This document shows positions 1 to 64,000 of a DNA stretch of 64,000 nucleotides, piece by piece (position 1 is the stretch's first letter; every line of letters begins with the position of its first letter). The notes under the pieces were generated by a model. The model was not told where the DNA came from. It ran no database searches and saw nothing but the letters and a program-made list of their open reading frames with translations. Position numbers and translations under genes: made by a program. Origin of the DNA: Hymenobacter cellulosivorans (GTDB taxonomy: Bacteria > Bacteroidota > Bacteroidia > Cytophagales > Hymenobacteraceae); contig NZ_CP095049.1 in NCBI RefSeq assembly GCF_022919135.1, positions 2,794,501 through 2,858,500 on the forward strand, in the 5' to 3' direction.

Positions 1-388
1 CCCCGAGCCGCTCAACTACCAGAACATTCCCGGCTGCACCTACGCCCAGCCCGAAATTGCCTCGGTAGGCCTCACCGAGAAAGAGGCCCGCGACAAAGGC
101 TTCGACGTGCTGGTGGGTAAGTTCCCCTTCTCGGCCTCAGGCAAGGCCTCGGCCGCCGGCGCTAAGGACGGCTTCGTGAAGGTTATCTTCGACAAGAAGT
201 ACGGTGAGTGGCTGGGTGCCCACATGATTGGCTCCAACGTCACGGAAATGATTGCCGAGGTAGTCGTAGCCCGCAAGCTCGAAACCACCGGCCACGAAAT
301 CATCAAGGCCGTGCACCCGCACCCCACCATGTCGGAAGCCGTGATGGAAGCCGCCGCCGCCGCGTACGGCGAGGTGATTCACCTGTAA
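1..388 (+). CDS. lpdA: Dihydrolipoyl dehydrogenase (E3), C-terminal part
   Basis: Only the last ~128 residues are present; the reading frame is open from base 2 and the 5' part lies outside the window. The protein is the flavoprotein E3 subunit that reoxidises dihydrolipoamide in 2-oxoacid dehydrogenase complexes, using FAD and NAD. The visible segment is the dimerisation domain. It carries the PEIASVGLTE motif near the start and the C-terminal HPHPTMSE motif, whose His-Glu pair acts as the catalytic base of the partner subunit. The gene ends in a strong hairpin terminator. Identification of the family is secure; assignment to lpdA rather than a paralogue rests on this domain only. Confidence 0.93.
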   Translation, partial: PEPLNYQNIPGCTYAQPEIASVGLTEKEARDKGFDVLVGKFPFSASGKASAAGAKDGFVKVIFDKKYGEWLGAHMIGSNVTEMIAEVVVARKLETTGHEIIKAVHPHPTMSEAVMEAAAAAYGEVIHL

Positions 389-410
389 GCTGTTTCTAAC
401 TAGTTTATAA

Positions 411-445
411 AAAAGGCCCGCTGCAGCAGTGCAGCGGGCCTTTTT
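411..445. terminator. Rho-independent terminator after lpdA (bidirectional)
   Basis: An 11-bp perfect stem (GGCCCGCTGCA with its complement, loop GCAG) is flanked by an A run on the left and a T run on the right. It can therefore stop transcription of lpdA from the left and of the minus-strand gene that ends at 490. Confidence 0.9.
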
Positions 446-489
446 GTGTCCGAAACAAGCCGAAAGTAGCGACGGGCAGGCCCCGGTGC

Positions 490-1026
490 TTACTTTTTGG
501 TCATGTAATAAAATTCCCGCTCTAACTCGTGCTTCATCTTGCTCACCCCCCGACGCATCATGAAATACGGAATGCCGAGCATGAACAAAGCGTGGAAAAA
601 AATTAACGGCAAGGCTACGAAAGCCTGACCATCATTCCTGCCTGCCGATACAAGAAAGCCTACCAGGAAGATGGCGTAGAACACCAGGATGAAGCCGAAA
701 AAGGGAATCATCAAACCGGAGAAGCCATTCACTTCGGTAGCAATAACTACGTTCTGGTCCTGCTGCGTGAAGCTACCTTCAGCTGCGGCCAGACTCATGT
801 TGGCATCAAAAAACTTCCTTTTCCTCTTGATCTTAAAACCGTTGGCATAAACGTGGCCGCGGTACTCGTTCTTGCTGGAAGAAAACATATCGAAAGCGCC
901 GGAGAAAACTCCCGTGTCGCCTTCGTCAACCGAATTCTGAAACTTGGCCACGAACTCAGCCTGCTGAATTGGGACTTCAGTCGTAAAATAATCGACGAGT
1001 TTGAGCTTGGTAAGGATATCTTTCAT
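490..1026 (-). CDS. Hypothetical membrane protein with two transmembrane segments
   Basis: 178 residues, family not recognised. The first ~105 residues are soluble and polar, with a charged KIKRKRKFF stretch. Two hydrophobic segments follow (about residues 105-127 and 137-157), then a basic/acidic C-terminal tail rich in Lys, Arg and Glu. This resembles small membrane proteins of the DUF3137 kind, but I cannot confirm that. The ATG at 1026 is the only sensible start. The gene is convergent with lpdA, and another unknown membrane protein lies 138 bp upstream on the same strand. Function unknown. Confidence 0.65.
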   Translation of the reverse strand: MKDILTKLKLVDYFTTEVPIQQAEFVAKFQNSVDEGDTGVFSGAFDMFSSSKNEYRGHVYANGFKIKRKRKFFDANMSLAAAEGSFTQQDQNVVIATEVNGFSGLMIPFFGFILVFYAIFLVGFLVSAGRNDGQAFVALPLIFFHALFMLGIPYFMMRRGVSKMKHELEREFYYMTKK

Positions 1027-1163
1027 GAATTCGGTGGCGGAGAGTAAGGGTTCTTACTTAATAGTTGGGGGATAAAGTAGCCAACATAGGATGCCGGTAG
1101 GATTTTAGTCCGGGTAATAATACTCCAGCGTGTGAGCAGCCCCACTACCGGTTCCTCTGGTAA

Positions 1164-1604
1164 TTACCCGAAAATCCAGCTTGCCATTGTTTTCAAACCA
1201 TTAACAGTGCCCACAAATAGGCCAATAAGCAAAATAAAAAATACAGCCTGCAGGCCATAGGTCATTAGCTTATCGAATAGCGTTGACGACACAGTATGCG
1301 CAACCTCTGGCTCTGGGCGGCCCGCCAGCGGCTCGATATACTGCATGAATACCTCGCCATCCAGCCACTCCTGCTCTGCAAAACCAAGCGGGATGATGGA
1401 TTTCGTTTCATGCGCCAGCGTTTCATCTACCCGAGCCGCGGCTTGCAGCATTTCAGCGGCAAAAAGCTGTAACCCCTGCTTGTTGGCGCGGATAAAGCTT
1501 TCGTCAGGCCCGCCGCCGTACTGGAAAATGCCAAAAGAGGCTTCCGTCGCGGGCGTCTCGGCGGCGAGCCTGGCAGTAAAGTCGGCAATTTCTTCGGGCG
1601 TCAT
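1164..1604 (-). CDS. Hypothetical protein with C-terminal membrane anchor
   Basis: 146 residues from the ATG at 1604; a TTG codon 12 bases upstream is an alternative start. The N-terminal ~115 residues are acidic and probably helical. One hydrophobic segment near the C-terminus (about residues 118-136) suggests a tail-anchored protein. No known domain recognised. A near-consensus -7 box (TACCTTAG) sits shortly upstream. It is on the same strand as the unknown membrane protein at 490-1026, and the two could be cotranscribed. Function unknown. Confidence 0.6.
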   Translation of the reverse strand: MTPEEIADFTARLAAETPATEASFGIFQYGGGPDESFIRANKQGLQLFAAEMLQAAARVDETLAHETKSIIPLGFAEQEWLDGEVFMQYIEPLAGRPEPEVAHTVSSTLFDKLMTYGLQAVFFILLIGLFVGTVNGLKTMASWIFG

Positions 1605-1672
1605 CAGCAGAGGCAAGCTAAGGTAGCGGCAGCCCCAGACCGAACTCCTGGCAAGAACGTAACAGTCGGCTG

Positions 1673-2428
1673 CTATTGGCGCAAGTTAGCCAGATACCCT
1701 TCCACTTTGGCGTCGAGCTGCGGCCACTTTTCGCGGTTGGCAAAGGTATACTCGCGGTAGCAGGCCAAAAAGGCTTCGGTTTCCTGCTGCACCGGCAGCA
1801 GTTCCTCGGGCGGGCCGCCGGCAGCCTGCTCGTAGTCGGCAGCCAGGGCGTAGATCCAGCCCACTTCCTGATCGGAATGTACCAGGGTGCGCAGGCGGTA
1901 CAGGGAGCGAATCAGCTGGCTGAGCGGCCAGCGGCCCGTGGCCCATTGCTGTTGCAGCCAGCCTAGCAGGGGCCGGGCCGAGTAAGCTTCGGCAGGAAAG
2001 GCGGATTTGAGGTAGGTCGGGACCCGGGGCTTACCGGTGCGCAACAGGCCGTAAAGCGTCACGAAAAACTCCTGCGGCTCCTCGTCGCGCCATAGTGCTT
2101 CGTCGGTCCAGTCGCTCACATCAGCCAGGGTGAGCAGTTCGAGCAGCAACCCGAGGCGCACGTAAAAGGCGGCCTCCTGCGTTTGTAATTCCCGTAATTC
2201 CGCATCCAGATTCATGCCTTCAGCCGAAATAGTGAGGTGTACTTCTCCTATACGGAAAAGTAGCTTGTCTGGTAAATGTCTTCTAATCGCCTCGTTAGCG
2301 CCGGCAAGTGCGCAGCAACGAATCCAGCTCGATGCGGTAGATGCCGAGCAAACCCAGCGAATCCTGAGCGAAATGCTTGGCCACACTGCATCCTGGCAGG
2401 GTCAGCAGCAGGAAGGCTAACTCCGCAT
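1673..2428 (-). pseudogene. Lipoprotein gene with two compensating frameshifts (or shorter ORF from 2215)
   Basis: Starting at the ATG at 2428, inserting one base near 2421 gives a charged N-terminus, a leucine-rich stretch and a lipobox ending LPGC, as in exported lipoproteins. That frame then runs to a TAA at 2295. Removing one base near 2310 returns to the long downstream frame, which continues cleanly to 1673. Read this way the product is a ~250-residue lipoprotein with a helical, acidic, tryptophan-containing body. The conservative alternative is a 180-residue cytoplasmic protein starting at the ATG at 2215. No family recognised. It lies downstream of the toxin-like gene on the same strand, so an immunity or accessory role is possible but only inferred. 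Confidence 0.45.
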
Positions 2429-2558
2429 AAATTATATATTTCGGTAGTCAGGCTTCCCAAGGCCTTGCAGACAGGTTTAGTTGGTAGGATGTATAATGCA
2501 GACGGGGTGGGCCACGAGCATAAGGTGAAGCAGTAGGTTGCGATGAGCAGCGAGGCGG

Positions 2559-3658
2559 CTACTGGTCGGCCAGCGGATAGTTGAGGAGTTGATGCGAATG
2601 GGCCCACTGCTCGGCAAGCCGGATTTCGCTGATCGGCAGCTTGGTTTCGCTGCTGATGGTGGCGTAGCTCTTGTAGTTATTCAGCGACTTAAGAATGTAG
2701 TCGTTTTCAACCCGCTGTAAGTCCACACCGACGGCGCTGAGCTGTCGGCTGATAGCTGGGTCCAGGCTCTTGAGCGGCTTGCCCATGTTGTTGGTAATCG
2801 TGTAGTAAATGGCGTACCCGAAAGGGTCGTAGCTGAAGTCGGGGTCCCAGACGTAAAATGTGCGTATTTTTTTGCCGTTGGCAATAAAAACGGCCCGGTT
2901 GCGCATTCCTGCAGGGTCGGTTTTGATGTAGGTATTACCAATAATAGCTTCCAGGTATTGCATGGAGCCATTTTCCCCAAATGCTTTGGCGAGCTTGATG
3001 TAGTCAGCTTTGCTAGCAGCCTCGAACTCGTGGCCGTGCTTGGCAAAGTGAATGTCGCCCTGCTCGCCTTCAAAAGAGCTGAACTTGCCTGGAACGATAC
3101 TGGCCTGATCTTGCCCGCTCAGGGCCAGATCAAACGTGAGAGTTTCGGCCTGCGGTGTCTGGGGCAGTTGGGGGCGGCTCCACCCTGAGTCAGGTGAGCC
3201 AGCAGTTTTTCAATGCCCGCCTGGTTTTTCTGGGCCCAAGTACTTCTCTTATTGACAGCGGGCTTAATATCGCGCTGTAGGGCCTCAATTAAGGATTTGA
3301 CGCCGTTCTTATCCTCTTTTTCGAGCAGGCTTTGAGCCAGCTTCTCAAGCTCGGCAAAATCAGCAAATTTTTCTGTGTTGTATCTTGCCTGCTGCTCCTC
3401 GGGGCCAGTAAAAAAGGATGCTCGCTGCACCACGGCCTGGGCTGCGGGTTGGGTCCGGTTGTCGGCCATGGCTTGGTAGGCTTGCAACTGCCGTACCTGT
3501 GGGCTGTCATCGGCCTTTTCCTGCAGCCTTCGCTGCACTGCCGCATCGGAGCGGTTGTTGAGAAGGCCTGTTGGCCGTTTGACGGCGTGAGCAGTGGGCG
3601 TTGCTTCAGCTGCGGAGGCAGCTTTGCGCTCCGAAATTTTGTCTGTAGAAATAGCCAT
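2559..3658 (-). pseudogene. Polymorphic-toxin-like protein with eCIS-cargo-type N-terminus, frameshifted
   Basis: Two overlapping frames join into one ~366-residue protein if a single base is added to the G5 run at 3170-3174. The N-terminal part (to about residue 75) has the motif QRRLQEKADDSPQVRQLQAY, typical of the leader of DUF4157-type proteins linked to extracellular contractile injection systems. The DUF4157 HExxH domain itself is absent. A lysine-rich helical linker follows. After the break comes a domain with HFAKHGHEFEAASKADYIKL and GKKIRTFYVWDPDF, which resembles small C-terminal toxin domains of Rhs/CdiA-type proteins. The start is the ATG at 3658; a TTG lies two codons upstream. 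Toxin activity is inferred, not shown. Confidence 0.6.
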
Positions 3659-3787
3659 AATCAAGATTATTGGGTAGCAGCATACCGCGAACCTGCTGTC
3701 CGGCTGAAGGTATTGCTATGCAAGTCAACAATCAAGTACTGAGCTGTTTCATATACAGTAGCAGGCCGTGCTAACTGTTGGCACGGG

Positions 3788-3831
3788 GGCGGACTAGCTA
3801 CGCCGCCCGGTGCTCGCGCAGCTAGTCCGCC
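3788..3831. terminator. Inverted repeat at the 3' end of the EamA gene
   Basis: A perfect 12-bp inverted repeat (GGCGGACTAGCT and its complement, ~20-base loop) overlaps the stop codon of the minus-strand transporter at 3822. There is no clear T run, so termination is only likely. Confidence 0.5.
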
Positions 3832-4757
3832 ACCGTTTCCAGGGGCACGGCGGCTGGGTCCGGGGCGGGTTTGGGCTTACGGCTCACCAGGAATACGCCC
3901 CCGAAAATAAGAGCCGCCTGCAAGGCCCGGGCCCAGGTGAAATGGTCCTTGCCCAACGCTACGGCAATAAGCACGGCCAGAATCGGCTGTAGGTAGATGT
4001 ACACGCCCAGCAGGGCGGGGGAGGCGTACTTTAGGGCCCAGTTGTTGAGCAGATAAGCCAGAATTGTCAGGCAGACAATCATGTACACGATTTCAGCCCA
4101 GATGTAGAGCGGGAAGCTGGCGTAGTCGGCCGAAAGGGCGCCGCGCCAGCCAAAAGGTACGGCCACGAAGGCCCCGACCAGGAAAATGCGGGCCAGCACC
4201 GTGAATGGGTGGTACTTGCGCATCAGCGGCGTCACAATAACCAGGTACACCCCGAAAGCCGTGGCGTTAAGCAGAATAAACAGGTTGCCCAACATGGCGT
4301 TGGGGTACACTGTGGTGCCCACTTCCCGGCTCAGAATGACAGTAGCCGCCCCAATAGCACCAAGAGCAATGCCCAGCACCCGCAGCAGAGTTATTTTCTC
4401 GCGCAGCAGCACGGCCGAGGCAATGACGACCACAATCGGGGCAATGGTTTGCAGCAGGGAGGCATTGATGGGCGAGGTCAGGTTTAGGCCCGAAAAGAAC
4501 AGCAGCTGATTGCCGCCAATGCCGATAAGCCCGCACAGAATTGCCCGGATGTTGTCGGCCCGGCCCACGATACGGTCGTGGGGTGCCACCAGCCGGCTGA
4601 CGACGGCAAAGAACAGGGCCGCACCCAGAATCCGCAGGGTCACGATGCCGAAGGGCCCCATGTAGTGCGGCATGACATCTTTGGACAAGCTGTAGTTGGC
4701 CGCGTAAATGACGGCCACCACGAATAAAGCCGCATGGACGCGGAGCGTATTTTTCAT
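3822..4757 (-). CDS. EamA (DMT superfamily) transporter
   Basis: 311 residues with about ten hydrophobic segments arranged as two EamA repeats, the usual architecture and length of drug/metabolite exporters such as RhaT/YdcZ-type permeases in the inner membrane. The N-terminal segment contains AANYSLSKDVMPHYM, and the loop after helix 3 contains GIGGNQLLFFSGL, both typical of the family. The ATG at 4757 is chosen over upstream codons because a perfect -7 box (4764-4771) lies only six bases before it, which implies a near-leaderless mRNA. Substrate unknown. The gene is transcribed divergently from rarA. Confidence 0.88.
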   Translation of the reverse strand: MKNTLRVHAALFVVAVIYAANYSLSKDVMPHYMGPFGIVTLRILGAALFFAVVSRLVAPHDRIVGRADNIRAILCGLIGIGGNQLLFFSGLNLTSPINASLLQTIAPIVVVIASAVLLREKITLLRVLGIALGAIGAATVILSREVGTTVYPNAMLGNLFILLNATAFGVYLVIVTPLMRKYHPFTVLARIFLVGAFVAVPFGWRGALSADYASFPLYIWAEIVYMIVCLTILAYLLNNWALKYASPALLGVYIYLQPILAVLIAVALGKDHFTWARALQAALIFGGVFLVSRKPKPAPDPAAVPLETVAD

Positions 4758-4763
4758 CGGCGG

Positions 4764-4771
4764 CAAAGGTA
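4764..4771 (-). promoter_or_regulatory. -7 promoter box (TACCTTTG) for the EamA transporter
   Basis: An exact match to the Bacteroidota -7 consensus TAnnTTTG, six bases before the start codon. No TTG -33 element is seen at the usual distance. Confidence 0.6.
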
Positions 4772-4890
4772 GGACAGGAACCGTGCGTGAGGTGCACGAG
4801 TAACCACGGCCGGGCTTGGGAGTTTTCTTGTGGGCTCGTCCCAAACGCCACGCCGCCCGGCGCCGTACCTTTAGGCCTCATTCCTTTCCT

Positions 4891-6228
4891 ATGGCTACCG
4901 GCTCCCTTTTCGACTCCGAACCTTCTTCCGCAGCGCCCACCCGTCCGCCCGTGTCAGCCAGTGCTCCGCTGGCCGAGCGCCGCCGCCCCCGCACCCTCGA
5001 TGAGTACGCCGGGCAGCGGCACCTCATCGGGCCCGAGGGCGTGCTGCGCCGCTACCTCAACGCCAAGCGCCTGCCCTCCCTGATTCTGTGGGGCCCGCCC
5101 GGCGTGGGCAAAACCACCCTGGCTCACCTGCTGGCCGAGGCCCTGGGCCAGCCCTTTGCTGCCCTGAGCGCCGTGAATGCCGGAGTGAAAGACGTGCGCG
5201 ACGTCATCGAGAAAGCCAAGCGGCAGCGGGGCACGGTGCTGTTTATCGACGAAATTCACCGCTTCAGCAAGTCCCAGCAGGATGCCTTGCTAGGAGCCGT
5301 GGAGCAGGGCATCGTCACGCTCATCGGGGCCACGACGGAGAATCCCTCGTTCGAGGTTATTCCGGCCGTGCTCAGCCGGGCCCAGGTCTACGTGCTGGAG
5401 CCCTTGAGCAAGGACGTGCTGACCGAGCTAGTGGACAAAGCCCTGGCCGAGGACGAGGTGCTCAAGCAGAAAAAGGTGCGCGTGGCCGAGTACGGGGCCC
5501 TGCTCCTGATTTCGGGCGGCGACGCGCGCAAGCTGCTCAACCTGCTCGAAATCGTGGTGGAGTCGAGCCGGCCCGACCCAGCTACCGGCGAAATCGTCAT
5601 TACCGACGCCGTGGTGCAGCAGCTGGCCCAGCAAAACCTGGCGCGCTACGATAAGGGTGGAGAAATGCACTACGACGTCATTTCGGCCTTTATCAAGAGT
5701 ATCCGCGGCTCTGACCCCAACGCGGGCCTCTACTGGCTGGCCGTGATGCTGGAAGGCGGCGAAGACCCCAAATTCATTGCCCGCCGCCTGCTGATTCTGG
5801 CCTCCGAAGACGTGGGCAACGCCAACCCCAATGCCCTGATGCTGGCCCAGAGCTGCTTTCAGGCCGTGACGGTTATCGGCATGCCCGAGTCGGACATTAT
5901 CCTGGGGCAGACGGTGGTATATTTGGCCACTTCGCCCAAGAGCAACGCCAGCTATAAAGGTATCCGGGAGGCCCGGGCCCTGGTGCGGCAGCAGGGCGTG
6001 CAGGCCGTGCCCATCCCGCTGCGCAACGCGCCCACCAAGCTCATGAAAGAGCTGGGTTACGGCAACCAATACCAGTATTCCCACGACTACGAAGGCAGCT
6101 TTGCTTACCAGGAATTTATGCCCGAGGCTCTGAGCGGCACCGTGTTCTACCATCCCGGCAACAACGCCGCTGAGCACAAGATGCAGGAGCGCCTACGCCA
6201 GTGGTGGGGCGAGAAGTACGGGTATTAA
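4891..6228 (+). CDS. rarA: Replication-associated recombination protein A (AAA+ ATPase)
   Basis: 445 residues, the normal size of RarA/MgsA/WRNIP1 proteins, which act at stalled replication forks. The order is: basic N-terminus, RFC-like [16 protein letters not shown] (residues ~33-47), Walker [10 protein letters not shown] (68-76), Walker B FIDEIHRF (118-125), sensor [11 protein letters not shown], then the C-terminal tetramerisation region with [20 protein letters not shown] and [15 protein letters not shown]. The ATG at 4891 is chosen because it follows a near-consensus -7 box (TACCTTTA) and begins the conserved region. It is transcribed alone or with the small membrane protein 10 bases downstream. 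Confidence 0.96.
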
Positions 6229-6238
6229 ATGATTAGCC

Positions 6239-6373
6239 ATGAAACGTGTGGTGCGAATCGGGGTCGTTATCTTCCTGGCTTTGCTGGCCGTGCTAATTTT
6301 ACTCTGGAGCCAAATTCCGGATATCGACAGCAGTGCCGACATCGATGCTAGCCTGGGCCAGAGCCAGCACTAA
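6239..6373 (+). CDS. Small single-pass membrane protein (44 aa)
   Basis: The ORF encodes 44 residues: a basic start (MKRVVR), one strongly hydrophobic segment (residues 7-23) and a short acidic tail rich in Asp and Ser. It begins 10 bases after the rarA stop codon and so is probably cotranscribed. The N-in topology and compact form are typical of small membrane proteins, which are often missed by gene callers. Function unknown. Confidence 0.55.
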   Translation: MKRVVRIGVVIFLALLAVLILLWSQIPDIDSSADIDASLGQSQH

Positions 6374-6487
6374 GACTGATTGGCAATATTCAGGGGGCTA
6401 AAGTATTAAACCCCGGATTTCGTTAGACACCTTAGAAGCAACGCTAACCAGCTTTTTCTCCTCTATGCAGGAGTGCCGAAAGCCTTC

Positions 6488-6495
6488 TACATTTG
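6488..6495 (+). promoter_or_regulatory. -7 promoter box (TACATTTG) for sppA
   Basis: An exact TAnnTTTG match 36 bases before the sppA start codon. No TTG element at -33. Confidence 0.5.
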
Positions 6496-6531
6496 TTTGC
6501 CTATCCAACCCGCTATTCCTTTCCTTTTTCC

Positions 6532-8292
6532 ATGAGACAATTTCTGAAATACGTGCTGGCCACGCTTACCGGGCTGGTACTGTTCGGCGTGCTGGCCTTT
6601 ATCATCGGCCTGGGCCTACTGGTATCAGCCGTCAGCGGCGACAACTCCGCCACGGTGGCCAAAGACTCAGTGTTGGAGCTCAAGCTCGACCGGCCCGTAG
6701 CCGAGCGCGAAAGTCGGGAGTCGTTTGGGGCTTTGTTTAGCTCCCAGGCCGACAACATCGGGTTGGAGCAGCTTAAGCTGGCCATCCGGCGAGCCAAACA
6801 GGACGACGACATCAAGGGTATTTTCCTGAACGTGGAGCTGGTGCAGGCCGGCATGGCTTCATTGGAGGAAATCCGCAACGAGCTGCTGGACTTCAAGAAG
6901 TCGGGCAAGTTTATCGTGGCCTACAACGACATTGCCTCCGAGAAAAGCTACTACCTGACCTCGGTGGCCGACAAGCTCTACCTCAACCCCCAGGGTACGC
7001 TCGAATTCAACGGCCTGAGCTCGGAGACTTACTATTACAAGAACCTGTTCGAGAAGGCCGGTATTGAGCCCTACATCTTCCGCGTGGGCTCGTTTAAGAG
7101 CGCCGTGGAGCCCTACTTCCGCGACTCTATGTCGGACTCGGCCCGGCTGCAAACCTCGTCGTTTCTGAACTCCATCAACGACTACATGCTGCAGAACGTG
7201 GCCTCGGCCCGCCGCATTCCGCTAAACCGGCTCAAGCTGATTTCCGACTCGATGCTGGTGCACAACGCCGACGACGCCAAGCGCCTCGGCCTGGTGACCA
7301 ACCTGGGCTACTACGACCAGGCCCTCGACTTCATGAAGGGCAAAGTGGGCCTGGATATCAAGAAAAAGCTCAGCCTGGTAAGCCTCTCCGACTATGCCGA
7401 CGCCGACGACAAGGCTGACGAGGCCGGCAGCGGCAACCGTATTGCTGTTATCTACGCCGACGGCGACATCGTGACCGGCAAGGGCGGCAACGACAACATC
7501 GGCAGCACCCGCTTTGCCGAAGCCATCCGCAAGGCCCGCCTCGACGACAAGGTAAAGGCCGTGGTGCTGCGCGTAAATTCGCCCGGCGGCTCGTCGCTGG
7601 CTTCCGACATTATCTACCGCGAAGTAGTGCTGACCAAGAAAGTGAAGCCCATCGTGTGCTCCATGTCCGACGTGGCGGCTTCGGGCGGCTACTTCATTGC
7701 CATGGCCTGCGACACCATCGTGGCCCATCCTAATACGATTACCGGTAGCATCGGCGTATTTGGCGTGCTGCCCAACATTCAGCCCCTGCTGCGCGACAAG
7801 CTCGGCATCACCACCGACCGGGTCACGACCGGCAAGTTCTCCGATCTGCCCACCATCACCCGCCCGCTCACCGCTTTCGAGAAGCAGCAGCTGCAGCAGG
7901 AAGTAGACCGCATCTACGCCGACTTCACCACCAAAGCTGCCGCCGGCCGCCACATGCCGGTAGAGCGCCTGCGCCGCCTGGCTTCGGGTCGGGTATGGTC
8001 GGGCACCGAAGCCAAGGCCCGCGGCTTGGTCGACGTGCTCGGTTCGTTTGAGGACGCCGTGCGCATTGCCGCCCGCCGCGCCAACCTAAAGGAGGACGAC
8101 TACCAGCTGCAGCGCCTGCCTCGCCAGAAGAACATGCTCGAAAACGTGTTCAACACCACCAGTACCGAAGTGCGCCAGCACCTGATAAAGGAGGAAATGG
8201 GCCCGATGTACCCCATGTATGAGCAGTACAAGAAGCTCTCGACGATGAGCGGCGTACAGGCCCGTCTGCCGTTTGAGCTGAACATTCAGTAA
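6532..8292 (+). CDS. sppA: Signal peptide peptidase SppA, 67K type
   Basis: 586 residues, the double-domain form of SppA found in E. coli. This serine protease degrades cleaved signal peptides at the periplasmic face of the inner membrane. An N-terminal transmembrane helix covers about residues 9-33. The catalytic Lys189 lies in RVGSFKSAVEP, matching E. coli Lys209. Ser384 lies in SDVAASGGYF, matching Ser409. The second ClpP-like domain has RVNSPGGSSLASD and TITGSIGVFG. The ATG at 6532 is preferred over one 39 bases upstream because it starts directly at the membrane helix and lies downstream of the promoter box. A long perfect hairpin follows the stop. Confidence 0.95.
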   Translation: MRQFLKYVLATLTGLVLFGVLAFIIGLGLLVSAVSGDNSATVAKDSVLELKLDRPVAERESRESFGALFSSQADNIGLEQLKLAIRRAKQDDDIKGIFLNVELVQAGMASLEEIRNELLDFKKSGKFIVAYNDIASEKSYYLTSVADKLYLNPQGTLEFNGLSSETYYYKNLFEKAGIEPYIFRVGSFKSAVEPYFRDSMSDSARLQTSSFLNSINDYMLQNVASARRIPLNRLKLISDSMLVHNADDAKRLGLVTNLGYYDQALDFMKGKVGLDIKKKLSLVSLSDYADADDKADEAGSGNRIAVIYADGDIVTGKGGNDNIGSTRFAEAIRKARLDDKVKAVVLRVNSPGGSSLASDIIYREVVLTKKVKPIVCSMSDVAASGGYFIAMACDTIVAHPNTITGSIGVFGVLPNIQPLLRDKLGITTDRVTTGKFSDLPTITRPLTAFEKQQLQQEVDRIYADFTTKAAAGRHMPVERLRRLASGRVWSGTEAKARGLVDVLGSFEDAVRIAARRANLKEDDYQLQRLPRQKNMLENVFNTTSTEVRQHLIKEEMGPMYPMYEQYKKLSTMSGVQARLPFELNIQ

Positions 8293-8301
8293 GGAAACTT
8301 A

Positions 8302-8354
8302 CCGTAACGACAACGGCCCGGTTCAGATGCTGAACCGGGCCGTTGTCGTTACGG
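8302..8354. terminator. 24-bp perfect hairpin between convergent genes
   Basis: The arms 8302-8325 and 8331-8354 are perfectly complementary over 24 bp with a 5-base loop GATGC. It lies between the stop codons of sppA and the minus-strand PKD lipoprotein. There is no T run on either side, so it may act by structure or as a 3'-end processing or stability element. Confidence 0.75.
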
Positions 8355-8365
8355 AGATTGGTAGG

Positions 8366-9049
8366 CTAAGGCCGGCGCTTACCATGGTAATACGTCTGTA
8401 TTGAACCATGGCCAGGTAGTTCATCTATCAGAAAAACCGCACTATCGCCGCTAGTGTAGAAGAAGGCTAATACAGTCTTGCGCCGGATGTCGGTAGGGGC
8501 ACCAAACGTGTGGTATGGCCCTCCTGGTAGTTGCCTGGAAGTGGATGATGAAGAAGAATATATAAGGGTATTGGAATCCCAGAGCACTTTATCAGGGGCT
8601 TGCTCAGTAATCGTTATGTCCTTATCCGCAAGCCGGTGTATAGAAAGAGGGCTCCCGGGTGGTTTCACAAACGTGACAATTTTACAGCTGTACACCCCAC
8701 CAATACGCGTGGAGGAATGTGTAAATATCTTATACGGTAGAATCGTGATGCTTTTGGTAATGGAATCATTCCTTTCGCCAAAAGCCTTGAGCTTTACCAA
8801 ATACTGTCCGGTTCTAGTGTAAGTGTGGGTGGGGTTTTCGTCGGTACTCGTGCTGCCATCGCCGAAACTCCAGGCGTAGCGCTTGGCTGCCAGTGACTTA
8901 TTCTGAAAGACTGTTGCAATGCTTGCCTCATTGCTCTCCGGCATTTCAAAGTTGGCAGTAGCGGGCTTAATTTCTGCTGGCTTTACTTCTGAGTCGGTAG
9001 AGCAGGAAGCCAAGCAAATGCTGGTAATAAGTGGTAGGTAGTTCTTCAT
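8366..9049 (-). CDS. PKD-domain lipoprotein
   Basis: 227 residues. A signal peptide ends in the lipobox LASC (Cys16), so the protein is lipid-anchored, probably in the outer membrane. Residues ~30-100 form one PKD domain, with the hallmark YAWSFGDGSTSTDENPTHTY and a GQYLVKLKAFG strand. The C-terminal half has no recognisable domain; it is rich in Ser/Thr and may be a beta-fold. PKD domains usually mediate binding to glycans or proteins at the cell surface. The codon mix is more AT-rich than in its neighbours, perhaps a sign of recent acquisition. Confidence 0.82.
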   Translation of the reverse strand: MKNYLPLITSICLASCSTDSEVKPAEIKPATANFEMPESNEASIATVFQNKSLAAKRYAWSFGDGSTSTDENPTHTYTRTGQYLVKLKAFGERNDSITKSITILPYKIFTHSSTRIGGVYSCKIVTFVKPPGSPLSIHRLADKDITITEQAPDKVLWDSNTLIYSSSSSTSRQLPGGPYHTFGAPTDIRRKTVLAFFYTSGDSAVFLIDELPGHGSIQTYYHGKRRP

Positions 9050-9180
9050 AGGTGTGAATGAATTGTATATAGGTGCAGCTAAATGTACAAGGATAAATAT
9101 TCCTCTTTGCTACCAGATAGCCTGAGGTTTCTTGGCGTGGGGTTGTAGTGCTTATTATTGCAAATATTCTTTCCTCCCTT

Positions 9181-9999
9181 ATGCAAGACCTCCGCGAAGC
9201 CGCCGCCCACATCCGCCAGCTCATTGGCGACTTTCAACCCGAATTCGGTATCATCCTCGGTACCGGTCTGGGCGCCCTGGTTCACGACATCGACGTGGCC
9301 TTCACTTTGCCCTACGCCCAGATTCCACACTTCCCCGTGTCGACGGTGGAAAGCCACTCAGGCAACCTGCTGGCCGGTACGCTGGCGGGCCACCGGGTGC
9401 TGGTGATGCAGGGCCGCTTTCACTACTACGAAGGCTACTCCATGCCCCAGGTGGTATTTCCGGTGCGGGTTATGAAGCTGCTGGGCATTCAGAAGCTGTT
9501 TGTGAGCAACGCCTCGGGCGGCCTCAACCCCGACTACGACTACGGCGACCTGATGCTCATCGAGGACCACATCAACCTGCAGCCGACCAACCCGCTAGTA
9601 GGCAAGAACCTCGACGCGCTGGGCCCGCGCTTCCCCGACATGCTGGAGCCCTACAGCCAGGCCTTGCTGACCCAGGCCCAGGAAGCCGCCCAGCAGCTGG
9701 GCTTCGCCGACAAAGTGCGGCGCGGCGTGTACGCCAGCCTGCCTGGTCCTATGCTCGAAACCCCGGCCGAATACCGCTACCTGCGTACCATCGGGGCCGA
9801 TGCCGTGGGCATGAGCACCGTACCCGAGGTTATTGCCGCCGTGCACATGGGCCTGCCGGTGCTGGCCATATCGGTTATCACCGACCTGTGCTCCCCCGGC
9901 AAGCTTAAGCGAGTGGAAATTGCCGACATCCTGCGCGTGGCCGCCGAGGCCGAGCCCCGCCTGACGGCCCTGCTGCGCACGGTACTGGAGCAGCAGTAG
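9181..9999 (+). CDS. punA: Purine-nucleoside phosphorylase, trimeric type
   Basis: 272 residues. The enzyme cleaves purine nucleosides with phosphate to base and ribose 1-phosphate in purine salvage. Family motifs are GIILGTGLG (phosphate-binding, ~23-31), VESHSGNLLAG, MQGRFHYYEGY, SNASGGLNPDY and PGPMLETPAEYR (Glu193). The base-recognition position that is Asn243 in mammalian PNP appears as Asp235 in SVITDLCSPG, which could widen specificity towards 6-aminopurines. The ATG at 9181 is chosen because the family alignment starts there; the upstream codons at 9148-9180 add nothing conserved. Confidence 0.95.
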   Translation: MQDLREAAAHIRQLIGDFQPEFGIILGTGLGALVHDIDVAFTLPYAQIPHFPVSTVESHSGNLLAGTLAGHRVLVMQGRFHYYEGYSMPQVVFPVRVMKLLGIQKLFVSNASGGLNPDYDYGDLMLIEDHINLQPTNPLVGKNLDALGPRFPDMLEPYSQALLTQAQEAAQQLGFADKVRRGVYASLPGPMLETPAEYRYLRTIGADAVGMSTVPEVIAAVHMGLPVLAISVITDLCSPGKLKRVEIADILRVAAEAEPRLTALLRTVLEQQ

Positions 10000-10013
10000 G
10001 CTTACCTTAGCGC

Positions 10014-10057
10014 TACCAAAAAGGCCCGCGGAACTACTTCCGCGGGCCTTTTTGGTA
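10014..10057. terminator. Bidirectional terminator between punA and the DUF4249 gene
   Basis: A stem of 19 bp, symmetric with A5 and T5 runs built into its outer part and GC-rich GGCCCGCGGA at its core. It serves punA (plus) and the lipoprotein gene ending at 10084 (minus). Confidence 0.88.
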
Positions 10058-10083
10058 GTTACTCAAGCTTCAATAGCTACGCT

Positions 10084-10947
10084 CTAGCGGATAATAATCC
10101 GGCGGCGGTGGTAGCTCAGGATGGTGAAGACGCCCACACCGCCTTCTACTGTCGAGCGCACGGCGGCAGGCTGAGCGAAGGGGTTGCCGTTGGCATTCTG
10201 GGCCTCGTCCACCGACTGCAGAAAGCGGTAATAAGGCTGGTCGAGGTGATAGAGCGTAACCAGCAGCGTGTCGTTGGCCGAGTACCGGTAGCTGGTGCCC
10301 AGGGTCATAAACTGGCCATTGGTGAGGCGGTCATCCACTTCCAGGTCGCGGTTGGGACTATCCGAGATGCTGTCCAGGTGAATCTGCAGGCGGTAGAAGT
10401 CGGCCGTAGCGGCCGGGTCCTGGAACTTGGCCAGCAAATAAGCGCGGCGCTCTTCGGTGGGTTTGTCGTTGAACTTCCAGATCAGCGAATCAATGGTTAC
10501 CCGGGACGGCATGGTGGCCCGGCCCGTCACGTGGCGGCCGTGGGTATCCTGCACATCCAGGGTGAACGTGTCGCCGGGCTTGGCCACCAGCGGCTGGCTG
10601 CCCCGATGGGTATACAACTTTTTGGTAAGCGTATCCAGGCCGGGCGAGAAGCGAAAAGCCTCCTTTTGACCCGAGGGCAGCGTCAGTACCACCGACACGT
10701 CGGTGAGCAGGGTGGGAGTGGGGCTGCTTAGGTAGGGCACGGTTTCACTGACCGTCATGCGAGGCACCTGGCCGGGCTCCAAGTAGCACTCTACCACCAG
10801 CTGGGGCGGAAAAGCGGGGAGCTCCACGTCGATATCCTTCTGCAGATTGCAGCCTGTGGTCAATACCAGCAGGCTAATTAACGCCAGCGGTAGCCGAAGC
10901 CAGAAATTGCGTAGATACCGGTTTTGGTGGAAAGAGAGGGAATTCAT
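10084..10947 (-). CDS. DUF4249-family lipoprotein
   Basis: 287 residues. The N-terminal signal peptide has a hydrophobic core at ~19-32 and the lipobox LTTGC. The segment LPAFPPQLVVECYLEPGQVP starts the conserved DUF4249 region, followed by an immunoglobulin-like part with VSETVPYLSSPTPTLLTDVSV. DUF4249 lipoproteins are regularly encoded just after a TonB-dependent receptor and are thought to be its surface-exposed partner. Here the receptor gene ends only 36 bases upstream, so the two form an operon. Substrate unknown. The C-terminus ends in a short basic HRRRIIIR tail. Confidence 0.85.
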   Translation of the reverse strand: MNSLSFHQNRYLRNFWLRLPLALISLLVLTTGCNLQKDIDVELPAFPPQLVVECYLEPGQVPRMTVSETVPYLSSPTPTLLTDVSVVLTLPSGQKEAFRFSPGLDTLTKKLYTHRGSQPLVAKPGDTFTLDVQDTHGRHVTGRATMPSRVTIDSLIWKFNDKPTEERRAYLLAKFQDPAATADFYRLQIHLDSISDSPNRDLEVDDRLTNGQFMTLGTSYRYSANDTLLVTLYHLDQPYYRFLQSVDEAQNANGNPFAQPAAVRSTVEGGVGVFTILSYHRRRIIIR

Positions 10948-10983
10948 ACGCTACTGCTAACAACGCCAGGCCTACAGAAGAGC

Positions 10984-13326
10984 CTAAAACTTGAAATTAT
11001 ATGTGACTGAGGGAATAACCGGAAACAATGACACCTGCCGGGCCCGGAAATTGGTTACCTCCCTGGTTTCCTTATTGCGCACCTGCTCGAAATAGATGAA
11101 GTAGGGGTTGCGCCGGTTGTAGGCGTTGTACACCGAGAAGGTCAGGTCCGATTCGCCGCGCTTGGGCCGCAGCTTGTACACCATGCCCAGGTCCATGCGG
11201 TGGTAAGGGGCCATGCGGTAGGTGTTGCGGTCGGGATAAATCGGAACGGCCATCGGGTTGTCGCCGAAAATATCCTGGACCAGAAAGCGGCCCTGGGGTA
11301 GCGTGGTGGGTGCCCCCGAGGTAAAGACAAAGGAAGCCGTGAGGTTGATTCGCTCGTTGAGCTGGTGCAGACCCACCACCGTCAGGTTGTGGCGCCGGTC
11401 GTAGGTAGGGTAAAATACCTTGCCGTTGTTGACGCCGCTGCTGCCCCGCTGCGGCGGAAACTGCCGCTGGGTCCAGGCCAGGGAGTAGCCGAGCCAGCCC
11501 GTGGTGCGGCCCGATTTCTTTTCCAGGTAGATTTCGTTGCCATACGACCAGCCCTTGCCGAAGAGGAATTCGGCGTCCAGATCTTCGTTGGCAAACAACT
11601 GGGCCCCGTCGCGGAAATCCACCTGGTTTTGGGCCCACTTGTAGTACACCTCGTCGGTGAGCAGGTATTTGCCTTCGCCCAGCAAAAAGCTGATGCCGGT
11701 GGCAACCTGCTGGGAGCGTTGGGGCTTCACGTTGAGACGGGACGGATACCAGATGTCGGTCGGCAACGACGCGCCCGAATTCGTGACGAGGTGCACGTAC
11801 TGGTACATCATGGCGTAGCTGGCCTTCACCGACGTTTTGGGCGTGAGGGAGTAGCGCACGGCCCCGCGCGGTTCGAGGGCCGCATACCGGTCGGAGCCAC
11901 TCTGGAAACCGGTCAGGCGCAGGCCGTAATCCAGCTGCAGCTTGTCACTGGCCTTGAAGTTGTCAGAGGCATACACCGACGCTTCCTGGCCTCGGTAAAT
12001 GATTTCAGAGCCGATGTTCAGGCTGCCGTCGGTGCTGCTGGCCGAGAGCCGACCCACGTTGAAGCGGTGGTTGGTGGCACTCACGCCTAGCTTGAGCGTA
12101 TGCTTGTCGGAAGCCAGGTAGTCGAGGTCGGAGCGCAAGGCATAGTCCAGAATTTCCGACGACAAACTGAAGCCGAACTGGTCGAGCTTGTTGGCAATCT
12201 GGTACTGGTAGCGCGTGGCCGAAACAGTAGTGTTCAAAAACAGCTTGGGCGAAAAAACGTGGTTCCAGCGCAGCGCCCCCACGGCGTTGCCCCAGGTAAA
12301 GTCGAAGTTGAAGCCCCCGGTGCTGTTGAAGCCGAACACGTCCCGGCCGTAGTAGCCGGTCAGAAACACTTGGTCTTTCTGGCCCAGCTTGTAGTTGGCC
12401 TTGGCGTTGAAATCGTAGAAATAGTAGTCGGGAATGGGGCTGTAGTCCTCAGTGTCCTTGTTGAGCTTATTGATCTGGCGGGTGAAGACGTCGAAATACG
12501 TGCGGCGGCCCGACAGCGAAAAGGCGCCCTTGTCTTTCACGATGGGCCCGTCCAGAGTTAGGCGCGACGAAATCAGCCCCAGGCCGCCGCTGACGCCCAG
12601 CTTCTCGGGGTTGCCGTCCTTGGTCTTTACATCCACCACCGACGAAAGCCGGCCGCCGTACTGAGCCGGAAAGCCACCTTTGTAGAGGTCCACACTTTGA
12701 ATGGCGTCGGCATTGAACACCGAAAACAGGCCGAACAGGTGGCTCGGGTTGTACACCACCGCGTCGTCGAGCAGGAACAGGTTCTGGTCGGCCGAGCCGC
12801 CCCGCACAAACAGGCCGCTGGTGCCTTCCCCACCGTTTTGCACGCCGGGCTTGAGTTGCAGGGTTTTAAGTAAATCGACTTCCCCAAACAGGGCCGGCAG
12901 CAGCTTGGCGTCGCGGGCGTTGAGGTGCTCCACGCTCATCTGGGTGGTTTGCAGCTTCTGCTCCAGCGTGCCCGTGCCCTCAATCACGACTTCGCCAAGC
13001 TGGTTGCTGGCCTCAGGCAAGCTAAAGGAAATCCGCTGCGACTTGGTCAGGTTCAGCTCCCGGGTCTGAGTCTGGTAGCCGATAAAGGAAATGCTCAGTT
13101 GGTAGCGGCCCTCGGGCAGCGTCAGAGAATAAAATCCTTCGGCGTCGGCGGTGGCCCCGGTACCCAGCGTGGGCACAGCCACCGAGGCGCCCGGCAACAC
13201 ACTGCGGTCGGCCCCGGAGCGCACGTAGCCGCTGATGGTAAAGCGCTGCTGGGCTAGTAGCCCGCCGGGCACTACACTTAACAAAAAGAAAATACTAAAT
13301 CGAAGAATCGAACTCACTAAACGCAT
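10984..13326 (-). CDS. TonB-dependent receptor with carboxypeptidase-like N-terminal domain
   Basis: 780 residues from the ATG at 13326. The order is: signal peptide ending near LLAQQ, a carboxypeptidase-D regulatory-like domain (FTISGYVRSGADRSVLPGAS..., ~25-110), a plug domain with FVRGGSADQNLFLLDDAVVY, and a 22-strand-type outer-membrane barrel ending in an aromatic TYNFKF. It imports an unknown ligand in a TonB-dependent way and is the partner of the DUF4249 lipoprotein downstream. The start fits an exact -7 box 26 bases upstream; a codon nine positions earlier is possible but would spoil the signal peptide. Confidence 0.93.
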   Translation of the reverse strand: MRLVSSILRFSIFFLLSVVPGGLLAQQRFTISGYVRSGADRSVLPGASVAVPTLGTGATADAEGFYSLTLPEGRYQLSISFIGYQTQTRELNLTKSQRISFSLPEASNQLGEVVIEGTGTLEQKLQTTQMSVEHLNARDAKLLPALFGEVDLLKTLQLKPGVQNGGEGTSGLFVRGGSADQNLFLLDDAVVYNPSHLFGLFSVFNADAIQSVDLYKGGFPAQYGGRLSSVVDVKTKDGNPEKLGVSGGLGLISSRLTLDGPIVKDKGAFSLSGRRTYFDVFTRQINKLNKDTEDYSPIPDYYFYDFNAKANYKLGQKDQVFLTGYYGRDVFGFNSTGGFNFDFTWGNAVGALRWNHVFSPKLFLNTTVSATRYQYQIANKLDQFGFSLSSEILDYALRSDLDYLASDKHTLKLGVSATNHRFNVGRLSASSTDGSLNIGSEIIYRGQEASVYASDNFKASDKLQLDYGLRLTGFQSGSDRYAALEPRGAVRYSLTPKTSVKASYAMMYQYVHLVTNSGASLPTDIWYPSRLNVKPQRSQQVATGISFLLGEGKYLLTDEVYYKWAQNQVDFRDGAQLFANEDLDAEFLFGKGWSYGNEIYLEKKSGRTTGWLGYSLAWTQRQFPPQRGSSGVNNGKVFYPTYDRRHNLTVVGLHQLNERINLTASFVFTSGAPTTLPQGRFLVQDIFGDNPMAVPIYPDRNTYRMAPYHRMDLGMVYKLRPKRGESDLTFSVYNAYNRRNPYFIYFEQVRNKETREVTNFRARQVSLFPVIPSVTYNFKF

Positions 13327-13352
13327 TGGGGCAACTAGATCATAAGCTAACA

Positions 13353-13360
13353 CAAAGATA
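13353..13360 (-). promoter_or_regulatory. -7 promoter box (TATCTTTG) for the TonB receptor operon
   Basis: An exact TAnnTTTG match 26 bases before the start codon. A TTTG lies upstream, but at a shorter spacing (15 bases) than the usual 19-21. Confidence 0.5.
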
Positions 13361-13406
13361 GTCAGCCTAGCCCGTCAAACGCCCACATGCGGCGGATAGT
13401 TTGCGG

Positions 13407-13430
13407 CCGAGCCCAAAGCGGTGGGCTCGG
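13407..13430. terminator. Short hairpin in the trxA/TonB receptor gap
   Basis: A 9-bp perfect stem (CCGAGCCCA with its complement, 6-base loop) without a T run. It lies downstream of trxA on the minus strand and is a possible terminator or transcript end. Confidence 0.4.
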
Positions 13431-13530
13431 TGCGTGGCAAGCACCAGTCGGCGCCGGTCAGGAAAGCTGACTATCGTTGGGCAGCCAATACTCTCTAATA
13501 GAGCCCCGCTGAATCAGAAAGGTTGCTTTC

Positions 13531-13836
13531 CTACAGGTATGCCTGCACGGTCTGGCTGAGCTGGGGAGCCGGCACCACCCCCGACTGCCGCCACACGGGC
13601 TGGCCTTTGTGGAACAAAATCAGGGTAGGAATGCCCTGCACCCGGAATTGCTGGGCCACGGCTGGGTTCTTGTCTACGTCAATCTTGATGACTTTGAGCT
13701 TGCCCTGGTGCTGGGCGGCTACCTGCTCCAGAATCGGGGCCATGGTTTTGCAGGGCCCGCACCAGTCGGCGTAAAAGTCGACCAGCACCGGCATACCCGG
13801 ACTGTTAATAAGCTCGCTAAAGGATTTTTTTGGCAT
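13531..13836 (-). CDS. trxA: Thioredoxin
   Basis: 101 residues, a single thioredoxin fold without a signal peptide, hence cytoplasmic. The redox motif WCGPC occupies residues 25-29, preceded by VLVDFYAD. The cis-proline motif is VQGIPTLILF, followed by KGQPV. It reduces protein disulfides with electrons from thioredoxin reductase. The family is secure; genomes of this group carry several thioredoxins, so the symbol denotes the type and not necessarily the main housekeeping copy. Confidence 0.93.
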   Translation of the reverse strand: MPKKSFSELINSPGMPVLVDFYADWCGPCKTMAPILEQVAAQHQGKLKVIKIDVDKNPAVAQQFRVQGIPTLILFHKGQPVWRQSGVVPAPQLSQTVQAYL

Positions 13837-13932
13837 GACTGAAAAATGAGAGCCAAGGAAAGCCCACTCGCCGGGCGGCAGGGCACTGCCTGCATATACG
13901 CAGCCGGGCGGCCGGACAGTTGGGGTAGCACG

Positions 13933-13965
13933 AAAAAGCCCGCCGTTGCGGCAGCAACGGCGGGC
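13933..13965 (-). terminator. Rho-independent terminator after the secreted protein gene
   Basis: A 12-bp stem (GCCCGCCGTTGC and its complement, loop GGCA) followed on the minus strand by five T. It ends the gene at 13992-14438 and insulates trxA. Confidence 0.85.
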
Positions 13966-13991
13966 TCATCTGAGCGGTAGCAGGAGCCGGC

Positions 13992-14438
13992 TTAGCGCCG
14001 GTCAACTACCGTAATATCATTGCCAACTTCGGGGAAGGTGAAGCGGCCACCCACAACCTTCTTTCCGCCTACCTGGCATTCCCAGGTGTAACGGCCGGGA
14101 GTGCCTTTAGCGGCTTCCCCGGCTTCGGTCTTGAAATAATCCGGGTCGGAAGGCTCGGAGGGAAACAGCACATCGATGCCGTTTTGGCCCTTTTCCACTT
14201 GCTTCACCAGGATAAATTCCTTGCCGTTGGCCTGGTTGGTGACTACAAAACGGGCGGTGTAAGTGCCCAGCTGGCCGAATTTGTCCATAACGCCCATTTT
14301 GATGTAGGCATCCGTTGATACCAGCCAGGTTTGCGCCCGGGACGTTGTTGGAGTCAATACCAACAAGGCTACCACCAGGCCGGCTGCCCGGAGCAGATGC
14401 GAAAGGCGAAGGGAAGAGTTGAGAGTAAAGTCACGCAT
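13992..14438 (-). CDS. Secreted hypothetical protein
   Basis: 148 residues. A clear signal peptide has a basic N-region, a hydrophobic core at ~17-29 and a likely cut after SRAQ. The mature ~112 residues look like one beta-rich domain, with a TARFVVTNQANGKEF strand pair and GRYTWECQVGGKKVVGGRFTF. No family recognised. It has its own terminator and a long AT-rich upstream region, so it is probably a single-gene unit. Predicted location is periplasm or cell surface. Confidence 0.7.
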   Translation of the reverse strand: MRDFTLNSSLRLSHLLRAAGLVVALLVLTPTTSRAQTWLVSTDAYIKMGVMDKFGQLGTYTARFVVTNQANGKEFILVKQVEKGQNGIDVLFPSEPSDPDYFKTEAGEAAKGTPGRYTWECQVGGKKVVGGRFTFPEVGNDITVVDRR

Positions 14439-14700
14439 GGTGTATATGAAAAAAGGTTAGGAGGTACTGACTGAAAGCGAAAGAGAAGATGTTATAAAGA
14501 AAATCGGCTGGGGAGCCGACTACTTAAAAGCTCATAAAGAAGTGCAAATGCAGATTTGGCAGGTATACACTCCATCCCCGCAACCAAATATAGAATTAAA
14601 AGGAATGTAGATGCAACATATTTTTTTATTTCTCGTCGCTAGCCATTTATAAAAAGCGTGCCAGATATCTGTAGTGCAACCACTTGCTCTTCTTTTGCTT

Positions 14701-15030
14701 ATGGGACGAAGGCAAAGTAAATCCGATAATTGGATGGTGCGTTTGGATTTTTCTAAGCAGAGTGAGAAGCGTTGTGAACTCTGTGAACGGGAAGTAAGCG
14801 CCGTGTCGCGCCACCACTTGGTACCCCGGGAGGAAGGTGGGCGCTATGGGCCTACCGTGGCGCTTTGCCAGCCCTGCCACAGCACAGTGCATTTGCTGCT
14901 TACCAACCGCGAGCTGGCCCGAAAGTATCCGACGGTGGAGGCCTTGCAGCAAGCCCCGGAACTGCAGAAATATTTGCATTGGGTTCGCCGCAGCCGGGTC
15001 GAGCATATTTCCAACCGCCGGCGCCGGTAG
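14701..15030 (+). CDS. HNH endonuclease-like protein
   Basis: 109 residues from the ATG at 14701; an ATG at 14734 is an alternative. It has the zinc-binding CELC and CQPCH pairs of an HNH/McrA-like fold, with the central HHLVPRE supplying the catalytic and metal-binding histidines. The C-terminus is very basic (NRRRR). Small stand-alone HNH proteins of this kind are widespread, mostly without known role. There is no restriction-modification or phage gene nearby, so the context does not suggest defence. It is transcribed in the same direction as the next gene, which has its own promoter box. Confidence 0.75.
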   Translation: MGRRQSKSDNWMVRLDFSKQSEKRCELCEREVSAVSRHHLVPREEGGRYGPTVALCQPCHSTVHLLLTNRELARKYPTVEALQQAPELQKYLHWVRRSRVEHISNRRRR

Positions 15031-15052
15031 TAGTTCTGAGCCCGGAAGAGCC

Positions 15053-15060
15053 TAGCTTTG
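15053..15060 (+). promoter_or_regulatory. -7 promoter box (TAGCTTTG)
   Basis: An exact TAnnTTTG match 46 bases before the ATG at 15107. A TTC at about the right -33 distance (19-base spacing) could serve as a weak upstream element. Confidence 0.5.
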
Positions 15061-15106
15061 GGTGTAGCGGCCACGGCAGTAGGCGGCTTGTTCACGAAGA
15101 TCTACT

Positions 15107-16180
15107 ATGGCTTATCAGTTTGTGCCCTTTGCTACGCTTCGGGAGCAGCCCACGATTGTGGTCGACAGTACGGCTAATGGCGCGGCCCTGGTGCTGGCTC
15201 ACTGGCGCGGAGCCCCTACGCCGCCGCTCCTGCGCGACGATACCAGCGCGGGCTCGGTGCTGCGCGCCCTGCGCCAGCCCGCTACGCCCGGCCTGGCCGC
15301 TCCGGCCGTCACGGCCAACCACTTCGACGTGGATGGTTTCGTCGGGGTCTGGAGCTTGCTTTACCCCGACCTGGCCTTGGAGCACGAAGATCTGCTGCGG
15401 CAGACGGCCCGCCTCGGCGACTTTCGGGAGTGGGAGGGCAGTAGCACCCTGGCCGACCAGGCCCTGCAATTGGTGTGCTGGCTGAATGCTGAGGAAAAAG
15501 AGCGGTTTTACCCTCCTTTCGGGGCCCCGGTTTTGCGCCGCCGCGAGGACGAGGCCTGCGTCGAGAAGTTCAACTGGTTTCTGCCCCGCTTCGCCCAAGT
15601 GCTGCAAAACCCGGCGAGTGGGCGAGCCGCCTGGGAGCCAGAATATCAGCGGGTACAACTAGCGGCGGCCGTTATGCGGGGACCAGCCACGCGGCTCACG
15701 CACTACCCCGAAATCGGGCTGGTGGTAGTGCGCACGCCCGAGCCACTGCCGTACTACGCCTTGTTTGGCCCTACGGGTGGGGCCGACATCGTGCTGAGCA
15801 TCTACGACGGGCAGCGCTACGAGCTGGAGTATAAATACACCACCTGGGTTGACCTGGAATCGAGGCCAGCGCTGCCGCGCCTGCCACTGGACGGGCTGGC
15901 CGCGCAGCTGAACGAACAGGAAGCGCCGCCCCACCGCTGGACGTTCGACGGCATCACCGACACGGGGCCACTACTGCGCCTGGCGGGCAAAGCGCTGACG
16001 AAAGTGGAGCGCTACGCCGACCCCGATCAGCGGCCCATCTTTGCCTCGTCCATTACGGAAGACGTGCTGGAGCAAGCCGTAGTGCAGTTTTTTCGCCAAG
16101 GCTACGCCCTGATTCAGCCCCGCCGCTACTGGACGTGGGCCGAAATCAGGGCTGCCGGACAGCCGGGCAGCGCCGGGTAG
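15107..16180 (+). CDS. DUF6687-like family protein
   Basis: 357 residues, soluble, without signal peptide. The N-terminal part holds the conserved-looking segment VTANHFDVDGFVGVWSLLYP (~65-85), and a later RREDEACVEKFNWFLPRF. The middle has a beta-rich region with YEGQRYELEYKYTTWVDLE-like strands. I place it in DUF6687 from memory of this motif, without a search. The Asp/His-rich N-terminal motif could bind metal, but no enzyme family is recognised. It is convergent with sbcC, whose stop codon lies only a few bases away. Function unknown. Confidence 0.65.
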   Translation: MAYQFVPFATLREQPTIVVDSTANGAALVLAHWRGAPTPPLLRDDTSAGSVLRALRQPATPGLAAPAVTANHFDVDGFVGVWSLLYPDLALEHEDLLRQTARLGDFREWEGSSTLADQALQLVCWLNAEEKERFYPPFGAPVLRRREDEACVEKFNWFLPRFAQVLQNPASGRAAWEPEYQRVQLAAAVMRGPATRLTHYPEIGLVVVRTPEPLPYYALFGPTGGADIVLSIYDGQRYELEYKYTTWVDLESRPALPRLPLDGLAAQLNEQEAPPHRWTFDGITDTGPLLRLAGKALTKVERYADPDQRPIFASSITEDVLEQAVVQFFRQGYALIQPRRYWTWAEIRAAGQPGSAG

Positions 16181-16183
16181 CAG

Positions 16184-19100
16184 CTATTCGGTTTCGACCC
16201 CGAAGCCTACCACGCGCAGGGAGCTGACGCCGCCGGCCCCCTTGCGCACGTTGATCTGGGTGCTGACGCGCTCCTTCAGGGCTTCGACGTGAGAAATGAT
16301 ACCGATGGTTTTGCCCGTGCCCTGCAGAGTTTCCAGGGCCGACAACGCTACCTCCAGCGTGTCGGGGTCGAGCGTGCCGAATCCTTCGTCGATAAAGAGC
16401 GTGTTAATCTGGGTTTTGCGGCCCGCCAGCTCCGAAAGGCCCAGGGCTAGGGCCAGACTGACCAAGAAGCTTTCCCCACCCGACAAGGAGTTCATTGAGC
16501 GGCTGTTACCGGCCTGATACTCGTCGATAATAAGCAGGTCCAGGTGCTCTTCGGGGTTGCGGGTGATGCGGTATCGGTCGGTGAGGCGGTGCAGGTGGCG
16601 GTTGGCCAAGTCTACGAGGCGGGCCAGGGTCAGGCCCTGGGCAAACTCGCTAAACTTCTTGCCGTCGGCGGAGCCGATGAGTTCGGCCAACTGCCGCCAG
16701 CGCCGGGCTTCCTGTTGCTGCTTTTCGAGCTGTTGGGCCAAAGCCGCGTGCCGCTCCAGACCGCGGTGGTGGTCGAGTAGACGCTGCTGCCGCTGCCCAA
16801 GCTGCTGGTTGAGTTGGGCCAGCTGCTCATTCAATGCTTGGAGCTGCTCACTGACGGTTTCGGCGGGCTCGGCGGTTAGGTTGCGCTGCTGTTCCTGCTG
16901 AAACTGCTGAGCAGCTTCGGTCAGGTTTTGCTGGGTGGTAGCCACGGCCTGCTCGTGGGTCTGGAGCTGGTCGGCCAGGCGGCGCACTTCCGTATCGGGC
17001 AGCAGCAGGGTGGCCAGGGCCGCGGGGTCGGGGGCCAGGCCGGCGGTTTGCAGCTCGGCCACCAAGGCGGCGTGCTGCTGCTCGTGTTCCTGCTGTTGGC
17101 GCCGGGCTTCCTGCTCACTTTTGCGCAAGCTCTCAGCCGCCACCGACCAAGCCGTTTCCCGGTTTTTCTGAGCTTCCGTGGCCTGATCCAGCTGTCTGGT
17201 AGCTTCTTCCACGGCGGCGGCCAGCTCCCGGCGGGCGGCCGCCACGTTGGCGCCGGCAAACAGCTCGTGGCGCTCCTGCTTCTGCTGCTGCATGGCGGCG
17301 TGCTTTTCCAGCAATTCCTGCTTGCGGGTACGTAGCCACAGTTGCAGCCGCTCCCGTTCCTGCTCGGTTTGGTCAAACGTGGCGCTGATGCCCGCCAATT
17401 CCTGCTGGGCCTTGTGTTGCTCCTGCTGTTTCTGGTTGAATTCGGCAGCCCGGTCACTGGCCAGCTTCATCAGGGTCCGGCCGTTGAGGTCGGTGAATTC
17501 GAGGCCGAAATTGAGCAACAGACTGGCAATAACCCCGCGCACGGTGGGTACCCGCTCTTCAGCGTCACGGAGCTGCTGGTTGAGCTTAGTAGCGTCCTGG
17601 GTGTAGTCGTGCTGCTGCTGGGCGGCGTTGGCCTGCTGACTGCTGGCCTGGGCCAGTTGCAGCTCCAGGCCACCCCGCTGCCGCTCTAGTTCCTGCAGCT
17701 GCTTCACCAAGGCGCGGATATGCTCACCCACGCTGCTTTCCTCACTTTCAGGCAGCAGCTGAATCGGCTCATCCAGTCCCAGCTCGGCGTCGCCGCTGGT
17801 TTGCTCCAGCATGGTCACGTAGGTGTTCAGGCGGTTGAAACGGGTGCCCAGGGCGCGCACGCGCTGGCCCAGCTCTTCCTCGCGCTGGGTGTCGCGCTGC
17901 ACCGAGTCGGAGCTGATGCCCAACACGCCGGCCAGGTAGGGGTGTTCCGTGGCCCCGCACACCGGGCAAGGCTCCCCGGCCACCAGCAACTCCCGGGTGC
18001 CCTCGTGCGACAAGACCAACTGCTGCATCTGCAGACTGCGGCGTAAGTCGTCCCAGTGCTGCTGCTGGGCTTCCTGGTCTTTCTGCAAGGCGGCTACCTG
18101 ATGGCGCAGGCGGCGCAGCCACCGGTTTCGGTCGGCGGTAGCGGCCTGCTGCTGGCTGGTGAGGTCGGAGAGGTGCTGCCGGGCCTGGGCAGCGACCTGC
18201 TCGTACTTGGCTACGGCCGTGGCGGCCTGCTGCTGGCGCTGGTGCAGCTCCTGCAGGCGCTGGCGCAGCTGACCCAGCTCGGCGTTGAGGTGCTCCCAGT
18301 CCTGAATGTTGGCCGACAGCTCGGGCAACAGCTCGGCCAGCTCACTGACATTGGCATTCACGGCCAGCCACTTACCGAGCTCCTTGAGTTGAGCCTGCAA
18401 TTCGCGCAGCCTGCCTGCCGCTTGCTCAGCATTGGCCTTAAGCTGCTTGCACTGCTCGTTGTTGAGGTCGTATTCCTGCTTGTCTTTCTGCAGCTGAACC
18501 TCGGCCAGCTGGATGATAGTGTCCAGCTTTTCGGCCTCGCGCAGCTTGGGTTCCTGCTGTTGCTGGGTTTCAGCGGCTTCGTCGCGGCGGCGCTGAGCCT
18601 GCTGGCGGGCTTGCTGGGCCTGGGTTAGTTGCTCCTGCAGCCGTGGCAGCTCTCCCTGCAGCTGCTCGGCTTCGCGCTGCAACCGCTGAATCAGGGTGTG
18701 GGCCTGCTGCAGCAAAGCCCAGGGCGTGCGGAAGGGTAGGGCCTGCTCGTGCCGGCTCACCCGCTGCCGGATTGGCGACAAGGCCTCGGCTTCCTGGGCC
18801 AGCAGCAGCAGCCGTTGCTGACCGTGTTGCTGGCGGGCGGTGAGGTCGGCTAGGCGGCGCAGCCAGAGTTGAGCCTCACTCAGGCGCTGCTGCTCGGCCG
18901 TAGCGGTGCTGAGCTGGGTTGTGAAGCCAGCAACTTCGGCTTCCAGCTCGGTTACTTCCTCGGCACTGAGCAAGGTAACGCCCGCCAGGCCGGCGCGCAG
19001 TACTTCTACCTGCTGGGTTTCCTGCTTGGCTTTGTCGAAGGCGGCCCTCGAAATATCGGAGTACTTGCGGGTGTCAGTAATCTTTTCCAGCAGCTGGGCC

Positions 19101-19627
19101 CTCTCGCCGGGGCTGGACTTCAGAAACTTGGTGAATTCGCCCTGGGCCAGCAGCACCGAGCGCAGAAACTGTCGGTACTCCAGGCCGCTGAGTTCGGCCA
19201 CCCGGCCCGGCACCTTCGACTTGTACGTTTCCAAAAACGGCCATTGGGGCTCGTCGTCGGGGTTTTGGGGCTCCTGGTACTCGCTGAGCTCCATGCTCGG
19301 CGGCTGGAGCTTGCCATCGGCTTTCTTGCGGGAGCGGTACTGGCCCCACTTAGCCCGGTAGCGTTTGTCGTTTACCTGAAACTCGACTTCGGCCCAGCTT
19401 TCCCCGGTGCCATGGCTCATCACCTGCTCGGGGCCGCTGCCGTCGTGGCGGGGCACCTGGCCGTAGAGGGCCAGGGTAATAGCATCCAGAATGGTGGTTT
19501 TGCCCGCGCCGGTGGGGCCGGTAATGGCAAACAAGCCCGCATCCGACAGCGGCGAGGCCGCAAAATCGACTTCGTGCTGCCCGCGCAGGGAGTTCAGGTT
19601 GTAAAAACGGACGCGGAGAATCTTCAT
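16184..19627 (-). CDS. sbcC: Exonuclease subunit SbcC (SMC/Rad50-type ATPase)
   Basis: 1147 residues. With SbcD it forms the nuclease that opens hairpins and processes DNA ends. It has Walker A GPTGAGKTT (37-45), a long glutamine-rich coiled coil, a zinc hook EPCPVCGATEHPYL near the middle, a second coiled coil, the signature LSGGESFLVSLALALG, and Walker B TLFIDEGFGTLD at the C-terminal ATPase half. The ATG at 19627 overlaps the stop of the upstream unknown gene (ATGA), so the two are translationally coupled. The coiled coils are unusually rich in Gln. Confidence 0.96.
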   Translation of the reverse strand: MKILRVRFYNLNSLRGQHEVDFAASPLSDAGLFAITGPTGAGKTTILDAITLALYGQVPRHDGSGPEQVMSHGTGESWAEVEFQVNDKRYRAKWGQYRSRKKADGKLQPPSMELSEYQEPQNPDDEPQWPFLETYKSKVPGRVAELSGLEYRQFLRSVLLAQGEFTKFLKSSPGERAQLLEKITDTRKYSDISRAAFDKAKQETQQVEVLRAGLAGVTLLSAEEVTELEAEVAGFTTQLSTATAEQQRLSEAQLWLRRLADLTARQQHGQQRLLLLAQEAEALSPIRQRVSRHEQALPFRTPWALLQQAHTLIQRLQREAEQLQGELPRLQEQLTQAQQARQQAQRRRDEAAETQQQQEPKLREAEKLDTIIQLAEVQLQKDKQEYDLNNEQCKQLKANAEQAAGRLRELQAQLKELGKWLAVNANVSELAELLPELSANIQDWEHLNAELGQLRQRLQELHQRQQQAATAVAKYEQVAAQARQHLSDLTSQQQAATADRNRWLRRLRHQVAALQKDQEAQQQHWDDLRRSLQMQQLVLSHEGTRELLVAGEPCPVCGATEHPYLAGVLGISSDSVQRDTQREEELGQRVRALGTRFNRLNTYVTMLEQTSGDAELGLDEPIQLLPESEESSVGEHIRALVKQLQELERQRGGLELQLAQASSQQANAAQQQHDYTQDATKLNQQLRDAEERVPTVRGVIASLLLNFGLEFTDLNGRTLMKLASDRAAEFNQKQQEQHKAQQELAGISATFDQTEQERERLQLWLRTRKQELLEKHAAMQQQKQERHELFAGANVAAARRELAAAVEEATRQLDQATEAQKNRETAWSVAAESLRKSEQEARRQQQEHEQQHAALVAELQTAGLAPDPAALATLLLPDTEVRRLADQLQTHEQAVATTQQNLTEAAQQFQQEQQRNLTAEPAETVSEQLQALNEQLAQLNQQLGQRQQRLLDHHRGLERHAALAQQLEKQQQEARRWRQLAELIGSADGKKFSEFAQGLTLARLVDLANRHLHRLTDRYRITRNPEEHLDLLIIDEYQAGNSRSMNSLSGGESFLVSLALALGLSELAGRKTQINTLFIDEGFGTLDPDTLEVALSALETLQGTGKTIGIISHVEALKERVSTQINVRKGAGGVSSLRVVGFGVETE

Positions 19628-20073
19628 TCGGGACGGGAGAGGTGCTCGTAAATAGCGGGCCAGTTTTCGGCCGTGCATAAGCCAATACCGGGGTGCATGG
19701 TCAGCCCGCCATTGTTGAGCGGCAATTCAGTAAAGATACTAGGTAGGGAATCCGGAAACTCAATCAGGCAATGCACAGCGTGTCCATGCGACAGATGATC
19801 AAGCAAATGGCCGTAGCTGAAAGCGTAGCGCACAATGCTGCGCTGCCGCCAGGCTTTGGCCGGATTTGCCCGTGAAAAAACGTAGTCGTAGACTTTGGGC
19901 AGCTCCAGATCGGTATAGCAGTAATCAATGCTTACCGAAGCCCACAAAGGTGAGGTGAGCAGCTTTTCCAGAGCCGAGTAATCGAACCGGGCGTAAGCGG
20001 CAGGAAATTGTGGTATCCGGTCCCGAATTATCAAGTGCCGCTCGGCTGGTGGCGTTTGCTCTTCTGACAACAT
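19624..20073 (-). CDS. Unknown protein encoded between sbcD and sbcC
   Basis: 149 residues, no signal peptide or membrane segment. No family recognised. It contains an aromatic-rich central part (SIDYCYTDLELPKVYDYVF) and several His residues (SYGHLLDHLSHGHAVHC), and ends near ENWPAIYEHL. It starts seven bases after the sbcD stop and overlaps the sbcC start by four bases. It is thus embedded in the nuclease operon, which in most bacteria has sbcD and sbcC directly adjacent. The position suggests a role linked to DNA-end processing, but this is only inference. Confidence 0.7.
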   Translation of the reverse strand: MLSEEQTPPAERHLIIRDRIPQFPAAYARFDYSALEKLLTSPLWASVSIDYCYTDLELPKVYDYVFSRANPAKAWRQRSIVRYAFSYGHLLDHLSHGHAVHCLIEFPDSLPSIFTELPLNNGGLTMHPGIGLCTAENWPAIYEHLSRPE

Positions 20074-20080
20074 GATGTAC

Positions 20081-21322
20081 TTACGGCTGCTCCTGGTGCA
20101 TCCACTCCAGCAACTCGTCGAAGGTGCCTAATAATTCCGGGCGGCTGTCCTCGGGCTCGTCGGCGAGGCGGCGCTCAAACACTTCCCGCTCGGTAAAGTC
20201 GTGCAAGCTGGGCGTCAGCGGGGTTTCGTCGGCCTCGTCGCCCAGGGCCCGCAGCGTGACCAGGCGGAAGTGGCGGCGCGACAAGACCTCAATGTGCTTG
20301 CGGTCAAGCAGCTCGATGGTTTTGAGCAACTGCTCGGCTACTTCCAGCTGGGTTAGCTCGGAGCGTACTTCCACATCTACCCAGGCCGGCAGTTGGAATC
20401 CGGTATTGTCGTAGGTAGTTAGGGCGGTAATAACCTCGGCCAGGTCGCCGTGGAAACGGGCCAGCCGCCGCGTACCCGGCACCAACAGCGCCTCCAGGCT
20501 TTGGAGCTTGCCGTCGGCAAAGCTGAGCAGCAGGATTTCCTTGGGATGGTCAATTTCCGAAAATGAGAGCGGAATCGGGGAGCCGCTGTAGCGAATATGC
20601 TCCCGGCCGCCCACGCGCTGGGGCCGGTGCAAATGGCCCAGAGCCACGTAGTCGAAAATAGTCGGGAAATGGTCAGCCGTAACCTGGCCCAGATTGCCCA
20701 CGTGAATCGTGCGCTCCGAATCGGAAGGAGCCGCCCCGGCAGCATAGAGGTGGCCGGTAGCCAGCACCGGCAGCCCCAGCTCCTTGAGTTGCCATACCCG
20801 CTCTACTTCGGCTACGCGGGCGTAGTGGTCGGCAATGCCCTGCTTGATGCGGGCTTCGCGCTCCTCGGCCGACTCGCCCGGCACCGAGAGGCGCACGTCC
20901 CGGTCGCGCAGGAAAGGCACGGCGCACACCACCAGGCCGGGTTTGCCATCCGCGTCATCGAGCACCAGCACCTGGTCGTCGAAGCAGTCGGGCACGCAGC
21001 CCACCACGTGCACCCGCAGGTGGCGCAGCAGCCGGGCCGGGGCGTTGAGCGTGGCCGGGGAGTCGTGGTTGCCGCCCACCACCACAATGTCGCGGCAGCC
21101 GGTGCCGCGCATGTTCAGCAGAAACGAGTAATACAGCTCCAGGGCTTGGTTGGAGGGCGAGCCGGTATCGAAAATGTCGCCGGCGATGACCAGCACTTCC
21201 ACCCGTTGCTCGCGCACCACTTCCACCAGCCACTCCAGAAAGTAGCGGTGCTCGTCGGTTCGCTCGTGGCCGCTGATAAAGCGTTGGCCCAGGTGCCAGT
21301 CGGCAGTGTGTAGTACGCGCAT
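20081..21322 (-). CDS. sbcD: Exonuclease subunit SbcD (Mre11-type)
   Basis: 413 residues. The Mn-dependent nuclease subunit of SbcCD. Metallophosphoesterase motifs appear in order: DWHLGQRF (~8-15), GDIFDTGSP, GGNHDSPATL, ATGHLYAAG and ALGHLHRPQ. The C-terminal capping domain is followed by an acidic tail (EPEDSRPELLGTFDELLEWM), probably the SbcC-binding part. The ATG at 21322 is chosen over an in-frame codon 54 bases upstream because the conserved MRVLHTADWH starts there and a perfect -7 box lies only six bases before it. It is the first gene of a three-gene operon. Confidence 0.96.
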   Translation of the reverse strand: MRVLHTADWHLGQRFISGHERTDEHRYFLEWLVEVVREQRVEVLVIAGDIFDTGSPSNQALELYYSFLLNMRGTGCRDIVVVGGNHDSPATLNAPARLLRHLRVHVVGCVPDCFDDQVLVLDDADGKPGLVVCAVPFLRDRDVRLSVPGESAEEREARIKQGIADHYARVAEVERVWQLKELGLPVLATGHLYAAGAAPSDSERTIHVGNLGQVTADHFPTIFDYVALGHLHRPQRVGGREHIRYSGSPIPLSFSEIDHPKEILLLSFADGKLQSLEALLVPGTRRLARFHGDLAEVITALTTYDNTGFQLPAWVDVEVRSELTQLEVAEQLLKTIELLDRKHIEVLSRRHFRLVTLRALGDEADETPLTPSLHDFTEREVFERRLADEPEDSRPELLGTFDELLEWMHQEQP

Positions 21323-21328
21323 ATTCTT

Positions 21329-21336
21329 CAAAGATA
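21329..21336 (-). promoter_or_regulatory. -7 promoter box (TATCTTTG) for sbcD
   Basis: An exact TAnnTTTG match six bases before the sbcD ATG, implying a leaderless or nearly leaderless operon mRNA. Confidence 0.55.
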
Positions 21337-21374
21337 CTAGCTGCGGATTGGGTTCCCGCAGCTGATGGTCACAC

Positions 21375-21424
21375 AAAAACGCGGAGGTCCGCAGAGTATA
21401 ATCTCCGCAGACCTCCGCGTTTTC
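21375..21424 (-). terminator. Hairpin after the MBL/rhodanese gene
   Basis: An imperfect inverted repeat with a perfect outer stem AAAACGCGGAGGTC / GACCTCCGCGTTTT and a mismatched inner part, flanked by A and T runs. It separates the stop at 21440 from the sbcD promoter. Confidence 0.75.
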
Positions 21425-21439
21425 CGCTAATCATTTTGA

Positions 21440-22816
21440 TTAATGAACCGCCTGCTTTTGGAAGTCGGTAATAGCCTCGCTCAAATCATAGATTTCCGCG
21501 CCGGGCAGGGCGGCTTCCAAAATGCTGCTGCCCGCCGCCGAGCGGTAACCGCCGGCGCAGTGCACCAGGATGGGCTTGTCGGTCGGTACTTCCTGGGCGC
21601 GCTCCCGCAGCTCGGGCAAGGGAATCACTAGGGCATCGGCAAAGACAGGCTGCTTGGCCTCGGTGTAGTTGCGGATGTCGACGATGGTAAAATCTCCGGG
21701 CCGCTCGCGCACCCGCTCCACATCGACTGCCGGACTCGTGGCAGGCAGTACCGAGGGCGTCAGCAGGGCTCCTTTGATGTTGGCCTCGTAGCCGATTTTG
21801 GCGGTTTTGCGAATCACGGTATCCAAGGCAATCTGCGAATCGGCAATGAGGTAGAACGGCTCGTTGGGGCCTACTACCGAGCCCAACCAGGTTTCAAACT
21901 TGCCCCCGTCCTGCAGATTGATGGCGCCCGGCAAATGGGCTTGCTTAAACTCGGCCTGCGGGCGGGTGTCAATTACCACCACTGCGTTTTCCAGCGCGGC
22001 ATTAGGCTGCACGCGGGGCACGGCCCGGATGCTGTCCTCGAAGGGCAGGGCGCCCTGCTTGTTGAGCTGCACGTCGTGGCCGAAATACTTGGGCACGAAG
22101 GGCTGGTCTTCCAGCAGCACTTTCACAAACTCCTGCTCGCTCATGGGCTGCAGAGCGTAGTTGGTCTTGAGCTCCTTGCCGATGGTGCTGTCCAGATCGG
22201 TGCTGGTGGTTTTGCCGCAGAGGCTGCCCGGTCCGTGGGCGGGATACACCCGCGTAGTGGGGGGCAGCGTCATGAGCTTATTGCGGGTACTATGGTACAT
22301 CTGGGCCGCCAGTTCCTCGCGCTTGTGGCCACCTACCAGCTCACTCTCGCGCAAATCGGGCCGGCCTACGTCGCCCACGAAAAGCGTGTCGCCGGTGAAG
22401 ACGGCCCGGGTCTGGGCCAGGTCGTCGATGAGCAGAATAGAGATGCTGTCGGGCGAATGGCCGGGGGTGTTGATGGCGTGCAGCTCCACAGTGCCCAGCG
22501 AAATACGGTCCCCGTCGTCGAAGGGGCGGTGGGGGTAGCTGGCCTTTACCAGCTTGCTGCAGTAAATAACAGCGTCGGTTTCCTGTGCTATTTCCAGGTG
22601 CGACGATACAAAATCAGCGTGCGGATGGGTTTCGATGACGGCCACGATGTCGGCCTCGTGCTCATCGGCAAAATCGTAGTACTGCTGCGGGTCCCGGGCC
22701 GGGTCGATGATGGCGACCTGGCGGCCGCAGCGGATGGCATAGCTGGCGTGGGCCAGGCCCTTGTCGTAGAATTGCTGAATCTGTACCGACGCGGTACTAC
22801 TGGGAAGCGGACTCAT
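21440..22816 (-). CDS. MBL-fold hydrolase with two rhodanese domains (persulfide dioxygenase-like)
   Basis: 458 residues. The N-terminal metallo-beta-lactamase domain (1-~245) has THPHADFVSSH (His64, His66, Asp68, His73), NTPGHSPDS, FTGDTLFVGDVGRPD and YPAHGPGSLC, as in ETHE1-type persulfide dioxygenases. Two rhodanese domains follow. The first lacks the catalytic Cys (FYLIADSQIA in its place), and the second has the active loop HCAGGYRS with Cys420. The likely role is oxidation and transfer of sulfane sulfur in the cytoplasm. A perfect -7 box lies ~50 bases upstream. The same arrangement is common in this phylum. Confidence 0.9.
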   Translation of the reverse strand: MSPLPSSTASVQIQQFYDKGLAHASYAIRCGRQVAIIDPARDPQQYYDFADEHEADIVAVIETHPHADFVSSHLEIAQETDAVIYCSKLVKASYPHRPFDDGDRISLGTVELHAINTPGHSPDSISILLIDDLAQTRAVFTGDTLFVGDVGRPDLRESELVGGHKREELAAQMYHSTRNKLMTLPPTTRVYPAHGPGSLCGKTTSTDLDSTIGKELKTNYALQPMSEQEFVKVLLEDQPFVPKYFGHDVQLNKQGALPFEDSIRAVPRVQPNAALENAVVVIDTRPQAEFKQAHLPGAINLQDGGKFETWLGSVVGPNEPFYLIADSQIALDTVIRKTAKIGYEANIKGALLTPSVLPATSPAVDVERVRERPGDFTIVDIRNYTEAKQPVFADALVIPLPELRERAQEVPTDKPILVHCAGGYRSAAGSSILEAALPGAEIYDLSEAITDFQKQAVH

Positions 22817-22866
22817 GGGGTGTACGGTTGGTGAGTCGCCCGGCCTCGAAAAGCAGGCGAATAGGT

Positions 22867-22874
22867 CAAATATA
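22867..22874 (-). promoter_or_regulatory. -7 promoter box (TATATTTG)
   Basis: An exact TAnnTTTG match ~50 bases before the start of the MBL/rhodanese gene. Confidence 0.5.
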
Positions 22875-22985
22875 ACAAACGGCGGCGGGAAAGTACGGTT
22901 GAAGTAGCCGTGAATAGCATAGAATTAATATTAGCCTGGCTCCGAAAAGCGGTACCTTGGGAGCAGTGAATTAATTGATACACCC

Positions 22986-24386
22986 ATGAAATTCAGACAA
23001 GTACTTATTCTGCTGGTTGGCAGCACCCCATTTTTCAGCGCTACAGCCCAGTCCCCTTGGGAAGCAGTGCCCAACGCGCCCAATTACTTTACCGACATTC
23101 CGGGCGGTGATGTATCCGGCTTTAAGTCGCCGCAGCCGAACGTGGTGTGGGGGATGTTTACCAAGGCTCCCGTGCGGGGGTACTACAACTCCACGGTTCT
23201 GCGCACAACGGATAATGGGCAAACCTGGCAGGAGCACGAAGTAGCCGCGGGTTCATTCACTACCCCGCCTGCTGGGTCCTTTGCCGAAAACCTGTTTGCC
23301 CTGGACGACCAGCGGGCGTGGGTAATTACCCAGAATGCTGTTTCGGCTACTCGTACGCTACTCCGCACGACGGCCGGGCCCGCTAATTTCAGCGTGGTGT
23401 CAGCTGCTTTGCCCGCGGCTTTTGACCATATCTACTTTTTTACGCCTACTACCGGCGTGGCTTTCGTGGCTACCGCTGCTGGGAGCAACTGGCAAATTTA
23501 CCGCACAACCGATGGGGGCAGTACCTGGACGAGCGTGGCTACTACCATCCAAGCAACTGGTAGCAAGGAGTCTGTTACGCCTAGCTATGCTCTGATTGGC
23601 AATTCCTTGTGGCTGGGTACTACGGCGAATACAATCTTGCGGACAACCGATGCCGGCCTGACATGGTCGGCTACGCGCAGTGGTATCAAGCTGACCGGAC
23701 TAACCTTTCGGGATGGGGTGCATGGTATAGCGTTTGGAACGGCGGGCGGCAGCAATACCGGTTCAGGCACGGAGCGCCTTTTGCGCACCAGTGATGGTGG
23801 CGCTTCCTGGAACCCGGTTACACCTCAGGGGCCCGTGCGTAGCCAGCTTCTAACGGCAATTCCGGGCTCGGGGGGCACTTATGTAAGCTGGGGGTATTAT
23901 TCTGTAAGTCCGAATTATCGCTTAGTAGGATCAGATTTTTCCATTTCAAAGGATGAAGGCGCCACTTGGCAGTCTATTATTGCTGACGAGAATATTCGCT
24001 ATGCGCAGCTAGCGCCCAGCACCGATGGGATGCTCTGGCTTGCTACTTCGTTTGACTATTCGCCGGGGCGCTACACTTATAACCAGTATATGATTATGCG
24101 CTACAAGGGAGGCTCGGTGTTGAAGGCCGCCTCGCCGCAGAAAGTGCTGGCGCTGGGTCTGTATCCCAATCCGACCACGGGAGTGGTGCAACTAGCTGCC
24201 CCGGCCGCGGGGGGTGAGCAGATTACCGTGTATGACCTGGCCGGGCGGGTGCAGCAAACGCAGCAGCTACTCAAAGGACAGCAGCAGCTAGATCTATCAG
24301 GCCGGGCCGCGGGTATGTATCAGATCATCTTGTCTACCTCCCAAGGCCAGCGGTACGCGCAAAAACTGCTCCTGACGGCTCGGTAG
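22986..24386 (+). CDS. Secreted BNR/Ycf48-like repeat protein with type IX sorting domain
   Basis: 466 residues. A signal peptide has a probable cut after FSATAQ. The body is a beta-propeller-like series of repeats with TTDNGQTWQEH, TTDGGSTWTSV, TTDAGLTWSAT, TSDGGASWNPV and KDEGATWQSI, the Asp-box/Ycf48 pattern. The C-terminal ~75 residues are a type IX secretion sorting domain, with LGLYPNPTTGVVQL, a central VYDLAGRV and a final LSTSQGQRYAQKLLL. The protein is therefore exported across the outer membrane and probably surface-attached. There are no sialidase catalytic residues, so it is not called an enzyme. Confidence 0.86.
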   Translation: MKFRQVLILLVGSTPFFSATAQSPWEAVPNAPNYFTDIPGGDVSGFKSPQPNVVWGMFTKAPVRGYYNSTVLRTTDNGQTWQEHEVAAGSFTTPPAGSFAENLFALDDQRAWVITQNAVSATRTLLRTTAGPANFSVVSAALPAAFDHIYFFTPTTGVAFVATAAGSNWQIYRTTDGGSTWTSVATTIQATGSKESVTPSYALIGNSLWLGTTANTILRTTDAGLTWSATRSGIKLTGLTFRDGVHGIAFGTAGGSNTGSGTERLLRTSDGGASWNPVTPQGPVRSQLLTAIPGSGGTYVSWGYYSVSPNYRLVGSDFSISKDEGATWQSIIADENIRYAQLAPSTDGMLWLATSFDYSPGRYTYNQYMIMRYKGGSVLKAASPQKVLALGLYPNPTTGVVQLAAPAAGGEQITVYDLAGRVQQTQQLLKGQQQLDLSGRAAGMYQIILSTSQGQRYAQKLLLTAR

Positions 24387-24452
24387 ATCATAAGCCAGCC
24401 GGGCGCCGTTGTTGTTCCTGGTTTTCTATCCACGGCCGGGTATTGAGTTATC

Positions 24453-24491
24453 ACACAAAAGCCCCACCCGAGTCGGGTGGGGCTTTTGTGT
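24453..24491. terminator. Bidirectional terminator between convergent genes
   Basis: An 18-bp perfect stem (ACACAAAAGCCCCACCCG and its complement, loop AGT) with internal A and T runs. It serves the plus gene ending at 24386 and the minus gene ending at 24518. Confidence 0.9.
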
Positions 24492-24517
24492 AATGCTTTC
24501 AAAAAGCTACATCTGAT

Positions 24518-25153
24518 TTAGCGACGACGCTGGGCACCACCGCCCTGGCCGTTGAGGAAGTAGTCCCGCCGCGCCAGGTACACATCCTGGTACACGCTGG
24601 GATTCAATACTGCCTTCAAGGTCGATTCGAATGCCGTCAGAGCCCCTGCTGCATCCGTCGTGCGGTTGTTGGCATACGACTCAGCGGCCTGACGGATCTG
24701 GTCGCGCTGGGTGGTGGTCAGGCCACCGGGAATGCCACGCTCGAAGCGGGTCAGAATAGCGGAGCCTTGCTGCACGTTGGTGCGAGGGCCAGCTGCTGGG
24801 CGCTGGCCGCGGCCAGAAAGGAAATAGTCACGATTGGCCACGTACACATCCTGGTACACGCTGGGGTTGAGCACCGCTTGCAAAGTGGCTTCAAACACCT
24901 TCTGAGCCTCAGCGCTGATCGTGGCCCGGTCGCGGGCATAGGACTCGGCGGCCTGACGGATCTGGTCGCGCTGCGTGGTCGTCAGACCACCGGGAATACC
25001 CTGCTCAAAGCGGTTGAGAATAGCGGCAGCCTGAGCGGTAATCGTGCCCTGCTGGAAAGTAGAAGCAATAGGGGCGGCAACGGGAGCGGCAAAGGCAGGA
25101 GCCTGCAACGCGAAAGCTACGAGGAGCTGGGGGATTATGGTGGTAGATTTCAT
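24518..25153 (-). CDS. Secreted protein with a tandem internal duplication
   Basis: 211 residues from the ATG at 25153. The signal peptide (core ~8-22) ends in an Ala/Pro-rich AAPVAAPIA. Two ~74-residue copies follow (about 44-117 and 132-205). Each has AIL(N/T)RFE(Q/R)GIPGGLTTTQ, RDQIRQAAESYA, an acidic/Thr linker and AVLNPSVYQDVY...RDYFL. A -33/-7 pair (TTG, 21 bases, TATTTTCT) lies upstream. The C-terminus ends in QRRR. No family recognised; the repeats look all-helical and could bind a ligand or oligomerise. Confidence 0.75.
   Translation of the reverse strand: MKSTTIIPQLLVAFALQAPAFAAPVAAPIASTFQQGTITAQAAAILNRFEQGIPGGLTTTQRDQIRQAAESYARDRATISAEAQKVFEATLQAVLNPSVYQDVYVANRDYFLSGRGQRPAAGPRTNVQQGSAILTRFERGIPGGLTTTQRDQIRQAAESYANNRTTDAAGALTAFESTLKAVLNPSVYQDVYLARRDYFLNGQGGGAQRRR
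24539..25024 (-). repeat. Two ~222-bp in-gene direct repeats
   Basis: Copy 1 spans about 24803-25024 and copy 2 about 24539-24760, both inside the secreted protein gene. Several blocks, such as the one coding GGLTTTQRDQIRQAAESYA, are identical at the protein level, which points to a fairly recent duplication. Confidence 0.8.
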
Positions 25154-25159
25154 GATCAA

Positions 25160-25659
25160 GTTGTAGAAAGGAAAGAAAATACAGGAGATATTGGGCGCTC
25201 TTCAATTGTCGTACCAAAACTGAAAAAGCTCTGTCTCCCGAGGTGCGGTGTATACGCACCTCCGCAATACAGGATGAGCTTATGGCTAAAAAAGCGCAAG
25301 AATACCGAGGGTTACACCCGGGTTGAATAGAATAAATAATTGATTAGTAAGTGATAACAAAATTATTAGGTTTAATTGCAGAGTATGCAGGCTTTATAGA
25401 TGAGTGCCTTAGTTGCGCCTACGCATAACGCTTCAGGAACTGCGAGTGAGCTTTCACGGGCCATAGGGCAAGCCGGAAAGTGCCGGAGCCGAAACCGGCC
25501 GGAGTGGAGGACTGAGTTTGGGAACTGCGCCGTGCAACTATACAGTGGTGCCGGCCTCTTTAACCGCCGAATGCTGATTATCGCCTATATTCGGGCTCCT
25601 GATACCGAATTTGAAAATTCCATACCTCTCACCTTTCTTTCTTCTCTCTTTTCTATTGT
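25160..25659. other. 500-bp divergent intergenic region
   Basis: It lies between the minus-strand secreted protein gene and the plus-strand permease. The left 250 bases are AT-rich with no gene. An open frame from 25400 running into the permease start has no coding character. I see no RNA gene or long repeat here beyond the promoter of the gene at 25153. Confidence 0.5.
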
Positions 25660-27243
25660 ATGGCAAATATTTTCGCCAAAAAACCACTAGCTCAGCTACT
25701 GGGCGAGGCTAACTCCACCGGGCACGGCACGCTCAAGCGCACACTGGGCGCGGGCAACCTCGTGGCCCTGGGCGTGGGCGCCATTATTGGTGCGGGCCTG
25801 TTTGTGCGCACGGCTGCGGCAGCAGCCCAGGCCTCGGGCCCCGGCGTCACACTGGCGTTTGTGGTAGCGGCTATCGGCTGCGTATTCGCCGGCTTGTGCT
25901 ACGCCGAGTTTGCCGCCATGATTCCCATTGCCGGCTCGGCCTACACCTATGCCTACACCACGATGGGGGAGTTTGTGGCCTGGATTATTGGCTGGGCGCT
26001 GATCATGGAATACGCGCTGGGGGCCGCTACGGTGTCTATTGCCTGGAGCGAATACCTGAACAAGCTCTTAGAGGTCTTTGGCACCAGTGTGCCCTACAGC
26101 TTAAGCCATTCCCCGTTTGAAAGCGCCGTGGTAAATGGCGTAACGGAAACCGGCATTATCAACCTGCCCGCGCTGCTGGTTATCGTGGCGTTGTCGTTGC
26201 TGCTGATCAAGGGCACCCAAGAGTCGGCCTTGTTCAATGCTGTGGTGGTGTTCCTGAAGGTGGCCATCGTGCTGGTATTCATTGCCGTAGGCTGGCAGTT
26301 TATCAACCCCGCCAACCATACGCCCTATTTGATTCCCGAAAACGCGGAGCCCGTGAAAAACGCGGCCGGCACCGTTGTGCGCGAGTACACGGAGTGGAAC
26401 AAGCACGGCTGGGGTGGTATTCTGGGGGGCGCGGCCATCGTGTTCTTCGCCTTTATCGGCTTTGATGCCGTGAGCACCGCCGCCCAGGAAGCCAAGAATC
26501 CCAAGCGTGACATGCCCATCGGTATTCTCGGCTCGTTGGCCGTTTGCACCGTGCTTTATATCCTGTTCGGGCACGTGCTGACGGGCGTGGCTAACTGGCG
26601 TGAATTTGCTGATCCGGCTAAGGGCGGGGAAGCTTCCGTAACGTACGCCATCAAGGCGCACATGCCCGGTTTTGAGTGGTTGAGCACGGCCGTAACGGTG
26701 GCTATCCTGCTGGGTTTTTCGTCCGTAATCCTGGTGATGCTGATGGGGCAGAGCCGTGTGTTCTTTTCCATGGCCAAAGACGGCCTGATGCCCAAGGCGT
26801 TTTCGGAATTGCACCCGCGTTTTGCTACCCCTTATAAATCGAACCTGGCGTTGCTCGTGTTCGTGGGCGGCTTTGCGGCGTTTGTGCCCGGCTCCCTGGC
26901 CGGCGACTTGACCTCGTTTGGTACCCTGCTGGCCTTCGTGCTGGTATCGGCCGGCGTCTGGATCATGCGCCGCTCCGACCCCGAGCAGCATCGTCCGTTC
27001 CGCGCGCCGCTGTCGTCGCCTGTGTTTCCCTTCGTGCCCATCATGGGTATTCTGGTGTGCACCAGCATGATTCTGGCCCTCGACGCCTTTACGCTGAAGG
27101 TAGCAATGGGCTGGATGGCCCTGGGCTTCGTCGTGTACTTCCTCTACGGCAAACGCAACTCCATGCTGCAGAAAGGCATTGTGGTAGTGCCTACCGAAAT
27201 GGAAGAGCAGGCCTTTATCGAGCCCGACGTCAACAACCGCTAG
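25660..27243 (+). CDS. APC-family amino acid permease (cationic amino acid transporter type)
   Basis: 527 residues with about 13 hydrophobic segments, an inner-membrane secondary transporter. Helix 1 carries the family substrate-binding motif LGVGAIIGAGLFVRT (~37-51). Other typical parts are YAEFAAMIPIAGSAYTYAY and the stretch FFAFIGFDAVSTAAQEAKNP, characteristic of the CAT subgroup, which has an insert between helices 5 and 6 (VREYTEWNKHGWGGI). The substrate cannot be read from sequence. The start ATG directly precedes a cytoplasmic amphipathic N-terminus. It is a single-gene unit with a strong terminator. Confidence 0.92.
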   Translation: MANIFAKKPLAQLLGEANSTGHGTLKRTLGAGNLVALGVGAIIGAGLFVRTAAAAAQASGPGVTLAFVVAAIGCVFAGLCYAEFAAMIPIAGSAYTYAYTTMGEFVAWIIGWALIMEYALGAATVSIAWSEYLNKLLEVFGTSVPYSLSHSPFESAVVNGVTETGIINLPALLVIVALSLLLIKGTQESALFNAVVVFLKVAIVLVFIAVGWQFINPANHTPYLIPENAEPVKNAAGTVVREYTEWNKHGWGGILGGAAIVFFAFIGFDAVSTAAQEAKNPKRDMPIGILGSLAVCTVLYILFGHVLTGVANWREFADPAKGGEASVTYAIKAHMPGFEWLSTAVTVAILLGFSSVILVMLMGQSRVFFSMAKDGLMPKAFSELHPRFATPYKSNLALLVFVGGFAAFVPGSLAGDLTSFGTLLAFVLVSAGVWIMRRSDPEQHRPFRAPLSSPVFPFVPIMGILVCTSMILALDAFTLKVAMGWMALGFVVYFLYGKRNSMLQKGIVVVPTEMEEQAFIEPDVNNR

Positions 27244-27261
27244 CCACTGCGTAATAGCGTG

Positions 27262-27297
27262 AAAAGGCCCCTTCTGCATGCAGAAGGGGCCTTTTTG
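27262..27297. terminator. Bidirectional terminator after the permease
   Basis: A near-perfect palindrome (AAAAGGCCCCTTCTGCA and its complement) flanked by A4 and T5. It also insulates the convergent minus gene ending at 27351. Confidence 0.9.
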
Positions 27298-27350
27298 TTA
27301 ACGGCCCAACGTTTACAATCCGGAGTGAAGAGACCAGAAAAGCTACTTTC

Positions 27351-27563
27351 TTACTTCTTTACCGGCTTCACTTCGCTTTGCAGCTTAATGACCCGGTCGC
27401 CGTTGTCTTGCACGATGACATAAGCCGGGTTTTCCGGGGTGCCGTTGCGGGTGATGTCGCTGCCCTTGAGCTTGCGCGTCACGGGTTCCTTGTGGGTTTC
27501 TTCAATCTTGCCGGTGGCCGTGCCGGTGCCGTATTTCCAGCTGACTTGGGTGCCTTTGCGCAT
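27351..27563 (-). CDS. DUF2945 / HVA1 Tudor-like protein
   Basis: 70 residues, cytoplasmic. The whole length matches the small HVA1 (hypervirulence-associated) Tudor-like family as I know it: MRKGTQVSWKYGTGTATGKI, EETHKEPVTRKLKGSDITRNG, PAYVIVQDNGDRVIKLQSEV. Such proteins are common stand-alone genes in bacteria and appear linked to stress conditions; the molecular role is unknown. It is convergent with the permease and divergent from the amidohydrolase operon. Confidence 0.85.
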   Translation of the reverse strand: MRKGTQVSWKYGTGTATGKIEETHKEPVTRKLKGSDITRNGTPENPAYVIVQDNGDRVIKLQSEVKPVKK

Positions 27564-27736
27564 GGTCGGGAGGGGTTAGAGCGGGGAATATGTGTAGGTA
27601 CTGTGCTTATCCCGGAAAAGTTGAGCTTACGGCCCGTCTTCGTTTGCGGATTTTTCAGTAGAAACGGCCGAAAAGTGCGAGTCTGCCGCTACCTTTCCAC
27701 TCTGATGCTTTCTTCATCACCATCCACCGTTTTTCC

Positions 27737-30700
27737 ATGTCACTATTTCTACGCCAGCTAGGCCTGGCGGGCGGCTTGCTGCTGAGCAGCGTGGTTGCCT
27801 ACGCCCAGCCCAGCACCTACCCGCGCAACGGCGTCTACGACCAGCGCCCGGGCCTGTACGCCTTCACCCACGCCACCATTTTCACCGACTACAAAACCCG
27901 CCTCACCGACGCGACCCTGCTTATCCGGGACGGTAGGGTAGAGGCCGTGGGCACCGGGGTGAAAATTCCGGCCGGGGCCGTGGTTACCGACCTCAAAGGG
28001 CGCTATATCTATCCCGGCTTCGTTGATCTGTACGCCAGCTACGGCCTGCCCGAAGTGAAAGCACCCGAGCGCCAGGGCCGCCGCAGCGGACCGCAGTTTG
28101 AAAGTCAGAAAGCCGGGGCCTACGACTGGAACCAGGCTATTCACCCCGAAACCAGCGCCGCTGAACTGTTCAAAGTCAACGACGACCAGGCCGATGCTTA
28201 CCGCCGCCTGGGCTTTGGCGCGGTGCTCACCCAGCAGGCCGACGGCATTGCCCGCGGCACCGCGGCGCTGGTCACGCTGAATACGGCCCGTAAGGAACAG
28301 GAAGTAGTGCTGGCTGACCGCGCCGCCGCCGCCTTTTCCTTCGACAAAGGCAGCAGCACCCAGGATTACCCCAGCTCGTTGATGGGCAGCATCGCGCTGC
28401 TGCGTCAAACCTACCTCGACGCCGACTGGAACCAGCGCAATCCAACCAAAGAGCAAAACCTGTCGCTCAGGGCCTTCAACCAACAGCGCCAGCTCCCGCA
28501 GATTTTCGACGTGCGCGATAAGCAGTCGGCATTGCGGGCCGATAAGGTAGGCGACGAGTTCGGGGTGCAATACATCCTGAAAGGCCGCGGCGACGAGTAC
28601 CAGCGCCTGGCCGATATTCAGGCTACCAAAGCTCCCCTCATTGTCAGCTTGAACTTCCCCGATGCCTATAATGTGGACGACGTGTATGACGCCTCCCGCA
28701 TTTCGCTCGAGGAGCTCAAGCACTGGGAAATGGCCCCGGCCAACGCGGCCATCCTGGCCAAAGCCGGTGTGCCCTTCGTGTTGTCGGCCGCCGACCTCAA
28801 GGACAAGAAGAAGTTCTTGCCCAATCTGAAAAAGGCCATTCAGCATGGTCTCACCGAGGAGCAGGCCCTGCGCGCCCTCACCGCGACGCCCGCCGAGCTG
28901 TTGAAAATGCAGAATCAGGTGGGTAGCCTCAAGGCCGGTATGGTGGCTAACTTCCTGGTGTGCTCCAACCGCCTTTTTGCCGACGACAACGTACTGCTCG
29001 ACAACTGGGTGCAGGGGCAACGCTACCAGCTCAGCACCGTGCCCAGCGACTACCGCGGTATGTATACGCTCAAAATAGGCAGTCAGCCCGAACTGAAAAT
29101 GCTAGTGGCCGGCAAGCCTGAAGCTCCCGAAATGCGCATTGTAATGGCGCCCAAGGATACCGTGCGCGGGGCATTATCGGTAAATGGGGAGTTGGCTACT
29201 ATTGTGTATAACCCCACGCCCAAAACCAAGGGCGCAGCTGTGCGCCTCAGCGGCTTCTATACGCCCGAAACCCGCCTGTTCCAGGGCGACGGGCAACTGG
29301 CCGACGCTTCGCAGGTGAAGTGGAGCGCCCAGCGCCAGGAGGAAGCTACCCGCGCTGCCCGCCGCGACTCGGCTAAAGCGCCTGAGCCCATACAGATTGG
29401 GCAGGCCCTGTTTCCCTTTGTAGCCTTTGGCCGCACCCAGGTGCCCCAGCAGGAAACGGTGCTCATCAAGAACGCCACGGTGTGGACCAGTGAGGCCGCC
29501 GGCAAGCTGGAAAACACCGACGTGCTGCTACAAAACGGCAAAATCCAGAAGATTGGCAAGAACCTAAGTGTGCCCAAAGGTGGCCGCAGCATCGACGGTA
29601 CCGGCAAGCATCTTACGCCCGGCATCATTGATGAGCATTCCCACATTGCCATCAGTGAGGGCGTAAACGAAGGAACCCAGGCCGTGACCAGTGAGGTGCG
29701 CATCAGCGACGTCGTCGATGCCGAGGACATCGATGTGTACCGCGACCTGGCCGGCGGCGTGGTGGCCGCTCAGCTGCTGCACGGCTCGGCCAACCCCATC
29801 GGCGGGCAGTCGGCCCTGATCAAGCTGCGCTGGGGCATGACGGCCGAGCAGATGAAAATCGAGGATGCGCCGGGCTTCATCAAGTTTGCCTTGGGCGAGA
29901 ACGTGAAGCAAAGCAACTGGGGCGAAATGAACGTGCTGCGTTTTCCCCAGACCCGCATGGGCGTGGAGCAGGTGTTCGTGGATGCCTTCACCCGCGCTAA
30001 GGAGTACGAGCAGGAGTGGAAAGCCTGGAACAAGCTGGGCAAGGGCAAGCAGAAGAAAGGAGAGGCCCCGCGCCGCGACCTGGAGCTCGAAGCCCTAGTC
30101 GAAATCCTGAACCAGCAGCGCTTCATTACCTGCCACAGCTACGTGCAGAGCGAAATCAACATGCTGCTGAACACAGCTGACCGAATGGGCTTTAAGGTCA
30201 ACACCTTCACCCATATTCTGGAAGGCTATAAGGTGGCCGACAAGATGAAGGCCCACGGCGTGAATGCCAGTACCTTCTCCGACTGGTGGGCCTACAAAAA
30301 CGAAGTGCGCGACGCTATTCCCTACAACGCGGCCATTATGCACGACGCGGGCCTGAACGTGGCCATCAACTCGGACGACGCCGAAATGAGCCGCCGCCTC
30401 AACCAGGAAGCGGCCAAAACGGTGAAGTACGGCGGGTTGTCGGAAGAGGAGGCCCTGAAGCTGGTGACCATCAACCCGGCCAAGATGCTCCACCTCGACA
30501 AGAACATGGGCAGCATCAAGGAAGGTAAGGACGCCGACGTGGTACTCTGGACCGACCACCCGCTGAGCATCTACGCCCACCCGGAGCGCACCTTCGTCGA
30601 TGGCCGTCAGATGTTCGACGTCGAGTCGGACGCCCGCATGCGCCAGGAAGTGGAAAAGGAGCGGCTGCGCATCGTGCAGAAAATGCTGGACGCTAAGAAA

Positions 30701-30790
30701 GCCGGCGCCCCCACGCAAGGTGCTACGGCCAAGGCCAACAAGCACTTCCACTGCGACACGATGGGCGAAGACAAGGAACTGGACAACTAA
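27737..30790 (+). CDS. Exported double-domain amidohydrolase
   Basis: 1017 residues. A signal peptide ends near VVAYAQ. There are two amidohydrolase-type domains. In the first (~40-430) the metal-binding HxH after the GxxxxPG(F) motif is replaced (YPGFVDLYASYG), so it is probably inactive. The second (~590-970) keeps DEHSH (His634, His636), CHSY, THILEG and NSDDAE, a plausible metal centre. The C-terminus is Lys-rich. It probably acts in the periplasm on cyclic amides or dipeptides; substrate unknown. The next gene, 59 bases downstream, encodes a related degenerate domain, so the two form an operon. Confidence 0.88.
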   Translation: MSLFLRQLGLAGGLLLSSVVAYAQPSTYPRNGVYDQRPGLYAFTHATIFTDYKTRLTDATLLIRDGRVEAVGTGVKIPAGAVVTDLKGRYIYPGFVDLYASYGLPEVKAPERQGRRSGPQFESQKAGAYDWNQAIHPETSAAELFKVNDDQADAYRRLGFGAVLTQQADGIARGTAALVTLNTARKEQEVVLADRAAAAFSFDKGSSTQDYPSSLMGSIALLRQTYLDADWNQRNPTKEQNLSLRAFNQQRQLPQIFDVRDKQSALRADKVGDEFGVQYILKGRGDEYQRLADIQATKAPLIVSLNFPDAYNVDDVYDASRISLEELKHWEMAPANAAILAKAGVPFVLSAADLKDKKKFLPNLKKAIQHGLTEEQALRALTATPAELLKMQNQVGSLKAGMVANFLVCSNRLFADDNVLLDNWVQGQRYQLSTVPSDYRGMYTLKIGSQPELKMLVAGKPEAPEMRIVMAPKDTVRGALSVNGELATIVYNPTPKTKGAAVRLSGFYTPETRLFQGDGQLADASQVKWSAQRQEEATRAARRDSAKAPEPIQIGQALFPFVAFGRTQVPQQETVLIKNATVWTSEAAGKLENTDVLLQNGKIQKIGKNLSVPKGGRSIDGTGKHLTPGIIDEHSHIAISEGVNEGTQAVTSEVRISDVVDAEDIDVYRDLAGGVVAAQLLHGSANPIGGQSALIKLRWGMTAEQMKIEDAPGFIKFALGENVKQSNWGEMNVLRFPQTRMGVEQVFVDAFTRAKEYEQEWKAWNKLGKGKQKKGEAPRRDLELEALVEILNQQRFITCHSYVQSEINMLLNTADRMGFKVNTFTHILEGYKVADKMKAHGVNASTFSDWWAYKNEVRDAIPYNAAIMHDAGLNVAINSDDAEMSRRLNQEAAKTVKYGGLSEEEALKLVTINPAKMLHLDKNMGSIKEGKDADVVLWTDHPLSIYAHPERTFVDGRQMFDVESDARMRQEVEKERLRIVQKMLDAKKAGAPTQGATAKANKHFHCDTMGEDKELDN

Positions 30791-30849
30791 GCCGGCCGCC
30801 CTTTTCGCTCTGAAAAGTTGGCTGCTTCAACCTACTTAACTGCATTCTC

Positions 30850-32160
30850 ATGCGTTTTTCCGCATTATTTCTTTCTCTAAGCTTGCTCACGGCCACGCCG
30901 CTGCTGGCCCAAGTGCCTGCCCCGGCGCCGGCCCAGAGCAAGCCTGTGCTGCTCGTGGGCGGCACGCTGCACGTAGGCAACGGCACCGTGGTGCCCGACG
31001 CCGCCGTGGCTTTCGACAAAGGCCGCATCACCTACGCCGGAGCCCAGTCGGGCTTTAGCCAGGATAAGTCGGCCTACGAGGTGGTCGACGTGAAAGGCCA
31101 GGAAATTTACCCCGGCCTGATTCTGCCCAACACAACCCTGGGCCTGACCGAAGTAGAAGCCATCCGGGCAACCGTCGACGAGCGGGAAGTGGGCATGCTC
31201 AACCCCAACGTGCGGGCCCTAATAGCCTACAACACCGATTCCGACATTATCCCCACGGTGCGCACCAACGGCGTGCTGCTGGCTCAAGTGACGCCCCGGG
31301 GCGGCATGCTCTCGGGCCAGAGCAGCATCGTGCAGCTCGATGCCTGGAACTGGCAGGACGCAGCCGTAAAAGCCGACGACGGCCTGCACCTGAACTGGCC
31401 TCCGATGGTCATCAAACTCAACCCGAGCGAAGACCAGACAGCTGTAGACCGGCGCGAAAAAGCACGGCAGCAGCAGTTGCGCGAGCTGGAGCAACTGCTC
31501 TCGGAGGCCTCGGCCTACCGCGCCCTGCCAGCCAGCCGCAAGGAAAACCTGCGCCTCTCGTCGCTGAGCGGCCTATTCGACGGCTCCAAAACGCTGTTTA
31601 TTCACGCCGACTACGGCAAGGAAATCATTGAAGGCGTCCGGTTTGCCAAACGCCTGGGCGTGCAGAAAGTCACCGTCATCGGGGCCCGCGACGCCTGGAT
31701 GATGCTCGACTTTCTCAAGCAAAACGATGTGGCCGTGGTGCTGTCCCGCATTCACGCCCTGCCCCGCCGCGCCGGCGACGACTACGACCTGCCCTACAAG
31801 CTGCCTAGCCTGCTGCAACAAGCCGGGGTGCGGTTCTGCCTCGACTACGAGGGCGACCAGGAAACGGCTGGCTCGCGCAATCTGGCCTTTATTGCCGGGA
31901 CCGCCGCCGGCCATGGCCTGACCAAGGAGCAGGCCCTGACGGCCGTTACGCTGAGCCCAGCCCGCATCATGGGCCTCGATAAGGACTACGGCAGCCTCGA
32001 AGCCGGCAAAAGTGCTACGCTCGTGGTAAGCAGCGGCGACTTGCTCGACATGCGGACTAATAACGTGACCCACGCCTTTATCGATGGCCGGGCTTTCAAC
32101 ATGACCAATAAGCAAACCTACCTGAACCAGAAGTTTCGCTCCAAATACGGAATGAAGTAG
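30850..32160 (+). CDS. Exported amidohydrolase-like protein without the HxH metal motif
   Basis: 436 residues with a signal peptide (cut near LLAQ). It is homologous to the first half of the protein encoded upstream: a small beta domain (LLVGGTLHVGNGTVVPDAAV), then EIYPGLILPNTTLGLTEVE, where a canonical enzyme would have HxH. The end of the barrel has LTKEQALTAVTLSPARIMGLDKDYGSLEAGKSATLVV, typical of the family. Without HxH it may be a regulatory or structural partner of the larger protein, or use a different metal arrangement. It is followed by a strong terminator. Confidence 0.85.
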   Translation: MRFSALFLSLSLLTATPLLAQVPAPAPAQSKPVLLVGGTLHVGNGTVVPDAAVAFDKGRITYAGAQSGFSQDKSAYEVVDVKGQEIYPGLILPNTTLGLTEVEAIRATVDEREVGMLNPNVRALIAYNTDSDIIPTVRTNGVLLAQVTPRGGMLSGQSSIVQLDAWNWQDAAVKADDGLHLNWPPMVIKLNPSEDQTAVDRREKARQQQLRELEQLLSEASAYRALPASRKENLRLSSLSGLFDGSKTLFIHADYGKEIIEGVRFAKRLGVQKVTVIGARDAWMMLDFLKQNDVAVVLSRIHALPRRAGDDYDLPYKLPSLLQQAGVRFCLDYEGDQETAGSRNLAFIAGTAAGHGLTKEQALTAVTLSPARIMGLDKDYGSLEAGKSATLVVSSGDLLDMRTNNVTHAFIDGRAFNMTNKQTYLNQKFRSKYGMK

Positions 32161-32173
32161 GCTTTCTGATAGC

Positions 32174-32218
32174 AAAAGCAACGAGGCGCGGCTCCCTGAG
32201 TCGCGCCTCGTTGCTTTT
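32174..32218. terminator. Terminator after the amidohydrolase operon
   Basis: A 17-bp stem (AAAAGCAACGAGGCGCG and its complement, 11-base loop) with the T run in its 3' arm. Confidence 0.88.
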
Positions 32219-32909
32219 CTAGGTACGAGCAGCGTAAAACTGAATTGTGCAAAATTTTGGCATGCCCGCTAAAGCTGAAGGGGTAACATATACGGTCTAT
32301 TGGCCGCTAATTCGCTGCAAAAACGTTTAAATCAAGGTTGGTAAACCGATGTATTTATGATTTAATCAGGTATTAATTGAAATGTGCTAATATCAGTGAA
32401 GTTTGGAAAGTGATTAGTATTTGTTTAAGTTTAAACTGTATTTGTGAGTGAAGCGCTGCTTTGCTTGCCCGATTGAGAAGTGTAGTTGATTGTGAATAGT
32501 AGATCTAATCTACTGTCTGGTAGGTAGGTTCTACAGCAAGATTTCCGCTTATGGATACAGTGGTTACTCATGCTTTACATGTTGTCCTACAATCAGGTTG
32601 GTGCTGTTGCTGGCATAGGCTCTCCTACACGAGTAGCAAGGGTTTTTCCCATCTGATTACCTGCAAACGCGCTTGAGCCTAGATTATGCGAAGCCAGTAA
32701 TAGGACTGGCTCAAACGAGCTAGATAGTAGTGCTTTGCGCAAGTATACTATTCTTAGAAAAAATTTAACTAAATAACGTACAAGCTAATGATAATATCTT
32801 TATATTCGTCATGAAGCTGTCTGTATGAGTTACTCAGTTATTGTCTTCACTTTGAGTTCCGCGCGCATTTGAAATTTCTCTTCCATTTCAACACCTAACC
32901 CAACACATC
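32219..32909. other. AT-rich 690-bp region without recognisable genes
   Basis: The base composition drops sharply compared with both flanks, with many A/T runs and stop codons in all frames. I see no tRNA, rRNA-like or riboswitch fold. A possible -7 box (TATCTTTA, ~32797) lies ~110 bases before the small ORF at 32910. It may be a decayed acquired segment or a long regulatory region. Confidence 0.5.
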
Positions 32910-33110
32910 ATGGCATCCAAAATTCTATCCTTCATCTGTCACGTGCCCCCACTGATGCCCAGCGCTTTCCCAACTGCTCCTACGCCCGCCAAAACGAACC
33001 GGGTAACTGAGCGCAAAACGGATTCGAAGGCCTCAGGTGGGCATTTTACCGCTATTTATGAGAACGAGCGGTTCGTCCGCTTCAAGTATATCAACAATAC
33101 CAACGACTGA
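32910..33110 (+). CDS. Possible small hypothetical protein (66 aa)
   Basis: A 66-residue frame at the right edge of the AT-rich region. The N-terminal third is hydrophobic and Pro-rich; the second half is hydrophilic and ends in FTAIYENERFVRFKYINNTND, which looks like real protein sequence with aromatic/charged alternation. There is no family match that I know. An AT-rich possible promoter lies upstream. GC-rich sequence resumes directly after the stop. It could be a real small gene or the remnant of a larger one. Confidence 0.4.
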   Translation: MASKILSFICHVPPLMPSAFPTAPTPAKTNRVTERKTDSKASGGHFTAIYENERFVRFKYINNTND

Positions 33111-33263
33111 ACAGCTTTGGTACTAAACAACCCGGGCTACCGCGCAAAATGCTTGTGGCTACTTCCGGCGGAGTAGGCTTCAGGGCGCATGCACGGTAGC
33201 CCGGGTCCCGGGGCAGCCCCGGATTTCATTTAACTTGCACGCCAGTTCATCCTTATTGCGTGC

Positions 33264-35300
33264 ATGATTCGTTCCCCGCGTAGCCTCCTGTTGTTCCTGT
33301 TTCTGCTGCTGGCCGGGCCTTTACTGGCCCAGCAGGGTGATTTTATTCCGGAAGAAAATGCGTGGTATGGGGTAGTGGCCCGCGGCAGCGGCCGTTCCCT
33401 GGATATCACCGGGTCGTCATCGGAAGCCGGGGTAGCGGCAGTGCAGTGGGAGTTTACGCACGCGGCCAGCCAGCAGTGGCGGTTTGTGCGCATCACACCC
33501 GGCGGCGAATACTACCGTCTTGAAGCCAAGCACAGCGCTAAGTGCCTCACCGTCGAGAAGCCCGATGAAAACGCGCCCCTGGCTCAGCGGCCCTGGACGG
33601 GCAGCCTCTACCAACAATGGAAACTGGTGCCAGCCGGTCCCATTGGTAGCTATGAGCTGGTAAACCGGGGCAATGATAAGTGTGCTGCCATTGCCGCTGC
33701 CGACAAGTTTAACGGAACTCCCGTGGTGGCGCAGCGCCCGGCTAACCGAGCCACGCAGCAGTGGCGCCTATTCAAGCTGCACCTCAACCTGGACGCCAGC
33801 CAGTCTGGTTTCGGCCCGGTTGAGCCGTTGACTGCCTTAAATACGCCCGGCAACGAGTTGCAGCCGGTGCTGGCCCCGGATGGCAAGACGCTATACTTTG
33901 CCCGCACCAAATTCGCGGGCAATACCGAAGGCAATACCGAATCGGGGGATATCTGGGTAAGCCAGTCGACGGATGGGCAAACCTGGGCCCCTCCCGTGCG
34001 GCTCGATGCCCTGAACACCCGCCAGAACAACGGGGTGATGTCGGTGGTGGGGGCCGATGGTGGCCAATTGTTGGTACGCGGGCTGTATGAGCGCGACGGT
34101 AGCTTCCGCGACGAAGGTGCGTCGTTGATCAGCCGGGCGGCCAGCACGAAAAGCAAACCCGACCGGCCCCAGCCGCTGACCATTAATAACTACTACTCGG
34201 CGGGTGCCGCGACGACCTTTTTCATGGCCGCCGACCAGAAAACCCTGCTGCTGTCCTTGGAGCGGGGCGACTCGTTTGGGGGCAACGACCTGTACGTGAG
34301 CCGCCCCAAGGCTGATGGTAGTTGGAGTGAACCCCAGAGCCTGGGTGGCGTGCTGAACTCGCCGGGCTTTGAGTTTGCGCCCTGGCTGGCTCCGGATGGC
34401 AAAACCCTGTATTTCTCTTCCTACGGCCACGCCGGCTACGGCAGCGCCGATATTTTTGTGAGTACCCGCCTAGACGAAACCTGGTCGAAGTGGACGGAGC
34501 CCCGCAACCTGGGCCCGACGCTCAACGGACCGGGTTTTGACGCGTACTTCATGCTCAGCGCCGATGGCAAGCAAGCCTATTACGCGGCCTCGCGTGCCCC
34601 CAACGGCCCGGCCGACCTGTACCGCACGGCCGCCAGCGTGCCGCCGCTGGCCGATACGACGCGCCCCGCCGTGGCAGCAGCTCCTACCGTGGCCAGGCGC
34701 GCCCTGCTGACGGGCAAAGTGCTGGACGCCAAAACCCGCACCCCGGTCAAGGCCGAAGTAAAGGCCATCCGGCTCGACAACGATATTGCTTTCAACGCCA
34801 CGGTGCGCACCGACGGCACGGGCTCGTTCCAGTTTTCCTTACCCCCGGGTAGCTACCGGTTGGCGGCAGCCAGCTCGGGCTATCTGGCCGGTACCGATAC
34901 GGTGCGCATGGCCGCGTCCCTGACCCGGGAAATAGCGCTGGTACCGGCGGCTGTAGGGGCCAAGCTGGAGCTGCCCACCCTGATTTTTGCCCAGGGCAAA
35001 TACACGCTGCTACCTGCCTCGTACGCCGAGCTCAACCGCCTGGCCCGTACCCTCACCGACAACCCCACGGTAACAATTCGGCTGGAAGGCCACACCGACA
35101 ATCAGGGCCGGGCTGATCTGAACCAGCAGCTCTCTGAAGACCGGGTAAAGGAAGTGAAGCGCTACCTGGCCACGCGGGGCATTGCCGAAAGCCGCATCAC
35201 GACCGTAGGCTTTGGTGGCACCAAACCCCGGGCCAGCAACGCCAAGGAGGAAACCCGCAAGCTCAACCGCCGGGTAGAGTTTACGATAACCAAGCAGTAG
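33264..35300 (+). CDS. Lectin / PD40 repeat / OmpA-like multidomain protein
   Basis: 678 residues. A signal peptide is cut near LLAQ. Residues ~25-175 form a ricin-type beta-trefoil with three QQW repeats (QQWRFVR, QQWKLVP, QQWRLFK). Residues ~190-460 form a WD40-like PD40 propeller with LAPDGKTLYFARTKF, APWLAPDGKTLYFSSYG and LSADGKQAYYAAS. A carboxypeptidase-regulatory-like domain (LTGKVLDAKTRTPVKAEV) follows, then a C-terminal OmpA peptidoglycan-binding domain with RLEGHTDNQGRADLNQQLS and LNRRVEFTI. It probably anchors to peptidoglycan while binding a glycan. The lectin plus OmpA combination is unusual. Confidence 0.9.
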   Translation: MIRSPRSLLLFLFLLLAGPLLAQQGDFIPEENAWYGVVARGSGRSLDITGSSSEAGVAAVQWEFTHAASQQWRFVRITPGGEYYRLEAKHSAKCLTVEKPDENAPLAQRPWTGSLYQQWKLVPAGPIGSYELVNRGNDKCAAIAAADKFNGTPVVAQRPANRATQQWRLFKLHLNLDASQSGFGPVEPLTALNTPGNELQPVLAPDGKTLYFARTKFAGNTEGNTESGDIWVSQSTDGQTWAPPVRLDALNTRQNNGVMSVVGADGGQLLVRGLYERDGSFRDEGASLISRAASTKSKPDRPQPLTINNYYSAGAATTFFMAADQKTLLLSLERGDSFGGNDLYVSRPKADGSWSEPQSLGGVLNSPGFEFAPWLAPDGKTLYFSSYGHAGYGSADIFVSTRLDETWSKWTEPRNLGPTLNGPGFDAYFMLSADGKQAYYAASRAPNGPADLYRTAASVPPLADTTRPAVAAAPTVARRALLTGKVLDAKTRTPVKAEVKAIRLDNDIAFNATVRTDGTGSFQFSLPPGSYRLAAASSGYLAGTDTVRMAASLTREIALVPAAVGAKLELPTLIFAQGKYTLLPASYAELNRLARTLTDNPTVTIRLEGHTDNQGRADLNQQLSEDRVKEVKRYLATRGIAESRITTVGFGGTKPRASNAKEETRKLNRRVEFTITKQ

Positions 35301-35371
35301 GTTTCTGCGAATACCAACTGCTTGGCGGCCTCGTACGCCGCGTGTATCCGCTGATTTAGCCCTTCTGCCGC

Positions 35372-36283
35372 ATGAAAGCAACCATCGTCCGTCAATATGA
35401 GCTGCCCAACCTGCCCTCGGCCTCGGGCATTGAGCTGGTCGGCGACACAGCCTACATCATCGGCGACGATTCCCCGTTTCTCTACAGCTGCTCGGCCCAG
35501 TCGTTGGCCCCGAATGCCCCGCTAGCCTTGTTTGAAACGGCCCATTTCAGCTCGGGCCGGATTCCGAAGGACCGCAAGCCCGACCTGGAGTGTCTGACGG
35601 CCATTGTTTCGGGCCAGGAAACGGCACTGCTGGCTTGTGGCTCGGGAGCTACGGCGGCCCGGGAGCAAGGTTTTTGGGTGGACTTACCCAAAGGGCCTGG
35701 CTCGGCTACGGTGCAGCCTTTGTCGTTGAGCCGGCTGTACGCCGCCTTGCGGCAGGTTTTGCCCAGTGGCATCACGCTGAACCTGGAAGCGGCGGCGGCC
35801 ACGGCTACCGAGCTGCTGTTGTTTCAGCGCACGGTGGGCGCGGAAGCGGGCAATATCGTATTTCGGCTGCCCCTGGCGGCGGCTTTGGAGTGCATCCGGC
35901 ACCAGCGCGATGTGCCGCCGGTGCAGCAGCAAACATTCCAGCTTCCTACTATTGCGGGCAAAGCGGCGGGTTTTTCCGGGGCCTGTACCTTCGATAACAA
36001 GGTCTTTATAACGGCTTCGGTAGAGGATACCCAGGATGCCATTGCCGATGGCGAAGTGCTGGGCAGCTTCGTGGGCGTGTTGCCGGCCCCACAGCCGGTT
36101 GGCAAGGCTACGCTGCTCCAGCTGGCTCATTTGGCCTTGCCGGATGGCCAACCCTACCGGGGCAAGGTGGAAAGCATCGTGGTGCGTAAGGCCCTGGGTG
36201 CCGGGCGGTACGAGGCGTTGCTGGTAACGGATGATGACGCGGGCGGCTCGACGGCCGTGCTCATTGAGCTGCACACGGCGTAG
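35372..36283 (+). CDS. DUF6929-like beta-propeller protein
   Basis: 303 residues without signal peptide. Blade-like repeats include LPSASGIELVGDTAYIIGDD, RKPDLECLTAIVS, TLNLEAAAATATELLLF and FSGACTFDNKVFITASVEDT, which suggests a soluble propeller related to phytase-like or strictosidine-synthase-like proteins. I assign it to DUF6929 from memory, without a search. It starts 71 bases after the OmpA-like gene and could be cotranscribed. Function unknown. Confidence 0.65.
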   Translation: MKATIVRQYELPNLPSASGIELVGDTAYIIGDDSPFLYSCSAQSLAPNAPLALFETAHFSSGRIPKDRKPDLECLTAIVSGQETALLACGSGATAAREQGFWVDLPKGPGSATVQPLSLSRLYAALRQVLPSGITLNLEAAAATATELLLFQRTVGAEAGNIVFRLPLAAALECIRHQRDVPPVQQQTFQLPTIAGKAAGFSGACTFDNKVFITASVEDTQDAIADGEVLGSFVGVLPAPQPVGKATLLQLAHLALPDGQPYRGKVESIVVRKALGAGRYEALLVTDDDAGGSTAVLIELHTA

Positions 36284-36289
36284 CCGGAT

Positions 36290-36490
36290 TTAACTGGCCG
36301 GAGCGCCGGTTTTGCGTAGTTGTCGGGCCAATACGACGGCCGGGCCCGTGGCAAACTCAACTAGCATGGAGCCGTTGCGGCCCCGGATGCACTTACCTCG
36401 TTCGTCGTACACGGCGTGGCAGAGCTGGCCGACCAAGGGCGAGTGGGTAAGGCGGGCTAGCCGGTCGCCGAGGTAGCGGTAGGTGCTCAT
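36290..36490 (-). CDS. Small unknown protein at the end of the polyamine cluster
   Basis: 66 residues starting at the ATG at 36490, which overlaps the stop of the upstream membrane protein gene (ATGA). The sequence is basic, without membrane segments. It includes MSTYRYLGDRLARLTHSPLVGQ-like and DERGKCIRGRNGSMLVEF segments. No family recognised. The tight coupling suggests that it belongs to the operon. An upstream in-frame extension to 36646 lies inside the neighbouring gene and is not used. Confidence 0.6.
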   Translation of the reverse strand: MSTYRYLGDRLARLTHSPLVGQLCHAVYDERGKCIRGRNGSMLVEFATGPAVVLARQLRKTGAPAS

Positions 36491-37545
36491 GCTGCTGGTT
36501 TGGGCCGGCGCCAGATAAAGCCATCCAGAACGTAGTGGGTCGCCTGAGGCAAAGCCAGCAGCGGCACTACCCAGGCCAAAATGCCGGTGCTGCTGATGGC
36601 AGGCAGTTGCTGAAACCAACCGAATGCTGCTGCATGTTCCCGCCACACCAGCCCGTCCCAGATACCTTCTTCCAGGTAAGCCAGCCCGAAAAGCAACCCT
36701 AGAAAGCCAACCAGGGCAACAATCTGACCCAGCGGCCGGGCCACGCGGGCGTTGGCAGCGGCCGGGCGGCTGATCCAGATCAGGGCCAGGTAGGGAATGC
36801 CGTGCGATACTACATTGAGCAGAGTAAAGGCCAGGTCGCCGTTAAAATAGACGATGCCAAAATACCACGACACGGCCGTACCGGCCAGCAGCAGGTTGCG
36901 GGGCCAATTGATGAGGCGTAAGAGCAGCCACTGGCGGATTTCCTTGGCCAGGTACAGCAGTACCAACGCCACGTAGAGCCCGGTAGCAAACCAGCGCCCG
37001 GCGGGCCAATCGTGCTGCACAAAGTCGCCCTCCACAAACCAGGTGAAGTTGCGCGGGGCCGAGAAGTGCCAGTACAGCAGCGGGTAAATAGTAGCATAAT
37101 AGACCAGCGCCGTATCAAGCCAGCGGTGGGGCTGGGTGGGCTCCTGGCGCTGGTAGAGGCGCAGAAAGCCGTATTGCTGACGGATAAAGTGGAACACGGC
37201 CAGGTAGGCCAGCACCCGCCAGAAGACCAAGCTGCCAAATTGATGTAGGGCTACCCCGGCGGCGTAGCAGCCCAGCGGCACCAGCCAAAGCAGGCGCTGC
37301 TGCTCCCGCCGCCGGGTCGGGTCGAAATAGGTGCGGAACAGCGTGCTGTAGACGTGGGCTACATCAATGAAGACGACCAGCACGAGCCAGCCCAGCAGCG
37401 GCATCTGGGCGGAGGTACGGAAAGTGGCGGGCAGAAGCAGGACCAGCAGCAGGGCCACGAAGGGCGGCGACAATACCCAGAGCCCGTCGAAGGCGGCGGA
37501 GCGAATCCAGGGCTGGGGCGGCGGCAGGTGATGGGGGCGGGTCAT
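36487..37545 (-). CDS. Polytopic membrane protein with conserved-looking histidines
   Basis: 352 residues with about nine hydrophobic segments. Histidines occur in or at the membrane in several short motifs: DVAHVYSTLFRTYFD, VFHFIRQQYGFLRLY, VVSHGIPYLALIW and QATHYVLDGFIWR. This pattern recalls multi-histidine membrane metalloenzymes such as Brp/Blh carotene oxygenases or desaturase-like proteins, but I cannot place it in a family. The ATG at 37545 overlaps the stop of the FAD oxidoreductase gene (ATGA), so the two are coupled. It probably works with that enzyme at the inner membrane. Confidence 0.75.
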   Translation of the reverse strand: MTRPHHLPPPQPWIRSAAFDGLWVLSPPFVALLLVLLLPATFRTSAQMPLLGWLVLVVFIDVAHVYSTLFRTYFDPTRRREQQRLLWLVPLGCYAAGVALHQFGSLVFWRVLAYLAVFHFIRQQYGFLRLYQRQEPTQPHRWLDTALVYYATIYPLLYWHFSAPRNFTWFVEGDFVQHDWPAGRWFATGLYVALVLLYLAKEIRQWLLLRLINWPRNLLLAGTAVSWYFGIVYFNGDLAFTLLNVVSHGIPYLALIWISRPAAANARVARPLGQIVALVGFLGLLFGLAYLEEGIWDGLVWREHAAAFGWFQQLPAISSTGILAWVVPLLALPQATHYVLDGFIWRRPKPAA

Positions 37546-39208
37546 GCGGGAAGGTCGAGCAGTTGGCGGGCGGCCCGGATGCCCTGGTAAAAGCCTTCCT
37601 CGAAGATAGACATGCCGCTCAAGTCGGTGTGGGCGAAAAAGAACCGCTGGCGCAGGGGCTGAGTGGCCAGCTGCCGCCCAGCGTGCCAAAGGGTGCCGGG
37701 TGTGGGTGCCACCATGCCGTGGCCCCACACCCAGACATCGGCGTGGCGGACGCGGGCGGTGATGCCGACGTGGGCTTTTTCCAGGTCAGCCAGAATCTGG
37801 GTCAGCCACTGGTCGTAGCTGGTGCGGTAGGCGCGCTGCCGGGCCGCTTTGGGTGGCTCGGCGGTGAGGGGCCAGTAGTAGGTAATGACCTTTTGCTGGC
37901 TGCCCAGGGCCACATCCTGCTGGTTGGCATTGACATAGCCCACCGACGCACTGCCGTAGATAACGTTGTCCCAGCTCAGCGGCGCGCCGGGGCCCTGGGG
38001 TAGGCCGTCGATGGTAAGGTTGGCCACTACCCAGGGCGCGTGGTGCAGGGGGCGGGCGGGGCGGAACAGGCCAGGAATACCTTGCAGCAGGCGTTGGGTC
38101 ACGAACTGCGGGGTGGCCAGCAGCACCTGCCGGGCCTCGATGCGGCAAGTTTCGTGAGTGGCGGCGTCGTAGGTGAGAACGGCCACGCCGGTGGCGGTTT
38201 CCTGCACGGCGTAGGCCAGGGTGTTGGGCAGAATGCCGGCGGGAGTTTGCCGGCGCAGGTGTTCGACCAGAAAGCCGTTGCCCTGGGGCCAGGTCAGCAC
38301 GTCGGCGCTGCTAGCGTTGTGGGCATCACCTTTGCGGGCGGCGAAGTAGTGCAGGCCGGCCCAGGCCGAGGTAGTGGCGGCCGTGGTACCGTAGTCGTCC
38401 TTGCAGCAGTAGTCGAGGTACCAACGCAGGTACTCGGAGGTAAAGCCGTGCTCGGTGAGGTAGTCGGCAAAGGAAAGCGTATCGAGCTGGCGGAACTGCT
38501 CATCGGCCGACGACAGGTCGACGGGAATGCGGAAGGCGTCCAGGCCGTCGTGGCCGCGGGCGTGGCGCAGGGTTTCGATGAGTTCGAAGAAGCGGGCAAT
38601 CTGGGCGCGGTCGGCGGCCGGGACGCCCAGCTCGGGTACGAGGCCGGTTTGCCAGTGGCCGTGCAGGTGCAGGCGCTCTTCGGGGTCGTGGCAGAGGTGG
38701 TACTCGTTGTAAATGGGCCGGCCGTCGGTAGGGGCGGTGCCGGTGATGGTGCCCGTTTCGCGCAGAAAATCCAGCAGCTCGGTGTTGCGTGGGTCGGGCA
38801 GGGGCAGGTAGTGGGCCCCCAGGGAAAGGCCGACGTGGGGTTTTGGCCGGAGCTGGAGTTGCCGCCGACCTGGGCATCGAGTTCCAGCAGCAGCACCTGC
38901 TGCCGGCCGTGGCGGTGCAGCCAGCGCTTAGCCGACAACCCCGCCACACCCCCGCCGATGATGACAATGTCGGTACGGACGGTGCGGGCGGATGGCGGCA
39001 GCTGGTCGGGCTTCCAGAGCTTATGCCCCGTGGCCTTATTGGCCCCACGTAGGCTGCCCCGGATATGGGCCCGCGGGGAGCCGGGCGCGCAGGATTCGAG
39101 CAAACCGGAGCCTCCCAGCAGCAACCCGGCTACGCTCAAGCCCGTCCGGCCGAGAAATTCGCGCCGGCCAGGAAGAAAGGGGCATTGGGAGAAATCAGGA
39201 GCGGGCAT
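37542..39208 (-). CDS. Tat-exported FAD-dependent amine-oxidase-like protein (one frameshift)
   Basis: ~555 residues once one base is added to the C5 run at 38816-38820; without it the frame breaks after SAFPWG. The corrected reading SAFPWGAHYLPLPDPRN runs open to the stop. The N-terminus has a twin-arginine signal (GRREFLGRTGLSVAGLLL) followed by ESCAPG, a possible lipobox. Then comes the FAD-binding DIVIIGGGVAGLSA and LELDAQVGGNSSSGQNP. The C-terminus has the second FAD contact FFAHTDLSGMSIFEEGF. It resembles flavin monoamine oxidases and phytoene-desaturase-like proteins. Within this cluster a polyamine-derived amine is a natural substrate guess. The frameshift is likely a sequencing undercall. 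Confidence 0.8.
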
Positions 39209-39292
39209 GGTAAAGGCGGAGAAAGTAGGTAGCCGGCGAGGATGGGCTACCGCAAGGCTTTACTGGGGAGGCGGCTTGGGTTACGTTGACAA

Positions 39293-39349
39293 CGTCAGCC
39301 CGCGAGATTCCTCGGTTGCGCGTTGCTTCGCTCGTAAGGACGTTCTGCT
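39293..39349. repeat. Short interspersed repeat-like element
   Basis: A non-coding block in the 154-bp gap between speE and the FAD gene. It starts GTCAGCCCG, followed by GAGATTCCTCGG and CGCTCGTAAGGACGTTCTGC. The same GTCAGCCCG start and a related ending occur at 44077-44118, which suggests a repeat family. Confidence 0.5.
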
Positions 39350-39362
39350 TTTTTCCGGAGGG

Positions 39363-40931
39363 CTAGTGGGTGTAGGGACCCCAGTCGTCTTCGAAGTAGC
39401 GCACCAGGGCCTGGTTGTTGAGCTGATTGATTTCGGTGGGCACCTCGGCCATGTCGGGCGGGAAGTGGAGCATTTCCTTGAGCGTGGCAGGGGTGAGGTA
39501 GCGCAGGCCCTTGGGCAAAGCGCCGTCGCCGCGCCAGTGGCCGTTGCGGCCGGCCAGCACATAGCCCCACTCCCCGAAGGAAGGCACATAAGTGTGGTAG
39601 GGAATGGTGTGGAAGCCGGCGGCCTGCAGGGTGTGGCTGATGCACCAAAACGACTTCTGGGCCACGTAGGGCGAGGTGCTTTGTACTACCATCAGCCCAT
39701 TGGGAGTCAGTAATTTGTGCAGCTCGGTGTAAAACGAGGTGCTGTAGAGCTTGCCGATGGAGTAGTTGGAGGGGTCAGGAAAGTCGACGACCAGCAGGTC
39801 ATAGCGGGTCGTGTCGTGGCGCACCCACTGGTAGGCGTCGCCGTTGATAACCTGCACTTTGGGGTGGTTCAGGGCGCCCTTGTTCAGGGCCAGCAGCATG
39901 GGGTTGTGCTGAAATAAATGGGTCATACCCGCGTCGAGGTCGACGAGGCGGATGTGCTGGAGCTGCGGGTACTTAAGCAGCTCGCGCACGGCTAGGCCGT
40001 CGCCGCCGCCAAGCACGAGGACGCGCTGGGCTTTCGGCAGAGCCTGCATGGCGGGGTGTACCAGGGCTTCGTGGTAGCGGTACTCGTCGGCGGAGCTGAA
40101 TTGGAGGTTGCCGTTGAGGAACAGGCGCAGCTCACGGTTGTTGCGCGTGAGCACGATGCGCTGGTACACAGTGCTTTTGCTGTAGATAACCTGGTCCTGA
40201 AAGGCCATGGTTTCGGTGTAGGTCATGATGCGCTCGGCGTAGCCAAAGCCCACGGCCAGCAGCAGCAGGGTCCCGACCATAATACCTGCAAAGCTGCGGC
40301 GGTAGGGCCGGGTTTCGGGGAAGCGGTAGAGCGCCACGGCGGCCACCACCACGTTCAGAGCACCGAAAAACAGGGACGTGCGAATCAAACCGAGCTGGGG
40401 CACCAGCACCAGCGGGAAGATGAGCGAAGCCAGCAGGGCCCCGATGTAGTCGAAAGTGAAAACCCGGGAAACCAGGTCCTTGAACTCGTAGCGGTTTTCC
40501 AGAATCCGCATCAGCAGCGGAATTTCCAGGCCTACCAGAATGCCGGTGAGGCCTACCAGGGAGTAAAGAATCAGCCGAAAGGAGCTGACGTACTCGAAGA
40601 GCACAAAGAGCAGGGGCGCCGAGAAGCCCCCAACCAGTCCCACCAGGATTTCGAGCCGGATAAACCACTTGAGCAGGAGCCCGTCGAGGTAGCGGGAAAG
40701 CCAGGAGCCGATACCCATCGAAAACAGGTAGGCCCCGATGATAGTAGAAAACTGCGTGACCGAGTCGCCGAGCAGGTAGCTGGCCAGGGTGCCGGCAATC
40801 AGCTCGTAGATCAGGCCGCAGGTGGCAATGACGAACACCGAGCCCAGCAGCAGGGCCGGCAGGTGGTCGGGGCTACTGCTGGTGCGGCGGCTCTGCTGGT
40901 TGGGCGGCGTCAGCACGGGCTGGTTAGCCAT
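39363..40931 (-). CDS. speE: Spermidine synthase-like aminopropyltransferase with membrane domain
   Basis: 522 residues. The N-terminal ~240 residues hold seven or so transmembrane helices; the C-terminal part is a spermidine synthase fold with VLVLGGGDGLAVRELLKYP, the acidic RLVDLDAGM, INGDAYQW and the catalytic region LLVVDFPDPSN. It would transfer an aminopropyl group from decarboxylated SAM to an amine. The membrane fusion is typical of the copies found with DUF350 genes. The start overlaps the DUF350 stop by eight bases. The acceptor is unknown and need not be putrescine. Confidence 0.9.
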   Translation of the reverse strand: MANQPVLTPPNQQSRRTSSSPDHLPALLLGSVFVIATCGLIYELIAGTLASYLLGDSVTQFSTIIGAYLFSMGIGSWLSRYLDGLLLKWFIRLEILVGLVGGFSAPLLFVLFEYVSSFRLILYSLVGLTGILVGLEIPLLMRILENRYEFKDLVSRVFTFDYIGALLASLIFPLVLVPQLGLIRTSLFFGALNVVVAAVALYRFPETRPYRRSFAGIMVGTLLLLAVGFGYAERIMTYTETMAFQDQVIYSKSTVYQRIVLTRNNRELRLFLNGNLQFSSADEYRYHEALVHPAMQALPKAQRVLVLGGGDGLAVRELLKYPQLQHIRLVDLDAGMTHLFQHNPMLLALNKGALNHPKVQVINGDAYQWVRHDTTRYDLLVVDFPDPSNYSIGKLYSTSFYTELHKLLTPNGLMVVQSTSPYVAQKSFWCISHTLQAAGFHTIPYHTYVPSFGEWGYVLAGRNGHWRGDGALPKGLRYLTPATLKEMLHFPPDMAEVPTEINQLNNQALVRYFEDDWGPYTH

Positions 40932-41139
40932 GAATGGCGGAACTGATAATCAGGGCTACCGAGAGCATAAACGCCGCGGCCACAATGGCCAGGGCCGTGT
41001 TGTGCTCGTCCACGATTTCCTTCCAGAGGGTCTTGGGCGTGAGCTTGTCGATGATGATAAAGCTGAGCACCAGAATCAGAATGCCCAGCACCGAATACAC
41101 GATGGAGGCGGTAATGAGCTTGAAGTTGAGGTATTCCAT
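40924..41139 (-). CDS. DUF350 membrane protein
   Basis: 71 residues with two transmembrane helices (about 10-30 and 47-68), the size of a single DUF350 unit. Charged residues sit between the helices (DKLTPKTLWKEIVDEHNTA), including the typical acidic/Asn region. DUF350 proteins (E. coli YjfL) are found with aminopropyltransferases and DUF4178 proteins; their biochemical role is not known. It overlaps the downstream speE gene by eight bases and is translationally coupled to it. Confidence 0.88.
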   Translation of the reverse strand: MEYLNFKLITASIVYSVLGILILVLSFIIIDKLTPKTLWKEIVDEHNTALAIVAAAFMLSVALIISSAIHG

Positions 41140-41141
41140 CG

Positions 41142-41234
41142 GTGAGTTAGTGATTCAGTGAATGAGTGAAGTAGATGGATGGCGTGGATGCGAGTCAAGA
41201 GCGACAACTCACTCATTTACTCAATCACTCATTC
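41142..41234. repeat. Imperfect inverted repeat in the operon
   Basis: Two ~28-base arms (about 41144-41171 and 41206-41233) made of GAGTGA/GTGATT-like units pair with a few mismatches. It fills the 97-bp gap between DUF350 and the small anchored protein and could form an mRNA hairpin within the transcript. Confidence 0.6.
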
Positions 41235-41236
41235 GC

Positions 41237-41425
41237 CTATTTATGGTAGAAGTTGGAGCGGCCGCTGTGGCCACTGGAGTGGCCGCCGGTGCCGTTGAGG
41301 TTTTCGGTGGTTTCGTTGTCGTCGCCGAGCAGACGCACGCCGTGCAGGCTGATGTAGAGGTAGCTGGCGTAGGTAAGCAAAGCCAGGACGAGGTAAAGGC
41401 GCAGATTCAGCAAGTCGCGGAGCAT
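41237..41425 (-). CDS. Small single-pass membrane protein with Gly/Ser/His-rich tail
   Basis: 62 residues: one hydrophobic helix (about 9-28) followed by a short acidic/Asn stretch and a tail GTGGHSSGHSGRSNFYHK with three histidines. It lies between the DUF350 and DUF4178 genes, 19 bases after the latter. No family known to me. The His-rich tail might bind a metal. Function is inferred only from its position. Confidence 0.6.
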   Translation of the reverse strand: MLRDLLNLRLYLVLALLTYASYLYISLHGVRLLGDDNETTENLNGTGGHSSGHSGRSNFYHK

Positions 41426-41444
41426 AGGGGCGGGCGAAAAGGCG

Positions 41445-42764
41445 TTAGGTCAGGTGCGGGGGTGGGAAGTTGCTTTGTTCCCAGCGCTGGTGCTCGTGGC
41501 TGTGGCGGCGGTAGAACAGCACGGCGGGGTAAAGCAGCAGCGCCAGCACGACGAGCAGCAGGTTGCTGGGCACCCAGGGATTCTCGGTGACGGTGACCGA
41601 AAAAGTCACCTGCCGGTTGTAGTCGGTGGCAGGGTAGAGGTTGAGGTGGTAACGGCCGGGCGGCACCTCGGCCAGGGTAGCCTCGGCCTCCACGCTGCCC
41701 TCCGACCAGCTGTAGCCATCCTCTACGCCGGAGTAGTGCTCAATGCTCTTGGTGAACTCGAAGCCCTGTCCGGTTTGCTCATTAACCAAGCTCACGGGTA
41801 GCTCCAGCCAGGTATTGTTCACGGAACTGTGTACCTCGAAGTTGAGCACCGCCGGCCCCTGGTGCACCTCAAAGGACTCCGAGACCTGAACTTTGCCGGT
41901 GGCGTCGGCCGTAGCCAGCGGGGCAGCGCCCACGTCACTGACAAACTCCTGATTCAGTAGCTCGCGACGGGGGCGCACGCCCACCATGACCAGCTCGGTG
42001 AGCAGGGTCAAAATCAGCAGCAGCCAGGTCAGGTTCTTCAGCGCGGGCCAGGAGTTGCCGCCGGGCGGGGGCTGCACGGCACCCACGCCCGAGCGGTAGG
42101 GTAGCCGGGACATCGTCAGCCCGAAAGCCTGGGCAATGTGCTTCGGCTCGATGTGCTCGGCGCGGTACCAGTGCACCGGCCGGTTCTTGGCCTTTTCCTC
42201 GACCAGCATCAGGGGCGGGGCCACAAACTCGGTGACGGTCAGCTGCTCGTCGTCCAGGACGTTCCAGTCGAACTCGCCCGTAGCGTAGAGGATGCGGGGC
42301 TGGTACTTGTTGTAAATATGGAACGTGGTGTCGCCGTCCAGAGCTACGCGGTGGCTGCCCGAGCGGCCCGGCAGGCCCTTGTGCTCCTGGTCGGAAGGCT
42401 TGATAAACGTCCAGTGCCCCTCGTACACGGCCAGCTGGGCATAGCCCGTATCGGGGTTGAAGAGCATGAATTCGAGCCAGCGGGCCGGCGAACTGGCTTC
42501 CTTGCGGAGCATGTAGCCCGTTACACGGTACTGTAGGCCGTCGGGCATGGTCCCGATGCTGCCCAGCGGCAGGATAGGCGCTTCCCGCGGCACGTCCTGA
42601 AACGACTTAAGCCGCTCGGTCGTCCCGTTGGGCTGCCGCTTAAACAGGGTGTGGCACTCCGGACAGCCGAAGACAGTACTGGCTAGCGGGTCATAATACG
42701 TGAGCTGGGCCAGGCAGCTAGGGCAGGCGACCCGGGCTTCGAGAGAAGTAACCTGGCCGCTCAT
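41445..42764 (-). CDS. DUF4178 zinc-ribbon membrane protein
   Basis: 439 residues. The N-terminal zinc ribbon uses Cys14, Cys17, Cys34 and Cys37 (ACPSC ... GCPEC). The DUF4178 region follows (LGSIGTMPDGLQYRVTGYML..., ~65-205), with the WLEFMLFNPDTGYAQLAVYEGHWTFI core. Two transmembrane helices flank a periplasmic beta-domain of ~130 residues. DUF4178 proteins accompany DUF350 and aminopropyltransferases in many genomes, and their function is not established. The ATG overlaps the stop of the decarboxylase-like gene (ATGA). Confidence 0.88.
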   Translation of the reverse strand: MSGQVTSLEARVACPSCLAQLTYYDPLASTVFGCPECHTLFKRQPNGTTERLKSFQDVPREAPILPLGSIGTMPDGLQYRVTGYMLRKEASSPARWLEFMLFNPDTGYAQLAVYEGHWTFIKPSDQEHKGLPGRSGSHRVALDGDTTFHIYNKYQPRILYATGEFDWNVLDDEQLTVTEFVAPPLMLVEEKAKNRPVHWYRAEHIEPKHIAQAFGLTMSRLPYRSGVGAVQPPPGGNSWPALKNLTWLLLILTLLTELVMVGVRPRRELLNQEFVSDVGAAPLATADATGKVQVSESFEVHQGPAVLNFEVHSSVNNTWLELPVSLVNEQTGQGFEFTKSIEHYSGVEDGYSWSEGSVEAEATLAEVPPGRYHLNLYPATDYNRQVTFSVTVTENPWVPSNLLLVVLALLLYPAVLFYRRHSHEHQRWEQSNFPPPHLT

Positions 42765-43114
42765 CGGGCTACTTCGGTTTTGGTCAGCTCGGTGGCTTCG
42801 AAAAACCGTAGCGTTTCAGCATACAGTTGCCGGACGGTGGCCGAATTGTCGCGCTGGTAATTCGACAAAAACACGTCGAAAGTGGCTTGCCCAAACTCGG
42901 GCCAGGTGTGAATGCTCAGGTGGGACTCGGTCAGGCCAACCACGGCCGTAAAGCTGTGGTTGGGAAACGAGTGGTACACTTCGCCCACTTTTACTAGCCC
43001 TAAACGATTAATCTGCTGGTCGAAAAACGCCTGGCAGGCCGCGGCATCCGTCAGGTGGGCCACTGGGGCGCGGAACGTAGCCAAGATGTGGAGCCCGGGA
43101 GTATAAAGCTGCAT
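42761..43114 (-). CDS. speH: S-adenosylmethionine decarboxylase-like protein
   Basis: 117 residues, the size of prokaryotic class 1b enzymes that supply decarboxylated SAM for spermidine synthesis. The self-cleavage motif TESHLSIHTWPEFG is intact, with Ser65 as pyruvoyl precursor and His69. The catalytic cysteine usually present a few residues on (VDVFTCG in T. maritima) is replaced: FDVFLSNYQ. Either this is a divergent but active form or it has changed function. It is the first gene of the cluster; the next start codon overlaps its stop. The symbol reflects family, not proven activity. Confidence 0.82.
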   Translation of the reverse strand: MQLYTPGLHILATFRAPVAHLTDAAACQAFFDQQINRLGLVKVGEVYHSFPNHSFTAVVGLTESHLSIHTWPEFGQATFDVFLSNYQRDNSATVRQLYAETLRFFEATELTKTEVAR

Positions 43115-43197
43115 TCAGTAACTATCAGGCCCAAAAAAGTATAGCACAACAGTTTCAATATTACGCAGGATGCGGCAAACCCCCAAGTGTAGGCCGG

Positions 43198-43917
43198 TTA
43201 GCGCAGCTGAAACAGGTCGTCGACGCCCAGCAGGCGGCGGCAGGTAAAGCCCTCGGCGAAGGGCACGTTGATGTACTTGCCACAGTCGCGGGCCTGGCCT
43301 TCGAGAATTTTGAGAAAGTCGGGGGAGGAAATGTAAGTCGAGGTCGGGTCTTCGTAGTCGGGGTGGTAAAACTGGCTTTTGAACGCTGTTACGGCCTCCA
43401 GCTTCCGGTCCCAGTACTCGGTGATGTCCACGACGATATCGGGCTTGACGTAGGTATTGTGGATGACTTGCAGCATCAGGTCGGGCCGCCAGGCGGGCTG
43501 GGGCTGGTCTTGCCAGAGGGTTTCGATTTTGGGCAGGCCCGAGAGAAATGCCGCGTCGTGGACTAGGTTGGCGGCCCGGCCGTGGTCGGGGTGGCGGTCC
43601 ACGTTGGGGTTGGTCAGGATAATAGAGGGTCGGAAACGGCGGATAACCTGGATGACTTGCCGTTGATGGGCCTCATCGTTGAGGAAGAACCCGTCGCGCA
43701 TGCCCAGGTTTTCGCGCATGTGCAACCCCAGGATGCGGGCCGAGTCGGCGGCTTCCTCGGCGCGCAGCTCGGCCGAGCCCCGGGTGCCCAGCTCCCCGCG
43801 CGTGAGGTCGACGACACCCACGCGGCGGCCCTTGGCAATGTGCTTCATCAGCGTGCCCGCGCAGCCCACTTCGGCGTCGTCGGGGTGGGCGGCAATCATC
43901 AGAATATCTAACTTCAT
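43198..43917 (-). CDS. bshB1: Bacillithiol biosynthesis deacetylase BshB1
   Basis: 239 residues. A PIG-L/LmbE-type zinc deacetylase that removes the acetyl group from GlcNAc-malate. It has the metal motif AAHPDDAEVGC (His11, Asp14), DLTRGELGTRG, and NPNVDRHPDHGRAANLVHDAAF. The C-terminal VPFAEGFTCRRLLGVDDLFQL is typical of BshB1. Bacillithiol is the low-molecular-weight thiol of this phylum. It lies downstream of the ATP-grasp/LLM pair on the same strand but is separated from it by 225 bases holding a repeat. Confidence 0.94.
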   Translation of the reverse strand: MKLDILMIAAHPDDAEVGCAGTLMKHIAKGRRVGVVDLTRGELGTRGSAELRAEEAADSARILGLHMRENLGMRDGFFLNDEAHQRQVIQVIRRFRPSIILTNPNVDRHPDHGRAANLVHDAAFLSGLPKIETLWQDQPQPAWRPDLMLQVIHNTYVKPDIVVDITEYWDRKLEAVTAFKSQFYHPDYEDPTSTYISSPDFLKILEGQARDCGKYINVPFAEGFTCRRLLGVDDLFQLR

Positions 43918-43974
43918 AAAGGACGGAAAGCGGAGTATAGAGCCGGTATGAATCGGCTAGTATAGACAAAAGAA

Positions 43975-44118
43975 CGTCATGCTGAGCGTAGTCAGAACAA
44001 CTCTGGTACCACGATAGGCAGATTACCGTGGCAGTAGAGATGCTTCGACTGCGCTCAGCATGACGAGTATTTTGGCAATGTCAGCCCGCCGGATCTTTCG
44101 CAGAACTCGGAATGACGT
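43975..44118. repeat. Inverted-repeat intergenic element
   Basis: The arms 43975-43993 and 44047-44065 (CGTCATGCTGAGCG... and complement) pair over 19 bp with one mismatch. A second block (44077-44118), with GTCAGCCCG and GGAATGACGTGCTG, follows. This TCATGCTGAGC type of element is a common interspersed repeat in bacterial genomes. It sits downstream of the LLM gene and may form the transcript end. Confidence 0.65.
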
Positions 44119-44142
44119 GCTGAAACGGGTGCGGGCGTTTTA

Positions 44143-45168
44143 TTACGCCAGCACCTGAATGACGGCTTCCGAGAAACGCTCCATTTCTTCGAGTTGGGGG
44201 CTGCACTGGAGCAGGAACAGGTCCACGCCCACGGCCTCGAAAGCGGCAATACGCTCGGCCACCTGGTCGGGAGTGCCGGTGAGGCCGGAGCGCAGGCCGC
44301 GGTTGGATACGGAGTAATCCTGCAAACTCACCTGGTTTTCGAGCTGGGTGCCGGCCAGCCATTGCTGGTAGTTTTTGTAGCCGGCCGCCGAGCCCTGCAC
44401 GTTGGTGATGCGCTCCAGCTCCTTTTTTACCTCGGCTTCCGTGTTGCGCACCACTGAGTAGGCGGCCACGCCGAACTTCATGGGTGGCAAACCGAGCTTG
44501 TCGCGACGCTGGCTGAGGTCCTGAATGCGGCGGCCGATGGCCTCGGGCTCGTCGCCGTGCATTACGTAGCCGTCGCACTGGGCTGCTATCATGTTCTTGG
44601 CCGCCTCCGACTCTCCGCCGGCGTAGATAAAGGGCCGGGGGCGCGACACGGGCTTGGGCTGCAGAATCGAGTCAGTGACCTGGTAGAACTTGCCCTCGAA
44701 GGTGAAGTGGTCCTGTTTCCACATGTTGTCCACCACGTGCAGCCACTCGGCGGTGCGGGCGTAGCGGTCGTCGTGCTGCTCGAAGTGCACACCGTACTTC
44801 TTGGCCTCATCCTGCCACCACGACGATACCACGTTCAGCGACAGGCGCCCGTTGCTGATGTGGTCGATGTTGGCGGCCTGCTTGGCCAGCAAGGCCGGCG
44901 AGTGGAAGGTAGGCCGCACGGCCACCATCAGCTCGATTTTCTTGGTCACGGCGGCCAGGGCGGCGGCCGTGCTCCAGGCATCCAGGCTGGGGGCTTCCTC
45001 GCCCTTGATGTCGTTCAGGTTCAGCTCGGCAATCAACGACAGGTCGTAGCCCAACTCCTCACTGCGCTGGGCCAGCGTCTTGACGTAGTCCCAGTCGGCG
45101 CGCATGTTCTCGTCCTCGACGTTGCGCAGCCACCCGCCAAAAACGGGCATCCAATATCCGTAACGCAT
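44143..45168 (-). CDS. LLM-class flavin-dependent oxidoreductase (SsuD-like)
   Basis: 341 residues, a luciferase-like TIM barrel using FMNH2. Family features are MRYGYWMPVFGGWLRN, LSLIAELNLND, HISNGRLSLNVVSSWW, FEGKFYQVTDS and PFIYAGGESEAAKN. It is close to the alkanesulfonate monooxygenase group, so release of sulfite from an organosulfur compound is a reasonable guess, but the substrate is unknown. Its ATG overlaps the stop of the ATP-grasp gene by one base (TAATG). The pair is under the SAM riboswitch at 46559-46658. No reductase or sulfonate transporter is nearby. Confidence 0.87.
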   Translation of the reverse strand: MRYGYWMPVFGGWLRNVEDENMRADWDYVKTLAQRSEELGYDLSLIAELNLNDIKGEEAPSLDAWSTAAALAAVTKKIELMVAVRPTFHSPALLAKQAANIDHISNGRLSLNVVSSWWQDEAKKYGVHFEQHDDRYARTAEWLHVVDNMWKQDHFTFEGKFYQVTDSILQPKPVSRPRPFIYAGGESEAAKNMIAAQCDGYVMHGDEPEAIGRRIQDLSQRRDKLGLPPMKFGVAAYSVVRNTEAEVKKELERITNVQGSAAGYKNYQQWLAGTQLENQVSLQDYSVSNRGLRSGLTGTPDQVAERIAAFEAVGVDLFLLQCSPQLEEMERFSEAVIQVLA

Positions 45169-46175
45169 TATACCGTGGCGGTTTCAGGTTGAACTTCGGT
45201 AGCAAAGGCGGTGGCGGCTACGCCGGGCAGCTGGCTTTCGAGGTAATCCACGAAGCGGGCGTAGGGGTCGAAGCCCACCACGTTCACGGCGTCGGCCACG
45301 AAGTTGGACAGGGCGTTGACGTCGTAGAAAAGCACGTCGCCGGTGCGGTCGTCAATCAGGTACTCAATGCCGCCCACGTCGATTTTGGCGGCGGCCACGA
45401 TGCGCTCCACGGCTTCGATAACCTCCGCGGGGGGCGTAAAGGCTTCCACCTGAATGCCTTTCTTGGGCGCTTCGGTCAGGCAGAACTCGGCCGACTGCTC
45501 CTCGGGAATCTGGCAGATTTCGGCCGGGCAGAGGTTGAAGCTTTCCCCGGTCGTAAACACCTTCATGGCGTAGAGAAACTTCCCATCGAGGGTTTCTACC
45601 CGGTGAATGTTGCCGCCGCGGGGCGTCACATACTCCTGCACCAGGGCCGTTTGGTCGATGCCCAGGTCAATCTGACCCGCGGCCACGGCCGATTCTACGC
45701 CCTCAATCGTGTCGAAGCGGATGATACCGGCCCCGCTGCCGCCGATGTTGACTTTGACCACAATCGGGAACTGCAGCTGCTGGGCAGCGTCGGCAATGCG
45801 GGAGGCGTGGTTGACCACGAAGGATTTGGGATATTTCAAGCCCAGGGAAGCAAACAGGGAAAGCTGCCGGGCCTTGTTGGTTTCGATGGCCGTTGCGGCC
45901 GAGCCGTTGATGATGCGCGTGCCAATACGCTCCAAATGCGTAGCAAAACCAGCCGTGTGGAAGATACCCTGACCGTGGCCGCGCAGGTAGGCTGAGGAGC
46001 TCATTCGGTTCACTACCAGCGAGTAGCGGCTCTCGGTTTCGGAGGGGTCGAAGAGGTGGTGGGCAGCGTCAATCTTTTCGTAAGGCAGGCCCCGGCGGTC
46101 AAGCTCGGCAAACAGGGGCTTGAACCATTCGGGGTGCTCGTAATAAATGCCTATCGGCTTTTGGGGCTGGGCCAT
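45168..46175 (-). CDS. RimK-like ATP-grasp ligase
   Basis: 335 residues, cytoplasmic. The N-terminal pre-ATP-grasp domain has IGIYYEHPEWFKPLFAELDR. The central lid region has FPIVVKVNIGGSGAGIIRFD. The ATP/Mg site includes VQEYVTPRGGNIHRVETLDG and, near the end, GGIEYLIDDRTGDVLFYDVNALSNF. These enzymes form amide bonds between a carboxylate and an amine or thiol via an acyl phosphate. The ATG at 46175 starts the conserved region. It is translationally coupled to the LLM gene and preceded by a ~500-base leader with a SAM-I riboswitch. The substrate is unknown; a sulfur-containing amide is inferred. Confidence 0.85.
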   Translation of the reverse strand: MAQPQKPIGIYYEHPEWFKPLFAELDRRGLPYEKIDAAHHLFDPSETESRYSLVVNRMSSSAYLRGHGQGIFHTAGFATHLERIGTRIINGSAATAIETNKARQLSLFASLGLKYPKSFVVNHASRIADAAQQLQFPIVVKVNIGGSGAGIIRFDTIEGVESAVAAGQIDLGIDQTALVQEYVTPRGGNIHRVETLDGKFLYAMKVFTTGESFNLCPAEICQIPEEQSAEFCLTEAPKKGIQVEAFTPPAEVIEAVERIVAAAKIDVGGIEYLIDDRTGDVLFYDVNALSNFVADAVNVVGFDPYARFVDYLESQLPGVAATAFATEVQPETATV

Positions 46176-46558
46176 GAGTTGTATGAAAAAAGGAGTGTGA
46201 CAAGAGAAAGGCCGCGGTTGGGCGGCAGAATCGGCAATGCCCGCAAGTGCAGAGCCTGCCCAGTAACTGATAGGCGTTAGAAACCCACAGCCAGAACCGA
46301 CCGACGCGCGGCCACGCAGCAACGGGCTGTCAGGCGAAAAACCAACAAGGCAGGGGCAGCAATGGGCTAATAGCCAGAGCAGGGGGGCAGGACCGGAAGA
46401 GCAGGAGCTAGTCGGTCAGCGGGCAGGGGAGAAGGAAACTAGCAACAACAGCCAGCCCCAGCCAGAGGCCAACAACAGCCTGCGGCAGAGGCAGACTGGG
46501 GCTGGGCTACGAAAGCAGCGGAAAGGGCAGAAAAGTTGTTGGCAGTGTCCACGGCAAC
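46176..46558 (-). other. Pyrimidine-rich leader between riboswitch and ATP-grasp gene
   Basis: About 380 transcribed bases without an ATG-started frame. On the minus strand it is strongly C/T-rich. It holds a hairpin whose arms (46451-46462 and 46498-46509, AGCCCCAG type) pair over 11 of 12 positions. Just after the aptamer, AAGTTG and CAACTT can form a stem before a T run, a candidate expression platform. No gene seen. Confidence 0.55.
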
Positions 46559-46658
46559 TTGTTTTTATATGGTCAGGACTTGGCACCGTTCCAGCTCATC
46601 ACTGGGGGTTGCCGGCGTATCGTCGAGCCTGTCTCTCCACGCCTCTGTATAAAAACAA
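46559..46658 (-). promoter_or_regulatory. SAM-I (S-box) riboswitch aptamer
   Basis: All core parts of SAM-I are visible in order on the minus strand. P1 is an 11-bp helix (TTGTTTTTATA at 46658-46648 with its complement at 46569-46559). P2 is GGCGT/ACGCC, with the GTGGAGAGACAGG internal part. The hallmark CGCCGGCAACC follows, then P3 (CCAG/CTGG) and GGTGCCAAGTCCTG for P4 and the P1 return. It binds S-adenosylmethionine and normally switches off methionine/sulfur genes when SAM is high. It lies ~30 bases downstream of a full promoter and controls the ATP-grasp/LLM pair. Confidence 0.92.
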
Positions 46659-46685
46659 TCCTTTGGTCAGAAAGAATTGACTCTG

Positions 46686-46717
46686 CAAAGGTAAGGCGAC
46701 GCGCAGCACAGTTACAA
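46686..46717 (-). promoter_or_regulatory. Bacteroidota promoter of the riboswitch operon
   Basis: The -7 box TACCTTTG (46693-46686) is preceded by TTG (46717-46715) with a 21-base spacer, the full consensus TTG-N19-21-TAnnTTTG. It is the best complete promoter in the window; the transcript would start near 46680. Confidence 0.8.
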
Positions 46718-46769
46718 TACCCCGGCCGGGCCCCGTCTTCCCGCCTTCTTAACGCAGAGTAGCCTATAA

Positions 46770-46808
46770 ACAGAAAAGCCCCGCAGAGGTTCCGCGGGGC
46801 TTTTCTGT
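46770..46808 (-). terminator. Terminator after the SGNH hydrolase gene
   Basis: A 15-bp stem (ACAGAAAAGCCCCGC and its complement, 9-base loop) with A/T runs in both arms. On the minus strand it follows the hydrolase stop at 46827. Confidence 0.88.
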
Positions 46809-46826
46809 GAATAAGAGTAAGGCGCT

Positions 46827-47831
46827 TTAGGGCAGCTCACGGGCTGGTTTGGACTTTATTTTGACTTTGCTCTTGCCGGATTTTGGTTGGCGGGATGTTG
46901 CCGAAAAAGCGTTGGGGCGGGCTCCCAGTACCTGTTCGGCGGCCACGCGCTGCAGGGAGGCGGCATCGGCCGGCGAAATGCCCAAGGCCGCAGCGGCTTG
47001 TTCGTTGGGCCCTAGCCGGCGCGGGTCGTAGCCGGTTATTTCGCCAAACAGCACGCAGGCATTCAGGTAGGCACCCCACCGGCTGGGGTGGTAATGGTCT
47101 TCGCCCCAGAGGTTGAGCTTGCCCGCTTCGGGCTGGTAGGAATTGCGCATGGCCACGCCGGCCTGCATAGCCCGCAACCAGGCGTCGCCGGCCGGAGCCA
47201 CGCCCGCGAAACGGCCATTGGCCTGGGCCGCGCCGTAGTAGCCGCGGTGCAGATCCTGGGTCATCGAGTCGAGGGGCAGGCCGGAATAGGCTTTGCCAGG
47301 CAGGTAGGTTTGGTCGGCCCGAGCCCAGGTTTGGTAGAAATACAGCCGGGCGGCAGGATTGGCCTGGTGCACGGCCTGTTCGATGCGGGTCGAATAGTCG
47401 CGGAATGTGTCGGGGCGGCCGCTGCGGCGGGCGGGCAGCGGGTACATGCTGTGCTCCTGCAAAACCACCGTGTTCCAGCGCGGCTGCTGCAGCGTATGCC
47501 GGGCGCTGTCGTAGTGCAGCTTCAGGGATTCGCCGTTGATGCATTGAAAATGCACCTCGTAAGCTAGGCCGGCCTGGTCGGCAAACTTCTTGAAAATGGC
47601 CGGAATACCGCCCCAAGCCCCGGTTTTCTGTTTGCCAACCCGCTCGATGGTAATCGTTTCCGGGTTGTAATTAAACACCGGGTTGTAGCGGCCGTGCAGG
47701 AAGCTGTTGCCAACGAACAGGATAGTGTTGGGCGCAGGTTGAGTTTGCTGGGCCTGGCTACCGAGAGGCCCGAGCAAGCCCAGCAGCACAAACGCGTTGA
47801 AGGAGCTGAGCCGAAGCCAGGAGAAAAGCAT
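46827..47831 (-). CDS. Secreted SGNH/GDSL-type hydrolase
   Basis: 334 residues with a signal peptide (cut near GSQAQQ). The catalytic block I is ILFVGNSFLHG (Ser43) in place of the classic GDSL. The oxyanion Gly lies in the CINGESLKLH region, VVLQEHSM contains block III-like residues, and the C-terminal DHYHPSRWGAYL supplies the Asp-His pair. It is an esterase-type enzyme acting outside the inner membrane; its substrate is unknown. The C-terminus is a basic Lys/Arg/Ser-rich tail (KSGKSKVKIKSKP). Confidence 0.85.
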   Translation of the reverse strand: MLFSWLRLSSFNAFVLLGLLGPLGSQAQQTQPAPNTILFVGNSFLHGRYNPVFNYNPETITIERVGKQKTGAWGGIPAIFKKFADQAGLAYEVHFQCINGESLKLHYDSARHTLQQPRWNTVVLQEHSMYPLPARRSGRPDTFRDYSTRIEQAVHQANPAARLYFYQTWARADQTYLPGKAYSGLPLDSMTQDLHRGYYGAAQANGRFAGVAPAGDAWLRAMQAGVAMRNSYQPEAGKLNLWGEDHYHPSRWGAYLNACVLFGEITGYDPRRLGPNEQAAAALGISPADAASLQRVAAEQVLGARPNAFSATSRQPKSGKSKVKIKSKPARELP

Positions 47832-47900
47832 AGAGGAAACGACGCGCGGGAAATCAGGCCGACAAGCCCAGCAAAAGTAACGGTTTGCGGCCGCCGTTGG

Positions 47901-49232
47901 CTACTGCCGGTTGTCGGTCCCCGGCCCCGCCGATTCCCGGGTCAGGTCCGACTCGGCCGGGACCAGCTGGCCCTGCAGTGCCAACCGGTGCCGTTCCTCA
48001 TCGAACTCGCCCTCACTTTTGGCAATGACCAGCGTGGCCACGCCGTTGCCGATGACGTTGGTAATAGCCCGGGCCTCACTCATGAACCGGTCGACGCCCA
48101 GCAGCAACGCCACGCCTTCCACCGGTATAACCTTAGTAGCGGCCAGGGTAGAGGCCAACACAATAAAGCCTGAGCCCGTGACGCCGGCCGCGCCCTTGCT
48201 GGTCAGCATCAGAATGCCAATTAGAGTCAGCTCCTGGGTCAGGGAAAGCTCGATATCAAAGGCCTGGGCCAGGAATACGGTGGCAATGCTCAGGTAAATA
48301 CTCGTGCCGTCGAGGTTAAAGGAATAACCCGTCGGGATGACCAAACCAGCCACCGAGCGGGAGCAGCCGTAGCGCTCCAGCTTGTCAATCATGCGCGGCA
48401 GGGCCGACTCCGACGAAGACGTACCCAGCACCAGCAGAATTTCCTCCTTGATAAAGCCCAGGTAGCGCCACAAGCTCAGGCCGTAGTAGCGCATAATCAG
48501 GTTTAGCACCCCGAAAATGAACAGGAACATCGTTAGGTACACTACCAGCATGAGCTTGCCCAGCGGCAGCAGCGTGCTGATGCCGTACTTGCCGATAGTA
48601 AAAGCCATGCCCCCGAACGCGCCCAGCGGAGCCAGTTTCATAACCAGTCCCAGCACGGCAAACATCACGTGCGACAACCGCTCAAAGGTGCCGATCAGGG
48701 GCTTACTGTAGGCGTCCGGAATCCGGCCCAGGGCCACGCCAAACAGCACGGCAAACAAGAGCACCTGTAGCACGTCGCCCTCGGCAAAGGCTCCAACCAC
48801 GCTGTGGGGCACCACGTGGGTGAAGAATTCCACCCAGTTCATTTCGCCGGCCTGGGCGGTATATTTCGAGGCTTCGGCAGCCTGGGCTGCCGTTTGGGTC
48901 GCTACGCCGGCCCGTGCGTCGATGCCCGCGCCGGGATGGGTCAGGTTGGCTGCCGTTAGCCCAATGACCAAGGCCAGGGTCGTGACTATTTCAAAGTAAA
49001 GCAACGCCTTGCCACCCACGCGGCCCACCTTTTTCATGTCGCCCATGCCCCCAATGCCCAGCACCACCGTCAGGAAGATGATGGGCGCGATGAGCATTTT
49101 TATCAGGTTGATAAATGTGTCGCCGATGGGCTTGAGGGCAGCGCCGAAGCTGGGAAACAGGGCTCCTACTGCCACGCCCAGCGCTATGGCAGTCAAGACC
49201 TGTACCGTGAGATTGGACGAGAGTTTTTTCAT
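47901..49232 (-). CDS. dctA: Dicarboxylate/amino acid:cation symporter (DctA-like)
   Basis: 443 residues with about eight helices and two re-entrant loops of the DAACS family. Diagnostic parts are [18 protein letters not shown], the serine-rich loop [13 protein letters not shown], the [10 protein letters not shown] motif and [14 protein letters not shown]. It imports C4-dicarboxylates such as succinate, fumarate and malate with protons or sodium, or possibly glutamate/aspartate. A loop insert rich in Ala/Gln (~105-130) lies after helix 3. It is a single-gene unit, divergent from the universal stress protein. Confidence 0.92.
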
Positions 49233-49540
49233 GAAGTCGGGGGCGGATGGGAAAGAAGCGGGAGGGTTCCTACTCCAAATCCATCGGGCGGGTTAGTGCC
49301 GCAGTAGCTGGGCGTGAAGATACCCGGAATCAGGCGGGGCAGAACCAGGTGTCGGCAACGCGGCAAAAAGGCTGCGGAAACTAGGTGACATAACAGAAGC
49401 TGGCTATTGTAAAAATTACAATAATTGGCTATATTATCCTGGTTCGTCAGTCAGGCCTTGCTGGCACTGGCTGAGCCGGCCCGGCGGCCGTTCTGCGGTT
49501 GGTCTTACCCTCAAGCATTGCTCACTACAGCCCGATTCCC
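49233..49540. promoter_or_regulatory. Divergent intergenic region with an operator-like palindrome
   Basis: 308 bp between dctA and the stress protein gene. It contains the perfect inverted repeat ATTGTAA-AAA-TTACAAT at 49406-49422 in an AT-rich patch, a likely binding site for a dimeric regulator of one or both genes. No gene seen otherwise. Confidence 0.5.
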
Positions 49541-50386
49541 ATGAAAAACATCCTGGTTCCCACCGATTTTTCGCCCGCGGCTCACCATGCTTTTGACGTG
49601 GCCGTGCGCCTGGCCCAGCGCACCGGCGGCGCCATCACGCTGCTACACGTAGAAGAGCACAACGACACGCCCCGCTTCAGCTCGTCCGGGGGGCGTATTG
49701 GCGGCAGCAGCCTCGAAGACGTGTTTATGCTCAAGTACCTGCAGAAAATCAAGCAGCAGATGCACGAGCTCATGGCCGAAGCCCGGCACCTGGCCCCGGA
49801 AGTGCCGGTGACGGATGTGCTGCGCACGTCGAGTTTGGTCAACTCGGTGCTGGAGGTTATTGCCGAGCGGCAGATTGACTTGGTGGTGATGGGTGCCCAC
49901 GAGCACAGTGCCTGGCAGCATTTTTTTGCCGGTTCCAACACCGAGCGACTGGTCCGCACCGCACCCTGCCCGGTACTCACCGTGAAGCACCCCGAAATGC
50001 AGTTCAACGTGCGGCACATCGTATTTCCGTCCGACTTCTCGGCCGAGGCCGACCGCGCCGTTCCCGATTTGCAGCGCATTCAGGCCGTGTTTCCCGACGC
50101 CACCCTGCACCTGCTGAAAGTCGTGCCCGACATCGACCAGTATGCCACGGCCATGGCCCGGATTCAGGACTTTGCCGAGCGCCACCACCTGCAACACTGT
50201 GAGCCCGAAGTTATTGACGCCGCCGATGCCAGCGTGGGTATTCCGCTGTTTGCCCGGCAGACCCACGCCGACCTGGTCGTAATGCCCACCCACGCCCGCA
50301 CCGGCCTGAGCCATTTTCTGCACCACAACGTAGCCGAAAACGTGGCCCGGCACGCTCTTCCGCCGGTGCTTACGTTCCGGCTGTAG
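49541..50386 (+). CDS. Universal stress protein, tandem UspA domains
   Basis: 281 residues forming two UspA domains (1-~150 and ~155-281). The first begins MKNILVPTDFSPAAHHAFDVA and ends with LVVMGAHEHSAWQHFFAGSNTERLVRTAPCPVLTVK, containing the GxxG(9)GS/T-like ATP site. The second begins RHIVFPSDFSAEADRAV and ends LVVMPTHARTGLSHFLHHNVAENVARHA. The ATG at 49541 is chosen because UspA domains start there. Such tandem proteins respond to stress or growth arrest; the molecular function is unclear. Confidence 0.92.
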   Translation: MKNILVPTDFSPAAHHAFDVAVRLAQRTGGAITLLHVEEHNDTPRFSSSGGRIGGSSLEDVFMLKYLQKIKQQMHELMAEARHLAPEVPVTDVLRTSSLVNSVLEVIAERQIDLVVMGAHEHSAWQHFFAGSNTERLVRTAPCPVLTVKHPEMQFNVRHIVFPSDFSAEADRAVPDLQRIQAVFPDATLHLLKVVPDIDQYATAMARIQDFAERHHLQHCEPEVIDAADASVGIPLFARQTHADLVVMPTHARTGLSHFLHHNVAENVARHALPPVLTFRL

Positions 50387-50418
50387 CGCCCGGGCCACCT
50401 CGACAAGGTCTTTTTCAG

Positions 50419-50449
50419 CCGCCGTTCCCTGTCGGAGCGGCGGTTTTTT
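50419..50449 (+). terminator. Terminator after the universal stress protein gene
   Basis: A GC-rich stem (CCGCCG ... CGGCGG, ~12-base loop) directly followed by six T. Confidence 0.8.
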
Positions 50450-50575
50450 AGGCTGCTACCAGCTTCGCAGTTGCCTATTTGGATGCGGGGCTAAACCTAA
50501 GGCGGCCTGAACGAGTTGAAACAGCCAGCCGGTTTTGGCCGGCGCTTTTCAACTCTTAAAAATCACCCCTAGCGA

Positions 50576-51424
50576 ATGGCTACCACCCCCAAACACTGGT
50601 TTATTACCGGCGTCAGCACCGGTTTCGGAGCGGCCCTGGCCGAGCTGCTGCTCGAAAAAGGCGACAAAGTAGCCGCTACCTTCCGCCAGCAGGAGCAAGC
50701 CGACGAGTTCACCCAAAAAGCCGGCGAAAACGGCCGCGGCTTCGTGGTCGAAGTAACCGACGAAGCCCAGGTCAAGCGGGGCATTGCCGCCGCCATTGCC
50801 CACTTCGGTCACTTGGATGTCATTGTCAACAATGCAGGCTACGGCTCGTTGGGCAGCATCGAGGAAATCGACGCGGCTGAGGTGCAGCGGCAGTTCGACG
50901 TCAACGTATTCGGGCCTTTGCACGTGTTGCGGGCCGTATTGCCCCACCTGCGGGAACGGCGCAGTGGCCACGTGCTCAACATTACCAGCATCGGCGGCCT
51001 GAAAACCTTCCCCGGCGTGGGCGTTTACAACGCCAGCAAGTTTGCCCTCGAAGCCATTGGCGAAAGTCTGGCCCAGCAGGTGGCTCCGCTTGGCATCAAG
51101 GTTACCAACATCGAACCCAGCGGCTTCCGCACCGATTGGGCCGGCCGTTCGGCTAATGTCGTCACCACCGGTATCGAGGACTATCAGGCCACGGTGGGCG
51201 AAAACCTGAAGGGCATTCAGGGCTACAGCGGCCGGCAGCCCGGCGACCCGCAGCGTGCCGCCCAGATTATGTATGACCTGGTACGAGAGGAAAATCCGCC
51301 CCTGCACCTGCCCCTGGGCAAAGCTGCCGTCAAAGGGGCCCGGGACAAGTTTGCTAACCTCGTGAAAGAACTGGAAGCCGTGGCCAGCCTCGGCGACTCG
51401 GCCGACTTCCCGGAAGGCCAGTAG
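50576..51424 (+). CDS. Short-chain dehydrogenase/reductase
   Basis: 282 residues, classical SDR fold. The cofactor motif is TGVSTGFG (~11-18), then NNAGYGSLG (NNAG ~82-85), catalytic Ser in NITSIGGL, and YNASK with catalytic Tyr and Lys (~155-159), followed by IEPSGFRTDW. It is probably NADP-dependent judging by basic residues after strand 2 (FRQQ). It closely resembles the large group of SDRs of unknown substrate. Single gene with a following terminator. Confidence 0.92.
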   Translation: MATTPKHWFITGVSTGFGAALAELLLEKGDKVAATFRQQEQADEFTQKAGENGRGFVVEVTDEAQVKRGIAAAIAHFGHLDVIVNNAGYGSLGSIEEIDAAEVQRQFDVNVFGPLHVLRAVLPHLRERRSGHVLNITSIGGLKTFPGVGVYNASKFALEAIGESLAQQVAPLGIKVTNIEPSGFRTDWAGRSANVVTTGIEDYQATVGENLKGIQGYSGRQPGDPQRAAQIMYDLVREENPPLHLPLGKAAVKGARDKFANLVKELEAVASLGDSADFPEGQ

Positions 51425-51446
51425 CCTGTTTAGGTTAGCCCTGTTT

Positions 51447-51486
51447 ACACAAATGCCCTTGGACCATTGGTCGAAGGGCTTTTGTA
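51447..51486 (+). terminator. Terminator after the SDR gene
   Basis: A stem with GCCCTT/AAGGGC and inner GACC/GGTC separated by one mismatch, preceded by ACAAA and followed by TTTTGT. Confidence 0.75.
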
Positions 51487-51694
51487 TTTGGGGGCAGCTT
51501 AACAAATCCGTTACGGTGCGCAGGAATATGCCTTGAGCTGGGCAGTAGGAGAAGGGTAGTATATTAAGGTTTGTTTATGCTTGTGTTATCATTTACAGGT
51601 TAGTAAATTGTTATGCATACATCACTAAATCATGATTCTACCTTCGCGGCGAAATTCGGAAGGAGTGCTTCCGATAAACAAAAAAGCCCTTTGT

Positions 51695-54600
51695 ATGAAT
51701 CTGAAACCCTATTTACTGCTGCTGTTAGGCTTTGTGCTTTTCACTAACGGCCAGTTTGCCGCCGCCCAGGGCGTGACTACCGCCGCCATGAAGGGCGTAG
51801 TGCTCGACGCCAAAGGGGAGCCCCTGCCCGGCGCCACCGTCGTTGCCGTCCATGTGCCCACCGGTACGCCCTACGGCACGGCTACCCGCTCCAACGGTCA
51901 GTTTGACCTGCTCAACCTGCGCGTGGGCGGCCCCTACGAACTCAAGGTTTCCTTCGTGGGCTACACGGCTTACAGCCAAAGCAACATCCAACTGGCTCTG
52001 GGCAAAACCTTCGAAGCCAACGTGACCCTGGCTGAGGAAGGCCGCACCCTGGACGAAGTGGTGGTAAAAGGCAACCGCGACGGGCTCATCAACAAGGACC
52101 GGACCGGGGCTTCGACCAACATCAACAACGGCGCCATCCGGACCCTGCCCACCATCAGCCGCTCCCAGGAGGACTTCACTCGCCTCACCCCGCAAAGCAG
52201 CGGCCTGAGCTTCGGGGGGCGCAACTCGCTTTACAACAACTTCTCCCTCGACGGCTCGATCTTCAACAACTCCTTCGGCCTAGACGCGCCCACGCCCGGC
52301 GGGCAAACCAACTCCCAGCCCGTCTCGCTCGACGCCATTGAGCAGCTCGAAGTAAGCCTGGCCCCCTACGACGTGCGCCAGGGCGGCTTTACCGGAGCCG
52401 GCGTGAATGCCGTAACCAAAAGCGGCACCAATGACTTTAAGGGCACGGTCTACACTTTTCTGCGCAACGAAAGCCTGATTGGCGAGAAAGTCGGCGACGT
52501 GACCGTGCGCAACCCCGACCTGAAGTTCAACCAGACTGGCTTTTCCCTGGGTGGCCCGATTATTAAGAACAAGCTGTTCTTCTTTACCAACGCTGAAATA
52601 ACCCGGCGCGACGACCCGGGCCTCACGTTTCGGCCCGCCCAGAATGCGGCCGAAGCCACTGCCGCCCTCAACGGGCAGCTCGACGGGGTAAGCCGGGTGC
52701 TGGAAAGTGACCTGATTGCCATTCGTCAGCGCCTGCTAAGCGTGTACGGCTACGACCCAGGCACTTACCAGGATTTCAAATACCGTACTTCCAGTGACAA
52801 GCTGCTGCTTAAGCTCGACTGGAATATCAGCGCCAACAATACTTTCTCGGTGCGCTACAACTTCCTGCAGAGCTTCCGCGAGCAGGGTCCGCACCCCATT
52901 GCCATTGCGCCTTCCTCCCGGGTGCAGGGCGTGAACACGCTGCAATACTCCAACTCGGGCTACACTATTAACAACGGCCTGAACTCGGTGGTGGGCGAAC
53001 TGAACTCCCGCTTCGGGGAAAAGTTTAGCAACAAGGCCCAGCTTAGCTTTTCGGCCTTCCGCGACGTGCGCGACCTGCCCGACGCTAAGCTGTTTCCGCA
53101 GATTGACATTACCAAAAACGGCACGACCTACGTGAGCGTGGGCACCGAGCAGTTTTCGGCCAATAACGAGCTGAAGCAGAACATTACCCAGTTTACCGAC
53201 AACCTGAGCTACTTTGCCGGGGCCCACGTGCTGACGGCCGGCCTGACGTACGAGCGGTTCAGCTTCTTCAATGCCTTCAACCTGGCCCGCTACGGCTACC
53301 CCTTCTTCGGCGGCCTCGACATTGACCAGTTTTACAAGGTAACGGACCCGACCAATAAGGCTGATTTTGTGGATTTGAATGCCTTGGCTACCGCCGGGGG
53401 CCGTCGGCCCGTGAAGGGCGTCGACGTAAATGTGGCTCAGCTGGGACTCTACGCCCAGGACGAGTGGAACGTAACGCCCGACTTCAAGTTGACCCTGGGC
53501 GTGCGGGCTGATATGCCGATTTATGACACCAAGGTGCCGGCTAATACTCAAATCCTCAACGCCCCGCTGCGTGACTCCAACGGCCAGCCAGCTCAAGTCG
53601 ACGTGACGCAGTTTCCGAAGGCCACGCCGCTGTTTTCGCCCCGCTTGGGCTTCAACTACGCCCTCAACCAGAACACCTACACGACCCAGCTGCGCGGCGG
53701 CTCAGGTATTTTCACCGGCCGTATTCCGTTCGTGTGGATCAGCAATCAGGCTTCCAACTCGCAGTTTGACGCCGGTGGCTACACCTTCCAGATCAACGGT
53801 ACGGCCCGCGACTTCAAGTTTCCGCAGGTGTGGCGCTCCAACCTGGCCATCGACCAGCAACTGCCTGGCGGCATTGTGGCTACGCTGGAAGCCATTTATT
53901 CAAAGGACCGCAACGCCGCTATTCACCGCAACTACAACTTCGTAACGCCCACTGAGCGTCTGCAAGGCACCGACAACCGCCTGATTTACCCGGCATCTGG
54001 CCCGCGCATCACACCGACCTTCAAAGGTCCTGATGGACAGGACAGCTTCCTCGACGCGGGTGTGATTGTGCTCGAAAACACCAACAAGGGCTACCAGTAC
54101 AGCCTGACCGGCCAGCTCAAGAAGGACTTCGCCAACGGCCTATACCTGACGGCAGCTTACACGTACTCCAAGGCCAAGGACGTTACCTCAAACCCCGGCG
54201 AAATTGCCGCCGATGCCTATCAGCGCAACCCCGTGGTGGGCAATGCCAACGACCCCCAGCTGGCCTACAGCGACTTTGGCCTGCAGCACCGCATCATTGG
54301 GGCCGCCGGGAAGCGCTTTGCCTATGCCGACGACAAGCTGGCCACGACTATCAGCTTCTTCTTCGAAGCGGCCCAGGGCAACCGGTTTTCCTACACCTAC
54401 GCCGGCGACCTGAACCGCGACGGTATCGTGGGCAACGACCTGCTGTTTGTGCCCGCCTCCCAGAACCAGATCAACCTGGTCGACATCCGCGACGCTCAGA
54501 ACAACGTGCTGGTAACGGCCGCCCAGCAGTGGAGCCAGCTCAACGCCTATATCGAGCAGGACGACTACCTGAGCTCCCGCCGCGGGCAGTACACGGAGCG

Positions 54601-54913
54601 CAACGGCGCCATCAGCCCCTGGTATACCCAGCTCGACTCCAAGCTGCTCCAGGACTTCTCCGTCAAAACCGGCGCTAAGAAGCATACGCTGCAGTTGAGC
54701 TTCGACGTGCAGAATCTGGGCAACCTGCTCAACGCTGACTGGGGTGTGCGCCGGGTATTTGCCAACAACCGCTTCATCGAAACGGCTTACCCCGCCGCTA
54801 CGCCCGATGCCCCCACGTTCCAGTTCCGGGGCGGCAACCAGACCTTCATCAATAACACCGACCTGAACAGCCGCTGGCGGGCCCAGGTAGGCCTGCGCTA
54901 CATCCTGGACTAG
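51695..54913 (+). CDS. Oar-like TonB-dependent outer membrane receptor
   Basis: 1072 residues. The ATG at 51695 starts a good signal peptide (cut near FAAAQG); an ATG 63 bases upstream would spoil it. A carboxypeptidase-regulatory-like domain follows (TTAAMKGVVLDAKGEPLPGA, ~27-110), then a plug domain with RNSLYNNFSLDGSIFNNSFG and a long barrel (YTFLRNESLIGEKVGD, LFFFTNAEITRRDDPG) ending LRYILD. This matches Oar-type proteins of Myxococcus and Bacteroidota, involved in adhesion, protein import or surface export. No SusD-like partner is adjacent. Confidence 0.92.
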   Translation: MNLKPYLLLLLGFVLFTNGQFAAAQGVTTAAMKGVVLDAKGEPLPGATVVAVHVPTGTPYGTATRSNGQFDLLNLRVGGPYELKVSFVGYTAYSQSNIQLALGKTFEANVTLAEEGRTLDEVVVKGNRDGLINKDRTGASTNINNGAIRTLPTISRSQEDFTRLTPQSSGLSFGGRNSLYNNFSLDGSIFNNSFGLDAPTPGGQTNSQPVSLDAIEQLEVSLAPYDVRQGGFTGAGVNAVTKSGTNDFKGTVYTFLRNESLIGEKVGDVTVRNPDLKFNQTGFSLGGPIIKNKLFFFTNAEITRRDDPGLTFRPAQNAAEATAALNGQLDGVSRVLESDLIAIRQRLLSVYGYDPGTYQDFKYRTSSDKLLLKLDWNISANNTFSVRYNFLQSFREQGPHPIAIAPSSRVQGVNTLQYSNSGYTINNGLNSVVGELNSRFGEKFSNKAQLSFSAFRDVRDLPDAKLFPQIDITKNGTTYVSVGTEQFSANNELKQNITQFTDNLSYFAGAHVLTAGLTYERFSFFNAFNLARYGYPFFGGLDIDQFYKVTDPTNKADFVDLNALATAGGRRPVKGVDVNVAQLGLYAQDEWNVTPDFKLTLGVRADMPIYDTKVPANTQILNAPLRDSNGQPAQVDVTQFPKATPLFSPRLGFNYALNQNTYTTQLRGGSGIFTGRIPFVWISNQASNSQFDAGGYTFQINGTARDFKFPQVWRSNLAIDQQLPGGIVATLEAIYSKDRNAAIHRNYNFVTPTERLQGTDNRLIYPASGPRITPTFKGPDGQDSFLDAGVIVLENTNKGYQYSLTGQLKKDFANGLYLTAAYTYSKAKDVTSNPGEIAADAYQRNPVVGNANDPQLAYSDFGLQHRIIGAAGKRFAYADDKLATTISFFFEAAQGNRFSYTYAGDLNRDGIVGNDLLFVPASQNQINLVDIRDAQNNVLVTAAQQWSQLNAYIEQDDYLSSRRGQYTERNGAISPWYTQLDSKLLQDFSVKTGAKKHTLQLSFDVQNLGNLLNADWGVRRVFANNRFIETAYPAATPDAPTFQFRGGNQTFINNTDLNSRWRAQVGLRYILD

Positions 54914-54930
54914 CGAAGCAACGCCCAACT

Positions 54931-54966
54931 AAAAAGCCCGGAGCAGAACGCTCCGGGCTTTTTTTG
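54931..54966 (+). terminator. Terminator after the Oar-like receptor gene
   Basis: A 14-bp stem (AAAAAGCCCGGAGC and its complement, loop AGAAC) followed by seven T. Confidence 0.92.
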
Positions 54967-55003
54967 CTTAATGGCAGGGGGTATAGCAGGCTGGTAATAA
55001 TGA

Positions 55004-55260
55004 TTAAGCCACTTGTTGTAAGGTAGTAGGGCCAGGGGCCACTAAGTGGCGCACCGCCGGCTGGCCTGGGGAGGCGGGCAGGAGCCGGGGCACCTGTGGA
55101 GTCGGCTTACGGTACCCAAACGAGCCGGGCCGGTAGCCAAAGGAAACGCAGGCAGCCCGCGTCATACAAACAGAGGGGAGACGGGGCCATCCGGCGGCAG
55201 GGACGTGGGCCGCAGGGATGAGGCCACGAAGAGCAGGCAGCGGTTGAACAATGTTTTCAT
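55004..55260 (-). pseudogene. Possible decayed small secreted protein gene
   Basis: An ATG at 55260 begins MKTLFNRCLLFVASS, a signal-peptide-like start, but the frame stops after 32 codons. Adding one base near 55218 leads to a frame that runs to 55004 and contains SFGYRPGSFGYRKP, a Gly/Tyr pattern seen in small exported proteins of this group. A near-consensus -7 box (CAACTTTG) lies upstream. The rest of the 55261-55597 gap shows no gene; the plus-strand frame at 55046-55432 looks non-coding. Confidence 0.3.
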
Positions 55261-55597
55261 AGTCAGAGCAAGCGCGTGGATGAATTTCCGCTGCAAAGTT
55301 GCCGCTGGTATGTTACTTCAATATTCCGCCAAGGTCAAGAATGCGTTATTGGGGAAGTGTTGCGGGGCTAGTGCTTGCTGCTGCTCTACGAATCTACTTG
55401 GGAAAATGTCTGATATAAAGCATGCAGATTAGACTGTGCGTGGCCTTTATTCGGCAGGAAAAGCAGGATATAAGCTTTTTGCGGCTCTTATGGTAACCTG
55501 CTATAATGTCTAATTAAGGTGGAAGTTGGTTTCCGGGTCTCTGCTGGTTCTGCCTAGGTTTACTGCCACCAAAGACCACTATTCAATCCCAGGAACC

Positions 55598-56299
55598 ATG
55601 AAACGCTTATTCCTTTGTTATGCTGCTGCCGCTAGTCTGTTGGGTAGTACTTCCTGTTCCGAGAAGGAGGAAGTTTTCCAGACCACTATCGTCGAGGGCC
55701 GAGTAATGAATCCCTATACCAATCAGCCAGTAGCCGGAGTGCCTGTCGTGGTACACCAGATTATCTCAGGCGGTTTTCTCAGCCCCGGTAACCACTCGAT
55801 AGATTCCATTGCGGGTGCCCATAGTGATGAAACCGGGCACTATCAGCTTGTCTTCGGGGCTAAAGAAACACGTGACTACGAAGTTAAGCTGGATCGTCAG
55901 GATCAGGTGTATGATTTAGACCGTGGCTACGACGGCCACTTCGATGCGCAACCCGGACGTACTAACTCGCTGAACTTTAAAGTTACGCCCTATAAGAATA
56001 TTAAGGTAACTGGTGTCGTCGACAAGGAGGGCCGGAACAGCGTGAATATTCAGGGTGCAATGATTGCTCGCACAAGGTATACAGTACTTAACGTGTTCAC
56101 TGACACGGTTCGCACCAACCAGCGCATTGCCTTTACTCAAACGGTTAAAGTAGTTCCCAACCAGGAATACCAGTTCACCAAATCAACCTACAATCTGGTG
56201 AAGCTACCCTCGGGGACATATGAGTCACGAGCTGTCACGTTTACCAACGTACGGCTCTATGTTGGGTACAATGACACGACTGTGGCCCTCCTGAACTAA
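55598..56299 (+). CDS. Lipoprotein with carboxypeptidase-regulatory-like domain
   Basis: 233 residues from the ATG at 55598. The signal peptide ends in the lipobox-like STSC (Cys20) followed by SEKEE, so the protein is probably lipid-anchored. Residues ~30-115 form a carboxypeptidase-D regulatory-like domain with TTIVEGRVMNPYTNQPVAGVPV and ETGHYQLVFGAKETRDYEV. The second half is beta-rich with no known match. The DNA is more AT-rich than the flanking genes. Function unknown; such domains are usually structural. Confidence 0.75.
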   Translation: MKRLFLCYAAAASLLGSTSCSEKEEVFQTTIVEGRVMNPYTNQPVAGVPVVVHQIISGGFLSPGNHSIDSIAGAHSDETGHYQLVFGAKETRDYEVKLDRQDQVYDLDRGYDGHFDAQPGRTNSLNFKVTPYKNIKVTGVVDKEGRNSVNIQGAMIARTRYTVLNVFTDTVRTNQRIAFTQTVKVVPNQEYQFTKSTYNLVKLPSGTYESRAVTFTNVRLYVGYNDTTVALLN

Positions 56300-56503
56300 C
56301 TGGTGCTGGCTATTTTGTCAGTAGGCCATTAGCGTGGGCAGCTATACAGGTGAAGCGTCTCAAAAGCAGCCAATCCGGTAGGTTGATTGCGGTACCAGTT
56401 TTCTGAATTATCTCCCGCTGCTGGGGCTAGGTTGGGCTGACGGTTCAGTTAGCGGTTAAGTTGTACAAGAAAACGCCACCTCTTTTTCCGGACGAGACCC
56501 CGC

Positions 56504-57262
56504 TTATCGGGCACGTTGCTGCTTCATCCAGGAGGTCAGCAGGGGCAGAGCAAAGACGGCCACGGTAAGCACTGTCAGGCTCGCATCGGCCGCCTCGCTG
56601 CTTAAAAAGCTGCTTAGTGGGTGGTGGGGGAAATAATGCTCGAACAAGGAGAGCAGCAGCTTGAACCCCAGAATACCGATGATAATAAAGGCGGCCGTTT
56701 CCAGGAACGGGTACTTGGACATGAGCAACACGAAGGCCTGGGCCACTAGCCGCATGGACAGAATGCCGATGAACACGCCCAGGCAGATCAGAATCAGGTT
56801 ATCGGTGAAGGCAACGACGGCAAACACGTTGTCGATGCTGAAGGCCAGGTCCATGAGCTCAATCAGGGCTACGGTGGCCCAGAACTTGCCGAACAAACCC
56901 AGGGTGCGGCGAAAAAACCAGCTCTGCTGCTTGTCCTCCATGTGCTCTTGATTTACCGGGCCGCTTTTCGCCCGGAAATAATCGTAGGCCAGGTACAGCA
57001 GATAGAGGCCACCCAAGGGTTTGAGAAACCAGAACTCAATCAGGAAAGAGGCGAACAGGATGCAGAGGCCCCGAAACACGTAGGCGCCGATGATGCCGTA
57101 GCGCAGGGCTTTTTTGCGCTGCTCCTTGGGCAAGTCGCCGACCATGGTGGCCAGCACCGCCGCATTGTCTACCGAGAGCAGGCTTTCGATGATAACCAGG
57201 TTGCCCACGATGGCCAGGGAGCCCACCGGGTTTTCGAGGATTTGTTCGAGGTAAGTAGGCAT
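56504..57262 (-). CDS. TerC-family integral membrane protein
   Basis: 252 residues with seven or more hydrophobic helices. The diagnostic parts are ESLLSVDNAAVLATMV and LIELMDLAFSIDNVFAVVAF, the two acidic SxDN motifs that form the TerC/Alx metal site in the membrane. Members export manganese or assist metalation of exported proteins. The gene lies 17 bases downstream of the DUF2490 gene on the same strand and is probably the last gene of a unit with it and the CitMHS transporter. Confidence 0.9.
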   Translation of the reverse strand: MPTYLEQILENPVGSLAIVGNLVIIESLLSVDNAAVLATMVGDLPKEQRKKALRYGIIGAYVFRGLCILFASFLIEFWFLKPLGGLYLLYLAYDYFRAKSGPVNQEHMEDKQQSWFFRRTLGLFGKFWATVALIELMDLAFSIDNVFAVVAFTDNLILICLGVFIGILSMRLVAQAFVLLMSKYPFLETAAFIIIGILGFKLLLSLFEHYFPHHPLSSFLSSEAADASLTVLTVAVFALPLLTSWMKQQRAR

Positions 57263-57279
57263 ACGAAAGAAAAAAGGGC

Positions 57280-57999
57280 TTACTGGGGCAGGAAGCGGGG
57301 GCGGCGCTCGGGCTGGTCGGCCGACCAGCCGAAGTCGTGGCGCAGGATGAAGGCCAGGTAGTTGGGACGGTCAGAGCCCCCGTTGAACTGGGTCATCCAG
57401 AGCAGCTCGCCGCCCAGGTGCTTGTTAAGCACATAGCCTACACCGCCCCACACCCGGTTGCTGTCGAAGGGGTTGGCTTCATTGCTGAGGCGAATTTCAT
57501 CCTTGATGGTGACGTACCATTTCGGGCTTTCCAGGGCCCGGGGACCCAGTGGCAGGCGTAATGAGGCCAAGTAGCGGAAGCGCAGCCGGAAGTCGCCGGG
57601 CGTCCAGCGCTCCTCGATGCGGTAGCGGTGCAGCAGCCGGGCCCGGCCCAGCTTATTGTTGACGATGAGCTGCTGATAGAGCCGGTTTTCGCGGTTATCC
57701 AGCTTCTGGGTTTGCTCGGCGTCGGCGTAGGGCTGCAGCTGCAGATACATGTAGCCGGCCGCCACCGACATGGGCAGACTCTTGAGGTTATACTGCAGGT
57801 TAGCCAGGCCAAGGAGCAGACGCTTGTCGGTCAGGCCATTGTAAGCGCGGTACTGAGCGCCCAGGTTCACGTCGAAGCGCTGGTTCAGCGAGTACGTACC
57901 CGTGTATTGTAGCCAGCCATTGTACTTGCCCCGGTTTTGGGCCCGCGTGGGCCCGTAGGCCAGCATCAATAACAGAAGGAAGAACATAATCTTTTTCAT
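57280..57999 (-). CDS. DUF2490 outer membrane-like protein
   Basis: 239 residues. A signal peptide is cut near GPTRAQ. The rest is a series of amphipathic beta strands (NGWLQYTGTYSLNQRFDVNLGAQYR, LHRYRIEERWTPGDFRLRFRYLASLRLPL, YVTIKDEIRLSNEAN) ending in an aromatic-containing AFILRHDFGW, as expected for a small outer membrane barrel. DUF2490 proteins are of unknown function. It lies between a transporter gene and terC on the same strand. Confidence 0.85.
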   Translation of the reverse strand: MKKIMFFLLLLMLAYGPTRAQNRGKYNGWLQYTGTYSLNQRFDVNLGAQYRAYNGLTDKRLLLGLANLQYNLKSLPMSVAAGYMYLQLQPYADAEQTQKLDNRENRLYQQLIVNNKLGRARLLHRYRIEERWTPGDFRLRFRYLASLRLPLGPRALESPKWYVTIKDEIRLSNEANPFDSNRVWGGVGYVLNKHLGGELLWMTQFNGGSDRPNYLAFILRHDFGWSADQPERRPRFLPQ

Positions 58000-58077
58000 A
58001 AGTAGATAAGAAGCCGCGGCCTGCCAGGCCGTGGGGTGGGAGGTGAGAGGGAGAAAGCAGGTCAGAAGGAAAGTTGC

Positions 58078-59372
58078 CTACACCGGCACCACGCCCAGAA
58101 TCAGGCAGGTAATGAGCATCACCAGTACGGTGCCGCAGGCCCATTTCAGGGTGAAGCGCTGATGGTCGCCGAAGTCTACCCCGGCCAGGCCGGCCAGCAG
58201 GTAAGTAGAGGGCACCAGGGGGCTGAGCAAGTGCACCGACTGCCCCAGCAACGAGGCCCGGCCCATATCGACCACGCTCACACCAAACTGCGCGGCAGCC
58301 TTCGTGACCAGGGGCAGAATGCCAAAATAGTAGGCATCGTTGCTCATAAAGAAGGTAAAGGGGGCACTGGTAATACCCGTCAGGATGGGCAGGTGGGGCC
58401 CCAGCGAATCGGGAATCAGCGTCACGATGGTTAGCGACATGGCGTCTACCATCTTGGTGCCGGCCAGAATGCCGGTGAAAATGCCGGCGGCAAACACCAT
58501 CCCGGCCACAATCATGGCGTTGCCGGCGTGTGCGTTCAGGCGGCCCCGCTGCTCGCCCAGTTGGGGGTAGTTAATGAGCATGCCCAGGGCGAAGGCCGTC
58601 ATAAACAGCACTGGCAGCGGCACGATGTCCAGAAACAAGCCCACGAGCAGGGCCAGAGTAAGTAGTGCATTCACCCAGAGCAGCCTGGGCCGGCGCAGCG
58701 CCAGCTCTTCAGGGTGAGCTTCGGCTACCAGCGTTTCGGCCTCTTCGGTGATGACGGTGATGCCCAGGCGCTTTTGCTCGCGCTTGCCGAAGATGTAGGC
58801 CACAAACAGCACCCAGCCCGCCGCCACAATCATAGCCGGAATAAGCGGGGTGAACACCTGGGAGGAGTCCAGGTGCAGGGCCGACAGGACGCGGGCCGTG
58901 GGGCCACCCCAGGGCAGAATGTTCATCACGGCGCTCGACAAAAAGGCAGTGGCCGTGAGGATAAGCGGGTTCATTTTCAGCCGCCGGTAGAGAGGCAGCA
59001 TGGCCGCCACCACAATGATGTAGGTAGTCGTGCCGTCGCCGTCGAGCGACACCGACAAAGCCAGCACGGCCGTGCCCAGGACCACCTTGAGCGGGTCGCC
59101 GCCCACCACTTTCACAATTCGGGCCACGATGGGGTCGAACAGGCCCGCGTCGGTCATGATGCCGAAGTACATGATGGCGAAAATCAGCATCACGCCGGTG
59201 GGCGCAATCTTCTTGACTCCGTCCAGCATCATGTCGCCGATTTCGGCCCGGAAGCCCCGATGAGGGCAAAGACAATGGGAATCAGAATCAGCGCCGTCAT
59301 GGCAAACATGCGCTTGGACATGATCAGGTACATGAACGTACTAATCATCAAAAAACCGAGCAGAGAGAGCAT
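58078..59372 (-). CDS. CitMHS-family citrate-type transporter (one frameshift)
   Basis: ~431 residues once one base is added to the C4 run at 59255-59258; then MLSLLGFLMISTFMYLIMSK joins LIGGFRAEIGDMMLDGVKKI in one frame. Without it, a start at 59232 gives 384 residues lacking the first helices. Family signs are KKIAPTGVMLIFAIMYFGIMTDAG, SLDGDGTTTYIIVVAAMLPLY, LPWGGPTARVLSAL and FFMSNDAYYFGILPL. Members import metal-citrate complexes with protons. The break is probably a sequencing undercall. It is upstream of DUF2490 and divergent from a two-component system, as often seen for citrate transporters. Confidence 0.85.
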
Positions 59373-59456
59373 AGCAACAGAAATAGAGGGTGGGCGGGAA
59401 GGTCGATTGGCAGGAGTAGGTCGAAACCTGGAGCGAGTATACCCGCCGATTTAGAA

Positions 59457-59464
59457 TACATTTG
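59457..59464 (+). promoter_or_regulatory. -7 promoter box (TACATTTG) for the two-component operon
   Basis: An exact TAnnTTTG match 76 bases before the response regulator start. No TTG at -33. Confidence 0.45.
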
Positions 59465-59540
59465 GAAGCCGTTGCTTCTTTCTATTTGCCTGAGTGACCA
59501 TTCACTTATCCCGCCCTCCGCTCTTCGGCCTACCCCGCGT

Positions 59541-60224
59541 ATGAAACTATTAATCGTTGAAGATGAGCCCGAGCTGGCCGCCGGCATGAGCAGCTACCTG
59601 CGCGGGCAGCACTACGTGTGTGAGCTGGCCACAACCTTCGATCAGGCCCAGGAGATGATGCTGCTTTATGACTACGACTGTATTCTGCTGGATCTAACGC
59701 TGCCGGGCGGGGATGGGCTGGCGCTGCTGCGGGAGCTTAAGGCCCAGCGGCCGGAAGCCGGCGTCATCATTACCTCGGCCCGCAACGCCGTGGATGACCG
59801 GATTGCCGGCTTGCATCTGGGCGCTGATGACTATTTACCCAAGCCCTTCCATTTGCCCGAGCTTAGTGCCCGCGTGGCGGCCATTGTGCGCCGCCGCCGC
59901 TACAACGGCGCCAACTTGGTGAGCGTGGGCGAGCTGCAGGTGGATGTGGCCGCCCGCCTAGCCTCGCTGCGGGGCCAGGCGCTGAACCTGACCCGTACTG
60001 AGCTGAACCTGCTGTTGCTGCTGCTGGCCAACCAGGGCCGCGTCATCAGTAAAGGGGCCATTGCCGAGCACCTTTCCGGTAACGACGCCGAGCAGTTTGA
60101 CACCTACGAAACGGTGTACGCGCACGTGAAAAACCTCAAGCGCAAGCTCACCGAGGCCGGGGCTCCCAACTACATCCGCATGGTGTACGGCCTGGGCTAC
60201 CGCTTCGACCCCGATTTAGAATAG
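59541..60224 (+). CDS. OmpR-family response regulator
   Basis: 227 residues. The receiver domain has IVEDEPELAAGM, the phospho-acceptor Asp51 in ILLDLTLPGGDG, ITSARNAVDD and DYLPKPFHLPEL. The winged-helix DNA-binding domain begins ~130 and ends with YETVYAHVKNLKRKL and IRMVYGLGYRF. The ATG at 59541 starts the conserved receiver. Its kinase gene follows 23 bases downstream. The divergent CitMHS transporter gene is a natural candidate target, by position only. Confidence 0.93.
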   Translation: MKLLIVEDEPELAAGMSSYLRGQHYVCELATTFDQAQEMMLLYDYDCILLDLTLPGGDGLALLRELKAQRPEAGVIITSARNAVDDRIAGLHLGADDYLPKPFHLPELSARVAAIVRRRRYNGANLVSVGELQVDVAARLASLRGQALNLTRTELNLLLLLLANQGRVISKGAIAEHLSGNDAEQFDTYETVYAHVKNLKRKLTEAGAPNYIRMVYGLGYRFDPDLE

Positions 60225-60247
60225 CCATTCAGTACTAGCCCGGCTGC

Positions 60248-61528
60248 ATGAAACTCCTCACCCGCACCACCCTGATTTTTCTGCTGTATGCCAGCGTGGT
60301 GGCCGGGGCCGGCACGTTCGTGTACTACGGCCTGATTCACAAGCTTTACTACGCCTACGTCGACCGGACCCTGAGCCGACGCAAGCTGCGGGTCGAAAAA
60401 GCCCTGCGCCTGTATCTGCACAGTCCGGCCGACCTAGCATACTGGCATCAGCTGGATCATAACGTGGAGTTCGTGCCCCTGCCTGCGCCGCCCCCGCGCC
60501 GCCCCGACCAGCTCCGGGAGCGGCTGATGTACAACGAGCTAACGGGCAAAAGCCAGCCCTACCGCCAGCTTTCCTCAGCCGTGCTGTTTCAGGGCCGCCC
60601 CTACGAGCTGCAAATCCGGGTTTCCCTGTTCGATACCCAGCAACTGCTTTTGCGCATCGTGCTGGCGGGCGCAGGGCTGTTTGGGCTGCTGGTGCTCGGG
60701 TTGTTCGGGCTGCAGTTTGTGCTGAATCGACGGCTGTGGCAGCCCTTTTACGTGCTGCTCGAGCAACTACAGCGTTACAAGCTCAACCGCAACGAGCCCA
60801 TCACGCTGCCGGCCACTTCCATCCGGGAGTTTCAGCAGTTGCAGGAGGCCGTGCAGCTGCTGCTGCGCCAAAACCAGCACGTGTACCGGCAGCAAAAGGA
60901 ATTCACGGAAAATGCGGCCCACGAAATTCAAACTCCGCTAGCCGTGTTGCGCACCCAGCTTGATTTGCTGGTTCAGGCGCCGGGCTTGACGGAAGAGCAA
61001 GCCGGCTACATCGAAGGCATTATGGGCGTGACGCAGAGGCTCACCCACCTCACCAAAAGCCTGCTACTACTGGCCCAGCTTGACAATCAGCTGTTTTTCC
61101 CCGCGGAAACCGTGGACGTAGCGACCATCCTGCGCACGCAACTTTCCCACCTACAGCATTTGGTGGCAACGCGGCGCCTTACGCTAGAAACCGACATTGC
61201 GGCCTCCGTACCGATGCAGATTCACCGTGGACTTCTGGAAGTACTGGTCAGTAATCTGCTGGTCAATGCCATTCGGCACAATATCGCGCAAGGACACCTT
61301 CTCGTGCGCTTAACACCAGAGGCCCTGACGGTAGAAAACACCGGCCAGGAACAGTCGTTGCAGGAAGCTGGCCTGTTCAGTCGCTTTCACAAAGCTTCCG
61401 ACGGCTCGGCGGAGGGTGTCGGGCTAGGCTTGACCCTGGTGCTGCAAATTTGCACGAATTGCGGGTTGCCGTTACGCTACAGCTACGTGGCCCCAGGACG
61501 TCATCGACAACAGGTGTTGCTCCATTAA
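60248..61528 (+). CDS. Sensor histidine kinase
   Basis: 426 residues. Two transmembrane helices (about 8-28 and 134-160) enclose a ~105-residue periplasmic sensor region. The dimerisation domain has FTENAAHEIQTPLAVLRTQLD, with phospho-acceptor His225. The ATPase domain has an N-box LLVNAIRHNI and a G-box VGLGLTLV; the first G-box is poorly kept. The response regulator directly precedes it. The ligand is unknown. Confidence 0.92.
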   Translation: MKLLTRTTLIFLLYASVVAGAGTFVYYGLIHKLYYAYVDRTLSRRKLRVEKALRLYLHSPADLAYWHQLDHNVEFVPLPAPPPRRPDQLRERLMYNELTGKSQPYRQLSSAVLFQGRPYELQIRVSLFDTQQLLLRIVLAGAGLFGLLVLGLFGLQFVLNRRLWQPFYVLLEQLQRYKLNRNEPITLPATSIREFQQLQEAVQLLLRQNQHVYRQQKEFTENAAHEIQTPLAVLRTQLDLLVQAPGLTEEQAGYIEGIMGVTQRLTHLTKSLLLLAQLDNQLFFPAETVDVATILRTQLSHLQHLVATRRLTLETDIAASVPMQIHRGLLEVLVSNLLVNAIRHNIAQGHLLVRLTPEALTVENTGQEQSLQEAGLFSRFHKASDGSAEGVGLGLTLVLQICTNCGLPLRYSYVAPGRHRQQVLLH

Positions 61529-61717
61529 GTACCGATTTTTCGGTCCCAGTTGGCTGGAAAAGCCCAGCGTGTTATCGAATAATTTGGGGCACTAGGCAAA
61601 GCTCAGCGGCTTAAAAACCATAACCCGGCGAATCACGGCAAGCGTACTTGAAAAGGGCCGTCTTTTCGCGCTACGGTACTTTCGCTGAAAAACTCGTGTC
61701 AAACGTGCAAATGCAAA

Positions 61718-61768
61718 AAGCCTGAAAACGGACCCCTCTAGCATGCTAGAAAGGCCGTTTTCAGGCTA
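61718..61768 (-). terminator. Terminator after tRNA-Leu
   Basis: A stem of GCCTGAAAACGG and its complement with an inner CTAG-CATG-CTAG palindrome. On the minus strand it is followed by five T. Confidence 0.8.
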
Positions 61769-61793
61769 GTAGGTAGGATTCCCTACCTCAAAG

Positions 61794-61875
61794 TACCCAG
61801 AGCCGGGGTCGAACCGGCACATCTTTCGATATCGGTGTTTGAGACCGACGCGTCTACCGATTCCGCCATCTGGGC
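61794..61875 (-). tRNA. tRNA-Leu (anticodon CAA)
   Basis: 82 bases without an encoded CCA. The acceptor GCCCAGA pairs with TCTGGGT and the discriminator is A. The D arm has GCGGAATCGGTAGACGC. The anticodon loop CTCAAAC gives CAA between CGGT/ACCG, and a long class II variable arm is present. The T loop is GGTTCGACCCC. It reads UUG codons. It lies 18 bases downstream of hscB on the same strand. Confidence 0.96.
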
Positions 61876-61893
61876 TTATCTCGTTCCCACGAC

Positions 61894-62430
61894 TCAGGAA
61901 CGGGTTGCAAACTTAGTGAGACTTTCGTGAATACGCAACAAATACCGCTTTTTCAGATAATAGGTGCGGATTTGCTGCAGCGCCTGAGGCTTCACATCGG
62001 ACGGTAGGCCCTCATAGCCAGCCAGAACCGGCGCAATGCCCGCGTCCAGAGTTGCGGTCAGGGCCTGGGCTTCCTGCTCCACACGCTGCACGATGGCCGG
62101 GTCGGGCTCAAACTCCAGCTCCATCAGCTGCTCGTTCAGCTCCATTACTTCCATTAGAAAGTCGGCGGGCAATTCCTGCTTGCCTTCTTCCAACAGTCCG
62201 TGTCGGTTCAGAATGTAAGCCATGCGCTGGTCGGGGTTCGACAGGGTGCGGTAGGCGTTAGTGTTGAGTGTGGCTAGCTGCAAAATCTCCTGCTGCCGCG
62301 CGGGCGTGGCCGTGGCGTGGAAGTCGGGGTGGTATTCGCGGCTCAGCGCGTAGTATTTGCTTTTCAGCGCGGCAGCATCAGGCTGAAAGGTTTCGGGCAG
62401 GCCGTAGAATTCGAAGTAGTCGGGGCTCAT
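61894..62430 (-). CDS. hscB: Co-chaperone HscB (Fe-S cluster assembly J-protein)
   Basis: 178 residues. The N-terminal J domain begins SPDYFEFYGLPETFQPD and has the HPD motif in REYHPDFHATAT. The C-terminal domain is a helical bundle with LEEGKQELPADFLMEVMELNEQLMEL, which binds the scaffold IscU. It stimulates HscA ATPase for cluster transfer. The ATG at 62430 overlaps the stop of the upstream monooxygenase gene by one base. No other isc or suf gene is in the window. Confidence 0.92.
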   Translation of the reverse strand: MSPDYFEFYGLPETFQPDAAALKSKYYALSREYHPDFHATATPARQQEILQLATLNTNAYRTLSNPDQRMAYILNRHGLLEEGKQELPADFLMEVMELNEQLMELEFEPDPAIVQRVEQEAQALTATLDAGIAPVLAGYEGLPSDVKPQALQQIRTYYLKKRYLLRIHESLTKFATRS

Positions 62431-62750
62431 CAGGTGGTGGACAGGGGAGAAGAAGTGGACTCCGGGCCCGCCGGGTATACGGAAAAGGCCAGGGGCGGGG
62501 CGGCAAACAATGCTTTGGTAGCCGGCCATACTTGTCCAAACAGCGCCGAGCGGCGGTAGTTATCCAGATCGGTGGCCGAGTCCCAGCGGCTGTGGGTGCA
62601 GTACACGTTGGGCACATCGGCATCTTGCCACAGTTCCAAGTGCCGGCAGCCGGGCGTATTCCGGATTTTATTTTCCGAATCCCGGAATATGGCCAGGAAA
62701 TCGGCTACTTTTTCCGGTTGGAAGGTCATCCGCACGATACGGGTCAGCAT
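62430..62750 (-). CDS. Antibiotic biosynthesis monooxygenase (ABM) domain protein
   Basis: 106 residues, a single dimeric ferredoxin-like alpha+beta fold. The family pattern is IVRMTFQPEKVADFLAIFRD, then NTPGCRHLELWQD and VYCTHSRWDSATDLDNYRRS. Such proteins include heme-degrading and quinol-oxidising enzymes; without the typical Asn/Trp/His set clearly readable, the reaction is open. It overlaps the hscB start and so is cotranscribed. Confidence 0.82.
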   Translation of the reverse strand: MLTRIVRMTFQPEKVADFLAIFRDSENKIRNTPGCRHLELWQDADVPNVYCTHSRWDSATDLDNYRRSALFGQVWPATKALFAAPPLAFSVYPAGPESTSSPLSTT

Positions 62751-62887
62751 AAGACAGCAAAAGCAATGGAGGAAAGGGACTTAAAAGCTGACAGAATGAC
62801 TAGATATACTTAACATAATAAATAAACAAAATAATAAAGCTTGTTTAAAGCATGCTAGAGTCGTTTTTGACGGTTGAAGCTCTCTCC

Positions 62888-63658
62888 CTAGCCTTCCACT
62901 GGGAAGCGGATGTCTACCTGTGAATCGAAGTAAAGACCGAGCAGCTCAGCGGCGTTGCCTTGGTTGACGCCAATGCAGAGCCGGTCCTGGCTGTTGAAAA
63001 TACACACCGCGTCGCCGGGGTCGGAGGCCTGGAAGTGAGCAGCAATGTCGCGCACGGTTTCGCGGGCGAAATGAATGGTGCAGGGCCGGCCTCGGCCAAT
63101 AACTTCCAAAGCCGTGCGGCTGATGTTGGTAATCAGGTTGCCGTAGTGGTCGACGTGAATGACGTGGCCCGTGATGCGGTTGTCCTGCAGGCGTAGCTGC
63201 CGGTTCAGCAGCTGGTACGAGTCGGTAGCAGTCGGGCCCAGGTCGGAAATCAGCCCGCCCTTAGCCAGATGCACAGCAGCCGGGGCCAGGATGTCGCGGG
63301 TGGGAGAGGAGGTCGGCGCGGCCGGAATCTGGACCAGCTCGTCGGGCTTGCCGTCGGTGAGCAGCGTGAGCAGGCCGTTGTTGGCCGCCACGAAGTAGTG
63401 GTTCTCAAATAAAGCCGCCTGCCAGCTACCCCGGGCCCCGCCGTGGTCATTCACGCCCACCAGGTGCACCGAGCCCTTGGGAAAGTCCCGAAATACCGAA
63501 TCGAGAACGTGTAAGGCGTGCGCGATGTTAAAGGGTTCGACAGCGTGGCTGATGTCCAGAACCGGTTGGGTGGGCGCCAGCTGCATAATCCGTGCTTTCA
63601 CCGCGGCCACGTAATGGTCGCGGTATCCAAAGTCGGACAGAAACGTAATCAGCCCCAT
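62888..63658 (-). CDS. DUF62 SAM hydroxide adenosyltransferase
   Basis: 256 residues. It has the conserved ITFLSDFGYRDHYVAAVKA at the start, DISHAVEPFNIAHA, NDHGGARGSW, FVAANNGLLTLL and VIHVDHYGNLITNI, the fingerprint of DUF62 proteins (S-adenosylmethionine hydrolases related to SAM-dependent halogenases). They hydrolyse SAM to adenosine and methionine; the biological purpose is unclear. A perfect -7 box (63710-63717) drives it, divergent from phoH. Confidence 0.92.
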   Translation of the reverse strand: MGLITFLSDFGYRDHYVAAVKARIMQLAPTQPVLDISHAVEPFNIAHALHVLDSVFRDFPKGSVHLVGVNDHGGARGSWQAALFENHYFVAANNGLLTLLTDGKPDELVQIPAAPTSSPTRDILAPAAVHLAKGGLISDLGPTATDSYQLLNRQLRLQDNRITGHVIHVDHYGNLITNISRTALEVIGRGRPCTIHFARETVRDIAAHFQASDPGDAVCIFNSQDRLCIGVNQGNAAELLGLYFDSQVDIRFPVEG

Positions 63659-63709
63659 GCCGGAATTTCTCAGTTCTTCGTACTATTGTTTACCCTGCTC
63701 TAGGGGCGG

Positions 63710-63717
63710 CAAAAGTA
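63710..63717 (-). promoter_or_regulatory. -7 promoter box (TACTTTTG) for the DUF62 gene
   Basis: An exact TAnnTTTG match 51 bases before the start codon, in the divergent gap with phoH. Confidence 0.5.
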
Positions 63718-63792
63718 GGCGATTTGGACGGAACCAGTGCCCCTTTCGCCATCAGCATTCTCTAACTCTCTCAGCTTAAAAGCAACTACAGT

Positions 63793-64000
63793 TTGGTCGA
63801 GAAAATCATCACGCTCGAAAACGTCTCTCTTGTCGACTTCCTCGGACCCGACAATCAGAACATCCGCCAGCTGGCCGCGGCCTTTCCCGGCAGCAAGATC
63901 ATTTCGCGAGGCAACGAAATTAAGATTCAGGGGCAGACGCCCGTAATTGCCAGGATCAATGAAATCCTGTCGTCCCTAATCGAGCATTATCACCAATTCG
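63793..64000 (+). CDS. phoH: PhoH-family ATPase, N-terminal part
   Basis: About 69 residues are visible; the gene runs out of the window. It begins at a TTG codon, because an in-frame stop lies upstream and no ATG is available. The sequence KIITLENVSLVDFLGPDNQN, then FPGSKIISRGNEIKIQG, matches the N-terminal region of PhoH/PhoL proteins, cytoplasmic P-loop ATPases linked to RNA metabolism. The P-loop itself lies beyond the window. The TTG start is unusual and worth checking. Confidence 0.85.
   Translation, partial: MVEKIITLENVSLVDFLGPDNQNIRQLAAAFPGSKIISRGNEIKIQGQTPVIARINEILSSLIEHYHQF

Follow-up and report, generated by a model that had tools for sequence, protein, structure and literature searches.

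A SAM-I riboswitch and a polycysteine reading frame combined in the leaders of an ATP-grasp/monooxygenase operon and other supply-type genes of Hymenobacteraceae

In the SAM-I leaders examined here from Hymenobacteraceae, almost all of those that precede supply-type genes carry, a few nucleotides behind the aptamer, a short reading frame with a run of cysteine codons. The aptamer, the frame, the short spacing between them and their combination at supply-type genes are direct observations. One such leader lies in a window of 64,000 nucleotides from Hymenobacter cellulosivorans, in front of the genes of an ATP-grasp ligase and a luciferase-like monooxygenase (LLM). Judging from its sequence, it is probably a two-input leader that responds to SAM and to cysteine and serves a sulfur-supply operon; less certain in this model are how exactly the gate works and what chemistry the enzymes perform. 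The composite leader is a more interesting object than the riboswitch alone.

The leader in the window consists, in its 5' part, of a SAM-I riboswitch with a Bacteroidota-type promoter (Table 1). The cmscan match to RF00162 covers the whole model (1-108) at 46655-46562 of the minus strand with 72.2 bits (E 5.9e-15), against a gathering score of 44.4, and the P1 helix pairs TTGTTTTTATA (46658-46648) with TATAAAAACAA (46569-46559) over 11 bp without a mismatch. The original prediction had named this riboswitch, an 11-bp P1, two core elements and a TTG-N21-TACCTTTG promoter about 30 bases 5' of the aptamer; model search and pairing bear out the first two, both core elements are seen in the RF00162 alignment, and the promoter is found at 46717-46686, 30 nt away. 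Among the 34 related ATP-grasp/LLM leaders from the best 80 of at least 551 loci, TAnnTT[TC]G lies 30-50 nt 5' of the aptamer in 32, and a motif of the CAATTCTTT-N-AAAGGATTG type is present in 31. A similar pattern is seen in other SAM-I leaders, at APC permease genes (11 of 14) and cysH (1 of 13), with none at metY (0 of 23) or metH (0 of 30). The ATP-grasp gene (ATG at 46175) begins 386 nt from the aptamer, with the cysteine-rich short frame inside this distance, and shares one base (45168) with the LLM gene. That the riboswitch heads this operon, as had been claimed, agrees with its conservation in 24 of 25 Hymenobacteraceae relatives, but the riboswitch is only half of a composite leader.

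Table 1. Features of the composite leader and its operon in the window (positions of the 64,000-nucleotide stretch).
Feature	Position	Strand	Basis and remarks
Terminator-like GC-rich inverted repeat between T/A runs	46772..46808		By eye; divides the leader unit from the upstream DUF4886 gene
Bacteroidota-type promoter, TTG-N21-TACCTTTG	46686..46717	-	Read from sequence; stops 30 nt 5' of the aptamer
Possible 5' hairpin, CAATTCTTT-N6-AAAGGATTG, in the promoter-aptamer interval	46656..46679	-	Sequence; similar motif in relatives
SAM-I riboswitch aptamer	46562..46655	-	RF00162, 72.2 bits; extended P1 reaches 46559-46658, 11 bp
Polycysteine leader ORF, GTG start, 37 codons, MDTANNFSALSAAFVAQPQSASAAGCCWPLAGAGCCC and stop	46439..46552	-	Translation; leader class kept in relatives
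Stretch without translated frame, leader ORF to ATP-grasp, 263 nt; presumed switch site	46176..46438	-	Sequence
ATP-grasp ligase, LysX/ArgX/RimK fold, 335 aa	45168..46175	-	Pfam RimK 26 bits (cut-off 21); predicted structure
Luciferase-like monooxygenase (LLM), 341 aa	44143..45168	-	Pfam Bac_luciferase 213.5 bits; nearest PDB 3rao, 8vw6

The other half starts at the GTG at 46552, six bases past the extended P1 (9 nt from the Rfam boundary), which opens a frame of 37 codons down to a stop at 46439, and the C-terminal end of the encoded peptide is made of cysteine codons, …GCCWPLAGAGCCC followed by the stop. The source genome has six SAM-I riboswitches, and five of them are followed by a polycysteine frame, namely those at cysH, the ATP-grasp/LLM operon, SusC, the APC permease and metY; metH has the sole SAM-I leader of this genome without one. 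Apart from the cysteine end, the peptide body differs between genes. This variation, together with the presence of the same type of frame before cysH, metY, APC and SusC, argues against the frame encoding a functional small protein that stores thiol or metal, or a precursor peptide on which the ATP-grasp/LLM pair acts, a reading that appeals to the peptide-modifying ATP-grasp enzymes of some pathways, with PsnB among the fold matches of the ligase, and that we regard as highly improbable. A precursor of the pair in particular was rejected, since other genes besides the pair have the frame before them.

The association was surveyed in 41 Hymenobacteraceae genomes, 40 of which gave a SAM-I match. 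From the 138 matches tallied, six being those of the source genome, which were excluded, 90 leaders were drawn, 30 automatically, one per genome, and 60 by picking down the list. The downstream gene was assigned by tblastn against the source genome's own set, with homoserine dehydrogenase and one transporter-like gene (L285) named by eye, and a frame was counted when it held at least three Cys in 10 residues. By this criterion it is present at 13 of 13 cysH genes, 19 of 19 MetY genes of the source's own type, 13 of 14 APC genes (one leader of this class being without it), 3 of 3 SusC, the single M14 peptidase, both ATP-grasp genes and the transporter-like gene, and at none of four MetY-like matches of 34-36% identity and none of three homoserine dehydrogenases. 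Two of 30 metH leaders were flagged (L301, L333), with starts 16-18 nt from the aptamer. MetY itself is an OAH/OAS sulfhydrylase by TIGR01326 (675.7 bits, cut-off 495.1).

For the grouped comparison, a start within 12 nt of the aptamer was additionally demanded, a limit outside which the two metH frames fall. Such a frame is found in 52 of 53 supply-type leaders (cysH, MetY, APC permease, SusC, M14, the ATP-grasp/LLM pair and the transporter-like gene; 51 of 52 without L285, which has the frame) and in none of the 37 others (30 metH, three homoserine dehydrogenases and the four MetY hits of 34-36% identity), a split drawn up after the per-gene results were known and covering related, and hence not independent, genomes. 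Like the Fisher p given below, these counts are unadjusted for kinship. Two hundred dinucleotide shuffles averaged 2.4 of 53 and 0.2 of 37 under the same limit, and 6.1 (maximum 11) of 53 and 0.5 of 37 when the limit was dropped. The 52 frames start with ATG (26), GTG (25) or TTG (1), exactly 9 nt past the aptamer in 27 cases and within 12 nt in all; they are 26-55 codons long and use TGT (174) and TGC (108) as cysteine codons. They combine two traits of a leader-peptide attenuator, a codon run for the sensed amino acid and controlled genes that make or acquire that amino acid. Methionine, on the other hand, is needed even when cysteine is ample, so the aptamer alone fits metH and homoserine dehydrogenase.

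It might be argued that the SAM-I riboswitch acts alone and that the cysteine-rich frame is a by-product of repetitive TGYTGY sequence. At metH, SAM-I does occur without the frame in the same genomes, TGTTGTTGC is simple sequence, and the source genome has 33 copies of the pattern TGYTGYTGYTGYTRR, against 10 of its reversed control, with just two of the 33 located in SAM-I leaders. Such a by-product would hardly sort, when a single procedure is applied to all leaders, into 52 of 53 and 0 of 37, or place the cysteine run in frame with a nearby start where shuffles yield 2.4 of 53, and we consider it improbable. In 57 within-class pairs of leaders, third codon positions vary most (419 changes, against 306 and 293) and synonymous changes reach their highest share, 0.31, when the true frame is read (0.22 and 0.19 otherwise), but gap lengths in the leader-frame alignments lack the multiple-of-three pattern typical of coding sequence (17, 44 and 6 gaps with remainders 0, 1 and 2). 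The frames of the metY (L224-L227, L230, L313), cysH and SusC leaders hold about 2.3 internal Met each, compared with 0.15 in APC; perhaps methionine is sensed as well by these leader frames.

At the ATP-grasp/LLM pair itself, a frame with at least three Cys in 10 and a start within 13 nt stands behind all 24 SAM-I aptamers upstream of the pair in the Hymenobacteraceae relatives, and behind all 34 that lie directly upstream of it in the named loci (the best 80 of at least 551), two sets that share species. Among the carriers are Hymenobacter, Solirubrum, Pontibacter (L116) and Nafulsella (L114). Of the SusC leaders in pair loci, that of L053 has the frame by the same cysteine count and that of L051 has only two Cys in any 10 residues; one Chryseolinea leader also has only two. 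Among 70 leaders chosen across the phylum, the script flagged five, and four were accepted (L162, L169, L181, L184), one in another family of the source's order and three in one family of its class; the fifth, L208, was dropped, its frame being 62 nt away and its Cys not terminal. The frame is rarer outside Hymenobacteraceae, and therefore the composite leader, as far as these sequences go, looks centred on the order of the source organism. Behind one SAM-I leader outside this family (L199) stands a frame rich in Met (…MCSPSMRMRMPMSCFSYMCA), which may encode a leader peptide of the methionine type. A search for polycysteine frames without SAM-I (at least four Cys in the last 12 residues, within 6 kb upstream) covered 48 loci, to which the pair loci lacking a SAM-I hit among L041-L072 do not belong. 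It found none in 42 of them; the frames of L114 and L116 are those already named, and the candidates of L084, L102, L104 and L119, which lie 1.9-4.8 kb upstream, were set aside on visual inspection.

How the two signals would be combined is best considered from the stretch between frame and gene. A terminator scan behind the frame found no consistent intrinsic terminator in the leader classes. In the window, three weak terminator-like hits fall in 751 bases against 1.3 in shuffles, and a single clean attenuator hairpin was discarded because the full leader folds no better than its shuffles (z -0.68). Hits exceed the background of one shuffle at APC (6 of 13 against 2), metH (4 of 30 against 0) and M14 (1 of 1 against 0), and are near background elsewhere. 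The stretch from frame to gene has a modest C-over-G bias (7.9%, against 4.3% in genes), with C exceeding G in 86% of 51 leaders; the APC leaders have no such bias (C/G 1.00). This composition is compatible with Rho-dependent termination and is no proof of it.

With P1 so near the start codon, its SAM-bound form would presumably hide the A-rich region at which the leader peptide is initiated, and the peptide would be translated once SAM is low. The cysteine run, in turn, suggests stalling under Cys-tRNA shortage, and a ribosome stalled there would block premature termination, perhaps Rho-dependent, in the next 100-400 nt. With initiation gated by SAM and stalling at the cysteine run, expression would therefore need low SAM with low cysteine, the operon being on solely when both are low. 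A composite leader could equally be built of independent inputs, additive or OR-like, for instance if SAM-I terminated or blocked by itself and the leader peptide acted on the folding of the downstream RNA. The lack of a shared terminator in our scans favours this arrangement, and the spacing of P1 and start is by itself no proof of occlusion; against it, the distance between start and aptamer is kept short (9 nt in 27 of 52, at most 12 nt in all), as would follow from an effect of the aptamer on initiation, and we take independent inputs to be rather unlikely. The fullest version of the gated model joins three parts: a SAM-I aptamer that gates the translation of a cysteine-counting leader, giving a strict requirement for low SAM and low cysteine; the presence or absence of the Cys frame, behind aptamers that are otherwise alike, as a code legible in the sequence that separates sulfur-supply from methyl-transfer genes; and the widespread ATP-grasp/LLM pair, by this code, as a new route of organosulfur assimilation in Bacteroidota, Planctomycetota, Acidobacteriota and Deinococcota. 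Taken jointly, these parts make a tentative proposal, possible rather than probable.

The pair is patchily distributed and its genes keep together. The 26 of 100 Hymenobacteraceae genomes that have an orthologue of the ATP-grasp ligase (above 400 bits) are also the 26 with one of the LLM (E up to 1e-90). Across the phylum, 8 of 395 genomes drawn gave a strong ATP-grasp match (E up to 1e-40), four in the source's genus (the source genome included) and four distant (33%), and no SAM-I was found in the latter four. The named loci are the best 80 of at least 551 candidates by ATP-grasp similarity and so not a random sample; their records belong to Bacteroidota, Acidobacteriota, Planctomycetota and Armatimonadota. 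In 77 of these 80 an LLM gene lies downstream of the ATP-grasp gene (it is missing in L089, L100 and L104); in 73 the distance is at most 322 nt, and in L052, L076, L077 and L091 it is 1.1-1.5 kb.

As for the riboswitch, it was found upstream of the pair in all the Hymenobacteraceae relatives but one (L025), where none appears even at E up to 0.1. Among the same best 80 of at least 551 loci, a SAM-I model trained on the pair's own leader group, and holding only 15 base pairs, matched in 37 and found none in 43. Of the matches, 34 lie directly upstream of the pair, those of L051 and L053 precede a SusC-SusD-ATP-grasp-LLM run, and in Chryseolinea serpens (L080) one match stands before a same-strand gene run leading to the pair and a second, SAM-I-like match at 12564-12670 stands before a sulfatase-like gene, named by eye. 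Five of the 43 (L073, L076, L078, L081, L099) were scanned with the Rfam model and likewise gave no SAM-I, nor did L126, L127 and L129. The last of these, a Pediococcus plasmid, has in a row a thioredoxin-domain protein, an amino acid:cation symporter and a distant (28%) ATP-grasp ligase. A plasmid of Deinococcus peraridilitoris carries a SAM-I riboswitch (60.6 bits) followed by a 426-aa ATP-grasp protein and an LLM 57% identical to that of the window; the ATP-grasp protein has no significant full-length similarity to that of the window (best piece E 0.008). The same two genes are present in D. deserti, where they lie behind genes annotated as D-cysteine desulfhydrase and amino acid racemase, and no SAM-I was found there. 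With SAM-I before an unrelated ATP-grasp gene and an LLM gene in Deinococcus, SAM control of this enzyme combination, to judge by these comparisons, may have arisen twice.

The original prediction had described the two enzymes as RimK-like and SsuD-like. The RimK-like ATP-grasp and the monooxygenase family stand as described. The predicted structure of the ligase (pLDDT 81) has LysX, RimK and ArgX as its best PDB matches, and the top Foldseek match is the LysX entry 3vpd (TM 0.70 by query, 0.82 by target); PsnB, an ATP-grasp enzyme crystallised with a precursor peptide, is also among the fold matches. It shares the fold of these ligases and differs from them in its low identity (15-20% in the top structural matches) and in scoring under the curated NCBIfam cut-offs of the named families (for the RimK alpha-L-glutamate ligase model TIGR00768, 65.5 against 143.4 bits). 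Its best sequence matches, among the matches listed, are from Hymenobacter.

An SsuD-like function of the LLM, by contrast, found no support. Although SsuD and SfnG belong to the same luciferase-like family and are the nearest curated models, both assignments were rejected, SsuD at 188.5 bits (curated cut-offs 510-518, 518.2 for the model) and SfnG at 256.4 bits (382.95). The sulfonate-binding Arg/His pair of Escherichia coli SsuD (R226/H228) is absent from the alignment of the window LLM, with A and Y in its place, and Y stands at this site in 0.97 of 80 LLM sequences; the SsuD motif FGIRLHVIVRE reads FGVAAYSVVRN in the window. Instead, YVMHG and YSVSNRGLR are nearly invariant (0.97-0.99 of the 80 sequences). 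The nearest relatives are 3rao (424 bits) and 8vw6 (344 bits), two PDB entries deposited with generic names.

The amino groups on which LysX and ArgX work are kept protected, and this inspires the idea of amine masking. In the version that we judge most likely, an organosulfur amino acid or peptide would be imported, the ATP-grasp ligase would acylate or mask an amine on it, and its oxidation by the LLM would release usable sulfur; SusCD, an M14 carboxypeptidase and the APC permease would probably feed the pair. Genes for SusC, SusD and an M14 peptidase lie in the pair locus in Spirosoma (L073, L074) and in two Hymenobacter (L051, L053), in the latter two with SAM-I heading SusC, and an APC permease gene follows downstream on the same strand in 19 of the best 80 of at least 551 loci, Spirosoma included. 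The counterparts in the source genome (identity to the cluster representatives 58% for SusC, 57% for SusD, 62% for M14 and 84% for APC) are dispersed, and SusC-SusD-M14 and APC each have their own leader of SAM-I and Cys frame. Of 100 Hymenobacteraceae genomes, 18 have an M14 orthologue with 53% identity or more, and the pair is present in 10 of these 18 against 16 of the other 82 (Fisher p 0.005, kinship ignored). A second APC permease and an SsuD-leaning LLM (237.7 bits, cut-off 518.2) are encoded at 505-3037 of L130, next to the SAM-I-controlled SusC operon of the source genome and divergent from it; a similar couple lies near the ATP-grasp gene in Spirosoma L078 and L126, the last being a plasmid of Spirosoma oryzicola with the ATP-grasp gene, two permeases and the second LLM, in which a copy of the first LLM was not found.

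Alternatively, the pair might be biosynthetic, making a sulfur-containing metabolite or thiol rather than releasing sulfur, in which case repression by SAM and cysteine would keep sulfur from being consumed. Amide formation is the usual activity of ATP-grasp ligases, and 225 nt past the LLM gene the window has a gene for the bacillithiol deacetylase BshB1 (43198-43917; 267.7 bits, cut-off 182.5). A consumer would be expected to be off at sulfur scarcity, yet the leader class here is that of the supply genes, and the bshB1 cluster is found in only 3 of the best 80 of at least 551 loci, in the window across that gap; a biosynthetic pair is accordingly unlikely in our estimate. Downstream of bshB1, on the minus strand (39363-43114), are genes for a SpeD-like AdoMet decarboxylase (61.8 bits, cut-off 75.65), a protein with DUF4178 and a polyamine aminopropyltransferase (PRK03612, 680 bits). 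A search of the stretch between the pair and the bshB1 and polyamine genes found no terminator on the minus strand, so these genes may be co-transcribed; given the 3 of 80 loci, they were not counted as part of the unit. Returning to sulfur supply, the class of leader with a Cys frame marks the ATP-grasp/LLM operon as a sulfur-supply module, and the company of the SAM-I regulon, in which the aptamer sits in a 5' leader with its promoter, strengthens the sulfur membership that had been predicted for it. The sulfur role of the operon itself we infer, and that its pathway would be an undescribed one, as was also claimed, stays presumptive.

Among known systems, the closest is SAM-I (the S-box, RF00162) itself, with which these leaders share a full aptamer above the gathering score before sulfur genes, but from which those of Hymenobacteraceae differ in the polycysteine frame close behind it at supply-type genes and in that no consistent terminator was found. 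The Salmonella mgtCBR leader, and the mgtA leader similar to it, respond to signals other than SAM and cysteine, and mgtCBR is not known to have a SAM aptamer or a Cys run. The likeness lies in the combination of short ORFs with RNA structure in a long leader, there arranged as tandem attenuators (PMC3641672). Polycysteine short ORFs of mycobacteria are reported to attenuate operons in response to cysteine (Canestrari et al. 2020, doi 10.1111/mmi.14498; cited in PMC13236596 and PMC7790235); they share the short polycysteine frame but are reportedly leaderless, whereas the frame in Bacteroidota stands behind a SAM-I aptamer. In a further article, attenuation by upstream ORFs is called a major competitor (PMC9971707). 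No paper describing the combination of SAM-I with a polycysteine leader was found in the PMC articles searched, and since subscription papers and preprints lie largely outside that search, the novelty is provisional.

A riboswitch and a leader-peptide attenuator, usually treated as alternatives, appear here closely joined and sorted by gene function. The Hymenobacteraceae offer in this way a natural series, metH without the frame and cysH, metY and APC with it, that can serve as a test set for how two sulfur signals are combined. An uncharacterised enzyme pair of several phyla gains a functional label, and its LLM has relatives of solved structure.
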